Source of the DNA: Spirochaetota bacterium | GTDB taxonomy: Bacteria > Spirochaetota > Spirochaetia > Treponematales > UBA12059 | DNA: 64,000 nucleotides | Reading direction: 5' to 3' | NCBI GenBank assembly: GCA_026398615.1 | Contig: JAPLSN010000030.1 | Coordinates: forward strand, 1-64,000 | Shown here: one piece after another, positions 1 through 64,000 of the stretch | Position numbering within the stretch: the first letter of the stretch is position 1 | How the letters are laid out: each line of letters opens with the position of its first letter | The notes under the pieces: model-generated | What the model was told of the DNA's origin: nothing | Seen by the model: only the letters and a program-made list of their open reading frames with translations | Databases searched by the model: none | Made by a program: the position numbers and the translations under genes

Positions 1-1
1 T

Positions 2-244
2 GTCGGAGACGCCTACGACAACGCCTTGGCGGAAACGATCAATGGGCTCTTCAAGGCCGAGGTGATCCGCCGCCGCGGACCATGGAAAGACCTCGCGGCC
101 GTGGAGTACGCGACTCTCGAATGGGTTGACTGGTTCAACAATAGGCGGCTCCTTGAGCCGATCGGTAATGTGCCACCCGCGGAGTTCGAGAAGATGTATT
201 ATACTCACCAAGAAGGTCTGGCCGTGGGAGCTGGACTCAAATAG
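2..244 (+). CDS. IS3-family transposase (orfB), C-terminal part, cut by window start
   Basis: The frame is open from base 2 to a TAG stop at 242-244. It reads as the end of a DDE integrase core: an opening GDAYDNALAETING block, followed by a WVDWFNNRRL segment and an NVPPAEFE tail. These are hallmarks of IS3-family OrfB proteins, including the second catalytic D region and the final E-containing helix. The protein would cut and join the ends of its own element. About 80 residues are visible; the rest lies upstream of the window. A conserved IS end follows directly, so this is the intact 3' part of an element and not an isolated fragment. Subfamily assignment is not possible from this part. 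Confidence 0.9.
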   Translation, partial: VGDAYDNALAETINGLFKAEVIRRRGPWKDLAAVEYATLEWVDWFNNRRLLEPIGNVPPAEFEKMYYTHQEGLAVGAGLK

Positions 245-248
245 AAAA

Positions 249-274
249 GGCTCCGGAGAACCCGGGGCGGTTCA
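249..274. repeat. Right terminal inverted repeat of the IS3-family element
   Basis: Read on the minus strand from 274, the sequence starts TGAACCGCCCCGGGTT and continues with CTCCGGAGCC. This is the kind of end carried by many IS3-family elements, and it lies just after the transposase stop codon. The left end is outside the window, so the pairing and the target-site duplication cannot be checked here. Confidence 0.7.
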
Positions 275-360
275 GTTTTGGCAGGCGTCCCCGTTCCCGC
301 GGACGGGATGCCCTAAGCGGGGGGCTGACGCACGACGGGCCGTCCCGACGTCACGGACTG

Positions 361-585
361 CTACAGGCTGTCCAGCTCGACGGCGAGGACGGCGTCGTTG
401 ATGGGGCGGAGGTCCACATCGATCGGCAGGAGCAGGCCGTTCCTTTCGATCACGAGATCGACTTCAGCCCCACCATTGTTTCTCCGAAAGATCGATCTCC
501 TGGCCGCTCAGGGCGGCACGGAAACGGACGAAGCGGCTGAATTCGCCCGGATTCCGGATGTCCACGGCGTGGCGGACATCCCGAA
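361..585 (-). pseudogene. Remnant of an AAA/DUF4143 ATPase gene
   Basis: Two short minus-strand stretches resemble pieces of the C-terminal DUF4143 domain of AAA-type ATPases. The first (about 577-490) reads VRHAVDIRNPGEFSRFVRF. The second, in another frame and ending at the stop complementary to 361-363, contains GGAEVDLVIERN and LLLPIDVDLRPIND, which matches the typical GAEVDFVIE nuclease-like end. The intervening part of the domain is missing and the frame changes, so the gene is broken by deletion and frameshift. It lies against the IS end, which may have caused the damage. Family assignment is from motif memory only. Confidence 0.55.
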
Positions 586-593
586 CGGCCCCC

Positions 594-1313
594 TCAGTCC
601 TTCCCGCGCGAGGCCAGCTCGTAGAGGAAGACGCCGGCCGCGACGGACACGTTGAGCGAATCCACGTGCCCGCGCTGGGGGATGCGCAGGGCGCCGTCGC
701 AGGTGTCGCGCAGGAGGCGGGAGACGCCGGCCCCTTCCGCGCCCATCACGAGGGCGACGCGCCCGGGCAGGTCGGCGCCCCTGAGTTCGTCGCCGTCCAT
801 GTTGGCGGCGTAGCACCAGAAACCAGCCTCTTTCAGCGAGCGCAGCGCCCGAGGGAGGTTCGGCACCGAGGCGACCGGCACCCAGGCCAGCGCCCCGGCG
901 GATGCCCGGGCCACGACCTCGGTTTCCTTCGCGGCCCGCCGGTCCGGCGTGATAACGAGGTCGACGCCGAAAACGTCCGCCGATCGCAGGATGGCGCCGT
1001 AGTTGTGCGGATCCGACAGGTGGTCGAGGACGAGCACCAGTCCCGCGGGTTTGTCGAAGGCGGCCAGGAATTCATCCAGGTCCACGGCCTTGTCGAGCGC
1101 GGATGGGTCGGCCGGCTCGAAGGCTGCGCCCCTGTTGTCCGGGGCGGCCCTGTCCAGCCATTCGTGGTCGACGCGGCGAACCGGCACCCCGGCTTTCGCG
1201 GCGGCTTCCGCGATCTTCCTGACGCGCGGTCCTTCGACCGCGACGAGGAGCGCGCCTTTAGCGCCGCTCCGCACGAGCTCTTCGATTCCGTGGAAAGCGG
1301 TGACGTATCTCAT
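594..1313 (-). CDS. rlmB: TrmH/SpoU-family rRNA 2'-O-methyltransferase
   Basis: The 239-residue protein fits the RlmB type of SPOUT methyltransferases, which transfer a methyl group from S-adenosylmethionine to a ribose 2'-OH in 23S rRNA. An N-terminal substrate-binding part (starting MRYVTAFHGIEEL) is followed by the catalytic knot. Motif 1 is LVLDHLSDPHNYGAILRSAD, motif 2 is LVMGAEGAGVSRL and motif 3 is IPQRGHVDSLNVSVAAGV, with the conserved Asn, Glu and Ser-Leu-Asn residues. The open frame extends upstream to 1721, but similarity begins at the ATG at 1313, which I take as the start. No strong ribosome binding site is visible. RlmB is the likeliest member, but other TrmH-type targets cannot be excluded. 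Confidence 0.85.
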   Translation of the reverse strand: MRYVTAFHGIEELVRSGAKGALLVAVEGPRVRKIAEAAAKAGVPVRRVDHEWLDRAAPDNRGAAFEPADPSALDKAVDLDEFLAAFDKPAGLVLVLDHLSDPHNYGAILRSADVFGVDLVITPDRRAAKETEVVARASAGALAWVPVASVPNLPRALRSLKEAGFWCYAANMDGDELRGADLPGRVALVMGAEGAGVSRLLRDTCDGALRIPQRGHVDSLNVSVAAGVFLYELASRGKD

Positions 1314-1478
1314 GCCGCGATCATGGCGGAGAAAGCCTTTCCGGGGCAAGCCCGGGCGGTCGTGCGGGCGTCGTCGGTACCGGTCGGGGAATGGAGTCAT
1401 GTTTCTGAATGCGGAAGACATCGAGGGACGCAGGCGACATGTAAGAAAATTGTAAGAGACTCGGGCCCGGGTTCCGGC

Positions 1479-1492
1479 TATACTGTTTCCCG
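1479..1492 (+). promoter_or_regulatory. -10 box directly before the tolC-like gene; possible leaderless start
   Basis: A TATACT hexamer lies at 1479-1484 and the ATG of the efflux gene is at 1493. Transcription would begin at about 1491, leaving almost no untranslated leader. No Shine-Dalgarno sequence is present and no convincing -35 box is seen. Inference from spacing only. Confidence 0.4.
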
Positions 1493-2980
1493 ATGGACAG
1501 GAAAAATCCGGTCGTCGCGGTCTTGTGCCTGACGCTGATCGCCGCAAGCGCCCAGGAGGAACCCGGGCGCTCCCAACCTCAATCCGCACTGCCGCCCGGT
1601 ACCGCGGCCCCTTCCGCGGACACCCGCCGGGTCGTCTCCCTGCAGGAAGCCATCGACGGCAGTCTCGCGGCAGGCGACGACATGAAGATAGCGAATGGAA
1701 ACCTGGACGCGGCCAAGTCACTGCATGCGCTCAACCTTTCCAAAGCCGGCATTACCCTCGCCGCCGCCGGTTCAGGCTCGGTGCAGGGCGGGATCGGCGA
1801 TCCGGACCTGGTGAAAAGCCTGGGTTCGGGCAGTTCGGCCGGACTTTCGCAGAATCTCCAGGGAAGCCTTTCCATGAGCCAGGGCAATGCATCCGCTTCG
1901 AGTCCCGCGACCAGGCTCACGCTGACGACGACCCAGAGCTTTCCCGCGCCGCCCGCCACGGTTACGCCCCCCAGCACGATCGTCGCCGTTTCGGTCTCGC
2001 AGACGCTGTGGGACGGCTACTCCGGCGGACAGACCCGCGCCCTCGTCGACAAGAGCCTCCTGGCGCTGGGCGGCAAGGAGTACGCCGCGACGTTCGCGCG
2101 CGCATCGACCATCGCCAGGGTCAAGCAGGCCTACGTGACGATGCTCTCGGCGCAGAGGGCCATCGCGCTCAGGCAGGGAATCGCGGAAAAGCAGTGGTCG
2201 CTCCTCAGGCAGGTGGAAGCCATATACTCCCTGAAGCAGGCGAGCTCGATCGACCTCATGACCGCGCGCATCAACGCGCGGAGCGCGGAACTCGAACTCG
2301 AGGCTTCGAATCACGACTTGAGCCTGGCCAGGCAGCGCCTCGCGAATCTCATGGGGCTTCCTCCGGACGCCGATTTCGACGTGGCCGAGATCGACACTCC
2401 CGGCTTGCCCGCCCCGAGCGCCGAGGTGGCCATCGGCGTCGGCCTGGCCGGGAGGGCCGACGCTGCCCAGATCGACCTGATCAGGAAGTCGGCGGCGATC
2501 GACCTGGCCCTGGCGCGGGGACTGTCGCAACCCGGCATCGCCCTCACCGGGGGCCTGAACTTCGGTTTCAACTGGGACGGGACGGCCGTCAACGCGGAGA
2601 GCGCGAGCCTGGGCCTGCGCCTGAGCCTGCCCATCCTGGATGCGGGAGCGGCCAACGCGCAGGCCGATGCCGCCGCCGCGCAGCTCGCGGTCTGCGACGC
2701 GCAATTCGCGCAGTTGCTCGGGAACATCGCCGCCGACATAAGGGACAATTTCTGGCTCGCTTCCATCCAGCTCTCGCGCGTGGATCTCGCGCGACAGAAC
2801 GCGGACATGCTCGAGGCGCAACTCGAGCTGGTCAAGGTGCAGAACCAGTTCGGGACGGCCACGACGCAGGACCTGATGACCGCCATGACCAACGCGGCCA
2901 ACGCGGAAGCAGCCTGGGCCCAGGCCCGCGGCGGCTATCTGCTGTCGATACTCGCCCTCGAGACGGCGATGGGCCTTTGA
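1493..2980 (+). CDS. TolC-family outer-membrane efflux protein
   Basis: The 495-residue protein has an N-terminal signal peptide (about residues 1-22) and two related halves rich in Ala, Gln and Leu heptads, typical of the outer-membrane factor family that forms a trimeric barrel-and-tunnel channel. Recognisable parts are SQTLWDGYSGGQTRAL, LANLMGLPPDADF and the C-terminal repeat VQNQFGTATTQDLMTA. It is the first gene of an operon with a periplasmic adaptor and an RND pump, and it would form the outer-membrane exit of that tripartite system. The gap to the next gene is 26 bases. Substrates cannot be read from the sequence. The start at 1493 gives a complete signal peptide but no ribosome binding site. 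Confidence 0.92.
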   Translation: MDRKNPVVAVLCLTLIAASAQEEPGRSQPQSALPPGTAAPSADTRRVVSLQEAIDGSLAAGDDMKIANGNLDAAKSLHALNLSKAGITLAAAGSGSVQGGIGDPDLVKSLGSGSSAGLSQNLQGSLSMSQGNASASSPATRLTLTTTQSFPAPPATVTPPSTIVAVSVSQTLWDGYSGGQTRALVDKSLLALGGKEYAATFARASTIARVKQAYVTMLSAQRAIALRQGIAEKQWSLLRQVEAIYSLKQASSIDLMTARINARSAELELEASNHDLSLARQRLANLMGLPPDADFDVAEIDTPGLPAPSAEVAIGVGLAGRADAAQIDLIRKSAAIDLALARGLSQPGIALTGGLNFGFNWDGTAVNAESASLGLRLSLPILDAGAANAQADAAAAQLAVCDAQFAQLLGNIAADIRDNFWLASIQLSRVDLARQNADMLEAQLELVKVQNQFGTATTQDLMTAMTNAANAEAAWAQARGGYLLSILALETAMGL

Positions 2981-3006
2981 AGCCTGCCGTTGAACGGAGA
3001 ATCTTG

Positions 3007-4374
3007 ATGAAACACAGCTGTTGCCATGATATCGCAGGCTTCATCCTCATCGGGGGCATGATCGCGCTGGTCGCCCTCGCGGGAGGCTGTTCCGCCGGAT
3101 CCCCCGCCCAGGCGGGCCAGGGTTCCCGGGACGCTCAGGACGGACAGGCACCTCAAGGGCAGCTCCAGGACGGAGGGCGGCGCCAGGCGGCCACCCCGGT
3201 CCAGGCCGTTGCCGTGACCGTCGGCCTCCTCTCCGCCGACCGCGATACCGCGGGCGTCGTGACTCCGGCCATGCAGAGCACCGTCGCCGCCCAGGTCGGC
3301 GGCATCGTTTCGAACGTGCTCCGCCAGGTGGGCGACTGGGTCAGGCAGGGGGACATCATAGTGCAGCTGGACGATTCCCAGCTCGCCCTGGCGCTCGTGA
3401 ACGCCCAGACCGCCCTGGACAGCGCAAAGCTCAACCTTGCGACGAACCAGGATTCCTCGGGCCAGGCGAACACCCGGCTCGAGCTGCAGGTTCAGGCTGC
3501 CCAGACGGCGTACGACTCCGCCCGCAGGACCTACGACGGGCAGAAGGCGCTTTTCGACCTTGGCGGCATTTCAGCGGCGGCCCTCGATACGGCGGCGGCC
3601 AACGTGCAAACCACCCAGGCCAACCTCGAGACGGCGAAGACCACCCTTGACTTGAACAGGAAGGGCCTTTCCACGACGCCGGGGCAGAATATCGAAAGCC
3701 TCAAGCTCGCGGTGGTCACGGCCGCCACGAACCTGCAGATCGCCCGGCTCAACCTCCGGAACGCATCGATCAAGGCTCCCTTCGGCGGTCAGATCTCGGC
3801 GATCGGGGTGAACCCGGGCATGTTCGTGGGGCAGAACTCGAGCGCCTTCACCATCGTGAGCGCGGAGAAGCAGGTCAACTTCGCCGTGGCGCCCGCGGAC
3901 GCTCCCGCCCTGGTCCAGGGCACGGCGCTCGACTTCGAATCAGGCGGCGCGAGCTTCAGGATGAAGGTCAGGTACGCTCCCTCGGCGCCCGTGAACGGCC
4001 TGGTGCCCATGACGGCCCTGCCGACCGCCGGGTTCGACCTGCCCTTCGGTACGGTGGGCAGCCTGAGCTACCGCATCGCCCTCGCACGCGGGACGATCGT
4101 TCCCATCGCGGCGCTCGAGACTCTTGAGAACAGGAATTACGTTTTCACCGTGGAAGGGGGAACGGTCGCGATCCACTACGTGTCGATCGTGGCCGAGTCG
4201 GGAGCCGATGTCGCCCTGACGGGCATAGGGGACAAGACGGTGGTCATACTGAACGCGCCGCCCGGGCTCCTGCAGGGTTCGAGCGTTCTGGCGGTGATGA
4301 CTCAGGCCGCCGGAGGGCGGGGCGGCGGTTCGGGACCTGGCGGCGAAACCGGCGGCGCGGCGAAGCAGCCGTGA
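3007..4374 (+). CDS. RND efflux periplasmic adaptor (membrane fusion lipoprotein)
   Basis: This 455-residue protein starts at the ATG at 3007 and has a lipoprotein signal ending in ALAGGC, so it should be anchored by lipid. After a Gln/Gly-rich linker comes the HlyD-type fold. A biotinyl-lipoyl half begins VGGIVSNVLRQVGDWVRQGD, a long alpha-hairpin is rich in Ala, Gln and Thr (about residues 150-250), and the second lipoyl half contains IKAPFGGQISAIGV. Beta-barrel and membrane-proximal domains follow. The C-terminus is Gly-rich. It links the inner-membrane pump to the TolC-like channel encoded just upstream. Its stop overlaps the GTG start of the pump gene, which suggests translational coupling. 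Confidence 0.9.
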   Translation: MKHSCCHDIAGFILIGGMIALVALAGGCSAGSPAQAGQGSRDAQDGQAPQGQLQDGGRRQAATPVQAVAVTVGLLSADRDTAGVVTPAMQSTVAAQVGGIVSNVLRQVGDWVRQGDIIVQLDDSQLALALVNAQTALDSAKLNLATNQDSSGQANTRLELQVQAAQTAYDSARRTYDGQKALFDLGGISAAALDTAAANVQTTQANLETAKTTLDLNRKGLSTTPGQNIESLKLAVVTAATNLQIARLNLRNASIKAPFGGQISAIGVNPGMFVGQNSSAFTIVSAEKQVNFAVAPADAPALVQGTALDFESGGASFRMKVRYAPSAPVNGLVPMTALPTAGFDLPFGTVGSLSYRIALARGTIVPIAALETLENRNYVFTVEGGTVAIHYVSIVAESGADVALTGIGDKTVVILNAPPGLLQGSSVLAVMTQAAGGRGGGSGPGGETGGAAKQP

Positions 4375-7300
4375 GCACGCTCCGCGATCTGGAGGTCCTG
4401 GTCTACGACAGGATCAATCCGGCCGTCAAATTCTCGGTGACGAGGTACGTCCTCGCGATCGGCATCTTCGTCGCCGTCGTGACCTTCGGCATCATCAGCG
4501 CATGGGGGCTCGGCGTCGATCTCCTGCCCACCGTCAACGTGCCGTCCGTCAACGTTTCGGTCTCCTGGCCCGGGGCGGCGCCGTCGGTGATCGACCAGCA
4601 GGTCGTGCAGGTGCTCGAAAACGCCGTTTCCTCCCTGAGCGGCATCACCGACATGAACTCCTCGAGCTCCCTCGGGTCGGGCAGGGTCGGGGTGACCTTC
4701 GGCGTCAACGTCGACAGGAACGCCGCGATGAATCAGGTAGCCTCCCTCGTCAACGCGTCGATCCGCCGCCTGCCCTCCGGCGTGGGCGCGCCCGTCATCC
4801 GCACCTTCGACGCGAACTCCCAGCCCGTCGTGCAGTTCGGCGTCTCGGGCGGCAGCGAGAGCCTCTCCGTCATCGCCGAATACGTCAATAACATCCTGTC
4901 GCCCTCGCTGGAGCGCATCGACGGGGTGGCGAACATCCAGGTGGACGGGGCGCCGTCCCGCCAGTTCAGCGTCCTCCTCGATCCCAATCGCCTTCGGTAC
5001 TACAACCTGACGCCCCAGCAGGTGGTGAACGCGATCACCGCCTCATCCGTGAACCAGCCCATCGGCAGCATCCTGACCCAGGGCAGCACCTTGAGTTTCT
5101 CGACGCGCAACGTGCCCGAGAGCCTCGAGCAGGTCCGCCGGATGCTCGTCGACGCGGGACGGGGCGTGGCGGTGGGCGATCTCGGCACCGTGCGCGACGC
5201 CTCCGTCGATTCCAACATCGCGCGCATCGACGGGATCCCCGTCGTCCTCGTGTCCATCCAGAGGACGAGCGACTCCAACTCGGTGGCCGTCGTGGACGGC
5301 GTGCGCAGGTTCATCGCCGCGGCGAGGTCGCCCGGGGGCTACGCCTTCCATTTCGGCATGGACAACACGGGGCCGATACGGGCCTCGATCGACTCGACCT
5401 ACCGCGAGCTCATCACCTCCCTCATAGTCGTCGCCATCATCGTTCTCCTCTCCCTCGGCAAGCCGAACGCGGCCTTCGCCGTCATCGTATCCATTCCCAT
5501 CTCCCTTTCCGCCTCGCCCATCCTCTACCGCCTCATGGGTTTCTCCTTCAACCTCGTATCCCTGCTGGCCCTGGTGACGGCGATCGGCATCGTCGTCGAT
5601 GACTCCATCGTCGTGGCCGAGAACGTCGAGCGTTACAGAAGCATGGGCTTCGGCCTCAAGGAAGCCGTCCTGAAGGGAGGCAGCGAGGTCTTTACCGCCG
5701 TCGTCGCCTCCACGCTCTCACTTCTCGCCGTCCTCCTGCCCGTGAGCTTCATCTCCGGGTTCATCGGCCGCTACCTCATGCAGTTCGCGCTCGGGCTCGC
5801 GGCGGCAGTCGGATTCTCCCTTGTCGAGTCCGTGCTTTTTCTCACGGTCATCATGGCCTATACGCCCGATGCCCGCATCCGGACCTGGTCCGATATCCCG
5901 AAAAGCCTCATGCGCCTGCCCGAGGCCATCGTGAGAGGGTTCGCCGCGATGCGCAAGGGGTGGGCCATACTCCTGGGCCTGGGCATCGCGGGAGGCCTCG
6001 TCTTTACGAAGAACCATGTTTTCCTGCCAACCCTCATCGCCTATCCGCTGGTCCTCGGCATTCTCGACTATGTTTCCGTCCTCGTCCTCACCATCTTCCA
6101 TGCGGTTTCGGGTACCTTGAGCGCATGGACGGATCATCTCGTCAACTCGGTATGTGACGCCTATGCGCGCTCGCTTCGGGGCGTCATCAAGAAGAGCGCC
6201 TGGATCCTCGCGGTTTCGGTCGTCGTGATGGCGGCCGGCGCCGTCTTCCTCATCCCCCGCATACCCTTCAGTTTCGTACCGCAATCCGACTCGGGTTCGA
6301 TGCAGGTCAATGTCAGGTTCCCCCAGGGAACGCCCCAGGCCAGGGCCAACGAGGCCTCCGCCCTGCTCGAGAGCTTCCTCATGGGTCGCCCGGAGATCAC
6401 GAGCGTCCAGACCATCGTCGGCGGATCGGCGGAATGCCAGGTCATGCTCGCGCCCAAGGAGGAGAGGCCGAGCGTCTTCATCCTTGCCCAGGAATACCGC
6501 CGCCTGATCCAGCCCCTGTTCAAGGATTTTCCCTCGGTCCGCCTGTCCGTGGGAACGGGTGGCGGCGGAGGGTTCGGTGGCGGTTCCTCATCGCTGCAGC
6601 TCAGCCTGACGGCGCCGGACTTCAAGCTGCTTCTGGAACGGAACGCGGGGATCATCGACGCGATACAGCAGGATCCCTTCGTCGCCGACCTCACGTCGAG
6701 CCTCTCGGACACGAGCCTGGAAAGCCAGTTCCTCCCCGATCCCGTGAAGCTCCGGGGTACGGGCATCACGCCCCAGACCCTGGCCACGGTCCTTCAGACC
6801 TACATGAGCGGCACCCAGGCCGCGAACGTCGAGACGGGAGGCCTGGCCTATCCCATCAGGGTGCAGGTCGATCCCACCCTTTTCGCCGGCGGACAGACCC
6901 TCCTGGATCTGCCCGTATTCTCGAGCACCCTCCAGACCAGCCTGCAGGTCGGCCAGCTCGGGCGCTTCGAACTCGCCCAGGCGCCGAATTCCATCTCGCG
7001 GTACAACCGCCAATACACGGGAAGCCTGAACATCAACCTCATACCGGGCGCCCCCACCATCCTCGAGATGCAGAAGAAACTTGGCGATGACCTGGCCGCG
7101 CACGGGCTCCTCGAAGGCGGCATCGCCGTCTCGGCGGGCAGCCATTTCGGCCAGGCGGCCCTCGCCACCGAGCTGGCGACGACGGGTCCGCAGCTCTTCC
7201 TCCTCGCCCTGTTCCTGACCTATCTCGTCATGGCGGCCCAGTTCAACTCCTGGCGCTTCCCGATCTACCTCCTCCTGCCCGTACCCATCGCGCTGATCGG

Positions 7301-7712
7301 CGCCCTTCTCGTCGTCTACTTCGTGGGCGGGGGGCTCGACATCTTCGGCGTCATGGGCATGATCATGCTCATCGGCATAACCTCGAAGACGGCCATCCTC
7401 TACCTGGAGTTCGTCACGGAGAGGCTCGGGAAGATGAGCATCGAGGATGCCCTCGTCGAGGCGGGCAGGCTGCGCTTCCGCCCCATCATGATGACGACGC
7501 TCACGACCCTCGTGATCGCCTTTCCCCTCATATTCTCCGGGGGACAGGGCGCCGAATTCGGTCAGCGCCTGGGCGTCGTCATGTTCGGCGGCATCGTGTT
7601 CTCCACGGTACTCACCTTTTTCATAGTGCCGGCCGCCTTCTACCTTTTCGAGCGAAAGCGGGTGCCCGCCTTGGCCGCGCCGGCGCCCGGATCCGGGGCC
7701 GTGAAGCCCTGA
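4371..7712 (+). CDS. RND-family efflux pump, inner-membrane transporter
   Basis: The 1113-residue protein has the size and layout of AcrB/MexB-like and related RND pumps. It has one N-terminal membrane helix, a large periplasmic porter domain, a block of helices, a second porter domain and a final helix block. Visible family motifs include the N-terminal GVDLLPTVNVPSVNVSVSWP and the helix 4 segment VTAIGIVVDDSIVVAENVER, where the Asp pair serves proton relay. The C-terminal half has GITSKTAILYLEF, equivalent to the helix 10 region, and LRFRPIMMTTL. A Gly-rich loop (GTGGGGGFGGGSSS) sits in the second porter domain. The GTG start overlaps the adaptor stop. No regulator is adjacent, so expression may depend on the tolC-proximal promoter. 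Confidence 0.93.
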   Translation: MSTLRDLEVLVYDRINPAVKFSVTRYVLAIGIFVAVVTFGIISAWGLGVDLLPTVNVPSVNVSVSWPGAAPSVIDQQVVQVLENAVSSLSGITDMNSSSSLGSGRVGVTFGVNVDRNAAMNQVASLVNASIRRLPSGVGAPVIRTFDANSQPVVQFGVSGGSESLSVIAEYVNNILSPSLERIDGVANIQVDGAPSRQFSVLLDPNRLRYYNLTPQQVVNAITASSVNQPIGSILTQGSTLSFSTRNVPESLEQVRRMLVDAGRGVAVGDLGTVRDASVDSNIARIDGIPVVLVSIQRTSDSNSVAVVDGVRRFIAAARSPGGYAFHFGMDNTGPIRASIDSTYRELITSLIVVAIIVLLSLGKPNAAFAVIVSIPISLSASPILYRLMGFSFNLVSLLALVTAIGIVVDDSIVVAENVERYRSMGFGLKEAVLKGGSEVFTAVVASTLSLLAVLLPVSFISGFIGRYLMQFALGLAAAVGFSLVESVLFLTVIMAYTPDARIRTWSDIPKSLMRLPEAIVRGFAAMRKGWAILLGLGIAGGLVFTKNHVFLPTLIAYPLVLGILDYVSVLVLTIFHAVSGTLSAWTDHLVNSVCDAYARSLRGVIKKSAWILAVSVVVMAAGAVFLIPRIPFSFVPQSDSGSMQVNVRFPQGTPQARANEASALLESFLMGRPEITSVQTIVGGSAECQVMLAPKEERPSVFILAQEYRRLIQPLFKDFPSVRLSVGTGGGGGFGGGSSSLQLSLTAPDFKLLLERNAGIIDAIQQDPFVADLTSSLSDTSLESQFLPDPVKLRGTGITPQTLATVLQTYMSGTQAANVETGGLAYPIRVQVDPTLFAGGQTLLDLPVFSSTLQTSLQVGQLGRFELAQAPNSISRYNRQYTGSLNINLIPGAPTILEMQKKLGDDLAAHGLLEGGIAVSAGSHFGQAALATELATTGPQLFLLALFLTYLVMAAQFNSWRFPIYLLLPVPIALIGALLVVYFVGGGLDIFGVMGMIMLIGITSKTAILYLEFVTERLGKMSIEDALVEAGRLRFRPIMMTTLTTLVIAFPLIFSGGQGAEFGQRLGVVMFGGIVFSTVLTFFIVPAAFYLFERKRVPALAAPAPGSGAVKP

Positions 7713-7734
7713 CGGAGCCGGCCGCCGCCGCCCG

Positions 7735-8556
7735 TCAGGGCAGCATCGTGTAGTCCTGGACGATCTGGATGACGCTTTCGACGTCCTTCACCCCGGGGAC
7801 GGTGTGGGCCGCGGCCACGGCCGAATCCACGGCGCTCTGGGTGTTCGCGACGCCGCGAAGGGTGACGACGCCGTTCCGGACGTCGGCGTCCGCGAAATGG
7901 ATGGGCAGGCGCCGCACGTAGGAGATCTCGTCCACCACGCGGCAACCGAGGGAAAGTTCCCCGATCCGCCCGCGGCAGGCATCGTCGACGGCGGGATCGG
8001 AGCACAGGGCGGCGACGCCCCTGATGGTCTCGACCGCCCGGTCCGGCGAAAGGTCCCCGGCGTTCACGCAGACATCGTAGTTGGAGGGATCGAGCCATTC
8101 CACGTTGAAGAAGAAACGGTGGAAACCTTCACGGTCCGATTCGAGCTTCTTGAGGAGGTGTTCCGCCTGTTTTTCGCCACAGGCGTACTGCTCCGCGATT
8201 GCGCGGACGCGTCGGCGCTGGGGCGCGACGACGAGGACCGATACCGCGCCGGGGACGCCCGCGAAGACCGAGAAACCGCCCCGTCCCACGACCATGCAGG
8301 GTTCCCTGAGGGCTTCCGCGTACAGGATGGTCTTCATGTAGTGGAGGTACTCGTCGCGATCCCTCGAGAGCGCGGAGAGGAAGGAAGGCTTTTTCTCGTC
8401 GAAGCGCCTCGTCTTCTCCGCGCCGAATCCGAATTCCCCGAGCTTGGACTCGACGTAATCGCGATCCACGTTCCGCAGTCCCATCGCGGCGGAAAGCTTG
8501 GCGATCGTCTCTTCGGAGATGGCCCCGGGTTGCCGGGCAACGCAGAATACGATCAT
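7735..8556 (-). CDS. Cytidylate-kinase-like protein fused to a BON domain
   Basis: The start at 8556 is chosen because AAGGAGGAGG lies just upstream. The N-terminal 190 residues resemble the cytidylate-kinase-like family (AAK6/Cytidylate_kin2): MIVFCVARQPGAISEE, VGRGGFSVFAG, and a VLVVAPQRRRVRAIAE segment. The usual Gly-rich ATP loop is altered to ARQPGAISEE and lacks a clear GKS/T. The last 65 residues form a BON domain (DADVRNGVVTLRGVANTQSA followed by VPGVKDVES), a fold usually found in periplasmic or membrane-associated proteins. No signal peptide is seen. The protein is 273 residues long. Its substrate is unknown and kinase activity is doubtful. It converges on the RND gene and diverges from an EamA transporter. 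Confidence 0.75.
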   Translation of the reverse strand: MIVFCVARQPGAISEETIAKLSAAMGLRNVDRDYVESKLGEFGFGAEKTRRFDEKKPSFLSALSRDRDEYLHYMKTILYAEALREPCMVVGRGGFSVFAGVPGAVSVLVVAPQRRRVRAIAEQYACGEKQAEHLLKKLESDREGFHRFFFNVEWLDPSNYDVCVNAGDLSPDRAVETIRGVAALCSDPAVDDACRGRIGELSLGCRVVDEISYVRRLPIHFADADVRNGVVTLRGVANTQSAVDSAVAAAHTVPGVKDVESVIQIVQDYTMLP

Positions 8557-8665
8557 GGTTCCCTCCTCCTTGGGCCCGGGATGCAGCCGGGCGCGAATCA
8601 AGGGCTTCACGACATCGATTTAAAGGTAACGTTCCGCCCGGTCACGGTCAAATGGTCCGTCCCGC

Positions 8666-8700
8666 TTCCGTAAAATCCGGTTTGCGCATATAGTCCGACC
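8666..8700 (+). promoter_or_regulatory. Sigma-70-like promoter of the EamA gene, near-leaderless
   Basis: TTCCGT (8666-8671), a 17-base spacer and TATAGT (8689-8694) precede the ATG at 8704. The predicted first base is only about three bases before the start codon, and there is no Shine-Dalgarno sequence. Confidence 0.45.
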
Positions 8701-8703
8701 ATC

Positions 8704-9600
8704 ATGGAAAGAATCGGTGAACTCGCGGCGTTCGGCACGGCCGTCTGCTGGACCGTTTCCGCGGTCTTTTTCGAAAAGGCGTCCAGAAAAGTCGGTCCCT
8801 TCGCCGTCAACTTCTACAAGGTGGTCATCGCCCTGGTCCTTCTCACGGCGACGGCCCTGTTCGCGCGGGGAATGCCGCTCCCGGTCGACGCGCCGCCGCG
8901 CGCCTGGTTTTTCCTGAGCCTCTCGGGGATCGTCGGCTTCGTCATCGCCGACATCTTCCTCTTCGGCGCCTATGCCATGATCGGGTCGCGCATGACCACC
9001 CTCTTCCTTGCGCTTTCGGCGCCTTTCACGGCCCTCATCGGTTTCCTGGCCATGGGCGAAATCATGCCGGTCCGCGGCCTCGTCGCCATGGCCGTCGTGC
9101 TCACGGGCATCGCACTCGCGATTCTCGGGAAGGGCGACGCGAAGATGCTGGCGTCGGGCGACGCCACGATGATCAAGGGCTATGCCTGGGCGATCCTCGC
9201 GTCCCTCGGACAGTCGGGCGGGATGATCCTCACCAAGCTGGGTCTGGGCGACTACAACCCGATCGCGGGTACGCAAATTCGCCTCATGATCGCGATACCG
9301 GGCTTCGCGGTCATGTCGCTCCTCGCCGGCCAGGTCCGGCGCGTATTCGTCGACGCTCCCCGCGACGGCGCCGCGGTCCGCGCCACGTTCGTCGGCGCCG
9401 TCTTTGGACCGTCCATCGGGGTGTGCCTTTCACTGTTTGCCCTCCAGCGGACGCTCGCCGGCACGGCCAGCACCCTCATCGGTCTCACGCCCGTGATGAT
9501 CATCGCGCCTTCGGTGCTCTTCCTCAAGCAGAAGGTGACCGCGCTCGAAATCGCCGGCGCCGTCCTCGCGGTCGCGGGAGCCGCGGTGTTCTTCCTGTAG
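8704..9600 (+). CDS. EamA/DMT-family transporter
   Basis: The 298-residue protein contains ten hydrophobic segments arranged as two EamA repeats, the pattern of drug/metabolite transporters. The first repeat starts ELAAFGTAVCWTVSAVFFEK and ends near AILGKGD. The second begins at YAWAILASLGQSGGMIL and ends IAGAVLAVAGAAVFFL. Such proteins export or import small metabolites such as amino acids, purines or drugs across the inner membrane, but the substrate cannot be inferred here. A short hydrophilic link joins the halves. The gene stands alone, divergent from the kinase-like/BON gene, with a promoter very close to the start codon. Confidence 0.88.
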   Translation: MERIGELAAFGTAVCWTVSAVFFEKASRKVGPFAVNFYKVVIALVLLTATALFARGMPLPVDAPPRAWFFLSLSGIVGFVIADIFLFGAYAMIGSRMTTLFLALSAPFTALIGFLAMGEIMPVRGLVAMAVVLTGIALAILGKGDAKMLASGDATMIKGYAWAILASLGQSGGMILTKLGLGDYNPIAGTQIRLMIAIPGFAVMSLLAGQVRRVFVDAPRDGAAVRATFVGAVFGPSIGVCLSLFALQRTLAGTASTLIGLTPVMIIAPSVLFLKQKVTALEIAGAVLAVAGAAVFFL

Positions 9601-9664
9601 ACGCACGAGAGATGACGGACGCCGCGACCCGACGACGGTTCCGCCGCGCTCCCTGGGGCGAACC

Positions 9665-9693
9665 TTGCTTTCGGACCCTGCATCGGATAGAAT
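9665..9693 (+). promoter_or_regulatory. Sigma-70-like promoter upstream of the GNAT gene
   Basis: TTGCTT (9665-9670) and TAGAAT (9688-9693) are separated by 17 bases. This would give an untranslated leader of roughly 75 bases before the ATG at 9776. It is a visual match only. Confidence 0.45.
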
Positions 9694-9775
9694 GGCTCCT
9701 TCGGACGGCGCCATGGGCGCTGCCGCGGACCATCCGTCGTGCCAGTGAAAAAGTGAGAGACCGGAGGCGAAGGCG

Positions 9776-10351
9776 ATGATCGACCTTCACGAATACGAGC
9801 AACTCGCGCTCGAAACGGGCGCGTTTCTCGATATAGAGCTCGAGATCCAGAAGGAAGCCCTCAAGACCTGGGAGGAAAAGCCGGGCCAGAGCTATTTCCT
9901 CGTCGAGATACGGGACGGCAAGCTGCTGGCAGGGTACTGCCTCTACCATCGTTCCCCGAACACGGAATTCACCCTGGACATCCACAGCTTCGTCGTGGGA
10001 CGCGATTACCGGGGCAAGGGTGTGGGCACCCGGCTCCTCGACATGGTGGAGGAGGAGCTGGCCGTGACGATGGGGTCCGCCATCCTCCGGATCGAGATTT
10101 CACGGAAGAAGGAATGGATCATCGAGCGCGACTTTTTCATCTCGAACGGTTTCGAGATGATCGGCCATATTCCCGACTTTTACGAAACCGACAATGACTA
10201 CTACATCTATGCCAAGCACATCCGGCGCGTTGATGCCTCCCGGTCCCCGGGCTCCCCGGAACCGGGCTCCGGGGAACCGGGCCGGGAACCGGTGCCGATT
10301 CCGGACGGTGGCGGCGCCGTACCGCCCGATTCCGTCGCCCAGGCGACCTGA
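9776..10351 (+). CDS. GNAT-family N-acetyltransferase
   Basis: The acetyl-CoA binding motif A of the GNAT fold is clear: DYRGKGVGTRLLDMVEEE (R/Q-x-x-G-x-G/A form), preceded by the beta-strand FTLDIHSFVVG and followed by an ISRKKEWIIERDFFISNGF segment typical of the C-terminal half. GNAT enzymes move an acetyl group to an amine, but the acceptor is unknown. The start is supported by GGAGG about 10 bases upstream. The last 35 residues are a low-complexity Pro/Gly/Ser tail (SPGSPEPGSGEPG). It is encoded by small GC-rich repeats near 10231-10300, is not part of the fold, and is probably a recent expansion. Confidence 0.85.
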   Translation: MIDLHEYEQLALETGAFLDIELEIQKEALKTWEEKPGQSYFLVEIRDGKLLAGYCLYHRSPNTEFTLDIHSFVVGRDYRGKGVGTRLLDMVEEELAVTMGSAILRIEISRKKEWIIERDFFISNGFEMIGHIPDFYETDNDYYIYAKHIRRVDASRSPGSPEPGSGEPGREPVPIPDGGGAVPPDSVAQAT

Positions 10352-10611
10352 CAAGCCGGCGGCATGCTCCGGTTTCGACGGCAAGCGGCCGGACCGCGGC
10401 CTGCGGCAGAACGTCCGGAGAGGTCGATTCATTCGGCGTGGGGCGGTCCAAGCGCCCCGTTTCAGGCCTCCCGCTCGCTAATTCGGCGTCGAACCCCTAT
10501 TTTTTTCGCCCTGTTCCGCCGAAAATCATGTAGGGAACCAGCAACGCGGCGATACCGACCGGCAGGCCAAGAGTCTCCGGCCGGCATGGCATCTTTCGAG
10601 GACGGACGCAC
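10352..10611. other. Intergenic stretch; one short hydrophobic minus-strand reading frame
   Basis: No known gene is seen. On the minus strand, 10592-10497 could encode a 31-residue peptide with one hydrophobic stretch (GIAALLVPYMIFGG) and a basic end. It has no recognisable ribosome binding site and could equally be the tail of a lost membrane-protein gene. Confidence 0.25.
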
Positions 10612-11847
10612 GTGGAATCGTATTCGATAAGGAACGGCATTTTCGTAACGCCCGCATCGATACGCGGCAACGGGGTGATCGGCGTTTCCGGCGGACAACT
10701 GACGGACAAGGCCCCGGCCGGCCCGTCGATCGACCTCGGGGGCGACGCGTTCGTGTATCCCGCGCTCGTCAATTCGCACGACCATCTCCGGGGCGACTAC
10801 CTGCCGCGCGTCGGTCCCCCCGACGGGATCTTCTACCTCAACTGGTCCTTCTGGGACAACGATCTCAAGGCTTCCGGCACCTTCGAAGAGCGTTCCGTCC
10901 TCAACGTGGAGCAGATGTACCGCCTGGGCGCCTACAAGAACCTCTTTTCGGGCGTTGCCACGGTCAACGACCATTTCCCCCACGAGATCAACGAACCGCA
11001 TATCCCGCACCTTCCGATCCGCGTCATCACGAACTACACCCTGGCCCACGAATGCTCGACCTTCGACCTCAAGTGGGGCGACGGCATCGAAATCGAACAT
11101 GGGCGCGCGAAGAAGCGCGGGTGGCCGTTCATAACCCATCTCGAGGAAGGTTTCGATCCCGAATCGATGGACGGGATCGGCATCCTGGAAAAGCTTTCCG
11201 TGCTGGACTCCCATGCCCTGCTCATCCACTGCATCGGTTTCTCCGACGAGGACGTGCGGCGGACCGCCGCGGCGGGTGCGTCGGTGTCCTGGTGCCCGGC
11301 CTCGAACATGTTCATGTTCAACGTCACCTGCAAGATCCGGAAACTGCTCAAGGCCGGCGTCAACGTGGCCATCGGCACCGATTCGACTCATACCGGTTCG
11401 GCCAACCTGTTCGAGGAAATGAAATACGCCCGCCAGGTCTACCGCGACATGTACGGCGAGGATCTCGGGGCGCGCGCCCTTTTCGACATGACGACCATCA
11501 ACCCGGCCCGGGCTTTCCGCATGGCAGACCGGATCGGCACCCTCGAGCCGGGCAAATCCGCGGACATCCTCGTTCTCAGGGCCCGAAACGACGATGCCTT
11601 CGAAAACCTCGCGCAGGCGGGGTCCGACGACGTCCTCCTCCTCACGGTGGCCGGCGAGCCCGTGTTCGGGAGCGCCGGGTATTTCGAAGCCCTCGGAGCG
11701 GGAAATCCGCCCGAGGGCTATGAATCCGTCGTCGTCGGCGGCCGGCGGACCTTCGTCAAGGGCGCGCCGCTCGAGCTCTACCGGAAGGTCAGGGAACTGG
11801 TCGGTTTCGGGAAACGGCTCGAATATCTTCCGTTCGAGGTCGCCTGA
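10612..11847 (+). CDS. Metal-dependent amidohydrolase (chlorohydrolase/deaminase-like)
   Basis: The 411-residue protein belongs to the amidohydrolase superfamily (TIM barrel with one or two metals). Ligand motifs appear in order: NSHDHLRGDY (the HxH-like site after strand 1), ITHLEEG (strand 5 His), LLIHCIGF (strand 6 His) and VAIGTDSTHTG (strand 8 Asp). A small beta-sandwich is built from both ends, with the C-terminal RIGTLEPGKSADILVL motif typical of the family. HDH replaces the common HxH spacing Thr or Met, as in some relatives. Substrates may be cyclic amides, guanidines or halogenated rings, and none is indicated here. It starts with GTG at 10612, with GAGG upstream. No operon partner is present. 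Confidence 0.85.
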   Translation: MESYSIRNGIFVTPASIRGNGVIGVSGGQLTDKAPAGPSIDLGGDAFVYPALVNSHDHLRGDYLPRVGPPDGIFYLNWSFWDNDLKASGTFEERSVLNVEQMYRLGAYKNLFSGVATVNDHFPHEINEPHIPHLPIRVITNYTLAHECSTFDLKWGDGIEIEHGRAKKRGWPFITHLEEGFDPESMDGIGILEKLSVLDSHALLIHCIGFSDEDVRRTAAAGASVSWCPASNMFMFNVTCKIRKLLKAGVNVAIGTDSTHTGSANLFEEMKYARQVYRDMYGEDLGARALFDMTTINPARAFRMADRIGTLEPGKSADILVLRARNDDAFENLAQAGSDDVLLLTVAGEPVFGSAGYFEALGAGNPPEGYESVVVGGRRTFVKGAPLELYRKVRELVGFGKRLEYLPFEVA

Positions 11848-11939
11848 TGGTGGCGTTCCGCCCGAATTTCGGCTACAGTATCGGAGAGGGGCCTCCGCGG
11901 GCCGGCGGATCGCCGCGATCCGGATGTACGGGGTAAGGA

Positions 11940-12980
11940 ATGCCGAAGGTCGCCACATTCAGAGCCAACTCGGTCATCTACTTCCAGGGTGACGCCAGCG
12001 ACAGGATTTTCATCCTCCAGTCGGGTCAGGTGAGCCTCAATTACAGCGACATCGAAACGGGCAAGGAGGTACACGACCTCATCCAGACGGGCGAATTCTT
12101 CGGCGTGAAGAGTTCGCTCGGCAAGTACCCGCGGGAGGACAACGCCCTCGTCCTCCAGGACGCCCAGGTTCTCGTACTCACCGTCCCCGAATTCGAGCAG
12201 CTGGCCATGAGCAACACCCGCATCATCCTCAAGATGCTCAAGGTCTTCTCCAACCAGCTCAGGCGCATCCACAAGCAGGTGGAAAACCTCCTCGAAAAGC
12301 AGGAAGCGGCCAGCGCCGAGGTGGGCCTTTTCTCCACGGGCGAGTATTACCTCCGGAACCGCATGTACTCGCAGGCCACGTACGTGCTCGGCCGCTACCT
12401 GACCTACTATCCCGCGGGCAAGCTCGCCGATCGCGCGGGGAAGCTGCTGGAGGTCGCCGAATCGGCCTTCATGAAGTACGGCGACGGCAAGGGCCCCGCG
12501 CCGGCGATGGGCGGCGGCGGCGCCGCTCCCCCCGCCCGGGCGACGAAACAGGAAGCCGCGAAGCCCGCCCAGGGTCAGACCCTGTCCGACACGGCCAAGG
12601 AATACTACAACGCGGTCAGCCTGTTCAGCCAGGAAAAGTTCCAGGACGCCTTCAAGGAATTCAAGCGGATCGCCGAGTCGGGCGAAGATCCCGAATACGT
12701 GCCCAAGGCCGCCTTCGACATGGGCCGCACGCTCTTCATGCTGGGGCAGTACGATATCGTCATCAGGCACTACACCCAGATGGTCCAGTCGATGCCCAAG
12801 CATCCGGACCTCCTGGATATCCTCTTTTTCCTCGGGCAGTCCTACGAGAAGAAGGGTGATACCGAGCGGGCCAAGGGCTTCTACAAGAAGATCCTCTCGA
12901 TGGAGCCCGACGAGGACGCCGCGACCCACATGAAATCCCGCCGCGCCCTCAAGAAGCTCGAAGGGGGCGGGAATGGCTGA
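11940..12980 (+). CDS. Cyclic-nucleotide-binding domain protein with TPR repeats
   Basis: Residues 1-115 form a cyclic-nucleotide-binding (CNB) beta-roll (SDRIFILQSGQVSLNY; a phosphate-cassette-like stretch EFFGVKSSLGKYPRED). A helical region follows, then an Ala/Gly/Pro linker (about residues 185-215) and tetratricopeptide repeats such as FSQEKFQDAFKEFKRIAESG and YVPKAAFDMGRTLFMLGQYD. There is no DNA-binding domain, so the protein probably passes a ligand signal to protein partners. It overlaps the following Crp-like gene by eight bases. The two are almost certainly cotranscribed and may act together. The same architecture is common in spirochaetes. Confidence 0.85.
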   Translation: MPKVATFRANSVIYFQGDASDRIFILQSGQVSLNYSDIETGKEVHDLIQTGEFFGVKSSLGKYPREDNALVLQDAQVLVLTVPEFEQLAMSNTRIILKMLKVFSNQLRRIHKQVENLLEKQEAASAEVGLFSTGEYYLRNRMYSQATYVLGRYLTYYPAGKLADRAGKLLEVAESAFMKYGDGKGPAPAMGGGGAAPPARATKQEAAKPAQGQTLSDTAKEYYNAVSLFSQEKFQDAFKEFKRIAESGEDPEYVPKAAFDMGRTLFMLGQYDIVIRHYTQMVQSMPKHPDLLDILFFLGQSYEKKGDTERAKGFYKKILSMEPDEDAATHMKSRRALKKLEGGGNG

Positions 12981-13620
12981 CCTTTCGACCTTCGCCCGCT
13001 TCGCCAAGATCTACCAGCCCGGCGAGATCATCTTCTCGGAGTACGAACCCGGCGACGCTTTCTACCTCATCCAGTCCGGCAGCGTCCGGATCACGAAGAT
13101 CGTCGGCGACCTCGAAAAGACGATCGACATCCTCCTGCCGCCCGAGATCTTCGGGGAGATGGCCATCCTGGAGGGCGCCCCGCGCTCGGCCACGGCCGTG
13201 TCGGTGAACCAGGTGAAGGTGCTCGAGCTGAACCGCGCCAACTTCGAAGTGCTCATGATGGGCAATCCCCAGATCGCCCTGCGCCTCCTGCGGCTTTTCA
13301 CCAAGCGCATCTACGACCAGCGGCGGCGGTTCATGATCCTTACCCTGGACGACCCCCAGGCCAAGATCGCCGACGTGTTCCTCATGCTCGACGAGACCGA
13401 AACGGCCGTCGGCAACGAGGGCGAGAGCTCCGAGCGGCGCGAGTTCAAGGTGACCCTCGAGGACGTCGCGCACTGGGCGGGCATGTCGGTCGCCGAAGTG
13501 CAGACCATACTCGGGCATTTCCAGAACCAGCGCCGGATCGAAGTCTTTCCCGACCGGATCGCCGTCAAGAACATCAACGATTTCATCCGTTTCGTGAACA
13601 CGAAGCGCAAGAAAGCCTGA
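12973..13620 (+). CDS. Crp/Fnr-family transcription regulator
   Basis: The 215-residue protein has an N-terminal CNB domain with a well conserved phosphate-binding cassette (FGEMAILEGAPRSATA), which in Crp holds cyclic nucleotide. A dimer helix follows, then a C-terminal winged helix (VTLEDVAHWAGMSVAEVQ as the HTH segment and a wing at RRIEVFPDRIAVKN). It should therefore bind DNA in response to cAMP or a related ligand. No Cys cluster of the Fnr kind is present. Its start lies inside the preceding CNB-TPR gene, which suggests coupled translation. No target operator can be recognised in the window. Confidence 0.87.
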   Translation: MADLSTFARFAKIYQPGEIIFSEYEPGDAFYLIQSGSVRITKIVGDLEKTIDILLPPEIFGEMAILEGAPRSATAVSVNQVKVLELNRANFEVLMMGNPQIALRLLRLFTKRIYDQRRRFMILTLDDPQAKIADVFLMLDETETAVGNEGESSERREFKVTLEDVAHWAGMSVAEVQTILGHFQNQRRIEVFPDRIAVKNINDFIRFVNTKRKKA

Positions 13621-13661
13621 ACCGGGAGTCTGCCTCCCTTGCCTCCAATCCAGAGTGCATG

Positions 13662-13690
13662 AAAAAGACCCCGGTTTCCCGGGGCCTTTT
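13662..13690. terminator. Bidirectional rho-independent terminator
   Basis: CCCCGG and CCGGGG arms around a short loop are flanked by an A-run on the left and a T-run on the right. The element lies between the end of the Crp-like gene (+) and the end of an outer-membrane protein gene (-), so it can end transcription from both sides. Confidence 0.8.
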
Positions 13691-13710
13691 CATCAGTCGA
13701 ATGCCGGACT

Positions 13711-14667
13711 TCAGAACTTGAGGTAGGACTTGAGCTGGAAGACGGCGGTGCCCATCGCGACCGTGTTCTTGCCCATGAGCGGGAGGGTGTAGCCGAGCTT
13801 GACTTCGAAGGGAAGCGGGCCGATCACGAAGAAGTAGGAGGCGGAGGGGCCGACGGTGAGGAGGTTGCCGTCCGAATCGGTCAGTGCAGTGCCTTCCATT
13901 TCGGTTTCGGGCCACATCGTGTAGGTGAATGGCACGCCGACGCCGAGCTTGCCGCCGCCGAGGGCCATTTCGAAGTGGGGTTCGGCTTCGAGCTTGATGT
14001 CGTAGCCGTATGCCAGTTTGTACGTGTCGGGATAGGTGAAGAGGTCGGACGCTTCCGCGATTTCGAGGTACTGGATGTACTCGCCGAAGACGTTGACGTA
14101 GAACATCTCGTTGATCACGTAATCGAAAGAAACATCGCCGCCGAAGGCCAAGGCATGCTTGTCTGCATCCTGAATGGTCACGGGGTCACCGGCTGGCAGA
14201 TTTTCCTGCTGTTTTTCCCAATCGGCGCCGGGCATGGGGATCTTGACGCCGGGAGTGAGGGCGAGGCGCACGTTGTCCATCGGGACGGGGGCCTTGGGGC
14301 CGATGACCTGGATCTTGGCGCCGATGAACAGGTCGAAGGGGCCATTCATGTTCGAATCGGCACCAAAAAAGGCGAGAGGATCCGGATCCATCTTCGTGTA
14401 CACGTTCCAGCCCGGGGCCCAGCGGAGGCCGGCGGAAACCCAGTCGTTGACGCCGAACTCGAGGGCGGCGCCGAGGTTGACGACCGTCACATCCATGCCG
14501 GTATCCTGGCTCTTGCCGTCGGCATCGAACCCGGTGTTGCCGAATGCGTAGGCGGCGGTCAGGTAGGTGCGGAGCACGCCCGCGGGGAGCGTTATCGCGT
14601 CGTCCGCGAACAGCGGAAGGGCAAGCGCGATCATGAACACGCACAGCAGAACGAGAGCTTTCTTCAT
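13711..14667 (-). CDS. Predicted outer-membrane beta-barrel protein
   Basis: The 318-residue protein has a classic signal peptide ([21 protein letters not shown]), cleaved before DDAITLPAG. The rest is a series of alternating hydrophobic/polar strands with Gly and aromatic residues, for example [31 protein letters not shown] and [12 protein letters not shown], ending in SYLKF with a terminal Phe as in many outer-membrane proteins. I do not recognise a specific family. Proteins of this size and pattern are frequent in spirochaetes and are usually called hypothetical outer-membrane proteins. The ribosome binding site AGGAGG lies just before the ATG. The gene is divergent from the aro leader region. 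Confidence 0.75.
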
Positions 14668-14772
14668 GCAATCCTCCTGGAGATGCTAGGGTAAATCCAT
14701 TTAACAATAGCACAGACTTGTCACGAATGCAAGATGAGGCGGGGTCGCGTCCGTTTTTCCCCGAACCGGCGC

Positions 14773-14802
14773 TTGACAACCCATCCGTGTCCGTGTTCCA
14801 CT
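14773..14802 (+). promoter_or_regulatory. Putative aro operon promoter
   Basis: A perfect TTGACA lies at 14773-14778. The -10 is weak: TCCACT at 14797-14802 with an 18-base spacer is the best candidate. Transcription from here would begin just before the leader-peptide ATG at 14812. Confidence 0.4.
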
Positions 14803-14811
14803 CTCTGCATC

Positions 14812-14946
14812 ATGGTACGATATGCAGATACGGCGGCGAAACGCCCCGCACAGCCAAACAGCTCCGCGAACCCCGCCGCCGCCGCGCGGGCTTTCGCGTA
14901 TTATTATTTTCATACCTTCCCGGAGTCGGGCGGGCGCGGCGGCTGA
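14812..14946 (+). CDS. Putative aromatic amino acid leader peptide (attenuator)
   Basis: A 44-codon frame ends with the segment [17 protein letters not shown] and a TGA at 14944-14946. In the nine codons from 14893 to 14919 there are three Tyr and three Phe codons (TTC GCG TAT TAT TAT TTT CAT ACC TTC). Such clustering, and the FHTFP end, closely recall the enterobacterial pheA leader. Unlike the surrounding GC-rich genes, it uses TAT and TTT codons, which suits ribosome stalling. A hairpin array and an intrinsic terminator follow, then the DAHP synthase gene. I infer that the peptide senses charged tRNA-Tyr and tRNA-Phe. The ATG at 14812 is the only nearby in-frame start; a promoter close by would make it nearly leaderless. 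Confidence 0.6.
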
Positions 14947-15027
14947 GCGGATCCGAAAGGATCCGGCGGATCGTTAGATCCGCACCCGAAAGGGCGCTGA
15001 GCACCGGCTCGGCGCCCTTTTTCTTTT
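14947..15027 (+). promoter_or_regulatory. Transcription attenuator of the aro operon (alternative hairpins plus terminator)
   Basis: Three hairpins lie in a row. The first has arms 14948-14954 and 14959-14965 around GAAA. The second has arms 14966-14972 and 14977-14983 around GTTA. The third is a 14-pair stem (14989-15002 with 15007-15020, one T-G pair) followed by T-rich sequence to 15027, a strong intrinsic terminator. The 5' arms of hairpins one and two share the same GCGGATC word, so alternative pairings are possible. A small hairpin at 14982-14997 would compete with both the second hairpin and the terminator. The terminator sits before the aroF ribosome binding site, the hallmark of attenuation. 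I have not computed energies. Confidence 0.65.
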
Positions 15028-15047
15028 TCCAGGCCAGGAGGTGCAAG

Positions 15048-16088
15048 ATGGTGGTGATCATGGAAGTGGGCGCGGGAAAGCGGCAGATAGACGACGTCAT
15101 CGCGCGGATACGGTCGCTGGGATACGACGTCCACGTCTCGGAAGGCAGGGAGCGCGTCGTGATCGGGGTGATCGGCAACGAGCGGCCGCCCGATCCCGAG
15201 CCGCTGTCCCTCATGGCCGGCGTCAGGGACGTCGTCCGGGTATCCTCGCCCTTCAAGATCGCGGGCCGCGACTACCACCCCGAGGACACGACGGTGCGCG
15301 TCGGCGGGACGGAAGTGGGCGGGGGCGAGCTTTCGATCATAGCCGGCCCCTGTTCCGTCGAGAGCCGCGACCAGATCGTGGAGACGGCCTTCGCGGTCAG
15401 GGAGGCCGGGGCCACGGCCCTGCGCGGCGGGGCGTTCAAGCCGAGGTCCTCGCCCTACTCCTTCCAGGGGCTCGGCGAGGAGGGCCTGCGCTACCTGGCG
15501 GAAGCCCGGGAGCGGACGGGGCTCCCGGTCATCACGGAGGTGATGGACCCGCAGGCGGTGCCCCTCGTCGCGAGCTACGCGGACGTGCTCCAGATCGGGG
15601 CGCGCAACATGCAGAACTACGCACTCCTCACCGCGGTGGGGGATAGCCAGCGGCCGGTGCTCCTCAAGCGCGGCATGAGCGCCACGATCGAGGAGCTCCT
15701 CATGTCGGCGGAGTACATTCTGAGCCGCGGCAACATGCGCGTCATGCTCTGCGAGCGCGGGATCAGGACCTTCGAGACCTACACGCGGAACACCTTCGAC
15801 ATCAACGCCATCCCGGTCCTGAAGCGCATAACGCATCTCCCGGTGATCGCGGACCCGAGCCACGGCGTGGGCAAGCGAGAGTTCGTCGGCGCGGTCGCGC
15901 TGGCGGCGGCGGCGGCGGGCGCGGACGGCCTCATCCTGGAGGTCCACATGGATCCCGAGAACGCCCGGTCCGACGGGAGGCAGTCGCTCGACCCGCGGGA
16001 TTTCGCCGCGCTCGTGCGCAGGCTTTCGCTGGTGGCCCAGGCGGTCGGCAAGCGCGTGTCCACCATGGCCGAGCCCGTGCGGGCATGA
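15048..16088 (+). CDS. aroF: 3-deoxy-7-phosphoheptulonate (DAHP) synthase
   Basis: This enzyme joins phosphoenolpyruvate and erythrose 4-phosphate in the first step of aromatic biosynthesis. The 346-residue protein is of the class Ib type. An N-terminal ferredoxin-like domain (residues 1-70, starting [13 protein letters not shown]) is the site of Tyr/Phe feedback in the Thermotoga enzyme. It is followed by a TIM barrel with [10 protein letters not shown] (metal-binding Cys102), [24 protein letters not shown] and [10 protein letters not shown]. The ATG at 15048 is preceded by CAGGAGG. The reading frame is open further upstream, but that part overlaps the attenuator. It is the first structural gene of aroF-tyrA-aroA-aroK-aroB. 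Confidence 0.93.
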
Positions 16089-16966
16089 CGAAGCCGGGAA
16101 CGCCGTCCGGGGACGGCCTCGCCGCCTGCGCGGTGCATGTCGTGGGGCTCGGGCTCATGGGCGGATCGCTCGCGAAGGCGCTTTCTGGCAGGGTCGCCCG
16201 CCTGACGGCGGAGGACGCGAGCCCGGGGACGATCGACCCCGCCGTTGCGCAGGGCGTCATCGACGGATCCGGCCGCGCGCGGGACGCGGATATCGTCGTC
16301 CTGGCCATCCCCCCCGACGCGATCGTCGCCCTGGCGGCGTCGGTGGAAGCGTCGCCCGGCGCGCTCGTCATCGACCTCGGCAGCACGAAGGCGGCGATCT
16401 GCGGACGCCTCGACCTGCTCCCGGAGGGAGTGCTCGCGGTCGGGGGCCACCCGATGTGCGGGTTGGCCGAGAACGGCTACCGCAATTCGAGCCCGGACCT
16501 GTACCGCGGCGCCCGGTTCGTGCTATGCCCGACGGAGCGGACCACGCCCCGCGCGCGAGAGCTCGCCGAAAGCCTGGCGCGGGCGGTCGGAGCCGTACCC
16601 GTCTGGATGGATAGGGCGGCCCACGACGCGGCGACCGCGCTCACGAGCCACCTGCCGCACCTGCTCAATTTCGCGCTCATGCGCCAGGCGATGCTGGCGG
16701 CGGCGGCGGAGCCCGGCCTGTACGGGCTGGCGGCCGGCGGCTTCGACGGAGCCACGCGCCTGGCGAGGACGGACGCCGCCATGGTGGCGGGTATGCTCTC
16801 GACGAACGCATCCGGCGTGCGCGCGGCGCTCGCATCCTTCCGCGTGAGTGTCGAGTTCCTTGAAGCGTCGCTCGACGATGCCGACGTCCTGCGCGAGGAA
16901 CTCGCAGGCATCGTCGCCGCGCGGAGGGCTTATTCCGCGGCTTACGGTGAAAGGAAGCTGTCATGA
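16085..16966 (+). CDS. tyrA: Prephenate dehydrogenase
   Basis: The 293-residue protein begins with a Rossmann fold whose dinucleotide loop reads [29 protein letters not shown] segment and [12 protein letters not shown] follow, both diagnostic for arogenate/prephenate dehydrogenases. The helical C-terminal domain has [11 protein letters not shown]. It oxidises and decarboxylates prephenate to hydroxyphenylpyruvate, the tyrosine branch. There is no C-terminal ACT domain and no chorismate mutase part, so feedback control may be exerted at aroF or by the attenuator. Its start overlaps the aroF stop as ATGA. The coenzyme (NAD or NADP) and prephenate versus arogenate use are not decided by what I can see. 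Confidence 0.9.
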
Positions 16967-18282
16967 GTGAGAAATCCGGGCGGATCGTCTCTTCGTCGGG
17001 CGGCGTCATCGTCGGCGAAGCGCGGGTTCCCGGCGACAAGTCGGTCACGCATCGCGCGCTCATCCTCGGCGCCCTGGGAGGCGGGGACAGCCGGGTTTCG
17101 GGCTGGCTCCGCTCAGGCGACACCATGGCCACGCTCGGCTGCGTGCGCGCCCTCGGCGTGGAGGTGGACGACGACGGGGCGGGGGCTCTCGTCGTCCGCG
17201 GCCGCGGGCTGCACGGCCTGCGCGAAGCGGCGTCCGCCCTGAACTGCGTCCATGCCGGTACGGCCATGCGCCTCCTGGCCGGTGTGATGGCGGGGCAAGG
17301 TTTCCCGTCCACGCTCGACGGCAGCTCCCAGCTCCGCGCGCGTCCGATGCGCCGCGTCACCGGGCCGCTTCGCGACATGGGCGCGATCGTTTCGGATGCC
17401 GACGGCCGCGCGCCCCTTGCTTTCCGCCCCTCGCGCCTGGGTGGGATCGAGCATCGCATGGACGTTGCCAGCGCGCAGGTGAAAAGCGCGATCCTGCTCG
17501 CCGGCCTCTACGCCGAGGGACAGAGCGTCGTCGTGGAGCCGGGTCCTTCCCGGGACTGCACCGAGCGCATGCTGCGCCGCATGGGCGCCGATCTCCGATC
17601 GGAAACGGGGCGCGTGACGCTCGTTCCCGGACAGCCGCTCGCCCCTTTCGACATCGCGGTCCCCGGCGATCCATCTTCCGCCGCCTTCCTCCTCGCGGCA
17701 GCCGCTCTCACGAGCGGCACGGTCCGGGTCGCGGGCATCGACGCCAGCCCGACCCGCTCCGGATTCTTGGACATCCTCGCCGCGATGGGAGCACGGATCC
17801 GGGTCTCCCCGACCGCAGGCGATTCCGGCGCCGGGGACTGCTGCGACGTCGGGCTTTCAAGCGGAGTCCTCCATGGCGTCGAGGTTGGCGGAACCCTCGT
17901 CGTGCGGAGCATCGACGAATTCCCCGCGCTCATGGTCCTCGCGACGCAGGCTGAAGGCGTGACCGAGGTGAAAGAGGCCTCCGAGCTCCGCGTCAAGGAA
18001 ACCGACCGCATCGCCGTGATGGCTTCCGAGCTGCGGAAGCTCGGGGCTGTCATCGAGGAGCGGCCCGACGGCTTCCTGGTGCGCGGTCCCCAGCGCCTGC
18101 GCGGCGCCGTCGTCGACGGGCACGACGACCATCGCGTGGCGATGTCCCTGGCTTTGGCGGGCCTCGTCGCGGACGGGGAGACGGTCGTCGGGGACGCCGC
18201 CTGCGCCGACGATTCCTTCCCGGGCTTCGTCCAGACCCTCGCGTCGCTCGGAGCCAGGATCGCGAGGCTCGCCGATGCCTGA
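16963..18282 (+). CDS. aroA: 3-phosphoshikimate 1-carboxyvinyltransferase (EPSP synthase)
   Basis: EPSP synthase transfers the enolpyruvyl group of PEP to shikimate 3-phosphate. The 439-residue protein has the conserved N-terminal VPGDKSVTHRALIL, then a glycine motif CVHAGTAMRLLAG, in which the usual NAGTA reads HAGTA. The middle has ARPMRRVTGPLRDMGA and the C-terminal half LRVKETDRIAVMASEL and DGHDDHRVAMSLAL. All catalytic Lys, Arg, Asp and Glu blocks are present. The N94-like to His change is worth noting because this loop contacts PEP. The gene is linked by four-base overlap to tyrA and by eight-base overlap to aroK. Confidence 0.93.
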   Translation: MSEKSGRIVSSSGGVIVGEARVPGDKSVTHRALILGALGGGDSRVSGWLRSGDTMATLGCVRALGVEVDDDGAGALVVRGRGLHGLREAASALNCVHAGTAMRLLAGVMAGQGFPSTLDGSSQLRARPMRRVTGPLRDMGAIVSDADGRAPLAFRPSRLGGIEHRMDVASAQVKSAILLAGLYAEGQSVVVEPGPSRDCTERMLRRMGADLRSETGRVTLVPGQPLAPFDIAVPGDPSSAAFLLAAAALTSGTVRVAGIDASPTRSGFLDILAAMGARIRVSPTAGDSGAGDCCDVGLSSGVLHGVEVGGTLVVRSIDEFPALMVLATQAEGVTEVKEASELRVKETDRIAVMASELRKLGAVIEERPDGFLVRGPQRLRGAVVDGHDDHRVAMSLALAGLVADGETVVGDAACADDSFPGFVQTLASLGARIARLADA

Positions 18283-18793
18283 CGGGCGCGAACGGACGAT
18301 CGTCCTGGGCGGCTTCATGGGGACCGGCAAGACCACGGTCGGCCGCATCGTGGCGGACAGGCTCGGGAGGAAGTTCGTCGACGCGGACCTGGAGATCCAG
18401 GCTGCAGAGGGCCTGGACGCGGCGGCCATCTTCCGCGAACGGGGCGAAGCCGCCTTCCGGTCCGCCGAGGCGCGGGTATGCCGGGAGCTCGCGGGCAGAT
18501 CCGGCCTCGTCGTCGCGACGGGTGGCGGCGCGTTGCTCGATCCCGAAACGCTCGCGCGTTTCGCCGAAAGCTGCCTCGTGATCCGGCTCGACTGCGACCC
18601 GGACGGGATATCGAGGCGCATCGGCGGCGACGCCTCGCGGCCGCTTCTGGCGTCCGGCCCGGACGCGGTGCCGCGGCTCCTCGCCGGGCGCGAGGCCGCG
18701 TACGCGCGGATGGATCTGTCGGTGGACACGACGCGCCTGAGTCCCGAGGAAGCGGCCGAGGAGGTCATCCGATTATGGAACCAAGGATACTGA
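18275..18793 (+). CDS. aroK: Shikimate kinase
   Basis: The 172-residue protein phosphorylates shikimate at the 3-hydroxyl using ATP. A P-loop GGFMGTGKTTVGRIVA opens the protein, followed by FVDADLEIQ (Asp pair that binds shikimate), FRERGEAAFRSAE and the VVATGGGALLD loop. A LID Arg (RPLL) and the C-terminal YARMDLSVDT complete the fold. The length is typical. It overlaps aroA at its start and aroB by 19 bases at its end, so it is embedded in the operon and likely coupled in translation. Confidence 0.93.
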   Translation: MPDGRERTIVLGGFMGTGKTTVGRIVADRLGRKFVDADLEIQAAEGLDAAAIFRERGEAAFRSAEARVCRELAGRSGLVVATGGGALLDPETLARFAESCLVIRLDCDPDGISRRIGGDASRPLLASGPDAVPRLLAGREAAYARMDLSVDTTRLSPEEAAEEVIRLWNQGY

Positions 18794-19839
18794 ACGTACC
18801 GGGCGCCGGAGGCGGGTACCCGGTGATCATCGGGGAGGGTCTCCTCGGCGGCGAGCTGGTCCGCCGCGTCCGTGAACGCGGCGCGCGTTCGGCCTGCGTC
18901 GTCACGAACGCCACGGTCGCGCCCCTCTATGGCGAACCGCTGGCCGCAGCGCTTCCCGGCGGCTTCCTCGCGGTCCTGCCCGACGGCGAGGAACACAAGG
19001 GGATCGAGTCGGTCCGCGCCGTCTGGGACGTTCTCGTCGCCGGAGGCGCCGACCGCGGGACGTTGATCGTGGCCCTCGGCGGCGGGGTCGTCGGCGACAC
19101 CGCCGGCTTCGCCGCCGCGACCTTCATGCGCGGGCTTCCCCTTATCCATGCACCTACGACCCTGCTGGCGATGCTGGATTCCAGCATCGGGGGGAAGACG
19201 GGCGTCAACCTCCCTGCGGGCAAGAACCTCGTGGGCGCGTTCAAGGACCCCGAAGCGGTCATCGCCGACCTTTCGACGCTCGGGACCCTGCCGGAGGTCG
19301 AACGCCGTTGCGGGCTCGCCGAAGCCATCAAGTCCGCCCTCGTCGGGGACGCCGTCCTGTTCGGGCGCCTCCTGTCAGGCGAAGCCATCCCCGCGGCAGG
19401 ACTCGTCGTCGCCGCGGCCGCCGTGAAGGTACGCCTCGTGGGGGAGGATCGGCTCGAGCACGGTTCCAGGGCGTTCCTCAACCTCGGCCATACCTTCGGC
19501 CACGCGATCGAAGCCTTGAGCGGTTTTTCCGCCAGACACGGCGAGGCCGTGGCCGTCGGGCTCGTCGCCGCGGCCAGGCTTTCCGCGCGGCTCGGGCTCT
19601 GTCCCCCGCGGCTTCCGATCGACGTTGAACGGGCGGTGGCCGGCGCCGGCCTGCCCGTCGGGACCGGAAACCTGGCTTCCGGGGCGATCCTCGACGCGAT
19701 GGGAACCGACAAGAAGTGCAGGGGCGGGGAACTTCCGTTCGTCCTCCTCGAAGACGCGGGCAAGCCCGTGCTGGTACGCGGCGTTCCCCGATCGGACCTT
19801 GCCGCCGTCCTCGACGGGATGGGGGAACGCGGGGCGTGA
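18775..19839 (+). CDS. aroB: 3-dehydroquinate synthase
   Basis: AroB converts DAHP to 3-dehydroquinate with NAD+ and a divalent metal. The 354-residue protein carries the family blocks ALGGGVVGDTAGFAAATFMR, PTTLLAMLDSSIGGKTGVN and GAFKDPEAVIADL. The metal-ligand sites are CGLAEAIKS (Glu), NLGHTFGHAIEA (His) and RHGEAVAVG (His). The start at 18775 lies inside aroK; the open frame continues further upstream but similarity begins with MEPRILNVPG. It is the last gene of the operon and converges on aroC. No obvious intrinsic terminator separates the two. Confidence 0.93.
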   Translation: MEPRILNVPGAGGGYPVIIGEGLLGGELVRRVRERGARSACVVTNATVAPLYGEPLAAALPGGFLAVLPDGEEHKGIESVRAVWDVLVAGGADRGTLIVALGGGVVGDTAGFAAATFMRGLPLIHAPTTLLAMLDSSIGGKTGVNLPAGKNLVGAFKDPEAVIADLSTLGTLPEVERRCGLAEAIKSALVGDAVLFGRLLSGEAIPAAGLVVAAAAVKVRLVGEDRLEHGSRAFLNLGHTFGHAIEALSGFSARHGEAVAVGLVAAARLSARLGLCPPRLPIDVERAVAGAGLPVGTGNLASGAILDAMGTDKKCRGGELPFVLLEDAGKPVLVRGVPRSDLAAVLDGMGERGA

Positions 19840-19889
19840 TCCGGGTGCGCGGTCGGGACGAATCACCGCGTCGGCGGATTTCACGCGGC

Positions 19890-21008
19890 TCAGATCAGTC
19901 CGTGCCGTCGGCCAGCCCTGCCCGCGACCGCGAGGCGCGATTCCTGTGCGAAAGCGAGGTCAAGGAGCGCGATGGCGGCCATCGCTTCCACGACGGGGAC
20001 CGCCCTGATCGCGACGCAGGGATCGTGGCGCCCCCGGGATTCGAGGGTCATCGGTCCGCCGTCCCAGCCCGCGGTCTCCTGCGGTCGCCCGATCGTCGGC
20101 GTCGGCTTGAAGGCGACGCGGAACCAGACCGTCTCGCCCGAGCTCACGCCGCCGAGCGAACCGCCCGCACGGTTCGTTGCCGCGCGCAGGCGGCCGTCCT
20201 GCGCGACGAACGCGTCGTTGTGGGCGGAGCCGCGCATCCGACTCGCGGCGAATCCCGAACCCAGCTCGAAGCCGCGGACGGCGGGTATGGACAGCATGGC
20301 GTGCGCGAGCAGGGCGTCCAGCTTCCCGAATACCGGCTCCCCCCAGCCCGCCGGTACGCATCGGCATGCGCAGGAGACGATGCCGCCGACGGAATCCTTG
20401 TCCGCTTTCGCAGCCTCGATCGCCGCCACCATCAGCGCCGAGGCGGCGGGGTCGGGGCACCGGCACGGGGATCGGTCCACGAGCTCACGGGTCAGGGTGT
20501 CCATGTCGGATCCGGGCGCGTCCACGTTTTCGATCGACGACACCCATGCGACGATCTCGATCCCCCAAGCCAGGCGGAGCACCTTTCCCGCCACAGCGCC
20601 CGCGGCGACGCGGCCAAGGGTTTCGCGCGCGCTCGAACGCCCGCCGCCGCCCGCGGAGAGCAGACCGTATTTCTCCCGGTATGGAAAATCCGCATGGGAC
20701 GGCCTGGGCCCGCCCGCCGCGGCGGCATAGTCGGCGGGTTTCGCGTCGGCATTGCGGACCAGGAGCGCGATCGGTGACCCGAGGGTAATCCCGTTTTCGG
20801 TTCCCGAAAGGATTTCGACGCGGTCGCTTTCGCTCCGCGTCGTGACGAGCGGGCCGGTCCCGGGCCGTCGCCGGTCGAGCTGGCCCTGGATATCGGCTTC
20901 GTCCAGCTCCATGCCCGGCGGGCAGCCGTCGATCACGGCCCCGATCCCGGCGCCGTGCGATTCCCCGAACGTGGTGACGCGGAAATGTTCCCCGAACGTG
21001 CTCGACAT
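19890..21008 (-). CDS. aroC: Chorismate synthase
   Basis: The enzyme removes phosphate from EPSP to form chorismate with reduced FMN. The 372-residue protein shows the signatures in order: GESHGAGIGAVIDGCPPG near the N-terminus, DRRRPGTGPLVTTRSESD, GGGRSSARETLGRVAAGA (the SARETA-type motif), and GRHDPCVAIRAVPVVEAM at the C-terminus. The ATG at 21008 is at the expected family start. It is transcribed toward aroB from its own promoter region, so the chorismate step is outside the attenuated operon although next to it. With aroF, B, K and A it leaves aroD/aroQ and aroE to be encoded elsewhere. Confidence 0.94.
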   Translation of the reverse strand: MSSTFGEHFRVTTFGESHGAGIGAVIDGCPPGMELDEADIQGQLDRRRPGTGPLVTTRSESDRVEILSGTENGITLGSPIALLVRNADAKPADYAAAAGGPRPSHADFPYREKYGLLSAGGGGRSSARETLGRVAAGAVAGKVLRLAWGIEIVAWVSSIENVDAPGSDMDTLTRELVDRSPCRCPDPAASALMVAAIEAAKADKDSVGGIVSCACRCVPAGWGEPVFGKLDALLAHAMLSIPAVRGFELGSGFAASRMRGSAHNDAFVAQDGRLRAATNRAGGSLGGVSSGETVWFRVAFKPTPTIGRPQETAGWDGGPMTLESRGRHDPCVAIRAVPVVEAMAAIALLDLAFAQESRLAVAGRAGRRHGLI

Positions 21009-21474
21009 GCGCTACCGCCTTTCTTCGGATGACATCTTCCGGCCGAAACGCCCGGACGGTCAAGACGTCGAAAGGCGCCGCACCGAGACGTGCCTGGCCG
21101 GCCGCTTTTCCCGCGGGACGGCGTATCTGCATGAAGTAATCGAATATTCGCACAAAGGGTATTGACTAACACCCTGCTTGTCGAAAGAATGACATGATCA
21201 TATCGAGAGGGCGCCTTAGGGTTCCTCGCCATGCCGACGCGCATCGATGCACCCGATCGGCGCGCGTCGGAACGGCGGTACGAAGCGGAGCGGTCGACAG
21301 GGGACCGGCCTCCGCGGACCGAGCGGCGCCGGCGGCACGAAGCGCGTTGGCTGACGCCAGCGGGCGCCGCGACACCCACCGGATAAAAGCCGGAGGAAGG
21401 AGTCTCGACGACGACGGGGCTCCTTGCGAATTTCAAACGACCATGCGGGAGCTTCCGGACATGCGGAGGTATCC
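21009..21474. other. Intergenic region with a candidate promoter for the ABC exporter
   Basis: On the plus strand, TTGACT (21162-21167), 17 bases and AAGAAT (21185-21190) form a plausible promoter. This would give an untranslated leader of about 280 bases before the ABC gene at 21475. The leader is very GC-rich and has short repeats and inverted repeats such as AAGGAG/CTCCTT (about 21396-21424), but I recognise no known riboswitch. No gene is supported in it. Confidence 0.4.
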
Positions 21475-22566
21475 ATGCCCGTCATCGAAGTCGACCGACT
21501 CTCCAAGACCTTCCGTTCCCGCGTGAAACCCCGGGGGTTCGTCGCGGGCATCAGAGCGGTCGCGAAGCCCGAGACGAGGATCGTCGACGCGGTCCGGGCC
21601 GTCTCGTTCTCGGTCGAGGAAGCCGAAGCCGTGGCCTTCCTCGGACCCAACGGCGCCGGCAAGTCCACGACCATCAAGATGCTCACCGGCATACTTTCGC
21701 CCAGCTCGGGCTCCGCCCGCGTCCTGGGGCTCGACCCGTCGAAGCGGGGCGGCCGCGAGCGGAATGCCCTGGCCAGGAGCATCGGCGCCGTTTTCGGGCA
21801 GAAGAGCCAGCTCTGGTTCCACCTGCCGCCTGCGGACAGCTTCAGGCTCCTCGGGGCGGTCTACGAAATCGACAGGAAGGCTCTCGCCGCACGTTCCGGG
21901 GAACTCGTGGAACGCTTCGGCATGGCGGAGCTCATGGACGTGCCCGTGCGCAGGCTTTCGCTCGGGCAGCGCATCCGCTGCGAGATAGCGGCGAGCCTCC
22001 TGCATTCACCCCGGGTACTCTTCCTCGACGAGCCGACCATCGGCCTCGACGTGGTCGTGAAGCGGGAGATACGCCTCCTCCTCGAGGAGCTCGTCAAACG
22101 CGACCGCGTCACCATCTTCCTCACGAGCCACGACATCGGCGACATCGAGAAGATCTGCAAGCGGGCCATCATCATCCACCACGGCGAAGTCGTGGTCGAC
22201 GAGTCCATGAAGGACCTGAAGCACCGCGCCCTCGCGAAGAAGTACGTCGGCGTCAAGTACGCCCACCCGGTCGACATCGACCTGCCGGGCCTGAGCCCAG
22301 TCAAGCGCACGGAAGACGCCGCGCGATTCGAAGTGGACACGCGAAGGCACCGACTGCCCGAACTCATCGCCGCCCTCGCCGCCCGGGGCGAGCTCCTGGA
22401 CCTCACCGTGGAGGACGAACCCCTCGAGAACATCATCGCCGAGATCTTCGGGAGCCGCAGCGCCGCCGAAGCTTCGGCCGTCACCGCGGCAGCGCGGGAT
22501 GCCCGGGTGGAAGAAGAGGACGCGCCCGTGGCCGGAACGGACGCCGACGGGCGGGGCGAGCCATGA
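21475..22566 (+). CDS. ABC-2 exporter ATPase (COG4586-type)
   Basis: The 363-residue ATPase has Walker A LGPNGAGKSTTIKMLTG, a Q-loop region (FGQKSQLWFHLP), signature RRLSLGQRIRCEIAA, Walker B RVLFLDEPTIGLD and switch His in LTSHDIGDIEKI. The N-terminus has an extra segment between the first strand and Walker A (RSRVKPRGFVAGIRAV), a feature of the COG4586 group. The last 90 residues form an accessory domain. It powers the two membrane proteins that follow. The start at 21475 is backed by GGAGG. The substrate of this transporter class is not known to me; relatives are often called daunorubicin-like but without evidence. Confidence 0.9.
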   Translation: MPVIEVDRLSKTFRSRVKPRGFVAGIRAVAKPETRIVDAVRAVSFSVEEAEAVAFLGPNGAGKSTTIKMLTGILSPSSGSARVLGLDPSKRGGRERNALARSIGAVFGQKSQLWFHLPPADSFRLLGAVYEIDRKALAARSGELVERFGMAELMDVPVRRLSLGQRIRCEIAASLLHSPRVLFLDEPTIGLDVVVKREIRLLLEELVKRDRVTIFLTSHDIGDIEKICKRAIIIHHGEVVVDESMKDLKHRALAKKYVGVKYAHPVDIDLPGLSPVKRTEDAARFEVDTRRHRLPELIAALAARGELLDLTVEDEPLENIIAEIFGSRSAAEASAVTAAARDARVEEEDAPVAGTDADGRGEP

Positions 22567-23366
22567 GCCGCGCCGCCGCCGTCGTGCGGAAGTATGCGAC
22601 GACATCCGCCGTGAGCCTCCGCAACAGGACCGCGTACTTTTCCAACTACTTCGGGAGCCTCGTGACCTACGGTCTGTTCGTTTTCGTGTTTTCGCGCGTG
22701 TGGACCGCGGCCTTCGCGGGCAAGGCCGTCATCGCGGGCTACACGAGGGAAGCGGCCATCTGGTACTTCATCGTCGCCGAGCTCGCCGCCTTCGGCTTCG
22801 GGCGCTTCTACTGGGGGCTTTCGCGCGACATGAAGTCCGGACAGGTGGCCTACCTCCTCATCCGGCCCTACGGCTTCGTGGCCTACCATTTCTTCGAGCG
22901 GATGGGACCCGCGTTGGTCGACACCATCGTCCTCGCCGCGGAAGGGTTCGCACTGGGGACGCTGTTCGCCGGACCGCCGCCCGTGGCGAATTCCCTCGCG
23001 GCGATCGCCGTCGTCGCCTCGCTCCTCCTGGCCGGGAGCCTGCAGTACTTCCTCCAGATGACCATCGCGATGACCGCGTTCTGGCTGGAGGAAAACGCCG
23101 CCTTCTTCTGGATCTACCAGAAGCTGTCGCTCGTCGTGGGAACCCTCGTGCCGCTCGAGTTCCTGCCGGACACGGCGCGCAAGGTCGCGTCGTGGACGCC
23201 ATTCGCGTACCTGGCATACCCACCGGCGCGCATTTTCGTCGCGTGGGACCCACGCGACGCCGCGTCGCTTCTCCTGTCGCAGGCCGCCTGGGTCCTCGGC
23301 GCCGCCCTGCTCGCCAAGGCCGTGTTCCTGCTCGGCTCGCGCAGCGTCTCGGTGAACGGAGGCTGA
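22563..23366 (+). CDS. ABC-2 exporter permease (COG4587-type)
   Basis: The 267-residue membrane protein has about six hydrophobic segments, with a charged N-terminus (RKYATTSAVSLRNRTAYFSN). It shows the ABC-2 pattern of a long loop after the second helix and a final pair of helices (LLSQAAWVLGAALLAKAVF). It overlaps the ATPase gene by four bases. It pairs with the next gene to form a heterodimeric pore, as in the COG4587/COG3694 arrangement. Nothing in the sequence tells the substrate. Confidence 0.85.
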   Translation: MSRAAAVVRKYATTSAVSLRNRTAYFSNYFGSLVTYGLFVFVFSRVWTAAFAGKAVIAGYTREAAIWYFIVAELAAFGFGRFYWGLSRDMKSGQVAYLLIRPYGFVAYHFFERMGPALVDTIVLAAEGFALGTLFAGPPPVANSLAAIAVVASLLLAGSLQYFLQMTIAMTAFWLEENAAFFWIYQKLSLVVGTLVPLEFLPDTARKVASWTPFAYLAYPPARIFVAWDPRDAASLLLSQAAWVLGAALLAKAVFLLGSRSVSVNGG

Positions 23367-23370
23367 AAGC

Positions 23371-24165
23371 ATGAAGACGTTGAAAGCCTACCTGCGCTTC
23401 CTCGCCGCCGCCTTCGCGGTCAACGTGAAGTCGGTCGTCGAGTACCGCGCCAACTTCCTGGCGCAGACCTTCGGCATGATGCTCAACAACGCGGCCTTCG
23501 CCGTCTTCTGGAAGGTGCTGCTCGACCGCACCGGGGGCCTGGGCGGCTACGGATTCGCGGACGTGATGTTCGTGTGGGCCATCGTGTCCACGTCCTTCGG
23601 CCTGGCGCACGTCGTCTTCGGCAACGTGCGCGGCCTCTCGGAAATCATCCGCGAAGGCGATCTCGACGCATACCTGCTCCAGCCCAAGGACGTCTGGCTC
23701 AACGTGCTCGCGTCGCGCACCGAGCCCTCCGCCTGGGGCGATTTCGCGTACGGTTTCGTCGTGCTCGCGTTCCTGCCGGGCATCTCGCCGGAGCGGGTCG
23801 CGCTCTTCTGCATCCTCGCCCTCGCGGCCGCCGCCGTCTTCACCGCCTGCTTCGCGCTCATGGAAAGCCTCGCGTTCTTCATGGGCGACTCGACGGCCCT
23901 TTCAGGCGCGCTCACCGAGTTCCTGCTGTCGTTTTCCCTCTATCCGGAGACCGTCTTCGATCCCGGCATGCGCTGGATCTTCTACACGATCGTGCCCTCG
24001 GGTTTCATCGCCTTCGTGCCCCTGGCAGCGTTCCGGTCCCTCGACTGGCGCCTCGTGCCGATCGCGATCGGAGCTGCCGCCGCCTACGTCGCACTGAGCC
24101 GCGCCGTGTTCAACGCGGGCCTCAGACGCTACGAGTCGGGCAACAAGATCGGGACGAAAGTGTAG
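23371..24165 (+). CDS. ABC-2 exporter permease (COG3694-type)
   Basis: The 264-residue membrane protein begins MKTLKAYLRFLAAAFAVNVK and has a conserved RANFLAQTFGMMLNN segment, followed by six hydrophobic helices with GNVRGLSEIIREGDLDAYLL in the cytoplasmic loop. The latter is typical of ABC-2 permeases of this group. It begins four bases after the previous permease, completing the three-gene exporter. A short gap with AGGAG leads to the CHAT gene, which may be on the same transcript. Confidence 0.85.
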   Translation: MKTLKAYLRFLAAAFAVNVKSVVEYRANFLAQTFGMMLNNAAFAVFWKVLLDRTGGLGGYGFADVMFVWAIVSTSFGLAHVVFGNVRGLSEIIREGDLDAYLLQPKDVWLNVLASRTEPSAWGDFAYGFVVLAFLPGISPERVALFCILALAAAAVFTACFALMESLAFFMGDSTALSGALTEFLLSFSLYPETVFDPGMRWIFYTIVPSGFIAFVPLAAFRSLDWRLVPIAIGAAAAYVALSRAVFNAGLRRYESGNKIGTKV

Positions 24166-24177
24166 GAGCGCGAACGC

Positions 24178-27100
24178 ATGCGGGCTTCCCTTGTCGTCCT
24201 TGCGACCATCCTCACCCTCGCGCCCCTGGCCGCCCAGACGGGGAGGGACGCTTCGGTCATCGTGCTGGAGATCCTGCCGGGCACGCCGGCCGCCGGCGCG
24301 GGCTTGAGGAAGTACGACATCGTCGTCCGCGTGAACGGGAAAGCCTTCGCTTCGGAAATCGAATTCAAGGCCGCGGTCGCGCTTGACGGACCCTATACGC
24401 TCGCGCTCTCGAGGGCAGGCTTCACGGCGAGCGTGCGGATGACGAAACGGAACGGCCCGCTCGGGTTCAGGTACTACACCCTCGACCCGGACAGCGAGGA
24501 CTTCGAAATGGCACCGGTCGTTCTCGCCTCAGCGGAGCCCGACGCGGCTGTGCGCGCCATGCTGTACCGCCAATTCCGCCGCACTATCACCGAAACCTGG
24601 CTTCTCGACAAGCTGAACGGTATTCGCTACGCGGACTACGGGGATCGTCCCGACCTCAACCTCCTCATGGTGGATATCCTGGCCGAGATGGCCGCATTTG
24701 CCCGGAGTGCCCGGGCCGCGGCGTTCGCCCTCCTCGTCAAGTCGGAAGCCCTCATCGACGGCATGGGCGACAGCTCCGCGGCCGAGGGGACATACCGGGC
24801 GGCACGCGATGCCTGCCTCGCCATCGATGAACGGGCATGGGCGGCGGAAGCCCTGATCGGGCTATCCTATACCGCCGACGAGCGAAGCGATTATGCGGCC
24901 TCGCGCTCCCGTGCCGAGGAAGCCCTCGATCTCTTCCGCGGGCTCGGGGACCGCGCGGGAACGGCCTCCAGCCTCCGCCGACTCTGCGAAATCGCCTTGA
25001 GGACGCGCGATTTCGCCCGGGCCCGGGCGCTTGCCGAGGAAGCCCTCGCGAAGTACACGGAACTCGGTTACGACAGTCACCGTGCCCTGCTCATCGGCAT
25101 CCTCGGCGATATCGCCCTCATCGAGCACGATTATGGCGAAGCCCGTCGGCGCTACGAGGAAGCCCTCCGCGCCTATGTCCGGGCCGGAAGCGGCGCGGAA
25201 TACGAAGCTTCCTGCAACGAATCTCTCGGGGATGTGGCGCTGAGCGAGGGGCGGCTCGAGGAAGCCCGCGCCCGTTTCGGTGAAGCCCTCGCGATTTTCA
25301 GGCGCGAGAAGGACGATTCGAACGCGCTCCACGAAGCATCCTGTACCGACGGCCTCGCGAACACGGCACTGGCCGCAGGCGAATACCCCGAGGCGGAAGC
25401 CCTGTACCTCGAAGCCGCCGGATTGTACCGGGCGTTGCGCGACTTCACCCTCGAAGCCTACGTGCTGTCCGGCGCCGGCGACGCGGCCCGGAAACAAGGA
25501 CACGATCGCGAGGCTTTCGAACGCTACGAGGAAGCATTGGCCATCGCCGAACGCTGTGGGAATATCAACGCTGCCGCAAGTTTTGCCCAGACTGGCGCAT
25601 CGATCGCCTTCGAGCTCGGCGAGATTGACAAGGGAGCCGCCCTGACCGGGAAGGCCGTGGACCATGCAGTCGCCCTCCGGGGCATGGCGGGGTTCTCCAC
25701 TGACCGATTTCGCTCCATGGAACGCTCCGCTTCCACCCTCAAGTTCCTGCTCCTCGATTGCGCCGACTGCAAACCCGAGCTAGCCCTCGCACTCTGGGAG
25801 CGCCTGCGCGGCAGGAGCTTCCTCGAGGGCCTGGCCGGGGCGGCCGCGCTCGAAGCCTCGGGGGTCGCCCCCGTGGACAGGGCGGCTTGGAAGGCGAAGA
25901 GCGACGCGGCCTCATCGGCCCGGGTCGTTCTTGCGGAAGCCGCGAAAGGAAGCGGCACACGGGTCGGGGACGCCGGGCTCCGCGCGCTGAAAGAGACCCA
26001 GGAAAAGGCCGAGCGCGAACTCGACGATTTCGAGGCCGAGTTGGCCGTTCGCAATCCCCGCTACGGGGATCTCGCCCGACCGTACCTCCCTTCCGTCAAC
26101 GAGGCGGCCCGGACGCTCCGTGATGGCGAAGTCGCCCTCGTGTATCTTTCATCGGTCACCGGATCCGGGTTGTTTTCCGTGACGCACTCGGGCGAAGTAC
26201 GTTTCTTCGATCTCCCTGAAGCTCTTGGCGGCACTGCCGGACTGATTGCCGCCTGGCGGGAAGCCCTCGTCGCCAAGGCCCGCGGTGAACCGTTCAAGGA
26301 GAAGCCGGACGCGATCTGGACCCGGCTGGCGCCCCTCCTGATCCCACCCTCCGGCGCGATCCCGGCCGGCACGATGCGGGTCGTCATCGTGCCCGACGGC
26401 GCCTTCGCTCTCGCGCCCTTCGAAGCCGTCGATGTCGGTGGCAAGCTCCTCGGCGACGCGTACCGGCTTTCGTATGCGCCTTCGCTGTCGGTCCTCGTGC
26501 GACTCCGCTCGCCCGCCCGGGATTGGTCGGACTTGAAGCGCCTGCCCCTCATCGCCTTCGGCGGCGCCTATTACGAAAAGCGGGGAACGGCATCCGGGAT
26601 CGACCACGAAACCCCGACGACCGACCTGGATCCTGCGGGCAGGGCGGACGCTCTGGCGGCGATCATGGACCGTGGCTACCGGGAAGGAGCATGGTCCGAC
26701 CTGCCGGGCGCCGAACTTGAAGCGAAGACGGTAATCCGTTTTTACTACCCGGATGCAAGCGACGCAGCAGCCGCGTATTTCGGCGGCATCTGGGCCAGCG
26801 AGAGCGCGGTGAAGGGTCTCGACGCAGGCTTGCGCGATCCTTCCGGCAGGGTTCTCCGCTTGCGCGATGCGCGGGTGCTGCATTTCGCCTGCCACGGCCA
26901 GGCCGTTCCCGCCTTTCCGGAGACGAGCCGCATCGTGCTCACCCAGCCCGACGCCATTCCGCCCGGCGAACTGGCGGCGTATGATGCCCTCGTCCGGGCT
27001 GCGACCGGGGACAGAGCTGATGGGGACAGAGCCGGCCGGGTGTCGGGAGCGCCGACCGGGGACAGAGCTGGCCGGACGGTGGACGACGGAGCTGGCCGGA

Positions 27101-27498
27101 CGGTGGACGACGGCTCCCTCATGGCGGCGGAGATCGTGGGATTGACGCTGAAAGCCGACCTCGTGGTGCTGTCGGCCTGCGAAACCGCGGACGGGATGAT
27201 GACGGCCACGGAGGGCGTCGTCGGACTCGTGCAGTCATGGACCGTGGCCGGGGCGAACGGGGTCGTGGCCAGCCTCTGGCCGGTGTCCGACGAGGGGACG
27301 AGGCTCTTCATGACGGTGTTCCACCGGCAGCTGGCGGACGGGAAGCCGCCTGCCGACGCGCTCAACGATACGCAGCGCATCGTGAGGACAGGGCAATGGA
27401 AGAATGCTCCCTGGACCGCTTGCGTCCCCGACATCCCGGCGGCGCGCGACTTTTCAAGTCCTTTCTACTGGGCAGCTTTCCACTATTGGGGACGGTAG
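24178..27498 (+). CDS. Secreted PDZ-TPR-CHAT protein (putative caspase-like protease)
   Basis: The 1106-residue protein has a signal peptide (residues 1-20) and a PDZ-like domain (about 25-95, with ILPGTPAAGAGLRKYDIVVR). Many TPRs cover about 200-500 (for instance YGEARRRYEEALRAYVRAGS). A helical linker leads to a C-terminal CHAT domain (about 650-1106). The His-Cys pair of the caspase-like fold is present: HFACHG with His906 and LSACETADG with Cys1001. CHAT proteases are usually switched on by partners bound to their TPRs. Here the protein should act outside the cytoplasm. A repetitive insertion (about residues 942-980) sits between the two catalytic residues. It may be the last gene of the ABC exporter operon. 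Confidence 0.85.
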   Translation: MRASLVVLATILTLAPLAAQTGRDASVIVLEILPGTPAAGAGLRKYDIVVRVNGKAFASEIEFKAAVALDGPYTLALSRAGFTASVRMTKRNGPLGFRYYTLDPDSEDFEMAPVVLASAEPDAAVRAMLYRQFRRTITETWLLDKLNGIRYADYGDRPDLNLLMVDILAEMAAFARSARAAAFALLVKSEALIDGMGDSSAAEGTYRAARDACLAIDERAWAAEALIGLSYTADERSDYAASRSRAEEALDLFRGLGDRAGTASSLRRLCEIALRTRDFARARALAEEALAKYTELGYDSHRALLIGILGDIALIEHDYGEARRRYEEALRAYVRAGSGAEYEASCNESLGDVALSEGRLEEARARFGEALAIFRREKDDSNALHEASCTDGLANTALAAGEYPEAEALYLEAAGLYRALRDFTLEAYVLSGAGDAARKQGHDREAFERYEEALAIAERCGNINAAASFAQTGASIAFELGEIDKGAALTGKAVDHAVALRGMAGFSTDRFRSMERSASTLKFLLLDCADCKPELALALWERLRGRSFLEGLAGAAALEASGVAPVDRAAWKAKSDAASSARVVLAEAAKGSGTRVGDAGLRALKETQEKAERELDDFEAELAVRNPRYGDLARPYLPSVNEAARTLRDGEVALVYLSSVTGSGLFSVTHSGEVRFFDLPEALGGTAGLIAAWREALVAKARGEPFKEKPDAIWTRLAPLLIPPSGAIPAGTMRVVIVPDGAFALAPFEAVDVGGKLLGDAYRLSYAPSLSVLVRLRSPARDWSDLKRLPLIAFGGAYYEKRGTASGIDHETPTTDLDPAGRADALAAIMDRGYREGAWSDLPGAELEAKTVIRFYYPDASDAAAAYFGGIWASESAVKGLDAGLRDPSGRVLRLRDARVLHFACHGQAVPAFPETSRIVLTQPDAIPPGELAAYDALVRAATGDRADGDRAGRVSGAPTGDRAGRTVDDGAGRTVDDGSLMAAEIVGLTLKADLVVLSACETADGMMTATEGVVGLVQSWTVAGANGVVASLWPVSDEGTRLFMTVFHRQLADGKPPADALNDTQRIVRTGQWKNAPWTACVPDIPAARDFSSPFYWAAFHYWGR
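27006..27113 (+). repeat. Repeat insertion inside the CHAT coding sequence
   Basis: Three copies of the word GGGGACAGAGCYG begin at 27007, 27022 and 27058, followed by a perfect tandem pair of a 24-base unit (27067-27090 and 27091-27113, the last base differing). The unit length keeps the reading frame and gives GAGRTVDD twice. The stretch reads as low-complexity Asp/Gly/Arg/Ala between conserved CHAT segments. Confidence 0.8.
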
Positions 27499-27691
27499 GA
27501 TGCCTCGATAAGCGTTCTACCGAAGGGGGGAGTGGGGGGAGCGGAGAAGCCCGGAGGTCCGCGTGCGGACCGAGGACTTCGGAGCGCGGGGGGAGCCGCG
27601 TCTCGTACGACCGAATGATGCGCGCGGCACGCCGAATGCCGGAGCCGCGGCGCTTCCCCTTCTGTATATTTGGATCATGATAGGAGTGCCT

Positions 27692-28504
27692 ATGCTCGCG
27701 TGGTTCGCTTCGCAGCCCCATGTTTTTCAGGCCCTGCTGGCAGCGTTGTTCACCTGGGGCGTCACGGCCCTGGGCGCCGCGATGGTATTTTTCTTCAAGA
27801 CCATCGACCGCCGCGTGCTCGACGGGATGCTCGGTTTTGCCGCCGGCGTGATGATCGCCGCCAGTTTCTGGTCGCTGCTCGCGCCATCCATCGAGATGGC
27901 CGGATCCATGGGGCTTCCGGCCTGGCTCCCCGCGGTCGTCGGCTTCCTTGCAGGAGGGGCATTCCTCAAGATCGTCGACAAGTCCCTGCCCCACCTCCAC
28001 ATCGGCGCCCCACGCGAATCGGCGGAAGGCCCGAAGACCCAGTGGCAGCGGAGCATCCTCCTCGTACTCGCCATCACGCTCCACAATATCCCGGAAGGGT
28101 TGGCGGTCGGCGTCGCGTTCGGCGCTCTCGGCGCAGGCCTGGGCTCGGCGACCCTGGCGGGTGCAGTCGCGCTCGCGCTCGGCATCGGGCTCCAGAACTT
28201 CCCGGAAGGCGCGGCCGTGTCCATCCCGCTGCGGCGGGAGGGCATTTCGCGGTTCAAGAGCTTCTGGTACGGGCAGGCGTCGGGCTTCGTCGAACCGGTC
28301 GCCGCAGTCCTGGGCGCGTTGCTCGTGACGGCCATGCAGCCCATCCTGCCCTATGCCCTCTCGTTCGCGGCCGGCGCCATGATCTACGTCGTGGTGGAGG
28401 AAGTGATCCCGGAGTCCCAGGGCTCGGGAAATTCCGACGTTTCCACCCTCGGCGCCATGGGCGGCTTCGCTCTCATGATGTTCCTCGACGTCGCGCTCGG
28501 CTGA
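27692..28504 (+). CDS. ZIP-family divalent metal transporter
   Basis: The 270-residue protein has eight hydrophobic helices. The fourth helix has [14 protein letters not shown] and the fifth [18 protein letters not shown]; these HN-PEG and QN-PEG motifs carry the metal ligands of the GufA-like ZIP proteins. [20 protein letters not shown] helix and a C-terminal EEVIPES motif agree. It should import Zn or related divalent metal. I chose the ATG at 27692 because AGGAG lies five bases before it. An in-frame ATG at 27677 would add five residues. The gene is a single transcription unit close to tRNA-Thr. Confidence 0.9.
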
Positions 28505-28569
28505 TCGGGTTCCGGGTTCGCGCCCGCACCTTGATTTTTTTCCGGGCTTTCTGTAGTGTGGCCGAGTAC

Positions 28570-28642
28570 GCCGAGATAGCTCACTTGGCAGAGCGGCGCA
28601 CTCGTAATGCGCAGGTACCGAGTTCGATTCTCGGTCTCGGCT
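28570..28642 (+). tRNA. tRNA-Thr (anticodon CGT)
   Basis: The 73-base sequence folds as a cloverleaf. The acceptor arms are GCCGAGA and TCTCGGC, the D-arm starts GCTC, and the anticodon stem GCGCA/TGCGC encloses the loop CTCGTAA with anticodon CGT (reads ACG, Thr). The T-arm is CCGAG-TTCGATT-CTCGG. The discriminator is T, and the CCA end is not encoded. Confidence 0.93.
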
Positions 28643-28681
28643 GTGAAAAACCTGAAAGAAATCCTTTTGGGAACAAGAAAT

Positions 28682-28714
28682 ACGGGGATGGTAAAAAAAG
28701 CCATCCCCGTTTTC
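28682..28714 (+). terminator. Rho-independent terminator after tRNA-Thr
   Basis: ACGGGGATGG and CCATCCCCGT form a perfect ten-pair stem with an A-rich nine-base loop, followed by TTTTC. It lies 40 bases after the tRNA. Confidence 0.85.
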
Positions 28715-28899
28715 AAAGCCGTTGACCGCCAAACAGACCACTAACCTGACCAATAACTCGACCACTTCCCCCTACCCATTCATGTTCAACCCGCCATCTC
28801 AGATTCCCCATTCGAACCGGCGGGTTCGTTCCCCGCCATCTTGTGCATTGCGCCGATGAAGTCTCCGGCCCCGAGGGTCGCCGCGGCCGGGATGGCGGA
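28715..28899. other. Intergenic, no gene seen
   Basis: No supported gene, no integrase remnant and no att repeat of useful length could be seen between the tRNA terminator and the end of the amidase gene. Confidence 0.4.
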
Positions 28900-30600
28900 T
28901 CACTCCGGCAACATCCTGTAATACAGCTCCGGGCTTTTCCTTTCCAGGATTTTTTCCGCATTGACCGCCAACCTCAGGAGTGCGGCCTCGTCCCATGCGC
29001 GGCCGATGGCCTGCATGCCGATCGGAAGCCCCTTGCCGGTGTATCCCGCCGGAAAGGAAATCGCGGGCAGCCCGGTCATGTTGGCAGCCGAGGCGAAGCG
29101 CATGATCTCGATGGTCGTCGTCAGGTCGGAGTTGCCGTCGGGAAGCGCATCTTCGGGGATGCGAGGGGCGGCAATACCCGTCGCGGGGGTCAGGATCATG
29201 TCTGCCTGTTCCAGGGCTTTGTCGAAGTTGGCGATGATGCGCGTCCGGATTCTCTGCGCCTTGACATAGTCAGTCGACGTAAATGCGTCCGCGAGCGCGA
29301 GATTGATCCGGACATCCAGTCCGTGTTCGCGATGATGCTCCCTGTAGGTGCCGCGCAGGGCCTGTGCCATTTCACTCAGGATGGTGATGGTGTGCGCGAT
29401 ACGGTTCAGTTCAAGGTCGGGGATGACCACTTCGCGGATCTCCGCGCCCATACTCTCGAATTGTCCGAGCATGGCTTCGCAGGCCGCGACCGATTCCGGG
29501 TCGGCATGGCGGAACCATGGCCGGTAGATTCCCAGCCTGAGCCCGCGCAGGTCGAGTTGATTCCAACCCTCAAGGGTGGGTAAAGGCTGATGCAACGAAT
29601 TGGGGTCATGAAGGTCGGGGCCGGACATCACCGCGTAGGCCAAGGCCGTGTCGGTGGCGGTGCCGGCGATCGGCCCGAGATGGGCGACGCTCCAGCAGAG
29701 CGGTGCCGCGCCATGTTCGCTGACCCGCCCGTAGCTTGGCTTCAATCCGAAGACCCCACAAAATGAAGCGGGGATGCGGATCGAGCCTCCGCCGTCCGCG
29801 CTGATGGCAATCGGTACGAGTCCCGCGGCGACCGCCGTGGCCGATCCGCTGGAGCTGCCGCCGGTGAAATGGCTCGTGTTGTAAGGGTTGCGCGTCGTGC
29901 CGTGGGTGGGATTGAGCCCCGTCACGCCGATGCCTATCTCGTGCATGTTGGTCTTGCCGATCAGCATCGCGCCAGCCGCCCTCATGCGTGCGACAACCGT
30001 CGCGTCTTCCTTGGCGGGGGACTTGCCCAGGAACGAGGTGCCGACCGTGGTATGGTAACCGGCCATGTCCACCTCGTCTTTCACCGCTACCGGCACGCCA
30101 TCAAGGATGCCCAGAGCGCGGCCTTCCCTGATTCGCCGGGTTGCCTCGCGTGCCTGCCCGAGAACGGTTTCGCGATTCACCTCGATCACGGCCCGGAGAG
30201 GCGGGCTTGCGGAATTGCTCGCTTCGATTGCGTCCAATACTTTTTTTGCCACCTCTTCCGGCGTCGTCTCCCCATCCCTGTACGCTTTCGCGAAATCGAA
30301 CACGCTTGTGAAATGAAACCCTTTTCCCTGTATGGCGGCTGATTGCGGCCACTGGTTTTCCGGGACACTCGAGCCCTTCCCGGCAAGCGCGCCGGTGAAG
30401 TGAATCGGTTGCGGAGTCGGCGCTTCATCAACTGCCTGGTCTCTCAGCCAGCTGATACCCGCGCTTTTCAGCAGGCCGGGAATCACCAGTCCGGCCAGCG
30501 GGCCTTCCACGAGGGAAGCTACCAGCCGCAATGCCCCGCCGGCGAGATAGGGCAGTCTGGTGGACTTCAGGTCATACAGGTCCCGGTTGTCGTCGCGCAT
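28900..30600 (-). CDS. Amidase signature family enzyme
   Basis: The 566-residue protein has the full Ser-cisSer-Lys set of the amidase signature family: catalytic Lys in [12 protein letters not shown], the Gly/Ser-rich [15 protein letters not shown] with the cis-Ser, and the nucleophile Ser in [16 protein letters not shown]. The N-terminal 100 residues contain hydrophobic stretches ([16 protein letters not shown] and [12 protein letters not shown]), a leader not found in GatA, so it is not the tRNA amidotransferase subunit. It probably hydrolyses an amide of unknown type. The ATG at 30600 has GGAAAGGAAA upstream. Codon use is somewhat less GC-rich than in flanking operons, which hints at transfer. 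Confidence 0.88.
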
Positions 30601-30652
30601 GGATTTCCTTTCCTTCGGCCTGCTTTGAAGCTGGAGGAGATGGGCGGTCTTT

Positions 30653-31399
30653 TCAAGCCATCTTGTTTCCGCAGTTCGGGCAGAACTTGGCGCCTTCGGT
30701 TTCCGTCCCGCAGGAAGGGCATTTCGTCGAAGCGGCCTGGGCCGGCTCGACCTTCGCCCCGCACTCCGGGCAGAACTTGGCGCCGCCCGTGGGTTTGCCG
30801 CAGCTGGGGCAGGTGGCGACGCTCGGCTGCACCATCTGCGCGCCGCATTCCGGGCAGAACCCGGTGCCGGGATCGGCCAGGGTACCGTCGGCGGGGCAAC
30901 GGGCCATGGAGGCCTCGGCTCGCTTGATCGCCTGCCCGGCTCCCTTGAAAATCCCGCCCAGGCCGAATGCGTTGGCCATTCCCTTGGCAACACCGGCCGC
31001 CTGCTGGGCTTGCGCCTCGGCGATCTCGCCCTTGCGCGGGCTGTCCTGCGCGCAGCAATTGGCCTGTGCGTCCCAATCCGAATTGCAGACGATCTGCTGG
31101 CAGGTCGGGCATTCGTGGAAGGAATCCTTGACCTGCTTCCACGCGTCGTCCAGCTGGCCGGGCGTCATCGTCCGCGAGTAGCGCTGGTTTTGACCCTGGA
31201 TGCCGCTTGCGATGGCGCCGCCAACCAAGGGAATATTCCGCAGCAGTCCGCCCAGGACGTTCTTTCCGACTTCATTGCCGATGGTCGCCTTGACATCGGG
31301 TTGGGTGCGATACTCCCGCGAACACCTGTCGCAGCAAAAAACCGCGTACGGACCGGCTCCGTCATTTCTTACATCGTAGCGAGCCATTCGGTTGGCCAT
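30653..31399 (-). CDS. Zinc-ribbon protein of unknown function
   Basis: The 248-residue protein begins MANRMARYDVRNDGAG. It has an N-terminal CCDRC pair and a middle CPTCQQIVC, then a hydrophobic/Gly-rich part (LLRNIPLVGGAIASGIQGQN) and three C-terminal double-zinc-ribbon units of the CPECGA/CPSCG kind (CPECGAQM, CPSCGKP, CPECGAK, CPSCGTE, CPNCGNK). Many CxxC pairs suggest three to five bound zinc ions. No enzymatic domain is visible. Such tails commonly mediate protein contacts. It lies 52 bases upstream of the amidase and is likely cotranscribed with it. The start is chosen by GGAGG at the usual distance; another ATG four codons earlier is possible. Confidence 0.75.
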   Translation of the reverse strand: MANRMARYDVRNDGAGPYAVFCCDRCSREYRTQPDVKATIGNEVGKNVLGGLLRNIPLVGGAIASGIQGQNQRYSRTMTPGQLDDAWKQVKDSFHECPTCQQIVCNSDWDAQANCCAQDSPRKGEIAEAQAQQAAGVAKGMANAFGLGGIFKGAGQAIKRAEASMARCPADGTLADPGTGFCPECGAQMVQPSVATCPSCGKPTGGAKFCPECGAKVEPAQAASTKCPSCGTETEGAKFCPNCGNKMA

Positions 31400-31545
31400 A
31401 TCGTCCTCCATGGATCGATGAATATCCGTGAGCCTGAAGCGGGGGTTCCGGCGGTCAAGCCGGCCGTTCCGCGAGCCCGGGACCTGACGCCAGCCACGAT
31501 CTGCCGATGGCTGGCGCACCCGGGGTTTTCATCCGATGGACAAGT

Positions 31546-34500
31546 CTACTCTTCGACCTTCTCGATGGCGTCCACGGCGACGTACCCCTTCTCGAGGACC
31601 GTCACCTTCAGCGTGTAGAGCGCCTCCGGCTTCACCCATTCCTTGAGCGCAGGGGCGCCTGAGGCAGCCCGCTCGACCAGAGAGCTTTTTTTTACCATGG
31701 CGCGCACGAGCGCGCCCTTCTTGCCTTCCGTGCCGTAGAAGCCCAGGGCGCGCCAGGTGTCCTTGGCGTAGCCGGCGGGGAAGGAGCAGTTCTCGTCGAA
31801 GGCATCGATGGCGACCTTGATGGCGAGCGTCTTGCCCTGGTACTTCGCCCAGTTGTCCCGCAGCTCCTCGAACGAGACTTCGGCATAGGCCTTGCCCTCC
31901 GTCGGGTCCGGGCGGGCGATCCCGGCGAACTTGGCCTCCAGCTTGAGGATCCGGGCGCCGGCGGTGACCGCCTTGTTGCGCGGGAAGAGCTTGATGGCCT
32001 TCTTCCAGTCGTACGCCGGGGCGAAGCCGTCCGCCGCCTTGCCACCGGCGGCCATCAGGGGCTGGCCGAGCATGGAGCGCAGCTGGTTCCAGTCGTCCAT
32101 GGTGACCTTGCCCGGGACGTAGGCGGTGCGGTTCATGTAGACGTTCATCCAGGCCGGGTCGAGTTCGAAGTTGGGGTTGGCCACGACGTTGCCGCCCGAC
32201 GCCTTGAAGCCGACGTCGCCGAGCTGGCCGAAGGTCTTGTCGTCGATGACCTGGCTGTCGTTCACCAGGACGTTGGACCAGAGGTTCTTGTTGAAGACGT
32301 TGTTGGTGAGCGTCACGCTCTTGGGATCGGCGTAGATCTTCAGCGCGTTGACGTCCATGAACATGAAGATGTTGCCGTCGATGACCACGGGGCCCTTGCG
32401 GACGGTCAGGGCGAAGCCGGTGGCGCTCTTGCCGTCGCCGAAGCGCTTGTCCCAGGAGAAGAGGAACGTGTTGTTCCTGATGACGCTGGGCGTCGCCGTG
32501 TTGGGCGAGATGTCCATGATGGCGTTCACCGTGTTCATGACGATGTTGTTCTCGAGGGTGAACGGTTCCGCCAGCTTGATGGGCGACAGGGCGTGGTTGA
32601 CGAAGACGCAGTTGCGCACCGCTCCTTCCGGCGACGGGATGAACACCGAGTACCGGGTGTCGGAACGGGAGAACTCCATGTCGCCGTTCGACTGGTACCC
32701 GTTGCGCAGCTTCTTGTCGAAGACGAAGCCGTCGACGGTCAGCCCGGTGACATCGCCCTCGCCCTCGATGGTGTAGCCCAGGGGCTGCGTTTTGGCGTCG
32801 GCCGGCCATGCCAGCACCGTGGGGTTGGTCCAGGGGTCGCGGGCGGTAAAGTCCTTGTTGTAGCCGCCCATCAGGGTCAGGTACTTCGTGGTCACCTTCC
32901 AGAGACCGGACTTCAGCTTGCCGCCGTACTCGCCGCCAGCCACGTGGACGGTGTCGCCCAACTCGGCCTTTTCCAGCGCCTGCCAGGGGTCCTTGAAGGG
33001 CTTTTCCCTGGAACCGTTGCCCCCCGAGGCGTCGGCGCGGACGAACCAGTCTCGGCCCTGGGGGCGGGCGGTCGCGGCGACCATGGCCTCGTACGGCTCG
33101 AAACTGTCGGCGACGATGCCGACCTTCATGGTGGAGGCGATCGCGAACACCTGTCCCTTGACCAGGAAGAGCCGCGTGGCCTTGCCGATGCCGTTGTAGG
33201 TGGGGCCGTTGAAGCCGTCGGCCAGGCCGCGGGCCGCGGTGGTGCCCTTCCTGACCGCCAGGGCCATGCTGCCGCTCTGGCCGTTGGGGTCGGCGATGGT
33301 GGCGGCGTCGTGGGTGTCGCGCTTGACGGCGCCTGCGGTGAAGGAATCCGGGTTGAACGTGCCGCTCAGGGCCACGACCATCTCCACGTACTGGCCGTTG
33401 TTGCCGGCTATGTTCTGACGCACGGCCACGATGTCGGTCTTCTGGTAGTCGCGCGCCACGGCGGCGGCCGGGGTCGCGAACGCGGGCACCTCGAGCTTCT
33501 TCGCCCTGGCCCCGGCCTTGACCTCGGCGTTCTTCGGGGTCAGGAAGGCCGCCACCTTCGACGCGTCGTAGGCCGGCATGTAGCCGCTGGCCGGTTCGCC
33601 GCCCGAGGCGATCAGCGGCAGGCCGGCGGCCTTGCGGGCCTGGTTCCATTCGTCCATCGCCACCTTGCCGCGGGTCGAGGCGGAACGCCTGGAGTAGCGG
33701 TCCATCCACTTGGCGTCGATGTCGAACTTCGGGTCGATGTTGACGTTGCCGCCCTGGTCCTTGAAGCCTACCTCCTCCAGCAGGTCCATGCCGTCCTTGT
33801 CGATGACCGTGTCGTTGCCGTCGACGATCAGCCGGACGTCGGCAAAGAGGTTGTTCCAGAAGACGTTGTCCTTGACCGTGCTCTTCTTGAAGAAGGTGGC
33901 ATCGGAGGAGGGGAAGTAGATGGCCTGGTTGTCCACGTACATCAGGATGTTGCCGCTGATGACGCCGTAGTCCTGGGCCTTGATGCCGTGCCCCGCGGGC
34001 CCGCCAGTGCCGAAGGTCTTCTCGCTCCAGGCGAAGACGATGGTGTTGTTCCTGATGGTGGTGCTCTTCTTCTCGGCCGTGGGCGCGCCTTGCGAATACC
34101 AGATCGCGCTGTCGCCCGAGTTGATTATCAGGTTGTTCTCGATGACGGAGCCCGGTGCCACGCGCATGCCGTACTGCTCGGCGTTCACGATGACGTTGTT
34201 GCGGGCGATCACTGGCGCGACCATGAACCCGATGGCGCCCCGCACGCGGGCCTTGGCAGGGTCGAGGCCGGTCTTCTGCGCATCGACGTAGAAGTTGGCA
34301 TCGGTCATGTCGAAGACGAAGCCGTCGATCACCGTGCCGGAGGGATCGCTGCCGCTCCTGGATTCGGCCAGCACGCGGAAGGTGTCTGACATGTTCTTGG
34401 AGTCTTTCTTCCACAGGAGTTCGGTGGGATGCTTCCAGGGGTCGCGCTCCTTGAAGTCCTTGTCGTAGCCTCCGAGCATCTCGACCTTGTAGTTGATCTT

Positions 34501-34731
34501 CCACGTCCCGCAGTCGAGCTTGCCGTAGTACTTGCCCTCGGCCACGTCGATGCGGTCGCCCGCCTCGATCTTCTCCAGGGCCTGCCACGGATCGTTGAAG
34601 GGCTTGCCCTGGGTTCCGTCACCGTCCGTGGCGCCGGAGCGCACGAACCAGTCGCGCGCCTGTGCCACGCCAGGGACGAAGGTGAAGGCAGTGGCCAGAA
34701 CCAGTGTCAGGGATAACCAGCGCTTGTGCAT
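31546..34731 (-). CDS. Secreted right-handed beta-helix protein with internal duplication
   Basis: The 1061-residue protein has a signal peptide ending near VAQA and two long homologous halves. Each half starts with an ARDWFVR or GRDWFVR block, then GKPFNDPWQALEKIEAGD versus EKPFKDPWQALEKAELGD. Each half then has parallel beta-helix coils with N/V/I ladders (VIRNNTFLF, IENNLIINSGDSAIWY), and the repeat period is about 530 residues. This resembles pectate-lyase-like or DUF1565-type proteins (right-handed parallel beta helix). The last 100 residues form another domain (EVSFEELRDNWAKYQGKTLA). Carbohydrate binding or cleavage is plausible but unproven. GAGGAGG precedes the ATG. Confidence 0.8.
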   Translation of the reverse strand: MHKRWLSLTLVLATAFTFVPGVAQARDWFVRSGATDGDGTQGKPFNDPWQALEKIEAGDRIDVAEGKYYGKLDCGTWKINYKVEMLGGYDKDFKERDPWKHPTELLWKKDSKNMSDTFRVLAESRSGSDPSGTVIDGFVFDMTDANFYVDAQKTGLDPAKARVRGAIGFMVAPVIARNNVIVNAEQYGMRVAPGSVIENNLIINSGDSAIWYSQGAPTAEKKSTTIRNNTIVFAWSEKTFGTGGPAGHGIKAQDYGVISGNILMYVDNQAIYFPSSDATFFKKSTVKDNVFWNNLFADVRLIVDGNDTVIDKDGMDLLEEVGFKDQGGNVNIDPKFDIDAKWMDRYSRRSASTRGKVAMDEWNQARKAAGLPLIASGGEPASGYMPAYDASKVAAFLTPKNAEVKAGARAKKLEVPAFATPAAAVARDYQKTDIVAVRQNIAGNNGQYVEMVVALSGTFNPDSFTAGAVKRDTHDAATIADPNGQSGSMALAVRKGTTAARGLADGFNGPTYNGIGKATRLFLVKGQVFAIASTMKVGIVADSFEPYEAMVAATARPQGRDWFVRADASGGNGSREKPFKDPWQALEKAELGDTVHVAGGEYGGKLKSGLWKVTTKYLTLMGGYNKDFTARDPWTNPTVLAWPADAKTQPLGYTIEGEGDVTGLTVDGFVFDKKLRNGYQSNGDMEFSRSDTRYSVFIPSPEGAVRNCVFVNHALSPIKLAEPFTLENNIVMNTVNAIMDISPNTATPSVIRNNTFLFSWDKRFGDGKSATGFALTVRKGPVVIDGNIFMFMDVNALKIYADPKSVTLTNNVFNKNLWSNVLVNDSQVIDDKTFGQLGDVGFKASGGNVVANPNFELDPAWMNVYMNRTAYVPGKVTMDDWNQLRSMLGQPLMAAGGKAADGFAPAYDWKKAIKLFPRNKAVTAGARILKLEAKFAGIARPDPTEGKAYAEVSFEELRDNWAKYQGKTLAIKVAIDAFDENCSFPAGYAKDTWRALGFYGTEGKKGALVRAMVKKSSLVERAASGAPALKEWVKPEALYTLKVTVLEKGYVAVDAIEKVEE

Positions 34732-35120
34732 TGCGTCCTCCTCGGGATTCTGCGATGACTGTGCCCCCGGTCCGTCAGGACGGCTACCGTGGGCCTGGAT
34801 CGGAACGATGTGATGGTGAGGGAAGCCGGATGCCGTGCTGTCGATCGACGTCGGGAACCATCGCTCCAGCGATATGCAGGATCGACGTGGGAACGTGATC
34901 GGCAGATGAACCATTCATGATGCCTTGGATTGTCATGGATGCCGTCCGGATATGCAAGCGAAACCGCATCGGGCCTGCCCCTGCCGGGTATCCGGGGGAG
35001 AAGGCCGGGATCGCAGCTCGCCGACCTGCGGATTTCCGTCCCCTTTCGCGCGCCGGCGGGTCGGAATGGCCGGCGGCAGATCCATCCATGTATTAATGGT
35101 ATGACAGCAAAGCGAGCGGC
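34732..35120. other. Intergenic, no gene seen
   Basis: No gene is recognisable. An imperfect direct repeat built on GATCGACGT-GGGAAC occurs near 34845-34900. GTATTAATGGTATGA at 35090-35104 resembles the start region of the transposase gene at 60739-60753, with one mismatch. Confidence 0.4.
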
Positions 35121-35219
35121 ATGTTCCATGCCGTCAGCCTGAAGCAGACCAACGGCTATGGACTCCACGACATGGCCGGCAACATCCACGAGTGGGGATG
35201 GGGCAGCGATAGCCAGGAC
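35121..35219 (+). pseudogene. Fragment of a formylglycine-generating-enzyme (SUMF1-like) gene
   Basis: About 33 codons read AVSLKQTNGYGLHDMAGN followed by IHEWGWG, the conserved NxxGLxDMxGNVWEW block of the FGE-sulfatase domain family. Nothing of the rest of the domain remains on either side, so it is a relic. Confidence 0.65.
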
Positions 35220-35228
35220 TTCCCGGCG

Positions 35229-35299
35229 CCACGTACGTCGAGGTCAATGCCTGGGGCGCGGGCGGCGGCGGCCTCATCGTCGTGCGCATCTTCTTCTGA
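35229..35299 (+). pseudogene. Fragment of a glycine-rich surface protein gene
   Basis: In a different frame from the preceding relic, codons give GATYVEVNAWGAGGGGLIVV and end with a TGA at 35297. The phrase VEVNAWGAGGGG is typical of glycine-rich bacterial surface or tail proteins. It joins the FGE relic with no spacer, so two unrelated gene pieces are fused here. Confidence 0.45.
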
Positions 35300-35447
35300 A
35301 CCGACGGCGAGCGATTCAGCCCCGATCCATCGGTGCCCGATCGTGGGGCGGTCTCGGGGAAACCGGGGTCATTCCATTCCAATCGGTTCCCTGATCGGCC
35401 TCCGCGCGGATCGGGGCCGGGTCGCCGAACGGCCCGGCCCCGTATCC

Positions 35448-35702
35448 TCACGCCGGCTTGAGGTCCGCGATCGCCTCGCGCACCGCGGCGGCTTCCGTCT
35501 CGAGGTCCTTCAGGTATTCCTCGAGGCCCGAAACCTTCTCCTCTTTCGTCCTGTAGCGGCGCTCGAAACCGCCGCCGCAGGCTTCAGCGGCCATGCGCAT
35601 GATCTTTTCGAAGTGCATGCCCCCTTCGCCTTCGCAGCAGTCGTCCTTCATCTTGTGGTGAAAACCGTGAAACATGGTTTCCGGACCGCAGCATCCACTC
35701 AT
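35448..35702 (-). CDS. Small Cys/His-rich protein downstream of PadR
   Basis: The 84-residue protein begins MSGCCGPETMFHGFHHKMKD and continues DCCEGEGG, with two CC pairs and several His, then a helical, charged C-terminal half (EEKVSGLEEYLKDLETEAAA) that could form a coiled coil. I do not recognise a family. Its ATG overlaps the stop of the PadR gene as ATGA, and GGAGG precedes it, so the two are coupled. The Cys/His-rich head suggests metal or cofactor binding; that is inference only. Confidence 0.65.
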   Translation of the reverse strand: MSGCCGPETMFHGFHHKMKDDCCEGEGGMHFEKIMRMAAEACGGGFERRYRTKEEKVSGLEEYLKDLETEAAAVREAIADLKPA

Positions 35703-36085
35703 GATCGTCCTCCATCGCCGAAACGCTCTTCGTACACGGCGATGAACTCGTCCAGCCTTTCCCGGGTCCGGCGGAGGTTCATCGTCCATGCGTGAAGGCA
35801 CCCGACGCCCTCACCCGTCATTTCGTACAGCCTGCGCGCCGGTCCGTTCCCGCCGGTTTCCCAGCCTGAGCGCACCATGCCATCGGCTTCCATCTGCCGC
35901 AACGTGCGATACAGAAGCGCGGTATCCATCGGAGTCTCAGGCGATCCCGAGTGCAGGCGCTCGAGCAGCTCGTAGCCGTGGCTCGGTTTCTCCGATAGAA
36001 GGAGCAGGATCCACGGTTGGATGAATCCCCGAATCCGGCTGCCCGGTTCGGGCGAGCAGCAGCCTTCGCCTTTCTTGATGATCAT
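35699..36085 (-). CDS. PadR-family transcription regulator
   Basis: The 128-residue protein shows the PadR winged helix: FIQPWILLLLSEKPSHGYEL, then LLYRTLRQMEADGMVRSGWE and GPARRLYEMTGEG, followed by the C-terminal dimer helix. PadR proteins normally repress their own promoter and a neighbouring gene. An N-terminal KKGEGCCSP contains a Cys pair like that of the downstream protein, so the signal may be a metal or thiol compound. A palindrome overlaps its -10 box. The ATG at 36085 is used here; an ATG at 36112 would coincide with the predicted first transcribed base and is an alternative. Confidence 0.85.
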   Translation of the reverse strand: MIIKKGEGCCSPEPGSRIRGFIQPWILLLLSEKPSHGYELLERLHSGSPETPMDTALLYRTLRQMEADGMVRSGWETGGNGPARRLYEMTGEGVGCLHAWTMNLRRTRERLDEFIAVYEERFGDGGRS

Positions 36086-36101
36086 TATTGGTTTTGGTCC
36101 G

Positions 36102-36147
36102 CTATATGTCATACTCATATAGTAAACATGGGCAGTCCTAGTGTCAA
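36102..36147 (-). promoter_or_regulatory. Promoter and PadR operator
   Basis: On the minus strand, TTGACA (36147-36142), 17 bases and TACTAT (36124-36119) form a near-consensus promoter. A perfect inverted repeat CTATATG-N7-CATATAG (36102-36122) overlaps the -10 box and the predicted start, which suits autorepression by PadR. Confidence 0.75.
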
Positions 36148-36224
36148 GAAAAAAGCATGCCATGTAAGCCGTACGTGTCCAACCCCGGCGGCGGCGAGGG
36201 ATGCCCGGTCGACGTTCGGTATGC

Positions 36225-36241
36225 TATTCTAGAAGCCATAC
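36225..36241 (+). promoter_or_regulatory. -10 box close to the VWA-TonB start codon
   Basis: TATTCT at 36225-36230 ends 11 bases before the ATG at 36242, with no Shine-Dalgarno sequence between. A near-leaderless transcript is possible. Confidence 0.35.
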
Positions 36242-37669
36242 ATGACGCGATGTCGCCGTGCCGCCACAGTGAATTTCCCCCCGCTTGCCCGTCTTGCGAT
36301 GGTGCTGCTCGTTCTCGCGCCCGTTTGGGATTCCGCGGCCCTTCCGCTCTCGGGCATGGCGGCCTCCGAGATCGATGACAACGCCGACCTCGGTTCGTTC
36401 CTCGAGTACCTGGAAAAGGGCGAAGCGCTGCCGCACGAGGCCCTGGACATCGGTGGAAGGTCCATCATCAGGATAGTCGACGAGTCGGGGCGGCCCCTGC
36501 CCTTCGTGACCTACCGCATCTTCGCGGGCGCGGCCGAACATTCCCGAGGAATCTCCAATTCGGACGGCGCGTTTCCCTATTATCCCGCGGCAGGTCCCGA
36601 AGCGGACGTGCTGCGCATCGAGCTTTCAGGCCGGGGCGCGGCCCGTGTGGCGATCATGCCGGCGCCGGGTCAGGCCGGGGAAACGCGCATCGAACTCGGC
36701 GCAGCGCGCCCCGTGCCCGAACCGGTCGCCTGCGATCTCGTCTTCGTCGTGGATTCGACCGTCTCCATGGCGACGCGCTTCGCTTCCATGAAAGCCGCCT
36801 TGGGCGCGGCCGTCGGGATGATCGCGAAGTCACCGCTGCGACCGGAACTCCGGGTGGGACTCGTTCTCTACAGGGACAGGGGGGACGAGTATCTGGTGAG
36901 GGAAACCTCATTGACGTCCGACCTGGCCGCCTTCGAGTCGGCCCTCGCCGGCGCCGAGGCGCGCGGGGGCGGGGACATACCCGAAGACCTCGGCGCCGGC
37001 ATCACGGCGGCCATCGAGGACATGGACTACGCGCACGACGCCGCGAGGATCGTGTTCGCGATAACGGACGCGCCGCCCAAGGGACCGGGAGACGCGACGG
37101 GCGGTTCGGGCGCGGGCTACGCGGTCGCTTGCCGCGCGGCCGTGGAGCGCGGGATCAAGGTCTGCACCGTCGCCGTGGGGAAGATGGCTCCCGAAGGCGA
37201 GTACGCCCTCAGGCAGATCGCCGGATACACGCGGGCGACCTACATCGCCGCCGACCTCGGGTCGGCGCCCCGGATCGCTTCCGCCGCGAAGCTCGTCCGG
37301 GGGGATCTCGAGTCGCTGATCGCGCGCATCGTCATCGGCGAGGCGGAGGCGGCGCGGGGAGGCGGAGGCCGGGGAACGGGCGCGCGCGATCCCGCCCTCG
37401 ACCTCCTCGACTCGGTGCAGGCGCGCATGGCCTCGGCCATGACCTATCCCGAGACGGCGAGGCTCCGCGGCGTATCCGGGACGGTCCGCATCGCGCTCAG
37501 GGTGGGCGCCGACGGCCTCCTCCTCGGGAGGCGCATCGCGGAAAGCTCGGGAAGCGCCGTCCTCGACCGCGCCGCCCTCGAACTCGCGGCCTCCGCGTTC
37601 CCGTCGCCGAATCCCGCGGGAAGCGACGTCGAGCTCGAAATAGCCGTCGTCTACCGCCTCGAGCGATGA
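36242..37669 (+). CDS. VWA-domain protein with C-terminal TonB domain
   Basis: The 475-residue protein has an N-terminal hydrophobic segment (LARLAMVLLVLAPVW) and a short carboxypeptidase-regulatory-like beta domain (about 75-150). The von Willebrand A domain (about 160-350) starts CDLVFVVDSTVSMATRF, a DxTxS variant of the metal-binding MIDAS, with GGGDIPEDLGAG and VFAITDAPPKGP. The last 80 residues are a TonB C-terminal domain (MTYPETARLRGVSGTVRIAL and LDRAALELAASAFPSPNP). TonB normally energises outer-membrane receptors. One such receptor gene lies next door in convergent orientation. No Pro-rich TonB spacer is present. The combination is unusual. Confidence 0.78.
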   Translation: MTRCRRAATVNFPPLARLAMVLLVLAPVWDSAALPLSGMAASEIDDNADLGSFLEYLEKGEALPHEALDIGGRSIIRIVDESGRPLPFVTYRIFAGAAEHSRGISNSDGAFPYYPAAGPEADVLRIELSGRGAARVAIMPAPGQAGETRIELGAARPVPEPVACDLVFVVDSTVSMATRFASMKAALGAAVGMIAKSPLRPELRVGLVLYRDRGDEYLVRETSLTSDLAAFESALAGAEARGGGDIPEDLGAGITAAIEDMDYAHDAARIVFAITDAPPKGPGDATGGSGAGYAVACRAAVERGIKVCTVAVGKMAPEGEYALRQIAGYTRATYIAADLGSAPRIASAAKLVRGDLESLIARIVIGEAEAARGGGGRGTGARDPALDLLDSVQARMASAMTYPETARLRGVSGTVRIALRVGADGLLLGRRIAESSGSAVLDRAALELAASAFPSPNPAGSDVELEIAVVYRLER

Positions 37670-37836
37670 CCGGCCTTGCATGAAGAGTTGACCATTCTTG
37701 TCAGCCCTTCGCCCGTAGACGATGGGTCGAAGGACCAGGGGGCGTTTCCGTGTGCCCCGTAAAAGTCCGCCGGGGGATCAGTCGGGATCGAGGCGATAGA
37801 GTCCGGGCGGGGCCGCGTCCTTCTGCCGCAGCGCGG

Positions 37837-39801
37837 CTACCGCGTCCCTCCAAGCCGCATTTCGAACCCGGCCCGGAGCGAGAAACCGGGCATGGGATAG
37901 CCCTGCACCGATTCGTAGCGTTCATCGAGCAGGTTCTCGGCGTCGAGCGTGAAAGCCGTTGTCTCGCCGGCCCCGAGCCTCAGGTGGGCGTTCACGACGA
38001 GGCGGGCGGGATCGTAGGCCACGTTGGCCATCTCCTGGTAGCGGAGGCCCGCGTAGTCGAAGTCCACGCTCGCCCGCAGCTTCCTTTCCTCGAAGGCCAG
38101 CGTGAGGTCGAAGGAATGCTCGCTCACCATGGGCACGCGGAGATCGTCGTAGAGGTCGAGATCGCCGGAGAGCTGGTAGCTGTGGAGGAACGCGTATGAA
38201 AACCGCGCCGAGAAGGGGCTGCTTCCGGAGAGCCCGCCTTCGAGCTCGACTCCGGGATAGAAGGCCGAACCGTGGTTGCCCGGCCGCCATACACCGTCGC
38301 CGCCGGGCTGCCAGAGGATGACGTCTTCCACGTAGCGGGCGTGGATCGTGGCCGCGATCGACAGTCCCCGGTCTTCGTGGCGCAGCCCGATGTCGCCGCC
38401 CGAGGAGGATTCCGGTTCCAGGCCGGGGTTGCCCTCGACTCCCGGGGAAGCGGGCCAGTAGAGGTCGTTGAAGCTCGGGGAACGATATGCCGTGGAGGCG
38501 TTGGCGCTCGCCGTGAGGGTCGGCGTGACGGCGCGGGCGGCTCCGAGCGACAGGGAGAAACCCGAGGGGAAATCGCTCGTCCAGTCGAAGCGGGCCGCGG
38601 ACACGAGCGTCCAGGCCCCGAAGGTGATCGCGGGTTCGACATAGGCTCCCGCGGAAAAACGCTCGGGAACCCCGCCAGAGGAATCCGTGACGTTGCTCGA
38701 ATCGAGGCGTTCGTAACGGCCGGTGAGTCCTGACCCGACCGTGAGCCGGTCGTTCGCCAGCAGCGACCACCGCGCGTCGAGGCCGGCGCGGGAAGCCAGG
38801 TTGGCATCGTCCTCCTCGTCCACGGTTTCGCGGTAGAGCGTTCCGGACGAAATGCCGTAGGCGGACGCCTCGAAGGCGACCCTGTCGGACAAAAACGCGT
38901 CCGTCGAGTACCCGAGGTTCGCCCGCACCTGCGTGTCCTCCTCGGTCGCCCCGGGGGTCGGAGCGTCGATCGGGCCCGGAACCCCGAGGCTCCTGAGTGA
39001 GCCTGCGAGGCCCGCGTCGAGGCTGCCCGCCCATGCGACGCCGTTCCACGATGCCGAAGCCCAACCCGAGAGGAGATCGGCATTCTCCCGGGACCGCTTC
39101 GTTCCGTCCGTGTCCCGGCAGAGGTATGCGTTGGCCGACCGTTCCCCGCCGATACCCATGGCGAAGCCACCGGGGAGACCGAGATGGATGGAAGCTTCCT
39201 GGCCGTCCGCGAGGGAGAGGAAATCGGGCGCGACGTCCTTTTCGGAGATTCCCGAACCCGTCACGGAGGCGAACGGCAATCTCGAAACGTTCGCGGCCTT
39301 GATGTCCAGGACGGGACCCGCCAGGTCGCGGGCGCGCCTGGTCCTGATCAGGATAACGCCGCCGACGGCGTCGGGTCCGTACTGGGCGCTCGCCCCGCCC
39401 TTCACGACTTCGATGGATTCGATGTCCTCGGGCGCGAGACCCAGCTTCGAGAAATCGGTGAGACCGCTCGAGGGATCGGAAACGGGCGAGCCGTCCACGA
39501 GCACGAGGACCTGGTTCGTGGTGGATCCGCGGATGGATGCGGCCGCCTGGGACCCGGCCGGGCCGTTCGACGAAACCGATATGCCGGGAAGGAGTCCGAG
39601 CACCGCGGCGACGCTGGCGGCGCCGGAGGCGTCGATCTCCTCCGCCGTCATCATGCTCCGCCCGGCCGTGGGCGCCGGTGCGATCTCGGGCGCTTTCGCG
39701 CGTATCTCCACCGAACCCGAAACCGCGGGGTCCGCATGGAGGAACGGCGCGTAAAGGGAAACGAGAACGGCCAGCTGAACGACGGCACGATGATTGGTCA
39801 T
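37837..39801 (-). CDS. TonB-dependent outer-membrane receptor
   Basis: The 654-residue protein has a signal peptide (residues 1-23) and a plug domain with RSMMTAEEIDASGAASVAAV, ASIRGSTTNQVLVLVDG and IESIEVVKGGASAQYGPDAV. A 22-strand-type barrel follows, containing a FNDLYWPASPGVEGNPGLEP block and ending in LDAENLLDERYESV, which is diagnostic of the receptor C-terminus. It should import a scarce ligand such as a siderophore or cobalamin. No cobalamin riboswitch was recognised upstream, so the ligand is open. The start at 39801 has GGGAGG before it. The final residue is Arg and not an aromatic. Confidence 0.9.
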   Translation of the reverse strand: MTNHRAVVQLAVLVSLYAPFLHADPAVSGSVEIRAKAPEIAPAPTAGRSMMTAEEIDASGAASVAAVLGLLPGISVSSNGPAGSQAAASIRGSTTNQVLVLVDGSPVSDPSSGLTDFSKLGLAPEDIESIEVVKGGASAQYGPDAVGGVILIRTRRARDLAGPVLDIKAANVSRLPFASVTGSGISEKDVAPDFLSLADGQEASIHLGLPGGFAMGIGGERSANAYLCRDTDGTKRSRENADLLSGWASASWNGVAWAGSLDAGLAGSLRSLGVPGPIDAPTPGATEEDTQVRANLGYSTDAFLSDRVAFEASAYGISSGTLYRETVDEEDDANLASRAGLDARWSLLANDRLTVGSGLTGRYERLDSSNVTDSSGGVPERFSAGAYVEPAITFGAWTLVSAARFDWTSDFPSGFSLSLGAARAVTPTLTASANASTAYRSPSFNDLYWPASPGVEGNPGLEPESSSGGDIGLRHEDRGLSIAATIHARYVEDVILWQPGGDGVWRPGNHGSAFYPGVELEGGLSGSSPFSARFSYAFLHSYQLSGDLDLYDDLRVPMVSEHSFDLTLAFEERKLRASVDFDYAGLRYQEMANVAYDPARLVVNAHLRLGAGETTAFTLDAENLLDERYESVQGYPMPGFSLRAGFEMRLGGTR

Positions 39802-40223
39802 CGCGGCCTCCCACTTGGGGGAGGGCTCGAGGCAAGATCCCGACATGCCCGGACGAACGGGAACGAGTGAGGCCGGTACTGGTTGTCAGGCTTCAGGCTT
39901 CATGCACGGGGGGCGGATCATCACGGCTTTCCTCAAGTCCTCGGAGTTTGACTTCCCGCACCTTCCCCTTTTTCGGGACCGGCGCGCGGAGCATGCCGCG
40001 GGATGGTTTCCTGACTTCCGGATCGTCTGGCGCATCGACGCCTTCTCACGGCCGCTCGGGCCGCAATGGCTGTCCCTGTCCTGTGCTGACGGGACTCAAG
40101 TCGATCGTATCCCCGGTTACAGTGGCGGGACCGTTGCGGATTCTCACCGCATTCCACGATTCCCCCGGCTTTCTCCCATTGTCCCCTGTGACCGGACGTT
40201 TCGTCAAGCCCGTTTTGCCGCCG
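39802..40223. other. Intergenic, upstream of the receptor gene
   Basis: No gene supported. A short inverted repeat CCTCCC-CCAAGTG-GGAGG overlaps the receptor ribosome binding site region (39808-39826). I see no known riboswitch. Confidence 0.35.
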
Positions 40224-40370
40224 TCACGGACGGCGAAGCGCGTCCATGAGCGCCTGGTTGCCGGTTTCCCTGGCGTAATCCGCGTTGAACATGAAGGCGG
40301 CCGGATCCAGCGCGACGAATTCCCCGCCCGCCTCCGGCGGAATCCATCTGCTACCGTCAAGCGGGGAGTA
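40224..40370 (-). pseudogene. Probable 3' relic of a lost gene
   Basis: The frame reads GGEFVALDPAAFMFNADYAR and ends ALMDALRRP before a stop at 40224-40226. Codons are strongly G/C in third position, as in real genes here, but no start or further protein is recognisable upstream. Family unknown. Confidence 0.35.
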
Positions 40371-40411
40371 GGCCGCTGCCTCCGCAGGAAACGCGGAGTG
40401 ATGATATCCAT

Positions 40412-40535
40412 ATGAAAACGGGGACCTTTCTCGTTGTCGTCGTCTCGGTCGCGGCACTCACCGCTGTCCTGATCGGTATTTCCCTCGAGCTTGCCACTCC
40501 GGCGGAGCTTCCGCTGATCCTCACCGCGCTTTCTG
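40412..40535 (+). pseudogene. 5' relic: signal-anchor start running into the lipocalin gene
   Basis: An ATG at 40412 starts MKTGTFLVVVVSVAALTAVL, a typical membrane anchor, and continues for about 40 residues. It then enters the antisense of the lipocalin gene, where it loses protein-like character. It is probably the beginning of a truncated gene. Confidence 0.35.
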
Positions 40536-41063
40536 TGGCACCTCGTACAATCCGGAAAGATCGTAGCCCTGGCTCGATGCAATTTCCTTCATGCGGGCGA
40601 AGAGCTCCGGAGAAATCTCCGGCGTCCGGGCGAGGAACCAGAGGTACCGGCGCGAATCGTCGCCCACGAGCGCCCATTGGTAGTTCACGTCATCGAGCCC
40701 GAAGACGAGATAGTCCGCGCCGAACAGGCCGAAAAACCTGACCTTGAGCGCGCTCGGCCTGGATGCGTCGGGAATCCAGGCAATGGCTTTCACGGAGGCG
40801 TACTTCCCGTCGAGCGTTTTCCTGAACCCGCTGTTGAGGACGTCGATGCGGCCATCGGGGCGAAGCGAGTATTCGGCGGTGACGCCGACGAGGGTTTTCT
40901 CGAAACCGTGCCGGTATCGCGCGATTTCAAACCATCGGCCCAGGTATCGGTTCGCGTCCAGGGACGGGACGAGTCTGAGCGGTCCGCGCGATTGGGCGGA
41001 AAGGGGCATGATTCCTCCGGCCATGACCGCAAGCGCATATAGACGTAAAAGTTTCATTTTCAT
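40521..41063 (-). CDS. blc: Bacterial lipocalin
   Basis: The 180-residue protein has a signal peptide ending SAQS and the lipocalin signature LDANRYLGRWFEIARYRHGF (structurally conserved region 1, with Gly-x-Trp). Inner regions include YLVFGLDDVNYQWALVG and YLWFLARTPEISPE, as in E. coli Blc and apolipoprotein D-like proteins, which bind fatty acids or lysophospholipids. E. coli Blc is an outer-membrane lipoprotein, but here no lipobox Cys is visible, so the protein is probably periplasmic. GGAGG lies before the ATG at 41063; a second ATG two codons later would also serve. Confidence 0.88.
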   Translation of the reverse strand: MKMKLLRLYALAVMAGGIMPLSAQSRGPLRLVPSLDANRYLGRWFEIARYRHGFEKTLVGVTAEYSLRPDGRIDVLNSGFRKTLDGKYASVKAIAWIPDASRPSALKVRFFGLFGADYLVFGLDDVNYQWALVGDDSRRYLWFLARTPEISPELFARMKEIASSQGYDLSGLYEVPQKAR

Positions 41064-41170
41064 GTACCTGCCTCCGGGCATCCTGATCGCAGAGCTGCCT
41101 TGAACCAAGGCTGTATTACGTCCGGATCGGCTCCCGCGGTGACCAGCATCCGCGTCAGCTCCCCCGTCGC

Positions 41171-42052
41171 TCAGAAATCGACTATTATCCGCGCCAGCGT
41201 ATCCGCCCCGTTTTCCTTGAACTCGTAATCGAGGCAACCGTCCAGACGCAACCATGCATCCTCGTAGACCGCATTCTGGGGCAAGTAGAGAGTCTCCTTG
41301 CCGAAGAAGACAGACTCCCAGAATGAGTTGTAGCCGGCGCCACAGACGACCAGATCGACGGCGTTGAACCAGTCCACGGCGGGAAACAACCCGTCGCGGT
41401 AGTTGGTCGTGTAGACCGACGACCAGCCTTCGTCCTCCAGGTACGAGTAGGTTTTCCTGGCCGCGTCGAAGTCCCCGTCATGTGCGTTGAGTGCGAGCAT
41501 GAAGGCGTTGCCCGTCTGCGGCAGTCCGAGTTTTTCCCGAGCCACCTCTCGCGACGGAATCTCGTCGGGGTTGCGCATCACGATGGGATCGATCCGGCGC
41601 ATGGGAAAGGGCGTTTCCCAGGGTTCTATCGCGAAGATCTCGTCCCAATCATCGGGCCGGAAGGAAATGGGCCCCGTGGAAAGGTCGAAGGCGAAAAAGC
41701 GCGGATGCACCTGCCTGCACATGAATATCTTTCTGCATCGCAGTTCGCGGATGAAGGCGTGGAGAGGCGCCCAATGCAGGTCCACGACCAGGACGTCGGG
41801 GGAGAGGCGCATGAACGCGCGGTAGAGCGCGGACGAAGCATGGTCCTTGCCGAGCAGCGCCGACTCGTCCTCCGGCTCGAAGGCTTCGTGCGCCAGTCCC
41901 ATGCGGGAGCACAGCTCGCCGAAGGGCGACGCGGGGTGCAGGATGGTGAAATCGCAGGCAAGGCCCGACCTGCGCAGGCCGAGCCCCACGGCAATGCCGC
42001 GCACGATGTGGCCCGAGGCGGTGATGCCGGACGTGAAGTAGACGACGCGCAT
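41171..42052 (-). CDS. GT-B-type glycosyltransferase-like protein
   Basis: The 293-residue protein starts MRVVYFTSGITASGHIVRGI, a Gly-rich nucleotide-sugar transferase N-terminus like that of MurG/GT28 proteins. The C-terminal half has the family-like VDLVVCGAGYNSFWESVFFG, followed by ETLYLPQNAVYEDAW. The MurG-like donor site is only partly conserved, so transferase activity is likely but the donor and acceptor are unknown. It follows the beta-propeller lipoprotein gene by 10 bases on the same strand, without a clear ribosome binding site, so it may be translated by coupling. Confidence 0.65.
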   Translation of the reverse strand: MRVVYFTSGITASGHIVRGIAVGLGLRRSGLACDFTILHPASPFGELCSRMGLAHEAFEPEDESALLGKDHASSALYRAFMRLSPDVLVVDLHWAPLHAFIRELRCRKIFMCRQVHPRFFAFDLSTGPISFRPDDWDEIFAIEPWETPFPMRRIDPIVMRNPDEIPSREVAREKLGLPQTGNAFMLALNAHDGDFDAARKTYSYLEDEGWSSVYTTNYRDGLFPAVDWFNAVDLVVCGAGYNSFWESVFFGKETLYLPQNAVYEDAWLRLDGCLDYEFKENGADTLARIIVDF

Positions 42053-42062
42053 TGAGCGCTTT

Positions 42063-43349
42063 TCAACAGCTGTATGTCAGGACGAATTGGCCTACGCCTG
42101 ATCCTGTGCTCCCGAATAGATCAAGTGATGGATCGGAAAAATCGTTGAATTCGACAATACGGTCCTGTGGGTTGAAAGATTGTCTCCATTCGTCGGTGAC
42201 ATGGAATTTTTTGTTCCTGATGGCGAGGAAACGGTGAGCTCCCGGTATTTCCGCGGGGCCCGGGGTTTCATCCGTGAACGGTCCAAATCCGTAATCATCC
42301 ACATGGGTCAGGGTGGCTTTTGAAAGGGAAATGACCTTGCTCTGGCAAACGGTCATCCCATCGTTGTAGTACGCACAAAGATATACGTAATCATCCTTGA
42401 CCATGACGTCCGACAGAATGTAGGACGAGGTGATTCCCACGGCTGTCGTGGCGATGGTGGCCATGATCGGCGAAGCGGACGCGGGATCGTAGCGAATGAT
42501 CGTACGCACCGAGCTGATGGATCCGTAGAAATACAGGCAGCCTTCTGCGTCCACGTCGATACCGAGTGTGTTGGTCAGGTCGATGCCGGTGGTAACGAGA
42601 GTCGTATCACCCGTACCGTCGGTTTTTACGCGCTTGAGGGTCCCAGAGGCGCTGGTATCGATGTAGTACACCCAATCCCGGAAGGGATCGACAGCCAGGC
42701 AGGGAATTTTATATATACTGCTTGCGACGGTAGTCGGTGTGGACGCGGGGTCGAGGTCGTTTATCCTGTACACGGCGCTTGAACTGCTGTAGCTGGTGGC
42801 GATGTAGATGCGGCCCAGGGCATCGAGGTCCATGTCGGTCGGGTAGAAATACATCAGGGGGAAATCAGCTTGGACTCTCGTGATCCACCCCGCGCCCGTC
42901 ATGTCGTCGATCTGGACTATCCTGTTGTTCAGCATGTCGGGAACCAGGATTTTTGTCTCCGCCGGCACGACGTGTATGCTCACGGTTTGGCTAGAACCTG
43001 CCTCGAGGTCCAGGGTAGCTGAACCACGGAACACGAGGACCGCGCCCGGATCGGCAGGCGGCATGTTCATGGATACGGTGACGGTCCTGGAAGGTCCGGC
43101 AGGTACGGACAGGTCGACCTGGGTTACGGTCGGGCCGACCGTTTCCTCGATCGTCGACATGTCCGGGCCGGCAACCGTGATGACGATGGATTGCGCCGGG
43201 GTGAGCGGGCGGGCCAGGACATCGCGGGCGCCTGCATGCGAGAAACCAAGCCTGACCATGGCCTCCCCGTTGCCGATCCAGGAGCTGCAGGTCATCGTGA
43301 GGAGGGCGAGGGTGATCAATGTCGAGGTGATTGCGAAACGATGTTTCAT
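42063..43349 (-). CDS. Lipoprotein with NHL/beta-propeller repeats
   Basis: The 428-residue protein has a lipoprotein signal with the lipobox LLTMTC (Cys21) and an N-terminal beta-sandwich-like part. From about residue 130 it has repeated blades of the NHL/six-bladed kind (DMDLDALGRIYIATSY, IPCLAVDPFRDWVYYID, LGIDVDAEGCLYFYG and so on). Such proteins are exported and bind proteins or sugars. The repeated Asp-Gly pattern is typical of spirochaete surface lipoproteins. It is less GC-rich than the surroundings. Neighbours do not reveal a role. Confidence 0.75.
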   Translation of the reverse strand: MKHRFAITSTLITLALLTMTCSSWIGNGEAMVRLGFSHAGARDVLARPLTPAQSIVITVAGPDMSTIEETVGPTVTQVDLSVPAGPSRTVTVSMNMPPADPGAVLVFRGSATLDLEAGSSQTVSIHVVPAETKILVPDMLNNRIVQIDDMTGAGWITRVQADFPLMYFYPTDMDLDALGRIYIATSYSSSSAVYRINDLDPASTPTTVASSIYKIPCLAVDPFRDWVYYIDTSASGTLKRVKTDGTGDTTLVTTGIDLTNTLGIDVDAEGCLYFYGSISSVRTIIRYDPASASPIMATIATTAVGITSSYILSDVMVKDDYVYLCAYYNDGMTVCQSKVISLSKATLTHVDDYGFGPFTDETPGPAEIPGAHRFLAIRNKKFHVTDEWRQSFNPQDRIVEFNDFSDPSLDLFGSTGSGVGQFVLTYSC

Positions 43350-43601
43350 GGACGGCCTCCGAAGGGAACGCTTTCCGGTTCGACGTAAAACCGGGCGAAT
43401 TCGCCGATCAGGGCCATTTCGTTATTGAATAGGACCCAGAATCGGTCGCGTTTCGCGACATGAATCCATCCGAACCTTTATTGAAGTATACGACGATTCC
43501 CCGCGAATTCACAGTGCGAACCGCCTATTCGCAAGTGGCGCCCCATGATCCCCGCCTGTCTCGTCCTCCTGGGCGCCGTCACGCCGTTCCGATGACCAAA
43601 C
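43350..43601. other. Intergenic, no gene seen
   Basis: Between the beta-propeller gene and the thiolase stop there is a near copy of the last 12 bases of the thiolase gene, AGGAGGACGAGA on the minus strand, at about 43558-43569. It is likely a small duplication. Confidence 0.35.
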
Positions 43602-44861
43602 CTATCTCGTCCTCCTGAGCACGGTGACGCAGTTGGTGACGGCGCTGCCGCCGACGTTGAAGCTGACGCCGATTTCCGGTGTCGTGGCCGGTGCCGCGCC
43701 TATCGGTTCGCCGATGAGCTGCTTGTAGAGGAGGGCGTGCATGGAGACGCCGGTGGCGCCGACGGGGTGTCCCTTGGCCTTGAGGCCGCCCGAGAGGTTG
43801 ATCGCGCAGGCAGGATCGTCCCGGTCGAAGCGGCCTTCCGCGTAGTCGTAGCCCGAGCGGCCATCCGCCGACAAGCCGAGCGCCTCGGTGCAGAGGATCT
43901 GGTTGATGGTGAAGCAATCGTGGACCTCGGCGACGCGGACATCGCCGATGGTGACTTTCGCCTCTGCGAAGGCTCGGCGGACCGCTTCCTTGCCCGCGAT
44001 GAGCTCGTACATGTTCGGCCGGACCGAAATGGCCAGGCGCTCGTTGACGTGCCCGATGCCCGCGATCTCCACGGCTTTCTTGCCGAGTCGTTTCGCGTCG
44101 TCCGTGCGCATGACCACGACGGCCGCGGCCCCGTCGGTGACGAGGGAGCAGTCGTGCAGGCGCAAGGGGTCGGCGATCATGGGATTCTTCTCGGGCGGCA
44201 AGCCGAGGACGGCTTCGGCGGTGACGAGCCGGAGCTTGTCCGAGGGGCCTCCCTTCCCGAAGTGCGCCAGCGGGTTGTCGAGGCCGTTCCGGTACCCGAG
44301 CGCCGAGACGTGGGCCAGCTGACGCGCGAGTTCATCGCCCGAAAGCCGGTAACGGTCCCGGTAGCCTTTCGCGTATTCGGCGAAGAGGCAGGGGAAGCTC
44401 ATCTCCTTCGCGCCTTCCTCGGGCCAGTAGGAGCAGGTGGCCAGCGCGTGGGTGATGCCCTTGATGTCGAGGAGGTTCATTTTCTCGACGCCCAGGACGA
44501 GTGCGATGCGCGCGCGTCCGGCTTCGACGGCGTACACCGCGTTGTAGAGCGCCACCGAGCCCGATGCGCAGGCGGCTTCGAGGCGGGTCATCATCTTGAA
44601 GCGCAGGCCCTCGGGATCGATCTCGGGGCCGAACGCGGAAAGGTGCTCCTGGTTGGCGAAGAGGCCCGGGGCGCAGGAACCCACCCAGATGCCGTCCACG
44701 TCCTTCGCGGCCACACCCGCATCGGCCAGCGCGCCGCGCCCGGCTTCGACGAAAAGTTCGTAGATGCTCTTGAGATCGGAGATCTCGCCCGTTTCCCTGT
44801 TCTTCTGCACGAAGCTTCCGAACTTCGTATTGTACGCGCCGACGATGCTTGTCGTCCCCAT
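43602..44861 (-). CDS. SCP2-type thiolase (acetyl-CoA acetyltransferase-like)
   Basis: The 419-residue protein has the thiolase fold. The nucleophile Cys is in MTRLEAACASGSVALYNAV, the first His in VAEVHDCFTINQ, and the second in LKAKGHPVGATGVSMHALL. The C-terminal Cys-x-Gly of degradative thiolases is replaced by NVGGSAVTNCVTVL, which is the pattern of SCP2/SCP-x thiolase relatives. It cleaves or condenses 3-oxoacyl-CoA. It is the last gene of the left arm, 36 bases after the CoA-transferase, and fits a CoA-ester degradation step. Chain-length specificity cannot be read from the sequence. Confidence 0.85.
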   Translation of the reverse strand: MGTTSIVGAYNTKFGSFVQKNRETGEISDLKSIYELFVEAGRGALADAGVAAKDVDGIWVGSCAPGLFANQEHLSAFGPEIDPEGLRFKMMTRLEAACASGSVALYNAVYAVEAGRARIALVLGVEKMNLLDIKGITHALATCSYWPEEGAKEMSFPCLFAEYAKGYRDRYRLSGDELARQLAHVSALGYRNGLDNPLAHFGKGGPSDKLRLVTAEAVLGLPPEKNPMIADPLRLHDCSLVTDGAAAVVVMRTDDAKRLGKKAVEIAGIGHVNERLAISVRPNMYELIAGKEAVRRAFAEAKVTIGDVRVAEVHDCFTINQILCTEALGLSADGRSGYDYAEGRFDRDDPACAINLSGGLKAKGHPVGATGVSMHALLYKQLIGEPIGAAPATTPEIGVSFNVGGSAVTNCVTVLRRTR

Positions 44862-44897
44862 CCCGTCCTCCTTCTGGTATCAGCATGCGGATAGAAT

Positions 44898-46208
44898 TCA
44901 GATATATCCGAGCGCCTTCGCCTTCGCCGTGAGATCTTCCCGGAATTCGGGGGCGGCAACCGCGATGAGGGCGAAGGTCCGTTCCCTGACCGTGCGACCC
45001 CGCAGCTTCGCGACGCCGTATTCGGTCACGACGTGGTCCACGAAGGAACGGTGCAGGCTCACCGCGCTCCCCTCGGGCAGGGTCGGGACGATGGTGCCCA
45101 CCGTTCCGCCTTTCGCGGTCGCGTAGCAGGCGATGATGGACTTGCCCAGGCCGTCGAAACCGGCCACCGCGCCCTGTGCCGTGTCGGATTGGCCGCCCGT
45201 GCCCGAATACTGGAGGGGACCAATGGACTCGCTGGCGACCTGGCCCGTGAAGTCGACCATGAGGCAGGTGTTGATCGAGACCATCCGCGAATTACGGGCG
45301 ATGACGGCGGGGTCGTTCACCCAGCGACCGCGCTGGAATTCGACGGCGACGTTGTCGTCGAGCCAGTCGTAGAGCCGTCGGCTTCCCATGGCGAAAGTGG
45401 CGATGAACTTGTCCTTCCTGAGGGCCTTGCGCCGGTTCGTGATGACGCCGAGTTCATAGAGCTCCATCAGGGAATCGACGAACATCTCCGTGTGGACGCC
45501 GAGGTCCTTCTTGTCCTTCAGGGCGAAGGCAGCGGCGTTGGGGATGCCGCCTATGCCGAGCTGGATGGTCGAACCGTCCTCGACGAGGGAAGCGATGTGT
45601 TCGCCGATGCGCAGGTCGACCGCCGAGGGTCGGGGGGTGGGGAGGGAAGGGACTTCCTGCTCGTGCTCCACGAAATACGTCACTTGCGAGACGTGGACGT
45701 GGGTGTCGCCGAAGGTGCGCGGCAGGCGCGGGTTCACCTCGAGGATGACGAAGCGGGCATGTTCGAGTATGTCCTTTTCGTAGGTGATGCCGAGCGAGAG
45801 CGAGACGAAGCCGTTGCGGTCGGGCGGCGTGCAGGTTCCGATGAAGACTTCCGGCGGCCGGGCGTGGAGCCGGTCGGTCGCGGCCCGGTGCAGCATGTTG
45901 GGCACGAAGGTGACCGTGCCGGCCCCGGCCTTGATGGCTTCGCGCGAACCGGGCGCGTGGAACCAGCTCGCCAGCTCGAAGTAGCCCTTCATCTCCGGTT
46001 TCATGTAGAAGTCGTAGGGTTTCAGGGTCAGGACCGAAAAGACCCGTACGTCGCGGACCCCGGGCGCGAGGATATGGAGCCGGGCCATCGTTCCCTGGGG
46101 CTCGCTCGCGCACTGGCCGACCGCCACGTCGAAGCCCGACTCGATGCACCGGATGGCTTCGTCGATTGGGCGAAGCCTGGACTTGTACTCGTCATCCCAT
46201 CTGGACAT
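44898..46208 (-). CDS. Acetyl-CoA hydrolase/CoA-transferase family protein
   Basis: The 436-residue protein resembles 4-hydroxybutyrate CoA-transferase and acetyl-CoA hydrolase (class I type). It has an N-terminal CoA-transferase half with FIGTCTPPDRNGFVSLSLG and a C-terminal half with the catalytic block HTEMFVDSLMELYELGV, where a Glu forms the thioester. GIGGIPNAAAFAL and SGTGGQSDTAQGAVAGF are CoA-binding loops. It should move CoA from an acyl-CoA to an acid, thus activating a substrate for the thiolase encoded next. AAGGAG precedes the ATG at 46208. Spacing to the upstream KAS III-like gene is 14 bases. Confidence 0.88.
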   Translation of the reverse strand: MSRWDDEYKSRLRPIDEAIRCIESGFDVAVGQCASEPQGTMARLHILAPGVRDVRVFSVLTLKPYDFYMKPEMKGYFELASWFHAPGSREAIKAGAGTVTFVPNMLHRAATDRLHARPPEVFIGTCTPPDRNGFVSLSLGITYEKDILEHARFVILEVNPRLPRTFGDTHVHVSQVTYFVEHEQEVPSLPTPRPSAVDLRIGEHIASLVEDGSTIQLGIGGIPNAAAFALKDKKDLGVHTEMFVDSLMELYELGVITNRRKALRKDKFIATFAMGSRRLYDWLDDNVAVEFQRGRWVNDPAVIARNSRMVSINTCLMVDFTGQVASESIGPLQYSGTGGQSDTAQGAVAGFDGLGKSIIACYATAKGGTVGTIVPTLPEGSAVSLHRSFVDHVVTEYGVAKLRGRTVRERTFALIAVAAPEFREDLTAKAKALGYI

Positions 46209-46222
46209 GGCCTGCTCCTTGT

Positions 46223-47233
46223 TCAGTACACGAAAAGGTTCGCGCCGACGGCGAAGCCGGCGCCGGAAGCGCAGAAGACCACCGTGTCGCCGCGTTTCAC
46301 GCGGCCGTCCCTGACAGCGTGATGGAACGCCATGGGCACGCAGCCGGAGCCCGTGTAGCCGTAGCGATCCATCACCATCGGCGCGAGCGCGAGGGGTCGC
46401 CCGAGCACGCCCATGACCTCCTCGATCACCGAGCGGTTGATCTGGGTGAAGACGAAGGCCCCGACCCCGTCGAGAGGTACGCCGCCCTTGTCGCAGAGCG
46501 CGCGGACGATGGGGGGCCAGAGCTTGAGGTTGCGGTCGCCGGGCAGGTTCCGGAGCAGCTCGAGGCCCCAGGTTCCCGCGTCGAGGAGCTCCCTGGTGAC
46601 CGGCTTCCGTGTGCCGCCTGCGTAGACGCCGATGTAGTCCCACTGGGTGCCGTCCGCGACGAGCTTCCCGGTGATGTAGCCCGAAGGATGCCCGTCGGGG
46701 ACGCGTTCGAGGAGGACTGCGCCGGCACCGTCGGCGAAGATCGACCAGCCGAATGCGTCTCCGGGGCGGATGTGCGCGGGCATGTCGTACACGCCGACGA
46801 CCACCGCGTAGTTCAGCGAGGGGTCACCCGCGACCATGAGCGCGGCCGCGTCGAGCGCCGTCACGAAGCTGGCGCAGGAGGCGCCGACGTCGAAGGCGCC
46901 TGCGTCGCGCTGGCCGCCCTGGATCCTGCCCTGGACGAGGATGGCCGTGGCTGGCGAGACATATTCGGGGGTGTCGGTGCCGACCACGAAAAGCCCCACG
47001 TCCATCGGGTCGACGCCCGCGTCGGCTATGGCCGCGCGTGCCGCCCTCTCCGCGAAGTCCGCGGTGGTCTCGTCGATGCCGCGCAGGCGCGCGACGTGGC
47101 GGGTCCTGATGCCGACCTTGGCCTCGAGCCGCTCGGTGTCGAACTCGACGCCCGCAAGGCGCTTGAGTTCCCCGTTGTCGATGGGGGCGCCGGGCGCGTA
47201 GATGCCCGTCCCCGCGATGCGCGCTTTCGCCAT
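46223..47233 (-). CDS. KAS III-like enzyme with atypical active site
   Basis: The 336-residue protein has the ketoacyl synthase III fold with Cys120 in AFDVGASCASFVTALD. The His of the usual HQAN is absent: the segment reads VFTQINRSVIEEVM. The NxGNTS region reads DRYGYTGSGCVPMAFHHAV. The catalytic set is therefore Cys plus altered partners, so classical malonyl-ACP condensation is doubtful. Related proteins act as acyltransferases, condensing enzymes or HMG-CoA-synthase-like enzymes. The second of two adjacent ATGs (47233) fits the GGAGG distance. The start overlaps the stop of the TetR gene. Confidence 0.78.
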   Translation of the reverse strand: MAKARIAGTGIYAPGAPIDNGELKRLAGVEFDTERLEAKVGIRTRHVARLRGIDETTADFAERAARAAIADAGVDPMDVGLFVVGTDTPEYVSPATAILVQGRIQGGQRDAGAFDVGASCASFVTALDAAALMVAGDPSLNYAVVVGVYDMPAHIRPGDAFGWSIFADGAGAVLLERVPDGHPSGYITGKLVADGTQWDYIGVYAGGTRKPVTRELLDAGTWGLELLRNLPGDRNLKLWPPIVRALCDKGGVPLDGVGAFVFTQINRSVIEEVMGVLGRPLALAPMVMDRYGYTGSGCVPMAFHHAVRDGRVKRGDTVVFCASGAGFAVGANLFVY

Positions 47234-48462
47234 CATGCCCCTCCGTGCGGCTGGTCCCGTTCCGCGAAGCGCCCGTCCTCGGAGAGGCCGGCGGCCTTTC
47301 CGGAGGAGAACCCCCCCGCGAGCTTCTGCCCTATTCCCTCGATGAGCGCCCTGGCGTTTTCCGGGGAATGGTCGAATACGATCTCGATGCCGAAGTAATG
47401 CGAAACGCCTAGCAGGAAGTTGATCCGCGTCGGGGCGTCCGGCCCTTCGATCGCGTCGGTTCCGTGGCGGTAACCCCGCTCGAAGGCGTCGTAATATTCC
47501 TTTACCTTGTCGGGAAGGACGAACTCGGCTTCGCGGACGATGTTGTAGCAGTACCGGTCGATGGACAGGAAGATCGAGAAGAGCCATATCCCCTGCATTT
47601 CGCGCTCCAGGCGGTTGAGGCCGGGCAAGAGGTTCGACGTTATGAAATGCCGGACTTCGCGTCCGACGAGCCCGATCAACTCCGCGTAGAAGCATTCCTT
47701 GGACGGGAACCAGAGGTAGAAGGATCCGACGGAGAGGCCCGCGGCGTCCGTGATCTCGTGGATGTTGGCTTCGTGGTAGCCGCGTTCGCCGAAGAGGCGC
47801 TTGCCCGCCTGGAGCAGGCGCTCGCGGGCTGCCGGGGCCGCGACGATGACGGGTGGCCGCACCTCGATCTCGAAGACCTTCGCGACATCGAACGTCAAAC
47901 CCGGGAAGGCTCCGTTCTCGAGCACGTTCACCACGACCCCAGGATCCAGCGGCGTCCCCTGGAGCGACCGGCGGATGTTCGTGAACCGGATGCCGCCCAG
48001 CGCGAAGAGGTAGTCGGCGAGCGAGCAGTCCCTGCCGAGGGCGGCGGAAAGGGCGCGACGGTAGATCTCCATGAGGGCGCGCTCGTAGTCGAAGAAGCGG
48101 TACTGTCCTTCGCGGAAAATGGCGATGAGGTCGGGATGGGCTTCCGTGTAGGCGGAGAGGCGATCGACGAAGTTCGAGAGGCGTCCGTGACGGCTGGAGC
48201 CGGAGAGTTCGCGGAGCTCCGATTCTATGGAGGCGAGTATTTCGCCGAGGAGCTTGCGGAAAAGTTCTTCCTTGTTCCGGTAGTATCTATAGAAAAGCCC
48301 GTTCGAGACTCCCGCCTCGCGGCATATCTCGGCGACGGAGACGGTCGCGTACCAGTGGGTGCTGAAGAGCTGGATCGCGGCACGCTCGAGTCGCTCGCCG
48401 GTCGGAACTTTTTCGGGTTCCCCGGGCCGCGTCTCGATCTTGCTCCTGTGATCCGCTGTCAT
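47233..48462 (-). CDS. Tandem TetR-family regulator (two DNA-binding domains)
   Basis: The 409-residue protein is twice the normal TetR length. The first HTH (about 21-72) contains TVSVAEICREAGVSNGLFYR and the second (about 210-262) NIHEITDAAGLSVGSFYLWF. Each is followed by a helical ligand or dimer region. It begins at the ATG at 48462, with CAGGAGC upstream. It heads the left operon and shares a 225-base divergent region with the right operon, so it likely represses both in the absence of an acyl-type ligand. The two HTH segments are clearly different, which argues for an old fusion and against a recent duplication. Confidence 0.85.
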   Translation of the reverse strand: MTADHRSKIETRPGEPEKVPTGERLERAAIQLFSTHWYATVSVAEICREAGVSNGLFYRYYRNKEELFRKLLGEILASIESELRELSGSSRHGRLSNFVDRLSAYTEAHPDLIAIFREGQYRFFDYERALMEIYRRALSAALGRDCSLADYLFALGGIRFTNIRRSLQGTPLDPGVVVNVLENGAFPGLTFDVAKVFEIEVRPPVIVAAPAARERLLQAGKRLFGERGYHEANIHEITDAAGLSVGSFYLWFPSKECFYAELIGLVGREVRHFITSNLLPGLNRLEREMQGIWLFSIFLSIDRYCYNIVREAEFVLPDKVKEYYDAFERGYRHGTDAIEGPDAPTRINFLLGVSHYFGIEIVFDHSPENARALIEGIGQKLAGGFSSGKAAGLSEDGRFAERDQPHGGA

Positions 48463-48687
48463 GCCTGCTCCTGGTGCCAAGTATGGATACTAAATAAGAA
48501 CTGAATCACTATTCATATGCAGAGTGTATATCCCTTATCGTTTCCCCGCAAGAAAAATTGTCAGAAAACTCTTGGAACGATTAACAAGTTCGAATTATTC
48601 TATTTATTCTGGAAAATTATGCTTGACTGATTATAGAAAGTGGATAATGCTTTAATGAGAGGTGATTCATCTCTCTTTGGAGTATTC
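48463..48687. promoter_or_regulatory. Divergent control region of the two acyl-pathway operons
   Basis: This AT-rich 225-base stretch contrasts with the GC-rich genes. On the plus strand TTGACT (48623-48628) is followed by TAATGC after 16 bases, a weak promoter match. A hairpin (GAGAGGTG/CATCTCTC, 48657-48664 with 48668-48675) lies in the probable leader, before the KAS III-like gene. I did not find a convincing long TetR palindrome by eye. Confidence 0.5.
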
Positions 48688-49746
48688 ATGCATATTGGCA
48701 TAATCGGGCACGGTATCTATCTGCCATCCACCTACATGAGCGCCGCCGAGCTTGCCCGGGCCACGGGGGTTCCCGAAGACGTGGTCGCCTGCAAGTTCGG
48801 CGTCAGGCGCAAGCCGGTCGCCGGCCCGGAAGATTCGACTGCAGAAATGGGGCTCAAGGCGGCGCGTGCGGCGCTCGCGGACGCGAAGCTCGATGGCTCG
48901 GCCGTCGACCTCGTGATCTGGTGCGGAGCCCAGCACAAGGATTACCCCTGCTGGCTCGCTGGCCTCTATGTTTCCGAAAAGATCGGCGCGACAAAGGCCT
49001 GGAGCTTCGACATGGAGGCAATGTGCGGCTCCATGATGGTCGCGCTCGACGTGGCCAGGAGCCTCATGCTCGCCCGCGAGGATCTCGGCACCGTCCTTCT
49101 CGTTTCGGGCTATCGCAACAACGACCTCATCGACCTGGCCGATCCGGCCACGCGTTTCATGATGGACATCGGCTCGGGCGGCGCGGCCCTCGTCTTGCGG
49201 AAAAACGCGGGGCGCAACGCGGTCCTCGCGAGCGCCTTCCGGGGCGACGGGTCCTTCAGCGAGCTGTGCGTGGTGCCCGTGCTCGGTTCCAGGGCATGGC
49301 CGCCTCAACCTGCCGACGCCGCCAGGCCCTTCTTCAAGGTTCCCGACGCGGAAGCTTTCAAGTCGAAGCTGGCGGAGCGGACATTCCCGAATTTCTACGC
49401 CGTCATACGCGAGGCGCTTCGCCGATCGGGCAAGCCCGAAAAGGGCGGCATCGACTATCTGGCCATACTCCACTTCAAGAAGAGTGCCCACGACGCGGTG
49501 CTTGCCGAGTTGGGGCTCCGGCCGGAGCAGACGACCTACCTCGACGAGTACGGCCACATCGGGCAGAACGACCAGGTCCTCTCGCTGGAACTCGGCCTGG
49601 CTGCCGGGAAGATCAGGGACGGATCCACCGTGGTATTCGTCGGTGCGGGTCTTGGCTTCGTCTGGGCATCGACCGTCATCGCCTGGGGTCCCTGCACCGA
49701 GCCCGCGTCGGCGGAAACAGCGCACGCAAACAACGCGCAAGCATGA
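48688..49746 (+). CDS. Second KAS III-like enzyme with atypical active site
   Basis: The 352-residue protein begins MHIGIIGHGIYLPSTYMSAA and carries the nucleophile Cys113 in SFDMEAMCGSMMVALDV. The expected HQAN region reads YLAILHFKKSAHD, where the His is kept but not the Asn. The NxGNTS segment reads YLDEYGHIGQNDQVLSLEL. It differs from the other KAS III-like protein of the locus in all these sites, so the two are not recent duplicates. A role in cleaving or forming C-C bonds of a CoA or ACP ester is plausible. The start at 48688 is preceded by GGAG. It is the first gene of the right operon. Confidence 0.75.
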   Translation: MHIGIIGHGIYLPSTYMSAAELARATGVPEDVVACKFGVRRKPVAGPEDSTAEMGLKAARAALADAKLDGSAVDLVIWCGAQHKDYPCWLAGLYVSEKIGATKAWSFDMEAMCGSMMVALDVARSLMLAREDLGTVLLVSGYRNNDLIDLADPATRFMMDIGSGGAALVLRKNAGRNAVLASAFRGDGSFSELCVVPVLGSRAWPPQPADAARPFFKVPDAEAFKSKLAERTFPNFYAVIREALRRSGKPEKGGIDYLAILHFKKSAHDAVLAELGLRPEQTTYLDEYGHIGQNDQVLSLELGLAAGKIRDGSTVVFVGAGLGFVWASTVIAWGPCTEPASAETAHANNAQA

Positions 49747-49762
49747 CCGTGAGGAGCAATCG

Positions 49763-50497
49763 ATGGATAGGATGAAGGGAAAGACCTGCGTCGTCACGGG
49801 TGGCGCGCGCGGCATCGGCAGGGGCATCGTCGAAACCCTGGCCCGCGAGGGCGCGAAGCGCGTCTGGGCCCTCGACGTCAACGACGCGGGGTTCGCCGAG
49901 CTCGAGAAGGCCTGGCCGAACGTGAAGGGCGCCATCGTCGACGTGACGGACAGCGCGAGCGTCGCGGCCTTCGTCGGGAAGGCCGGGGCCGAGGACATCG
50001 ACGTCCTCGTGAACAACGCCGGCATCACCAGGGACGCCCTCATCCAGAAGATGCAGGATGCCGACTGGGCGGCCGTCATCGCCGTCAATCTGACCGGCGT
50101 CTTCAACATGACGCGGGCGGTCGCTCCCCTCATGATGGAGAAGGGTTCGGGATCGATCGTGAGCATCAGTTCGGTGGTCGGACTCGACGGGAATATCGGG
50201 CAGTCCAACTATGCTGCCACCAAGGGCGGCGTGGTCGCCATGACCAAGGGCTGGGCCAAGGAGTTCGCACGCAAGGGCGCCAGGGTCCGCGTCAACGCGG
50301 TGAGTCCGGGCTACACCCGGACCCCGATGCTGGAAAGCGTGCCCGAAAAGGTTCTCGAGCCGATCATCGCGAAGACTCCCCTGGGCCGCCTCGCCGAGAT
50401 CCAGGACATCGCCGACGCGGTGCTCTTCCTCTCCAGCGAGGAAGCCGCCTTCATCACGGGTCAGGTCCTTCGCGTCGATGGCGGGCTTGTACTGTGA
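49763..50497 (+). CDS. SDR-family oxidoreductase (3-oxoacyl-ACP/CoA reductase-like)
   Basis: The 244-residue protein has the classical short-chain dehydrogenase layout: VVTGGARGIGRGIVETLA (cofactor loop TGxxxGxG), NNAGITRD, the catalytic Ser in SISSVVGLDGN, and the YxxxK pair in SNYAATKGG. PGYTRTPMLESV and DGGLVL close the fold. ALDVND at the end of strand two, with an Asp, favours NAD(H) over NADP(H). It may oxidise a 3-hydroxyacyl thioester or reduce a 3-oxo one. GAGGAG precedes the ATG at 49763, which follows the KAS III-like gene by 16 bases. Confidence 0.9.
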   Translation: MDRMKGKTCVVTGGARGIGRGIVETLAREGAKRVWALDVNDAGFAELEKAWPNVKGAIVDVTDSASVAAFVGKAGAEDIDVLVNNAGITRDALIQKMQDADWAAVIAVNLTGVFNMTRAVAPLMMEKGSGSIVSISSVVGLDGNIGQSNYAATKGGVVAMTKGWAKEFARKGARVRVNAVSPGYTRTPMLESVPEKVLEPIIAKTPLGRLAEIQDIADAVLFLSSEEAAFITGQVLRVDGGLVL

Positions 50498-50621
50498 TGG
50501 AAGCCTTGCCGTGTCGACGCGACGTCGATGGCGGGCCGGAATATGCCGCTGACGTGGAACGGTAGCGGAAGACAGGCAAAACCGGACGCGTGGGCGTCCG
50601 TCATTCTCGAGGAGGCAAAAG

Positions 50622-51827
50622 ATGAAGAGGACATTCGCGATCCTGGTGATCGCCATGCTCGCGACCGGCGCGTTCGCCCAAACCGGCGACACGATCAAGA
50701 TCGGCGGTATCTGGACTCTCGCCGATATCACGGGAAAGCAAGGCAGCATGGCCGCCCAGCAGGCGATCGAGGAGATCAACAAGGCTGGAGGCGTGCTCGG
50801 CAGGAAGCTCGAGCTCATCGTGGTCGATGACGAGGGCAAAGCCGACAAAGGCGCGGCGGCGGTCGAAAAACTGATGACCGTCGACAATGTGGAATTGCTC
50901 ATGGGCGGGATGGCGAGCGGGGTCGAACTCGGCAAGATCCCCACATTCAAGAAGTACGGCAAGGTGGTCGTCTCCACCGGCGCCGCAAGCTACAAGGTCG
51001 AGGAAGCCCTCGGCGCCGACTCGTCCTGGTACTTCCACCTGCATCCCTGGGATTACAATCAAGGCGCGAGCTATGTCGAAGGTTGGGACGCGATCCAGAA
51101 GCAATATCCCAAGATAAAGATAAAGAAGATCTTCCTCGCCTACGAGGAAGGCGCCTTCGGCAAATCCTCCTGGGACGCTACCAAGACGCTCTTCGGGACG
51201 GGTGGACGCTATGTGGTCGATGGCGCGTCGTTCAAGAGCGCCGCCCTCGGCGGCGGCGATTACGCGTCCGTCCTGGAAGCGGCCAAATCCTTCAAGCCGG
51301 ACCTCTTCCTCTGGGCCGGTTACGACGCCGACGCCCTACCCATGCTCGAGCAGGCCAAGGCGATGAAGTTCAGCCCATCCATCTATCTCGGGGCGCCCCC
51401 CGGATGGCCGATCGGATTCGGCACTTCCAAATTGTCCGAGAAGGTGATGCTGTACGGCATGTGGGCTCCGACCATGAATGATACCAATGCCGCCAGCAAG
51501 GCTTTCTACAAAGGATTTGTCGCCAAGTACAAGGAAGAACCCGCCACCTATTTCGCACCCCTTTCCTACTCGGCCGTCTACATCATCGCCGATGCCATCA
51601 AGCTTGCCGGAACGACCGAAACCGCGGCTTTGATCAAAGCCCTCGAGGCCACCAAGTACGCCTCGCCCCTGGGTGAAACCATCTCGTTTTCCAAGTCCAA
51701 TATCATCGCCCACCAGGGTATCCGCCGGCAGAAGATCCTTCAGTGGCAGAGCGGCCGCCAGGAAGTCATCTGGCCGTTCGAGGCCAAGACCGCGACCCCC
51801 GTCTATCCTTTCCCCGCGTGGAAGTGA
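50622..51827 (+). CDS. LIV-type ABC transporter substrate-binding protein
   Basis: The 401-residue protein has a signal peptide (MKRTFAILVIAMLATGAFA) and a type I periplasmic-binding fold of the branched-chain amino acid/amide group: IKIGGIWTLADITGKQGSMA, a GRKLELIVVDDEGKADKGAA segment and the hinge after GGMASGVELGKIP. It delivers ligand to the LivH-M-G-F transporter encoded after it. Many members bind aromatic or acyl compounds and not amino acids, which fits the enzymes of this locus. AGGAGG precedes the start. A 77-base gap with a strong hairpin follows. Confidence 0.88.
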   Translation: MKRTFAILVIAMLATGAFAQTGDTIKIGGIWTLADITGKQGSMAAQQAIEEINKAGGVLGRKLELIVVDDEGKADKGAAAVEKLMTVDNVELLMGGMASGVELGKIPTFKKYGKVVVSTGAASYKVEEALGADSSWYFHLHPWDYNQGASYVEGWDAIQKQYPKIKIKKIFLAYEEGAFGKSSWDATKTLFGTGGRYVVDGASFKSAALGGGDYASVLEAAKSFKPDLFLWAGYDADALPMLEQAKAMKFSPSIYLGAPPGWPIGFGTSKLSEKVMLYGMWAPTMNDTNAASKAFYKGFVAKYKEEPATYFAPLSYSAVYIIADAIKLAGTTETAALIKALEATKYASPLGETISFSKSNIIAHQGIRRQKILQWQSGRQEVIWPFEAKTATPVYPFPAWK

Positions 51828-51850
51828 GAAAGTCGATTCACTGATTCGAT

Positions 51851-51878
51851 GCCGCCGCCGGGGTCGCCCGGCGGCGGC
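51851..51878 (+). terminator. Intercistronic hairpin between binding-protein and permease genes
   Basis: A perfect 12-pair GC stem (GCCGCCGCCGGG with CCCGGCGGCGGC, loop GTCG) is not followed by a T-run. Such a hairpin commonly stabilises or partly terminates the upstream message so that the binding protein is made in excess of the membrane parts. Confidence 0.65.
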
Positions 51879-51904
51879 GTGATTCCGGCAACAAAGGAAG
51901 CCAG

Positions 51905-52828
51905 ATGGCAATGAAACGTCGTACGACGATTTTGGTCGTCCTCGGCCTCGCGGCCGCTTTCCTGGTGGCGCTCTGGAAGCCGACCGTCCTCATCTACGGC
52001 GTTCAGCAGGCCGGTCTCTACGCGGCGATCGCGATCCCCATGGGTCTTGTCCTCGGCATCGTCCATATCGTGAACCTGGCGCACGGCGAGTTCATGATGG
52101 TCGCGGCCTACGCCACCTACTTCGCCTGCCGGGCTACCGGCCTCGATCCCCTTCTCGCCGTGCTCCCGTCCGCGGCCGTGACCGCTCTGCTCGGCTGGGT
52201 CGTCTACAAGCTGACCATCCGCCGGGCGCTGAAAGCGCCCGAACTCAACCAGCTCATCCTCACCTTCGGCATCGGTATATTGCTGAGCCAGGGCGTGAAC
52301 CTGCTCTTCACCTCGCAGACCCGCAAGATCTCGCTCGAATACGTCTCGGCTTCGATGACCATAGGCGAGCTTTCGTTCGGCGTCTGGCCCTTCGTCTTCG
52401 TGATCGTCGCGACGGCGATGGCCGTCGGCCTCAAGCTCTTCCTCACCAGGACCACGACGGGCAAGGCCGCCCTCGCGGTCGGGCAGAATCCCCGGGGCGC
52501 GGCGATCGTCGGCATCGACGTCGACCGAACCTACGGCCTCGTCTTCGCCCTGGCCATGGCCCTCGTAGGCGGCATGGGCGCCCTCTTCCTCACGCGCTCG
52601 GCCATCTTCCCCGGCGTCGGGGGGCCCTTCACCATGAAGAGCTTCTGCCTCGTCGCCATGGCCGGCATCGGCAACATCCCCGGCATCCTCGGAGCCAGCC
52701 TGCTCCTCGGACTTTCCGAGAGCTTCCTGCGCGCCTTCCGCGAACTCCGCGGCTGGGCGGACATCATCTTCTTCGTCCTCATCATCGTGGTCATCCTCGG
52801 GCGCTCGCTGAAGGGGAGGAAGTCGTGA
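51905..52828 (+). CDS. livH: LIV-type ABC transporter permease
   Basis: The 307-residue protein has eight hydrophobic segments and the LivH-type features: AAIAIPMGLVLGIVHIVNLA near the N-terminus, followed by HGEFMMVAAYATYF, and the cytoplasmic coupling loop with AALAVGQNPRGAAIVGIDVD. It forms one half of the transporter pore with LivM. The gene is linked to livM by a four-base overlap. The symbol indicates family position only; leucine as substrate is not implied. Confidence 0.88.
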   Translation: MAMKRRTTILVVLGLAAAFLVALWKPTVLIYGVQQAGLYAAIAIPMGLVLGIVHIVNLAHGEFMMVAAYATYFACRATGLDPLLAVLPSAAVTALLGWVVYKLTIRRALKAPELNQLILTFGIGILLSQGVNLLFTSQTRKISLEYVSASMTIGELSFGVWPFVFVIVATAMAVGLKLFLTRTTTGKAALAVGQNPRGAAIVGIDVDRTYGLVFALAMALVGGMGALFLTRSAIFPGVGGPFTMKSFCLVAMAGIGNIPGILGASLLLGLSESFLRAFRELRGWADIIFFVLIIVVILGRSLKGRKS

Positions 52829-53760
52829 ACAGGAACCTGCTTCGACTGGCCGCCGCACTCGCCGGGGCAGCGGCCGTCGCCTTGCCCGCCTTCGCGGGCG
52901 CCTACCCGCTCCAGGTGGCGCGCAACGTCATCATGTACATGGCGCTCGCGATCACCTGGGACATGCTGCTCCGTTCGGGACAGATATCCTTCGGCATCGC
53001 GGGTCTCTTCGGCATAGGCGCCTACGCCGCGGTGCTCGGAGTCCTTCGCGCCGGAATGTCCCCCTGGCTCAGCATCGCGTTCGCGGCCGCCTTCGCGGGC
53101 GCCGCGTCCTTCCTCATCGGATTCCTGATCTTGCGCCTTCGCACGATGTATTTCTCGATCGTGACACTCGCGCTGGCCGAGATTTTCCGCATCGTCATCC
53201 ACAATCTCCCCGAATTCACGGGCGGCCCCGAGGGCGTCGTCCTCGAAGGGGTCATCATGAAAGGTTCGGCGTCCGGCCTGTACTGGCTGACCCTCGGCGG
53301 CCTGGCCGTCGCGCTGGCGGCCTCGTGGGGGTTCGAGAAAAGCAGGATGCATTTCGCCCTCACCGCCATCCGCAACAACGAGACGAGCGCGAAGTCGAGC
53401 GGCATCGACATCTTCCGCTGGCTGCTCGTCGCCTTCGTCGTCACCTCGTCCATCCAGGGCCTGCTCGGCGGCATCTACGTGCAGTCCTACGGCTTCGCGA
53501 CGCCCGACAGCGTCTTCGACGCGAACTTCACGCTGCTGCCCCTGGCCATGGCTCTTCTCGGAGGCATCCATAGCACGATCGGCCCGGTCCTCGGGGCCAT
53601 ATTGCTCGGGCTCGCGGCAGAGTGGCTGAAGCTCCGGATTCCCTACGGCCACCTGGTCGTGTACGGGATCATCATCATCGTCGTGATCCTGTTCATGCCC
53701 AAGGGGCTCTACGGGCTCGCCCGAAAGGTCTCGGGAGCCGCCGATCGGAGGAGAGCGTGA
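52825..53760 (+). CDS. livM: LIV-type ABC transporter permease
   Basis: The 311-residue protein starts at GTG and has eight to ten hydrophobic segments, with the LivM-type GQISFGIAGLFGIGAYAAVL motif and the EAA-like coupling loop FALTAIRNNETSAKSSGIDI. PTLVFD-type transport segments agree in order with the family. It dimerises with LivH. Its stop overlaps the GTG start of livG, so all transporter genes from livH to livF are linked without gaps. Confidence 0.88.
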   Translation: MNRNLLRLAAALAGAAAVALPAFAGAYPLQVARNVIMYMALAITWDMLLRSGQISFGIAGLFGIGAYAAVLGVLRAGMSPWLSIAFAAAFAGAASFLIGFLILRLRTMYFSIVTLALAEIFRIVIHNLPEFTGGPEGVVLEGVIMKGSASGLYWLTLGGLAVALAASWGFEKSRMHFALTAIRNNETSAKSSGIDIFRWLLVAFVVTSSIQGLLGGIYVQSYGFATPDSVFDANFTLLPLAMALLGGIHSTIGPVLGAILLGLAAEWLKLRIPYGHLVVYGIIIIVVILFMPKGLYGLARKVSGAADRRRA

Positions 53761-54476
53761 CCAAGCTGAAAATCGAAAGACTCACAAGGTGCTTCCAGGG
53801 CCTTGTCGCCCTGAACGACGTTTCGTTCTCGATGGAGGAGGGGGAAATCCTCGGCATCATCGGGCCGAACGGAGCGGGAAAGACGACCTTCATCAACCTC
53901 GTATCCGGCATCATCATGCCGAGCTCGGGTCGGATCGAGTACAAGGGCAGGGACATCACGTATGCACCCGCGCACGAACGCGCCCGCCTGGGCATCGCGC
54001 GCACATACCAGCTGATCCACCCGCTCGAGAACCTGAGCCTCATCGAGAACGTCATGGTCGGCTCCATTTTCGCGAGGGGGAACGGCCTCAAGGCCGCCCG
54101 CCGCAAGGCCAGGGACCTGTGCGCCGCGCTCGGGCTCGAGAACCTCGGGCGCGACACATCGAAGCTCACCATACTGGAAATCAAGAAAATGGAGATCGCG
54201 CGGGCCCTCGCCAACGAGCCGGAAGTCCTCCTCCTCGACGAGGTGATGGCAGGGCTCAACTCGGACGAGACCAGGCTGCTCATCGGCATGGTCCAGTCCG
54301 TCGCGAAGGAGCGCTGCCTCGCGGTCGGCGTCGTCGAGCACGTGATGGGCGTCATCCGCGAGCTCACGCACCGCGTCATCGTCCTCGAAGCCGGCGAACT
54401 CATCGCCCAGGGGCCCTACGAGGAAGTCTCGAAGAACCCGCGCGTCATCGAAGCGTACCTCGGAGGGGCGGCATGA
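53757..54476 (+). CDS. livG: LIV-type ABC transporter ATPase
   Basis: The 239-residue ATPase uses a GTG start at 53757. Walker A is IIGPNGAGKTTFINLVSG and the Q-loop region is IARTYQLIHPLENLSLIEN. Walker B is VLLLDEVMAGLNSDETRLL and the switch His is in VGVVEHVMGVIRELTHR. The signature reads LTILEIKKMEIARAL, where the usual LSxGQ is changed to LTILE, a weak form seen in some LivG proteins. The LivG-type C-terminal tail NPRVIEAYLGGAA closes it. It pairs with LivF to power the importer. Confidence 0.88.
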   Translation: MTKLKIERLTRCFQGLVALNDVSFSMEEGEILGIIGPNGAGKTTFINLVSGIIMPSSGRIEYKGRDITYAPAHERARLGIARTYQLIHPLENLSLIENVMVGSIFARGNGLKAARRKARDLCAALGLENLGRDTSKLTILEIKKMEIARALANEPEVLLLDEVMAGLNSDETRLLIGMVQSVAKERCLAVGVVEHVMGVIRELTHRVIVLEAGELIAQGPYEEVSKNPRVIEAYLGGAA

Positions 54477-55177
54477 TCCTCGACGTCAAAAAGCTCGAAA
54501 CCGGCTACGGCAGGCTCAGGGTGCTGACAGGCGTCGACCTGTCGGTCGGCAGGGAGTCGGTCGGCCTCTTCGGCCCGAACGGCGCCGGGAAGACGACGCT
54601 CATCAACACGATCATGGGCATCAACAAGCCCTGGTCGGGCGTGGTCACGTTCGACGGTCAGGATATCGGCGGCAAGGCGACCCACCTGGTCGCGCGCGCG
54701 GGCATCGCGCTGGTACCCCAGGAACGCGAGCTGTTCCCCGGAATGAGCGTGGCCGACAACCTGGAACTCGGCGCGGCCTACGTGCCGCGCGCCGCGGGTA
54801 TCGGGAAACGCCAGCTCGACATGGTGCTCCAGCTCTTCCCGATCCTCAAGGAACGATACAGACAGCTCGTGGGAACCATGTCGGGAGGGCAGCAGCGCAT
54901 GGTCGCGATCGGCCGCGCGCTCATGGCGAACCCGCTCCTCCTCATCCTCGACGAGCCTTCGCTCGGGCTCCAGCCGTCCATCGTGGCGGAAGTCTTCGAA
55001 CGGCTTGCCCGGCTCAAGAAGGAGATCGCGATCCTCGTCACCGAGCAGAACGTCCGCGAAAGCCTCAAGGCGATAGACCGCGGCTACGTGCTCGAAAACG
55101 GGGCGGTCGCCCTCCGGGACACGGCGGAGGGGCTCGCGAAGAACCCGCACGTCGTGTCAGCCTACCTGGGGATATAG
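54473..55177 (+). CDS. livF: LIV-type ABC transporter ATPase
   Basis: The 234-residue ATPase has Walker A LFGPNGAGKTTLINTIMG, a Q-loop region (ALVPQERELFPGMSVADNLE), the canonical signature GTMSGGQQRMVAIGRAL, Walker B LLLILDEPSLGLQP and switch region VTEQNVRESLKAIDRGYVLE. It completes the LivHMGF set. It overlaps livG by four bases and is followed after two bases by the first alpha/beta hydrolase, which confirms a single operon. Confidence 0.9.
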   Translation: MILDVKKLETGYGRLRVLTGVDLSVGRESVGLFGPNGAGKTTLINTIMGINKPWSGVVTFDGQDIGGKATHLVARAGIALVPQERELFPGMSVADNLELGAAYVPRAAGIGKRQLDMVLQLFPILKERYRQLVGTMSGGQQRMVAIGRALMANPLLLILDEPSLGLQPSIVAEVFERLARLKKEIAILVTEQNVRESLKAIDRGYVLENGAVALRDTAEGLAKNPHVVSAYLGI

Positions 55178-55179
55178 GC

Positions 55180-56019
55180 ATGGACACCCTCGTCGCCGGA
55201 GGCGTCAGCATCGCGTACGAAGTCGCGGGCGAAGGACCCCGCGGCGAGACCGTCGCCCTGCTCAACGGGATCGCCATGTCCATGGGGCACTGGAAGCCCG
55301 TCGCGGCCGCGCTGGCAGCCTCTGGCTTCCGGGTCCTGCTCCACGACATGCGCGGCCAACTCCTTTCCGACAAGCCCGCGGGGCCATACTCCTTCGAGGA
55401 GCACGCGCGGGACTTGCTTGCGCTGCTCGACGCGACGGGGACAGAGCTCGTCCACCTCGTGGGCACATCGTACGGCGCCGAGGCGGCGCTCTGCTTCGCG
55501 CGGGACTTTCCGGGGCGGACCGCAAGCCTCTGCATGATCGACGGGGTCTGCGAGCTTGATGCCGTCCTCGTCGCCGCGGTCGATTCCTGGAAGCGCGCCG
55601 CGCTTTCCGATCCCTCGCTCTTCTACCGCGTCATCCTGCCCTGGAACTACTCGCCAGAGTGGCTCGCCGCGAACTCAGGCTTCGTCGCCTCGCGCGAAGC
55701 GGCCGTGGCGTCCCTGCCCCGGGAGTATTTTGAAGCCTTCGTACGCCTCTGCGACGCCTTCCTCGCCATCGATCTCAGGAAGGACATCGCCAGGATCCGG
55801 ACGCCGACGCTCGTCGCCGTCGCGGAATTCGACATCCTCAAGGGCGAGCGTTTCGCGAAGGTCATGGCAGAGGGCATAGCAGGCGCTCATTACAGGAAGA
55901 TTGTCGGCGCTGGCCACGCGGTCGTCATCGAAAAGCCGGGCGAGGTCTCGCGCCTCATCCTCGAATTCCTCGGGAGCATCGGATCCACGAAGGGTCCAGG
56001 GCAGGAGGAAGCGTCATGA
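55180..56019 (+). CDS. Alpha/beta-fold hydrolase
   Basis: The 279-residue protein has the nucleophile elbow VHLVGTSYGAEAAL (Ser in GTSYG) and an oxyanion-side segment LLNGIAMSMGHWKPVAA. The acid residue lies in VAVAEFDILKG, where Asp follows a beta strand, and the catalytic His in VGAGHAVVIEKPGEV. The cap region is helical (SWKRAALSDPSLFYRVILPW). It resembles 3-oxoadipate enol-lactonase and meta-cleavage hydrolases, which open lactones or C-C bonds next to keto groups. Substrate unknown. It overlaps the next hydrolase gene by four bases. Confidence 0.85.
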   Translation: MDTLVAGGVSIAYEVAGEGPRGETVALLNGIAMSMGHWKPVAAALAASGFRVLLHDMRGQLLSDKPAGPYSFEEHARDLLALLDATGTELVHLVGTSYGAEAALCFARDFPGRTASLCMIDGVCELDAVLVAAVDSWKRAALSDPSLFYRVILPWNYSPEWLAANSGFVASREAAVASLPREYFEAFVRLCDAFLAIDLRKDIARIRTPTLVAVAEFDILKGERFAKVMAEGIAGAHYRKIVGAGHAVVIEKPGEVSRLILEFLGSIGSTKGPGQEEAS

Positions 56020-56804
56020 AGGAATGCACGATTCTGGTCGGGGGGCTGTCCATGTTCTTCGTCGCGGCCGGCTCGGGCGTTCCCGTGCTTTTCGTGCACG
56101 GGAACATCGGCTCGAGCCGCTGGTGGGCGGGATCCATGGACCTGCCCGGGTACAGGACGGTCGCGGTCGACATGCCGAATTTCGGCCGCTCCGATCCGTT
56201 GCCCGGTTGGTCGGCTGAAAGCGCCGACCTGGCAGCCTACGCGGAATACCTGGCGCTCTTCATCGAAGCCTCGGGACTCGAACGGCCCATCGTCGTCGCG
56301 CACTCGCTTGGCGGCGCCGTCGCGCAGGCCCTGGTCGCCGCGCGGCCGGACCTGGTCCGCGCCCTCGTCCTGGTGGATTCCGGTCCGCCATCGGGCCTCG
56401 TCACGCCGAAGGAGCGCCACCCCGCCATCGAGGCGATGAGGACGAATCCGGCCATCCTCTCGATGGCGCTCAAGGCCGTCGTTCCGACCATGAAAGACGA
56501 CGCATGGTTCGCGGGACTTGCGGCCGATGCGCGGCTGATGGCGGAACCTGCATGGATAGGGAACGCTGAAGCCCTCTCGCGCTTCGATTGCCGGGGCAGG
56601 CTGGATTCGTTCGCGAAGGCAGTTCTCGTGGTCTGGGGCCGGAAGGACGTCATCGTCACCGAGGCCATGGCGCGCGAGACCGCGGCCGCCTTCCCGAACG
56701 CCAGGCTCGAGGTCGTCGAGACGGTGGGTCATTCGATCATGGTCGAGGATCCCGGGCTCTGGAAAAACATCCTGGAGCGCTTCCTCGACGCAGCTGCGCG
56801 GTAG
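56016..56804 (+). CDS. Alpha/beta-fold hydrolase
   Basis: The 262-residue protein shows HGNIGSSRWWAGSMDLPG as the oxyanion strand and turn, the nucleophile in PIVVAHSLGGAVAQALVA, the Asp in VVWGRKDVIVTEAMA and the His in ETVGHSIMVEDPGLW. These match the catalytic triad of esterases, lactonases and meta-cleavage product hydrolases. It differs from the preceding hydrolase in cap and in the elbow (AHSLGG versus GTSYG), so the two probably act on different intermediates. It is the last gene of the right operon. Confidence 0.85.
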   Translation: MKECTILVGGLSMFFVAAGSGVPVLFVHGNIGSSRWWAGSMDLPGYRTVAVDMPNFGRSDPLPGWSAESADLAAYAEYLALFIEASGLERPIVVAHSLGGAVAQALVAARPDLVRALVLVDSGPPSGLVTPKERHPAIEAMRTNPAILSMALKAVVPTMKDDAWFAGLAADARLMAEPAWIGNAEALSRFDCRGRLDSFAKAVLVVWGRKDVIVTEAMARETAAAFPNARLEVVETVGHSIMVEDPGLWKNILERFLDAAAR

Positions 56805-56853
56805 AAAATCTCCGGGAAAAGAGTTCTGCACAAGAAATAAAATTGGCTGGTTC

Positions 56854-58173
56854 ATGAGCATCGAGCAGAACAAGCAGGGTGCTCCCTCATCGAACGATAA
56901 AGCGATGGCCGAGTCCGACGCCATGAATGAATCTGTCCTTCTGCCGGGGGGAAACTTCGGAAAGGGTTTCACCGAGCTCATTTCCGTCGAGGTGGCCCGC
57001 CTGCCGGGCTTCACCCTCGTCGACCGCGAGCGGCGCAACGCGATCCTGGATGAGATGGAATTCGCCCTCTCCGGAGCCGTCGATGAGTCGGGAGCCATGG
57101 AGATCAGCAAGCTCCTCTCTGTCGACCATTTCGTCGTCGGCTCGATCATCGACATCGGGGACGGGATAGCGACCATGGCGAACAAGGAAAGCGCGATTGC
57201 CAAGCCCCGCTCCCGTGGCCAGGCAGGAGGAAGTCCTGACCAGCTTCTCCGACGCGCTTGCTGCCCTCGACAACAAGGTCCGTGAAGACCGCAACGGCCA
57301 AACTGGAAGCGGCCAAGAACATCGACCCGACCGACGCGGCGGTCCTTTTCTACCTCGACAAGCTGGCCGGCGGAAACCCCCGTTTCCTTGTCGAGCTGGA
57401 GAAGCAGGCTCCAACCTATAACCCGGCCCTCCTCGGCTTCATCACCAAGGGCAGCGTTTATCTGTGGCTAAGCATGTCGGTTCCATGGGAAACCAATCAC
57501 AAGGGCGGATTCCCGACCGGAAACAGCCGTTATCTCGTGAAGGAGACGGCAGTAAACCAGCATCCCGGCATCATGATCCCGGTCGGAAAGAATCTCGGGC
57601 TCATGTGCGATATGCTCCTCGGCGGCAATCTTCGGATACCGGGTTTTGGACGGACTCTCGCCGGGCGGCATCGCTTGGCGCTCCCCGAACGGCGTCCTTT
57701 CCGCCGAAGCGGAGCTCGTCTGGTCCAGCCAGAGCGAAGTCTACTATAGAACGTACCACCAACCCGAGGTGCCGGGGGAACTGGAAAAAGGGACCCTCCC
57801 GCTCCTGGTAAGCGCAGGGACCACGATCGGATTGATCGATACGAAGCTTTTCGCGAACCTGAAGGGCATTGGCGAGATCCATACCGACGATCGTTCCGGT
57901 TTCACCGTGAGAGCCATTCCGGGCCTGGAATTCCGGCCCTGGAAATGGTTCGCGCCGCGCGGAGCCTACGAGTATGCCTTGGTCGATATCGACGGCACCT
58001 CCCTGGCAGGTTCCGGCTACATGGCGGGTTTCAGCTTCGTCCTCGGTGATTTCGACCTCAACGCCAACTTCGTGCAGCGCTACCGGCCGAACCGGATGCT
58101 TCCCGGTACGGGGCACGATACCCAGTCCATCCTCATCGGCGCGACCCGGAACGGGCTCGGCGCGCGCAAATAA
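56854..58173 (+). pseudogene. Frameshifted CsgG-like/TPR/outer-membrane protein gene
   Basis: Coding similarity passes through at least three frames. 56854 to about 57195 has a CsgG-like beta-alpha part (VARLPGFTLVDRERRNAILD and LLSVDHFVVGSIIDIGDGI). About 57197-57290 continues with VLTSFSDALAALDNKV. About 57283-57650 encodes a TPR-like AKLEAAKNIDPTDAAVLF and the start of a barrel. About 57640-58173 is the C-terminal part with EFRPWKWFAPRGAYEYALVD and barrel strands. The missing and shifted parts mean that no complete product can be made. The intact type is a common spirochaete surface-assembly or lipoprotein family; its function is not known to me. Confidence 0.7.
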
Positions 58174-58334
58174 CGGAGGCGTACGAAGAGCCCCTGGATC
58201 TTGAGGCTCATTCAGGCCGATGAGGCGGTACCAGAGCGGCAGGCGGGAATAGAGGATGCCCTCATCGAAATCGCCGATCGGGTGCATCATACTGTCCAGT
58301 GATTCCCTGTGTGCCATTGAGCGGAGGCCCTGTC

Positions 58335-60455
58335 GTGAAAACGCGCGCATTCCCGATCCTGACGATTCTCGCGGCCGTGACGATCCTTGTGGTCGGATGC
58401 CCCGATCCGGTCAATCCGCCCGTCGGTCCGTTCGTCGATCCCGTTGTCGAAGACCCGATCGGCTCCCCGCTCGGGTACTACGAAATCCACGATTACGATC
58501 TTCCGGCCGACGGATCGTGGTCGGTCGACGTCGTCGGGCTCTCCGCGGGCGACCGGGTGTTCGCGATCCCGCTCTACGCGGCGGGGGGTGAATCCGGGGC
58601 TCCCGCGCAGCGGACGGTCATGTCCTTGAAGGCGACCTACTCGGGAGAAACCGTCCCGCCCTTCGGGCGCATGCACCCGAAGGCGGGCACCCCCAATGTC
58701 CGCAACCTCGTATCCAGGGATTTTCGCGATCTCGTCATCGACACGGAGGGCTACCCGCCGGCTCGGTCGTGGGCCCGGGAGCACGGGGCATACCTGCCGC
58801 CGCCATCGCCACGGACGATCGGCGAGACGGCGTCGTTCTGGGCGATCGACGATGTGTCGGGCCCGTCGACGGACGTAGCCCTGACCGCGACGCTCATGTA
58901 CGAGGGGCCGTCGTGCTACGTGTATTTCAGGACCGCCACGCTCGCGGGTGCAACCGGGGCTTCCGCCCTCGCGGCGCTGATCGGCGACGCGTTCGAACAG
59001 GACATCTACCCGGCCACGACCGGCATGTTCGGCTACGAGTGGGGCGGCGACCCGGCCGGCCCGCCGGGAGACGATGGGGGGATCGACGGGGACCGGAAGG
59101 TCTATATCCTCGTCCAGGACGTCACGGCCAACTGCGGGGGGTACTTTTCTGAGCGCAACGAGTACACGGACGCCCAGGCGGTGGCATATTGGAACAGGCA
59201 CAGCAACGGGAAAGAGCTCATCAACGTCGTGCTGTCCGCTTCCGACATCGCGGAAAACCTGCGCCCGCTGGATACGATCGCGCACGAGTTGCAGCACCTC
59301 GTCGAGTATAACCGCTTCAAGAGGAGGCTCGGGACGAGCCAGACGGCCTTCGTCAACGAGGGGCTATCGCAGGTCGCGGAATCGGTGAACGGCTACGGGC
59401 CGGAAATCCCGAAGCTCAACATGCTCCAGGCCGACCCGCGCGTCTCGTACTCCAAGTGGAGCTGGGACGCCCCGTACGGCATCCAGAATTGCTACGCGTC
59501 GGGCTACGCGGTCATCGATTACGGGACCCGGCGGTTCGGGGCGGATTTCGTGCGTGGGATCATGTCGTCCCCGTCGACGGGAATCTCGGGTGTGAGCGCG
59601 GTCCTTGCGGACCTCGGCTATGCGGAAGGCTGGGCGGGTCTCATGCTCGACGCGCTCTCAGCCGGACTCCTGGACCGGGACGAGTACTCGTACCCCGCGT
59701 CGGACGCGTATCTCGTCCAGAGGGCAATCGACCTCGACGGGGCAACCCCGATGTGGACCTCGACGGGCGGGCAAACCTACCTGGGGATGCTCTTCGGGCC
59801 GAAAACGAACTTTACGAGAAGCTACCCGAAAACTTGGGATGTGCGGCTCTTCGACTGGGGAGCCGACTACTACGAGCTGGTCAGCGGGGCGAATGGCACG
59901 ATCACGGTCGCGTGCTCGGACATCGAGTCGGACACGAAGCTGAGACTCATCGTCATGAAGTCCGAGGCGCGCCCGACGCCGCTCGTCGACGGGTACTCCG
60001 GCGACTGGGCGTCGTTCGATCCGGTGTCGACGACCGATCCGGCGAACGACAATTCCCCCGGCCTCGCGGAGGGTGACATCACGAAAGTCACGGCGTTCCG
60101 GGAATCCGGGACGCTCTTCATGGCGATCGAGTGCCGAGCCCCACCGTTCAGGAACGACGACATCCTCTGGTTCCAGGTCGACCTGGACCTTGTCGGCGAT
60201 GCCGGGCGGGATTTCATCATCATGCCGATGGATTTCTACCTCCACACGTACGACGGGAGCGGCGTTCGGATCGAGCTGGATTCAGGCGGGGCGCGCTACA
60301 GGATGGCTGACGTCTTCGAACTCGCGATCCCGCTTTCGATGTTCGGGGTGACGCCCAAGGATCCGATCATCATCACGCGGGTCAGGGCGACATGCGTCGT
60401 GGACTCGGTTTCGTATCCCGATAACGCTGTCATCAACCTGTCGGTACCGCTGTAG
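58335..60455 (+). CDS. Lipoprotein zinc metallopeptidase (M30 hyicolysin-like)
   Basis: The 706-residue protein starts at GTG (58335) with GGAGG upstream and has a lipobox ILVVGC. The zinc motif is HELQH (His317-Glu318-x-x-His321, in DTIAHELQHLVEYN), followed by FVNEGLSQVAESVNGYGPE; the Glu a few residues later is the likely third ligand. HExxH with the NEGLSQ block is the pattern of the peptidase M30 family. A long C-terminal beta-sandwich region (about 500-706) with ADYYELVSGANGTITV and DILWFQVDLDLVGDAG probably binds a substrate or cell surface. It should act on the outer face of a membrane. Confidence 0.8.
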   Translation: MKTRAFPILTILAAVTILVVGCPDPVNPPVGPFVDPVVEDPIGSPLGYYEIHDYDLPADGSWSVDVVGLSAGDRVFAIPLYAAGGESGAPAQRTVMSLKATYSGETVPPFGRMHPKAGTPNVRNLVSRDFRDLVIDTEGYPPARSWAREHGAYLPPPSPRTIGETASFWAIDDVSGPSTDVALTATLMYEGPSCYVYFRTATLAGATGASALAALIGDAFEQDIYPATTGMFGYEWGGDPAGPPGDDGGIDGDRKVYILVQDVTANCGGYFSERNEYTDAQAVAYWNRHSNGKELINVVLSASDIAENLRPLDTIAHELQHLVEYNRFKRRLGTSQTAFVNEGLSQVAESVNGYGPEIPKLNMLQADPRVSYSKWSWDAPYGIQNCYASGYAVIDYGTRRFGADFVRGIMSSPSTGISGVSAVLADLGYAEGWAGLMLDALSAGLLDRDEYSYPASDAYLVQRAIDLDGATPMWTSTGGQTYLGMLFGPKTNFTRSYPKTWDVRLFDWGADYYELVSGANGTITVACSDIESDTKLRLIVMKSEARPTPLVDGYSGDWASFDPVSTTDPANDNSPGLAEGDITKVTAFRESGTLFMAIECRAPPFRNDDILWFQVDLDLVGDAGRDFIIMPMDFYLHTYDGSGVRIELDSGGARYRMADVFELAIPLSMFGVTPKDPIIITRVRATCVVDSVSYPDNAVINLSVPL

Positions 60456-60485
60456 CGCGGAGCGGCCGCTCCATGACTTGTTCCT

Positions 60486-60531
60486 GCCGACGGGAAACAC
60501 CGGCCCTCGTCAGCCGGTGTTTCCCGTCGGC
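60486..60531. repeat. Long perfect palindrome with 19-pair arms
   Basis: GCCGACGGGAAACACCGGC (60486-60504) is followed by an eight-base loop and its exact reverse complement (60513-60531). No T-run follows. It lies 30 bases after the metallopeptidase stop and 220 bases before a REP-associated-type transposase. It may act as a terminator-like hairpin for the peptidase message or as a REP-like element. Confidence 0.75.
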
Positions 60532-60651
60532 ATGCCCATTTGAAACGGGAGTCGCCGGAGATCGAGCCTGCCATGCTGAAGCCGCCACGAGAGCCACCTG
60601 CCCTGCCGCAAGCGAAGTGCTGGGACCTGAGTCCTGGCCCGATGGTTCACG

Positions 60652-60700
60652 GGGGACAGAGCTCGGAGCGATTCGAACAGCGATTCAGGGACAGAGCTGG
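60652..60700 (+). repeat. Pair of GGGACAGAGCT repeats before the transposase gene
   Basis: GGGGACAGAGCTC at 60652-60664 and AGGGACAGAGCTGG at about 60687-60700 share the word found three times in the CHAT gene. Confidence 0.6.
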
Positions 60701-60749
60701 ACGCAGGTCTCGATACAAGCAGGAAAGAAAACCCGCGCGTATTAATAGT

Positions 60750-61271
60750 ATGAGAAAACCGCGAGTACTACAGGAAGGAGCCCTCTACCATGTGACGGCT
60801 CGGGCCAACAGGAAGGAAATGATCTTTGATACCGGGTTTATGAAGGATCTTTTTCTCAACGTCGTCAAACGAGCCAGAACCAAGTACGATTTCCACGTTG
60901 ACAACTTCTGCATCATGGGAAATCATTTCCATCTCATGATCCGGCCCGGGAAAGGCATGAATCTTTCCGCCATCATGCAATGGATCATGAGTGTGTTCGC
61001 GATGGCATTCAATCGCATGAAAGGGTATACCGGCCATGTCTGGGGGAGCCGATTCTTTTCCCATGTCGTTTCTGGCTTCAAGGAATTCCTGGAGGTTTTC
61101 AAATATATCGACAACAATCCGGTCAAGGCGTGCCAAGTTGAGGATCCGCTCAAGTGGCGGCATGGCGGCCTGTGGCATGACCGGGCAGGCTTGAAGCACA
61201 TCATCGATCAAGCAGCGCTCATCCAGTTGGTATTCCCGGAACACGGGCAGCTGCTTCTGGGGGATCGGTAA
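60750..61271 (+). CDS. REP-associated tyrosine transposase-like protein (Y1_Tnp)
   Basis: The 173-residue protein has the IS200/IS605-type HUH fold: a GALYHVTARANRKEMIF start, then the HUH pair in CIMGNHFHLMIRPGKG, and GYTGHVWGSRFFSHVV followed by YIDNNPVKACQVEDP with the catalytic Tyr. Members of this group (TnpA-REP or RAYT) cut single-stranded DNA at hairpin repeats and are usually single-copy housekeeping-like genes without own IS ends. The frame is open further upstream, but similarity begins with MRKPRVLQEG at 60750. Neighbouring palindrome and repeated words support a repeat-linked role. Confidence 0.82.
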   Translation: MRKPRVLQEGALYHVTARANRKEMIFDTGFMKDLFLNVVKRARTKYDFHVDNFCIMGNHFHLMIRPGKGMNLSAIMQWIMSVFAMAFNRMKGYTGHVWGSRFFSHVVSGFKEFLEVFKYIDNNPVKACQVEDPLKWRHGGLWHDRAGLKHIIDQAALIQLVFPEHGQLLLGDR

Positions 61272-61376
61272 CGGATCCTTCGCGTGCCTGTCGGTCTTGA
61301 AGGTCGAACCACGATGCCGAACCGTCGAGGATGATTCCCCGGTTTGCACTGGTAGCATATCGAAGGATGGCAGTGG

Positions 61377-62408
61377 TTATGCCACCGTGGACCTGCTCGC
61401 GTTCCCTGCTTTCGATGTCCCGCGCGCAATCTTCCGCCGGCCGCCCGCGGCGATGGCCCGCACCTTCCGGTCCTCGTCGTCGTCCCGGTCGAGACCGCTC
61501 TTCCTGAGAACCCAGGCAGTGGCGAAGCCCACGAAGACCATCCCCAGCACGAAAAATCCGTATGAAAGCCACCAGGGAATGCCCGAGGTCCAGGTCGAGA
61601 ATTCGGACATACCGCCCATGCCCGCGAGGACGTTCATGGGCATGAAGATGACCGAGATGATGGTGAGGCGCTTCATGAGAAGGTTCAGGTTGTTGTTCAC
61701 GACCGACCCGCGGGCGTCCATGAGGCCGGTCAGGATGTTCGTGTAGATCTCCGCCTGCTTGGAACACTGCAGGTTCTCGATGATGATGTCGTCGAGTATC
61801 TCCCGCTGGTTCGCGACGAGCTTGAGCCTGGACGCTGCGGTGCGCATCTTCTCCAGCACCATCTGGTTGGAGCTGATGCCGTTGACAAAGTACACGAGGC
61901 TCTTCTCGAGAGTGAACATGTCGAGGAGGTAGCGGTTGCCCATGGACGCGTTGACGCGCTTTTCGAGCGCCTCGGAGAGCATGTTGATGACCTTGAGGTG
62001 GCCGAGGAAGTGAGCTATGACGCCGTAGAGGATCTTGAGGACCGCATCGCGGACGTTGGCGACGCGGTGGACCATCCGGTCGTCGAAGAGTTCCAGCGGA
62101 TCCGTCGTCACGACGACGAGGCGGTTCGGGTAAATGAACAACCCCATCGAGGTGACGGTGAAGAGGAGCTGGTCCTCCGCCGTGTAGTTTCGCGGCACCT
62201 TGAGGATAAGGGCCATGCCGTAATCGGTATGTTCCACCCGTCCGAGTTCGTCCGGGTCGAGGGCAGAACCCAGGTCGTGTGGGTCGATCCCTTCATCCTC
62301 GACAAGGAAGCGACGTTCCGCCTCGTCAGGAGCGACATAGAGCAGGATGTTCGCTTTCTTCGCCCCATGCAGGGCTTTCCCGCCTTCGAATCCCCAGTTC
62401 TCAGTCAT
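61377..62408 (-). CDS. CorA-like divalent cation transporter
   Basis: The 343-residue protein has a long soluble N-terminal part (YNPNRLVV-like strands and the helices FLGHLKVINMLSEALEKRVN) and two C-terminal membrane helices, as in CorA. The first begins LTIISVIFMPMNVLAGMGGM. The signature Gly-Met-Asn at the pore entrance is replaced by GMSEFS after GMG, a variant found in some relatives. The tail is charged and basic (about residues 310-343). It probably moves Mg or another divalent ion. The ATG at 62408 begins a family-like segment, but a start a few codons upstream cannot be excluded because the ribosome binding site is weak. Confidence 0.82.
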   Translation of the reverse strand: MTENWGFEGGKALHGAKKANILLYVAPDEAERRFLVEDEGIDPHDLGSALDPDELGRVEHTDYGMALILKVPRNYTAEDQLLFTVTSMGLFIYPNRLVVVTTDPLELFDDRMVHRVANVRDAVLKILYGVIAHFLGHLKVINMLSEALEKRVNASMGNRYLLDMFTLEKSLVYFVNGISSNQMVLEKMRTAASRLKLVANQREILDDIIIENLQCSKQAEIYTNILTGLMDARGSVVNNNLNLLMKRLTIISVIFMPMNVLAGMGGMSEFSTWTSGIPWWLSYGFFVLGMVFVGFATAWVLRKSGLDRDDDEDRKVRAIAAGGRRKIARGTSKAGNASRSTVA

Positions 62409-62562
62409 GGCAACCCCCGGGATGAACTTGTGCAACGGGGAAAGCGGTGATCCGTCCCCACACGTCGCGCAGCTTCGATGATCTCACTATAAGGCATTCC
62501 CGGCGCCCGGGGCTATCGATCGCGCCCGGAGCGGCTTGTCCAGGGCATGGAGCCCGGGGCTC

Positions 62563-64000
62563 TTACCGCCGGGCGATCGCGGACAGCGCGTCAAGCATGA
62601 TCGGCATAGTCAGGATTTCTGGAAGGATCTTTGGGTTGGCCGCGCCTGGGGCATACAGGACATAGAACGGGACACTCCGCCTCCCGTAGCCCGCCAGTAC
62701 CCGAGCGATGACGGGATCCTGGCGAGTCCAGTCGGCTCTGAGCGTGCGTACCCCGCGCCGTTCAAATTCTTCGGCGATACGGCCCTGGTCGAGCACGGCT
62801 GCCTCGTTGGCCCTGCAAGTCAGACACCAGTCGGCGGTGAAGTCGACGAATGCTGGTTCTCTGGCGAAGATGATTTCGGCAAGCAGTTCGGGGCTGAAGG
62901 CCTCCCAATCGAGGCCTCTGCGAACATCCAAGCCGGGCTCTGTCCCTCGTGGATCGTCAATAACTGCCTGCGCCAGGTCGCCGGTAGCAGCGCTTCCCGA
63001 GGCCGCTGAAACCGCTAAAAGGAGGCAGGCGGCGAAAAGGACCAGGGCGATGGAGCGGGCGGCAATTCGCACGGGTTTCGTGCGATCCAGGTTGCTCCAG
63101 CGTCCGAGGATCCAGCCGGCCGCGCCGGCTCCGAGGAGGGCTGCGAGGACGGGCACGAGGGAGCGCGGACCAGCTACGGAGAGAAGGAGGGACAGCAGCC
63201 AGACGACCGTCCCCAGGAGGGCGAAGCCCAGGGCTTGCTTGAGAGTCTCCGTCCATCGACCGGCCTTGGGCAGGCGGGAAGCCAAACCGGGGAAAGCGGA
63301 CAGGGCGACGATCGGGGAAGCCATGCCGAGCCCCATGGCGCCGAAGACGAGAAACGCGGTCGGGGCATCCGCGGAAAGCGCGAAGCCGATGGCCGTGCCC
63401 ATGAAGGGCGCGGTGCAAGGGGTCGCGACAAGGGTGGCCAGGATTCCCGAGATGAAGGATCGCAGTCTCCCTTCGCCGCGTTCGAGCCCTGCCGCGAAAC
63501 CGGAGACTCCGGTACCGACTTCAAAGACGCCGAGCATGTTGAGGGCGAAGGCGAAAAAGAACATCGCCATCCCGGCGATGAAACCAGGCTCCTGGAACTG
63601 GAAGCCCCAGCCGATGAGGCGGCCTCCCGCTCCGAAGGCGAGGAGGATGCCCGCCGCTACCTGGAAGGACAGGAGGACACCCAAAGCGTACGCCAGGCCG
63701 TTCCCGAGGGATTGTCCACGCGTCGCGCCGGCCTGGAGGATGAAGCCGTGGATCTTCAGGGACAGGACGGGCAGGACGCAGGGCATCAGGTTGAGGATGA
63801 GGCCGCCGGCGAAGGCGCCCAGCAGGGCAACGAGGAGCCCGCCAAGGGACGAAACGCTCCCGCCATCAGTGAATACGGGTATGACGAAACTGAACTCCGC
63901 CTCACCGGGGACGCAGACTTCCTTGCATGCCAGCCAACGCACGGTGGCCCCGATCTCCAGGCCGTTATCGGCAGCGATGTCCTTCGATGCCCGCATCGGT
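62563..64000 (-). CDS. dsbD: DsbD-like thiol:disulfide interchange protein, N-terminal part cut off
   Basis: The visible part is 478 codons and continues beyond the window end. Its N-terminus has the WLACKEVCVPGEAEF block of the periplasmic DsbD alpha domain (two Cys). Eight membrane helices follow with LMPCVLPVLSLKIHGF and TLVATPCTAPFMGTAIGFAL, each carrying a redox Cys. A thioredoxin domain with FVDFTADWCLTCRANE (CLTC active site) ends the protein. It passes electrons from cytoplasmic thioredoxin to periplasmic proteins. The gene start is outside the window. No partner genes are visible. Confidence 0.9.
   Translation of the reverse strand, partial: PMRASKDIAADNGLEIGATVRWLACKEVCVPGEAEFSFVIPVFTDGGSVSSLGGLLVALLGAFAGGLILNLMPCVLPVLSLKIHGFILQAGATRGQSLGNGLAYALGVLLSFQVAAGILLAFGAGGRLIGWGFQFQEPGFIAGMAMFFFAFALNMLGVFEVGTGVSGFAAGLERGEGRLRSFISGILATLVATPCTAPFMGTAIGFALSADAPTAFLVFGAMGLGMASPIVALSAFPGLASRLPKAGRWTETLKQALGFALLGTVVWLLSLLLSVAGPRSLVPVLAALLGAGAAGWILGRWSNLDRTKPVRIAARSIALVLFAACLLLAVSAASGSAATGDLAQAVIDDPRGTEPGLDVRRGLDWEAFSPELLAEIIFAREPAFVDFTADWCLTCRANEAAVLDQGRIAEEFERRGVRTLRADWTRQDPVIARVLAGYGRRSVPFYVLYAPGAANPKILPEILTMPIMLDALSAIARR

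Follow-up and report, generated by a model that had tools for sequence, protein, structure and literature searches.

A ribosome-mediated transcription attenuator, responding to the charged state of tRNA-Tyr and/or tRNA-Phe, very probably controls the five genes aroF-tyrA-aroA-aroK-aroB of a Spirochaetota bacterium. The window, by which we mean the whole 64 kb stretch of DNA analysed (65% GC), lies on a contig of 65.8 kb; the genome comprises 3.38 Mb and is 99% complete. The initial annotation had placed a Tyr/Phe leader peptide and a terminator ahead of aroF in the aro operon; both are present before aroF-tyrA-aroA-aroK(-aroB), and the design recurs in relatives. What lies here is a specific control element, so far unannotated, for the step that opens aromatic amino acid synthesis; it is not a one-off. 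Translation of the leader, ribosome stalling, the exact antiterminator and the identity of the sensed amino acid (Tyr or Phe) are our reading of sequence and predicted folding.

The leader and terminator upstream of aroF

The features of the region are as follows, in window coordinates.

13711 to 14667, minus strand: divergent gene upstream of the leader, 318 aa (ORF list)
14773 to 14778, plus strand: TTGACA, the -35-like element of the putative promoter of the leader, 6/6 consensus positions (sequence)
14797 to 14802, plus strand: putative weak -10-like element TCCACT, 3/6 consensus positions, 18 nt past the -35
14812 (ATG) to 14946 (TGA), plus strand: leader ORF, 44 aa (sequence, ORF list)
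14893 to 14919, plus strand: run of control codons, F A Y Y Y F H T F, with Tyr and Phe three times each (codon-run scan)
14931 to 14941, plus strand: proposed region 2, the antiterminator strand, within the last leader codons (prediction)
14944 to 14946, plus strand: leader stop codon TGA (sequence)
14948 to 14965, plus strand: hairpin A, CGGATCC-GAAA-GGATCCG, a possible pause or spacer hairpin (folding)
14966 to 14983, plus strand: hairpin B, GCGGATC-GTTA-GATCCGC (folding)
14988 to 15021, plus strand: intrinsic terminator stem-loop, 15 pairs (terminator scan)
14995 to 15006, plus strand: proposed region 3, within the 5' arm and loop of the terminator (prediction)
15036 to 15041, plus strand: Shine-Dalgarno (SD) sequence AGGAGG of aroF (sequence)
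15048 to 16088, plus strand: aroF, DAHP synthase with an N-terminal ferredoxin-like domain (family matches)
16085 to 16966, plus strand: tyrA, prephenate dehydrogenase (family matches)
16963 to 18282, plus strand: aroA, EPSP synthase (family matches)
18275 to 18793, plus strand: aroK, shikimate kinase (family matches)
18772 to 19839, plus strand: aroB, 3-dehydroquinate synthase, with a presumed start (named by reading the sequence, without a family library)

The aroF product matches PF18152 and PRK08673, and its top-scoring solved chain is 1rzm (3pg9 is the same sequence). The five aro genes are presumably transcribed as one message, and a chorismate synthase gene lies on the opposite strand. 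DAHP synthases of the aroF kind are subject to feedback by Tyr and Phe. In line with the correspondence between leader codons and operon that was drawn in the initial annotation, DAHP synthase is the first enzyme of the pathway and tyrA is the second gene of the cluster. The product of the divergent gene upstream has no Pfam or NCBIfam matches, and full-length homologues (41-57% identity) are found in three of the 22 other family genomes. Since this gene is divergent, a terminator on the plus strand should end a transcript that began in the same gap.

The six Tyr/Phe codons within nine and the leader stop codon lie where the initial annotation had put them. Its placement of the codon run at the end of the frame did not hold, with eight codons separating the last Phe from the stop. 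The likeness of FHTFP to the ending of the enterobacterial pheA leader is therefore superficial. FAYYYFHTF is the sole stretch with at least six F/Y in nine codons in the six frames of the 64 kb window, where two stretches have at least five. The degenerate DNA pattern TWYNNNTAYTAYTAYTTY has one match in the 3.38 Mb genome, which is the leader (a reversed control pattern also has one match). Clustered codons for the end products in a short 5' leader ORF, as expected of an attenuator, are thus present in the window. The ORF listing begins the leader frame farther upstream, at the in-frame ATG 14734 (70 aa). ATG 14822 was rejected as a start because its frame reads Ile codons rather than Tyr/Phe codons.

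The putative promoter of the leader transcript consists of TTGACA and the weak -10-like element, which is preceded by TG at 14794-14795; a sigma-70 site scan of the leader region found no full site. The leader ORF of the window is probably leaderless or nearly so, because no SD was seen in the sequence upstream of ATG 14812 and this ATG lies 9 nt past the -10-like element. We also scanned 38 loci that were hand-picked for having a leader ORF, considering starts 30-45 nt past the -35 only; in this biased set and range, 23 loci have, 30-45 nt ahead of an in-frame start, a promoter that matches at 9 or more of 12 positions, compared with 0-6 of 38 pseudo-starts in 20 repeats. In 21 of those 23, a gap of 6-9 nt separates the end of the -10 from the start codon, so that the message would begin at the start codon or within a few bases of it. 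Many leader ORFs in the set look leaderless on this basis. Purine-rich, SD-like sequences stand in place of a promoter-adjacent start in L100, L101 and L102.

Attenuators also have an intrinsic terminator that separates the leader ORF from the first structural gene, and one is found here. The stem has 15 pairs (13 in the core according to a second detector, at -25.5 kcal/mol), rather than the 14 first counted, and is placed before the aroF SD as originally described. It has a U-rich tail at 15018-15028 and its stem ends 26 nt from the aroF ATG. The weakness of the leader promoter would suit another arrangement, in which this terminator marks the end of a small RNA gene with no connection to aroF, which would be transcribed from a separate promoter farther downstream. 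This is extremely unlikely, as the 26 nt between the stem and the ATG are partly occupied by the U-rich tail and the SD, and a similar arrangement is found in relatives.

The initial annotation also described hairpins after the leader stop, and two palindromic ones (A and B) are found there. Alternative pairings among their four arms, drawn by eye, were set aside; they leave the terminator untouched. None of 200 dinucleotide shuffles folds as well as 14812-15050 (z -3.95). Another, weak site of six pairs that resembles a terminator, at 14884-14899, overlaps the Tyr codons and is probably a chance occurrence (0.5 expected there by chance).

Hairpins A and B would be superfluous in a minimal attenuator, which would fit a terminator under the control of a protein or of an RNA that binds either a metabolite or tRNA, with the Tyr/Phe ORF arising by chance. 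We consider such control very unlikely. The window leader has no Rfam match at the gathering score, and the six matches obtained at E values up to 5 are all far below their gathering scores. Moreover, the codon run is unique in the window and the genome, and similar runs recur before other aroF genes, as described below for the attenuator design.

Recurrence of Tyr/Phe leaders upstream of DAHP synthase genes

We scanned 199 regions upstream of DAHP synthase genes, of which 122 are from the same phylum (13 from the window's own family, including the window itself) and 77 are from elsewhere. The latter derive from 80 loci in records of named genomes, whose titles include no spirochaete, after three were dropped for having too short an upstream region. 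Beyond 30 stretches that were fetched automatically, 80 were chosen by hand, with near-duplicate groups thinned, and the wider search covered 392 genomes out of a larger group, with loci taken from among the matches listed. In this sample of best aroF matches, which is not random, ORFs with at least six F/Y/W in eight residues were found in 25/199 regions (20/122 and 5/77); the reverse strand had one, and ten mononucleotide shuffles had 0-1. The window leader scores 5 in 8; at that looser threshold there were 36 loci, compared with 14 on the reverse strand and 2-9 in shuffles.

The initial annotation had named conservation of the Tyr/Phe run and terminator upstream of aroF as a check. A leader ORF with at least 4 in 8 was followed by an intrinsic terminator in 30/199 regions (25/122 and 5/77) compared with two on the reverse strands, the 30 comprising 24 distinct terminators (the near-identical loci L151/L154/L157/L164, L160/L162/L181 and L172/L175 share theirs) and a few doubtful loci (L107 is the end of an upstream gene by reading, and L122, L080 and L094 are weak). 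Requiring at least 5 in 8 left 25 loci and none on the reverse strand, while a stricter terminator detector gave 20/199, compared with one on the reverse strand and none in three shuffles. The detector's choice of terminator, or its distance, looks off in L101 and L160. No pair of leader and terminator was found in the other 169 regions, and the design is recurrent but not universal. Examples of the leaders are MKNITYAYYYYWYSHKACRVLAK (L151), MKGNLFSNNFKSIYAYYFFYYGV (L202) and MKHGFSVKNDMRSFCASGALRGVYAYYYYRFFTLCGEVLPA (L172). Similar leaders occur outside the phylum set in L032 (Chloroflexi), L044 ('Deltaproteobacteria'), L075 and L082 (Calditrichota) and L080 (Clostridiales).

Three AT-rich loci (L158, L187 and L202) have a different geometry. 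Their leaders read MKG..SIYAYYFFYYGV, with the stop codon in a hairpin loop followed by a T-rich stretch, and the hairpin around the leader stop in L187 and L202 is GGCGTTTAAGACGCC. They appear terminator-like in one scan and stand outside the 30 counted loci. In L160, a TD-1 RNA (RF03155; minus strand, 69-189) lies between the leader terminator and aroF. This was the sole Rfam match over 20 relatives' loci, and a search for TD-1 RNA in the Treponema literature gave no match.

An aroF match is present in 13 of the 23 genomes of the window's family. Six of these 13 loci carry a Tyr/Phe leader (L001, L002, L005, L007, L008 and L011; L007 has only 4 in 8) and seven have no ORF that reaches 4 in 8. 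Relatives that have aroF and lack both the Tyr/Phe run and the terminator had been put forward as evidence against the attenuator; the seven loci without a leader bear on this, although they carry a different type of aroF, with 55-60% identity and a match that starts past the N-terminal domain. In the leader-free loci (L003, L004, L006, L009, L010, L012 and L013), aroF is divergent from a gene read as an aminotransferase. GTATAC occurs within 150 nt of aroF in six of these seven and is perhaps a repressor site.

Ribosome position and the choice between RNA structures

In the proposed mechanism, transcription would begin shortly before ATG 14812, and ribosomes would translate the leader ORF, probably without an SD. 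When Tyr and Phe are both sufficient, the ribosome would reach the stop codon at 14944 and cover 14931-14941, in which case the terminator at 14988-15021 would form and transcription would stop before aroF. When Tyr- or Phe-tRNA is scarce, the ribosome would stall on the YYYF..F codons and leave 14931-14941 exposed. The free strand could then pair with 14995-15006 before the 3' arm of the terminator is made, and RNA polymerase would continue into aroF. The predicted antiterminator (14931-14941/14995-15006) encloses hairpins A and B.

Folding the leader with and without a ribosome, as the initial annotation had suggested, revealed no switch at equilibrium and suggested one when only the downstream RNA was folded. 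At equilibrium, the terminator of the full leader has a probability of at least 0.96 in every ribosome state tested, so the choice must fall during transcription. Equilibrium folding with ribosome masks did not tell the states apart and was replaced by co-transcriptional-style folding, in which only the RNA from the ribosome edge up to the terminator 3' arm is folded and capture of the 5' arm is scored. For the window, capture is 0.70-0.76 with the ribosome on the Tyr/Phe codons compared with 0.14-0.22 with the ribosome at the stop codon. Three footprints were combined with four stall codons, and across these 12 settings 0-9 of 100 dinucleotide shuffles were as good. Judged by simple duplex energy, the stop-codon region of the window is no more complementary to the terminator arm than expected by chance (36/200 shuffles as good), and over the whole upstream region of the window 58/100 shuffles were as good. 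For the window alone, the modelled switch is suggestive, not proven. Pairing of 14861-14868 with the terminator 5' arm was set aside as an antiterminator, being present even without a stalled ribosome (pairing across the ribosome was allowed).

We applied the same measure to the 30 loci with a leader and terminator, with a single footprint and stall codon for each locus (settings were varied for the window only), and obtained a mean difference of 0.51 compared with 0.10 in dinucleotide shuffles. The mean difference over the 24 distinct terminators is 0.47, and 14/30 loci lie at or below 5 of 100 shuffles; in this run the window lies at 8 of 100. L075 shows a difference of 0.00, and L094 and L101 show little. 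The predicted pairing can be read from the sequence of several loci. The leader end AGAGTTCT of L151 pairs with the terminator arm AGGAACTCT over eight pairs (one G-U, no mismatch) and the leader end TGCAGAGC of L169 pairs with the terminator arm GCTCTGCA over eight pairs without mismatch. CCTGCAG pairs with CTGCAGG in L096 and L100 (seven pairs), and L102 has six pairs, while L106, L121 and L198 have no mismatch-free pairing of leader end and terminator arm in the stretch tested. Taken together, the switch measure and a pairing that recurs with differing sequences speak for the classical logic in the group, which is thereby also our best model for the window.

No U-tailed terminator was detected in the family leaders other than the window's (L002, L005, L007, L008 and L011). 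L002, L005, L007 and L008 have GC-rich hairpins, and the aroF SD of L011 lies within a large hairpin. These five loci, together with a window terminator that equilibrium folding never abolishes, would agree with a real leader peptide that acts by another route, either translational control through hiding of the SD or Rho-dependent termination, with the intrinsic terminator secondary. This is unlikely for the window, whose own 15-pair terminator with a U-rich tail sits so close to the aroF start, and transcription attenuation remains our preferred reading.

Known attenuators and the origin of the aro genes

Leaders of this general kind have precedents. Corynebacterium glutamicum is an actinobacterium whose aroF has an aroR leader peptide, reportedly described by Neshat et al. 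in 2014. Morbach et al. are said to have shown in 2000 that the ilvBNC leader peptide of the same species is formed without a ribosome binding site, in which it resembles the window, although ilvBNC is a branched-chain amino acid operon. Lopatovskaya et al. reportedly published a study on attenuation in bacteria in 2010. The enterobacterial pheL-pheA attenuator has Phe codons in its leader peptide and ribosome-mediated logic, as proposed for the window; it controls pheA and is not known to contain a Tyr run. According to the parts of one paper available to us, which also mention pheL-pheA, ribosome stalling on the Phe-Tyr-Phe codons of aroR raises transcription of the C. glutamicum aroF operon (PMC11802643). 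The C. glutamicum aroF leader peptide is likewise reported in accessible parts of a second paper (PMC4046766). Like the window, aroR is a short ORF with Phe/Tyr codons before a DAHP synthase gene; its Phe-Tyr-Phe differs from FAYYYFHTF, and the likeness is one of function and place only. In the Acholeplasma uORFC-13-1 motif, a putative uORF with Phe codons directly precedes an apparent intrinsic terminator and aroF, but, as far as the consulted portion of the source describes it, the motif has a minimum of only one Phe residue, possesses a conserved base-paired structure of its own and comes from Acholeplasma and environmental sequences (PMC8632094). An older comparative study of Actinobacteria reports, in the portion consulted, no case of attenuation in their Phe or Tyr operons (PMC1262725). 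Among the matches listed in our search of the open-licence literature, none described a leader-peptide attenuator of aro genes in the window's group. The principle of leader attenuation of aroF is already known from Corynebacterium, and by analogy the window appears to be a further case.

For AroR, the excerpted text states that Tyr had no effect on aroF transcription despite the Phe-Tyr-Phe sequence (PMC11802643). The same attenuator in the window might accordingly answer to one amino acid, either Phe alone as in Corynebacterium or Tyr alone, a version that overlaps the main model. The runs of L155 and L160, which are largely Tyr, point the same way. The window has three codons of each amino acid, and the runs are mixed in several relatives; we regard a single signal as possible but doubtful and retain a model in which tRNA-Tyr and/or tRNA-Phe is sensed.

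The aro genes themselves appear to have a foreign origin. In the window, aroF is 70-75%, tyrA 57-64% and aroA 60-63% identical to the genes of Anaerolineae loci L014-L017, which have the same gene order; no aroK or aroB matches were found within the DNA examined around these loci. The window aroA is only 31-38% identical to its matches in 14/22 other family genomes. Contamination of the contig was rejected, as a neighbouring regulator gene is conserved (74-79% identity) in 20/22 other family genomes and the contig therefore belongs to the family. From these identities, aroF, tyrA and aroA (15048-18282) look to have been acquired from an Anaerolineae-like donor. In L014-L020, aroF lies directly 3' of a gene read as chorismate mutase, and no ORF with four aromatic residues in eight was found upstream of it, leaving the nearest sampled relatives of the donor without a leader. 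On the simplest reading, the acquired genes may have ended up behind an attenuator of a type that relatives of the recipient carry. Genes apparently from another phylum would then be under an amino-acid switch of a type seen among the relatives of their new host.

A wider scenario, plausible but held tentatively, is that Tyr/Phe leader attenuators of DAHP synthase, many of them leaderless, are found across the phylum and have been re-attached to different aroF types, including the Anaerolineae-like one. The sensor peptide would have been kept while the output switch diverged into intrinsic terminators and SD-sequestering or non-U-tailed hairpins. The natural variants (a terminator or an SD-hiding hairpin, a leaderless or an SD start) would be useful for testing how attenuators evolve.

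Elsewhere in the window, the Rfam matches at the gathering score are limited to a tRNA and a cobalamin riboswitch (40006-40155, minus strand, 67.1 bits). Directly downstream of the riboswitch is a 669-aa ORF (37837-39846, minus strand) that, judged by its sequence without a library run, reads like a TonB-dependent receptor.

Follow-up and report, generated by a model that had tools for sequence, protein, structure and literature searches.

The window, a stretch of 64,000 nucleotides carried on a 66-kb contig, comes from a genome of 3.38 Mb (99% complete) whose closest relatives are Spirochaetota MAGs. At positions 43602–56804, it contains 13 genes, all of them open and intact reading frames, which are split over two divergent operons; the first-pass annotation, which described the same arrangement, had counted at least 11. 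The minus-strand operon encodes, in order, a tandem TetR regulator, a KAS III-fold protein (KAS1), a CoA-transferase and an SCP2-type thiolase. The plus-strand operon encodes a second KAS III-fold protein (KAS2), a short-chain dehydrogenase/reductase (SDR), LivJ, LivH, LivM, LivG, LivF and α/β hydrolases 1 and 2, so that all components of a LIV/HAAT ABC importer (LivJ-H-M-G-F) are present. Several adjacent genes, such as those for KAS1 and TetR, overlap by 4 bases. The gene families were confirmed with Pfam and NCBIfam profiles, and catalytic motifs are in place in the transferase, SDR, thiolase and hydrolases. The features are as follows.

43602..44861, minus strand: SCP2-type thiolase-like protein; Cys98, His365 and the HDCF motif kept
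44898..46208, minus strand: CoA-transferase of the butyryl-CoA:acetate / 4-hydroxybutyrate type; catalytic Glu of GVHTEM kept
46223..47236, minus strand: KAS1, KAS III-fold; triad Cys121-Thr264-Tyr294 instead of Cys-His-Asn
47233..48462, minus strand: tandem TetR regulator; two TetR_N domains in a single chain
48494..48516, no strand: operator copy 1, palindrome ATAAGAACTGAATCACTATTCAT, 5′ of the TetR gene
48655..48677, no strand: operator copy 2, palindrome ATGAGAGGTGATTCATCTCTCTT, immediately 5′ of KAS2 and downstream of a TTGACT −35-like box at 48623
48688..49746, plus strand: KAS2, NF005308/PRK06840, KAS III-fold; triad Cys113-His262-His290
49763..50497, plus strand: SDR oxidoreductase, FabG/acetoacetyl-CoA reductase-like; Ser-Tyr-Lys and GxxxGIG intact
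50622..51827, plus strand: LivJ, LIV/HAAT-type periplasmic binding protein
51905..52828, plus strand: LivH-type permease
52825..53760, plus strand: LivM-type permease; fused to a hydrolase in other lineages
about 53757..54476, plus strand: LivG-type ATPase
54473..55177, plus strand: LivF-type ATPase
55180..56019, plus strand: α/β hydrolase 1; nucleophile elbow GTSYG
56016..56804, plus strand: α/β hydrolase 2; nucleophile elbow AHSLGG; homologue fused to LivM elsewhere

Conservation and spread of the locus

A search of genome contigs with a KAS2 alignment returned 80 loci from three phyla, Spirochaetota, Acidobacteriota and Thermotogota. The first-pass annotation had staked its reading on conservation of the grouping beyond one genome, which is seen in these three phyla and, in a reduced version, on haloarchaeal plasmids. 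Because this arrangement recurs in dozens of genomes, the locus is more than a chance assembly. By genome, KAS2 was present in 11 of 296 from Spirochaetota and 8 of 199 from the phylum of Geothrix; in the phylum of Fervidobacterium and Kosmotoga the share was 52 of 103, so that about half of the Thermotogota have it. Gene content was counted at the 42 loci where KAS2 was flanked by 4 kb or more of upstream and 8 kb or more of downstream sequence. A CoA-transferase and an α/β hydrolase were each recognised at 39 of the 42, a Liv ATPase at 38, the tandem TetR at 32, KAS1 at 23, and an SDR and a thiolase of the window's type at 21 each; these counts are lower bounds, because the Holophagaceae and Thermotogota versions of some of these genes are divergent and the simple ORF layout misses some genes.

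In haloarchaea, a KAS2 homologue (at the 37–40% level) closes a Liv importer operon on Halobaculum, Salarchaeum and Halomicrococcus plasmids, where it mostly adjoins a CoA ligase, an α/β hydrolase and a MaoC hydratase. A Chloroflexota plasmid carries an SDR, a KAS1-like gene, a CoA-transferase, a thiolase, a DUF35 protein, a hydrolase and the Liv importer in a row. In a maximum-likelihood tree, Holophagaceae KAS2 is nested within Spirochaetota, beside the KAS2 of the window (joint group support 99/97), which points to transfer between phyla. Record titles place many of the relatives in anoxic sediments, lakes, digesters and hot reservoirs.

The first-pass annotation suggested checking whether the two KAS III-like families and the tandem TetR co-occur across genomes, and it treated both KAS proteins as defining the locus, which is too strong. 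Within Spirochaetota, KAS1 was found in 12 of 296 genomes, including all 11 that carry KAS2 (hypergeometric P = 4e-19, a value that ignores relatedness). However, KAS1 gave no match in a Thermotogota cluster genome (G300) and sits apart from KAS2 in two spirochaete genomes, both of which weaken KAS1 as an obligatory partner. Because KAS1 was not found in at least that one Thermotogota cluster genome, KAS2 is taken as the core and defining gene of the module. The solitary KAS1 genes and the result for G300 suggest that KAS1 may have another role.

Two KAS III-fold families with altered catalytic triads

When aligned to Escherichia coli FabH, the reference triad C112-H244-N274 corresponds to C121-T264-Y294 in KAS1 and to C113-H262-H290 in KAS2, such that the Cys-His-Asn triad is missing from both proteins. 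The altered sites reported in the first-pass annotation are therefore real, and they are also fixed: C-T-Y is invariant across 33 aligned KAS1 sequences, and C-H-H across 40 aligned KAS2 sequences, including those from haloarchaea. This invariance indicates that KAS1 and KAS2 are established enzyme families rather than degenerating FabH copies. In NCBIfam profile searches, KAS2 scored 426.8 bits against NF005308/PRK06840, above the curated cut-off of 315, and matched positions 3–337 of 339, whereas KAS1 passed no NCBIfam cut-off; both missed the PRK09352/fabH cut-off of 249 (KAS1, 178 bits; KAS2, 112 bits). Modelling of both proteins, a check proposed at the outset, gave predicted folds with a mean pLDDT of 90 each. 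The best Foldseek matches of these models were FabH structures (TM of about 0.8–0.9), and PqsC and OleA occur among the structural matches of the KAS2 model. A housekeeping function in fatty-acid synthesis was rejected for both proteins, because the genome has a normal FabH gene on a different contig.

KAS2 most likely transfers an acyl group without decarboxylation, because the acyl-binding Cys and His are kept and the decarboxylation Asn of FabH is lost; the transfer could be a C-acyl transfer or thiolysis in the cleavage direction, or an acyl exchange to CoA. On the basis of the established FabH mechanism, active sites that lack this Asn would argue against a malonyl-decarboxylating condensation. 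The cleavage direction of the KAS step, which is read from the residues, is the weakest link in the mechanism proposed below.

A 23-bp operator and a probable local regulon

The control region that the operons were predicted to share contains two copies of a 23-bp palindrome. The palindrome, GTGAGAGGTGAWTCACCTCTCAC, is common to the divergent intergenic regions, with 94 sites in 49 regions, and is present exactly twice in 43 of the 49. Related loci totalling 1.39 Mb contained 137 sites, nearly all at KAS2, TetR, LivJ, CoA-transferase or SDR genes; 593 kb of shuffled sequence contained none. When up to 3 mismatches were allowed, the whole 3.38-Mb genome exhibited two sites only, those between the operons, and a control pattern gave 0. 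As a consequence of this genome-wide count, the tandem TetR appears to control the cluster and little else, and the regulon would then equal the pathway or a part specific to it. A search of the same genome for a wider regulon that might have revealed the substrate gave no further sites. The regulator contains two TetR_N stretches in one chain (Pfam) and the palindrome adjoins its gene; position and conservation make the tandem TetR the probable binder of the palindrome. A TTGAC box lies just 5′ of the KAS2-side operator in many loci, an arrangement that would be consistent with repression.

Importer, hydrolases and CoA activation

The LivM permease and the homologue of hydrolase 2 are encoded as a single reading frame in nine or more separate lineages, Thermotogota among them (L093 and L095), and both of the two fusions that were scanned carry Pfam BPD_transp_2 and Abhydrolase_1. 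This fusion suggests that the substrate of the hydrolase is most likely the compound brought in by the importer. The nearest named families of hydrolase 1 are 3-oxoadipate enol-lactonases, with scores below their cut-offs. Searches of the PDB returned only remote matches for the binding protein, among them Leu/Ile/Val-binding proteins, near whose Glu the Asp of its GYDAD motif aligns in a distant match; because the matches are remote, reading the ligand from these relatives was abandoned. Some relatives use a second type of binding protein, which suggests that the imported compound may vary.

The enzyme of CoA activation also differs between lineages. In a spirochaete locus (L082), an AMP-forming CoA ligase lies directly behind a near-perfect operator (score 20.7), and no CoA-transferase gene was found on its 9-kb contig; in Halobaculum and Salarchaeum, a CoA ligase lies beside Liv-KAS2. 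This exchange of transferase for ligase suggests that the constant function is the CoA activation of a carboxylic acid, and it marks carboxylic acids as the probable substrate class. A MaoC hydratase is added in Holophagaceae and haloarchaea, and the thiolase of Thermotogota is of the acetyl-CoA C-acetyltransferase type in place of the SCP2 type; these additions and replacements point to 3-hydroxy/3-oxoacyl-CoA chemistry that would end in acetyl-CoA. The best PDB match of the window's own thiolase is 6esq, an archaeal acetoacetyl-CoA thiolase. In another locus (L081), a sodium:solute symporter and a small partner lie behind a weaker operator.

Proposed pathway and alternatives

We consider the locus to be, more likely than not, a dedicated and repressor-controlled catabolic module that comprises import, hydrolysis, CoA activation, oxidation and C–C cleavage to acetyl-CoA. 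Import, CoA activation, hydrolysis and breakdown were the outline drawn in the first-pass annotation, and the conservation, the permease–hydrolase fusions, the transferase/ligase exchange and the dedicated operator lend support to it, with breakdown leading towards acetyl-CoA. The narrower ideas of that annotation, a lactone or diketone as the substrate and KAS III-like enzymes that work in the cleavage direction, stand as hypotheses. The LIV-type ABC importer would take up an organic acid or a derivative of it that can be hydrolysed, such as an ester or lactone, and the α/β hydrolase at the permease would split this compound. The CoA-transferase, or the CoA ligase in some relatives, would form the CoA thioester, and the SDR would oxidize the 3-hydroxy form to the 3-oxo form. 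KAS2 (with KAS1 where present) and the thiolase would then complete C–C cleavage to acetyl-CoA, a product that could pay for the CoA-transferase step. The tandem TetR would hold both operons off from the two palindrome copies and its release would presumably be triggered by the substrate or by the CoA ester of the substrate. We infer this order of steps, together with the role of KAS2, the repression and the inducer.

A more specific reading, which we offer tentatively, is that the module represents an undescribed catabolic pathway of Spirochaetota, Holophagaceae and about half of the Thermotogota, which haloarchaea would carry in a CoA-ligase version. Its degradative enzyme would combine the KAS III fold with a rebuilt triad and act by retro-Claisen or acyl-exchange chemistry, and hydrolysis of the substrate would fall to an enzyme joined physically to the importer of that substrate.

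In one special case of the catabolic module, the imported compounds would be oligoesters of (R)-3-hydroxy acids, namely polyhydroxyalkanoate (PHA) fragments, or similar hydroxy-acid esters. The hydrolases would split the ester, the SDR or MaoC would handle the (R)-3-hydroxyacyl group, the CoA-transferase and thiolase would finish the degradation, and KAS2 would shift the acyl group from ester to CoA through an acyl-enzyme. The PhaB/FabG-like SDR, the MaoC of some lineages, the acetyl-CoA C-acetyltransferase-like thiolase of Thermotogota and the tethering of a hydrolase to the permease all fit. Moreover, hydrolase 2 scores 96 bits against the intracellular PHA depolymerase family, and polyhydroxybutyrate depolymerases are among its PDB matches. 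However, this score is far under the cut-off of 300 and is equalled by that of a 3-oxoadipate enol-lactonase family, and the CoA-dependent hydroxybutyrate route requires no KAS III enzyme. We regard this special case as unlikely.

The operons might instead be biosynthetic, with KAS1 and KAS2 condensing the CoA ester of an imported acid to give a product that resembles a polyketide, quinolone or lipid, in the manner of PqsBC or OleA. KAS III-fold enzymes mostly condense and build carbon chains, Asn-less triads occur in PqsC, and triad changes of this kind in PqsC-like and CerJ-like enzymes are compatible with biosynthetic acyl transfer too; the structural matches of KAS2 to PqsC and OleA point the same way. 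By contrast, a dedicated importer with a fused hydrolase, a thiolase and a CoA-transferase, together with a repressor whose regulon is local, are hallmarks of catabolism, and no carrier protein, CoA carboxylase or exporter was recognised among the proteins of both operons, which makes a biosynthetic function improbable.

An anaerobic phloroglucinol- or triacetate-type route would proceed through 1,3-diketone hydrolysis, a dehydrogenase, a CoA-transferase and a thiolase. These step types fit the gene set, and Holophaga is known to degrade trihydroxybenzenes. Of the enzymes of the characterised cluster (PMC10470551), just the SDR type has a counterpart in the block, and we regard this route as very improbable. 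Also very improbable is the import of branched-chain amino acids to supply branched-chain acyl primers to KAS III for fatty-acid synthesis, which is suggested by the LIV-type importer and the distant resemblance of its binding protein, GYDAD Asp included, to Leu/Ile/Val-binding proteins, but which leaves the hydrolases and CoA-transferase unexplained, would call for an aminotransferase and a branched-chain 2-oxoacid dehydrogenase, neither of which was found within the conserved block, and is at odds with the loss of the decarboxylation Asn from both KAS proteins beside a normal FabH elsewhere.

If the catabolic reading with a degradative KAS2 is correct, a widespread family of KAS III enzymes with its own conserved triad would alter the reading of many ‘3-oxoacyl-ACP synthase’ annotations. 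The habitats of many of the relatives suggest a substrate that is probably abundant in nature and that anaerobes are not yet known to use in this way. The permease–hydrolase fusion offers a direct handle on this substrate through one binding protein and one hydrolase, and the 23-bp operator could be used as a reporter.

Comparison with known systems

KAS2 is, by score, a member of NF005308/PRK06840, an equivalog model named ‘3-oxoacyl-ACP synthase’. The name omits the importer, CoA-activation and hydrolase context as well as the C-H-H triad, and a search for a tested function of this family found none. Both KAS proteins share the KAS III fold and the Cys position with FabH but differ from it at the remaining catalytic positions, with His and Asn replaced in KAS1 and Asn changed to His in KAS2. 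As in PqsBC, the system contains two dissimilar KAS III-fold proteins, and the Asn is lost from the catalytic PqsC as it is from KAS2. However, matches to PqsB and PqsC are only remote in sequence (KAS2 versus PqsC, 46 bits), KAS1 keeps its Cys, and the context in the window is catabolic.

An SCP2-type thiolase and a KAS III-fold protein are also shared with the thiolase/HMG-CoA synthase/DUF35 and PhlACB complexes (PDB entries 9vbo and 9vbt are named as PhlB-family complexes). A complex of the HMG-CoA synthase/thiolase/DUF35 type was rejected, because DUF35 (PF01796) has no match anywhere in the window's genome. The phloroglucinol cluster of Clostridium scatologenes, which contains a phloroglucinol reductase, a Mn-dependent ‘cyclase’-family cyclohydrolase and a β-keto acid cleavage enzyme, resembles the locus in its anaerobic cleavage logic ending in acetyl-CoA but uses other enzyme families for hydrolysis and C–C cleavage (PMC10470551). 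Neither the cyclohydrolase nor the β-keto acid cleavage enzyme was detected among the window proteins scanned with Pfam and NCBIfam, and the phloroglucinol pathway was rejected on account of these differences from the characterised cluster (PMC10470551).

Among open-licence papers, searches for a KAS III-like enzyme acting with a CoA-transferase or thiolase in degradation, and for tandem TetR regulators, returned nothing relevant; the first-pass annotation knew of no described pathway with this gene set, and none was found in that literature. The cluster, of which no description was found, is of the regulated uptake-and-CoA catabolic type; its families are known ones, with KAS III at the core, and it carries a permease–hydrolase fusion in some lineages. 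New here are the 23-bp operator, present twice between the operons and defining a local regulon, the LivM–hydrolase fusion, and the replacement of the CoA-transferase by a CoA ligase.

Permease–hydrolase fusions and source records

In Spirochaetota and Thermotogota, one reading frame encodes both a branched-chain-type ABC permease and an alpha/beta hydrolase.

Permease–alpha/beta hydrolase fusions in related loci (locus:positions within the locus)
L093:10628-12388
L095:19109-20872
L085:10115-11878
L088:9011-10759
L090:14774-16537
L037:15010-17352
L074:15682-17412
L091:15229-17286
L099:16933-18639
L105:8081-9838

The title 'Brachyspira murdochii' of L090 (DYJT01000002.1; genome, 2.1 Mb) looks doubtful, as its family and genus are shared with an Exilispira MAG. 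L069 (JAJTBC010000278.1) is titled 'Bacillota bacterium', yet clusters with Holophagaceae in the tree of KAS2, the core KAS III-fold protein, a position that makes this title look doubtful too.

Inserted, solitary and additional genes

In one related locus, a frame resembling a group II intron-type reverse transcriptase separates KAS2 from the Liv importer genes:
L022:8135-9424

In haloarchaeal L128, L129 and L126, a SufS-like PLP enzyme and a type 1 glutamine amidotransferase are inserted in the regulator–importer interval, with a tryptophanase upstream in L126.

Solitary orthologues of KAS1, the second KAS III-fold protein, were found at 61% identity in two distant spirochaete genomes:
L144:8983-9999
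L145:9481-10485
Neither has an importer or CoA-transferase nearby.

Downstream of a weaker operator copy, and adjoined by an extra TetR, are a sodium:solute symporter and its 148-aa partner:
L081:18798-20755
This pair is possibly an alternative importer of the cluster's substrate.
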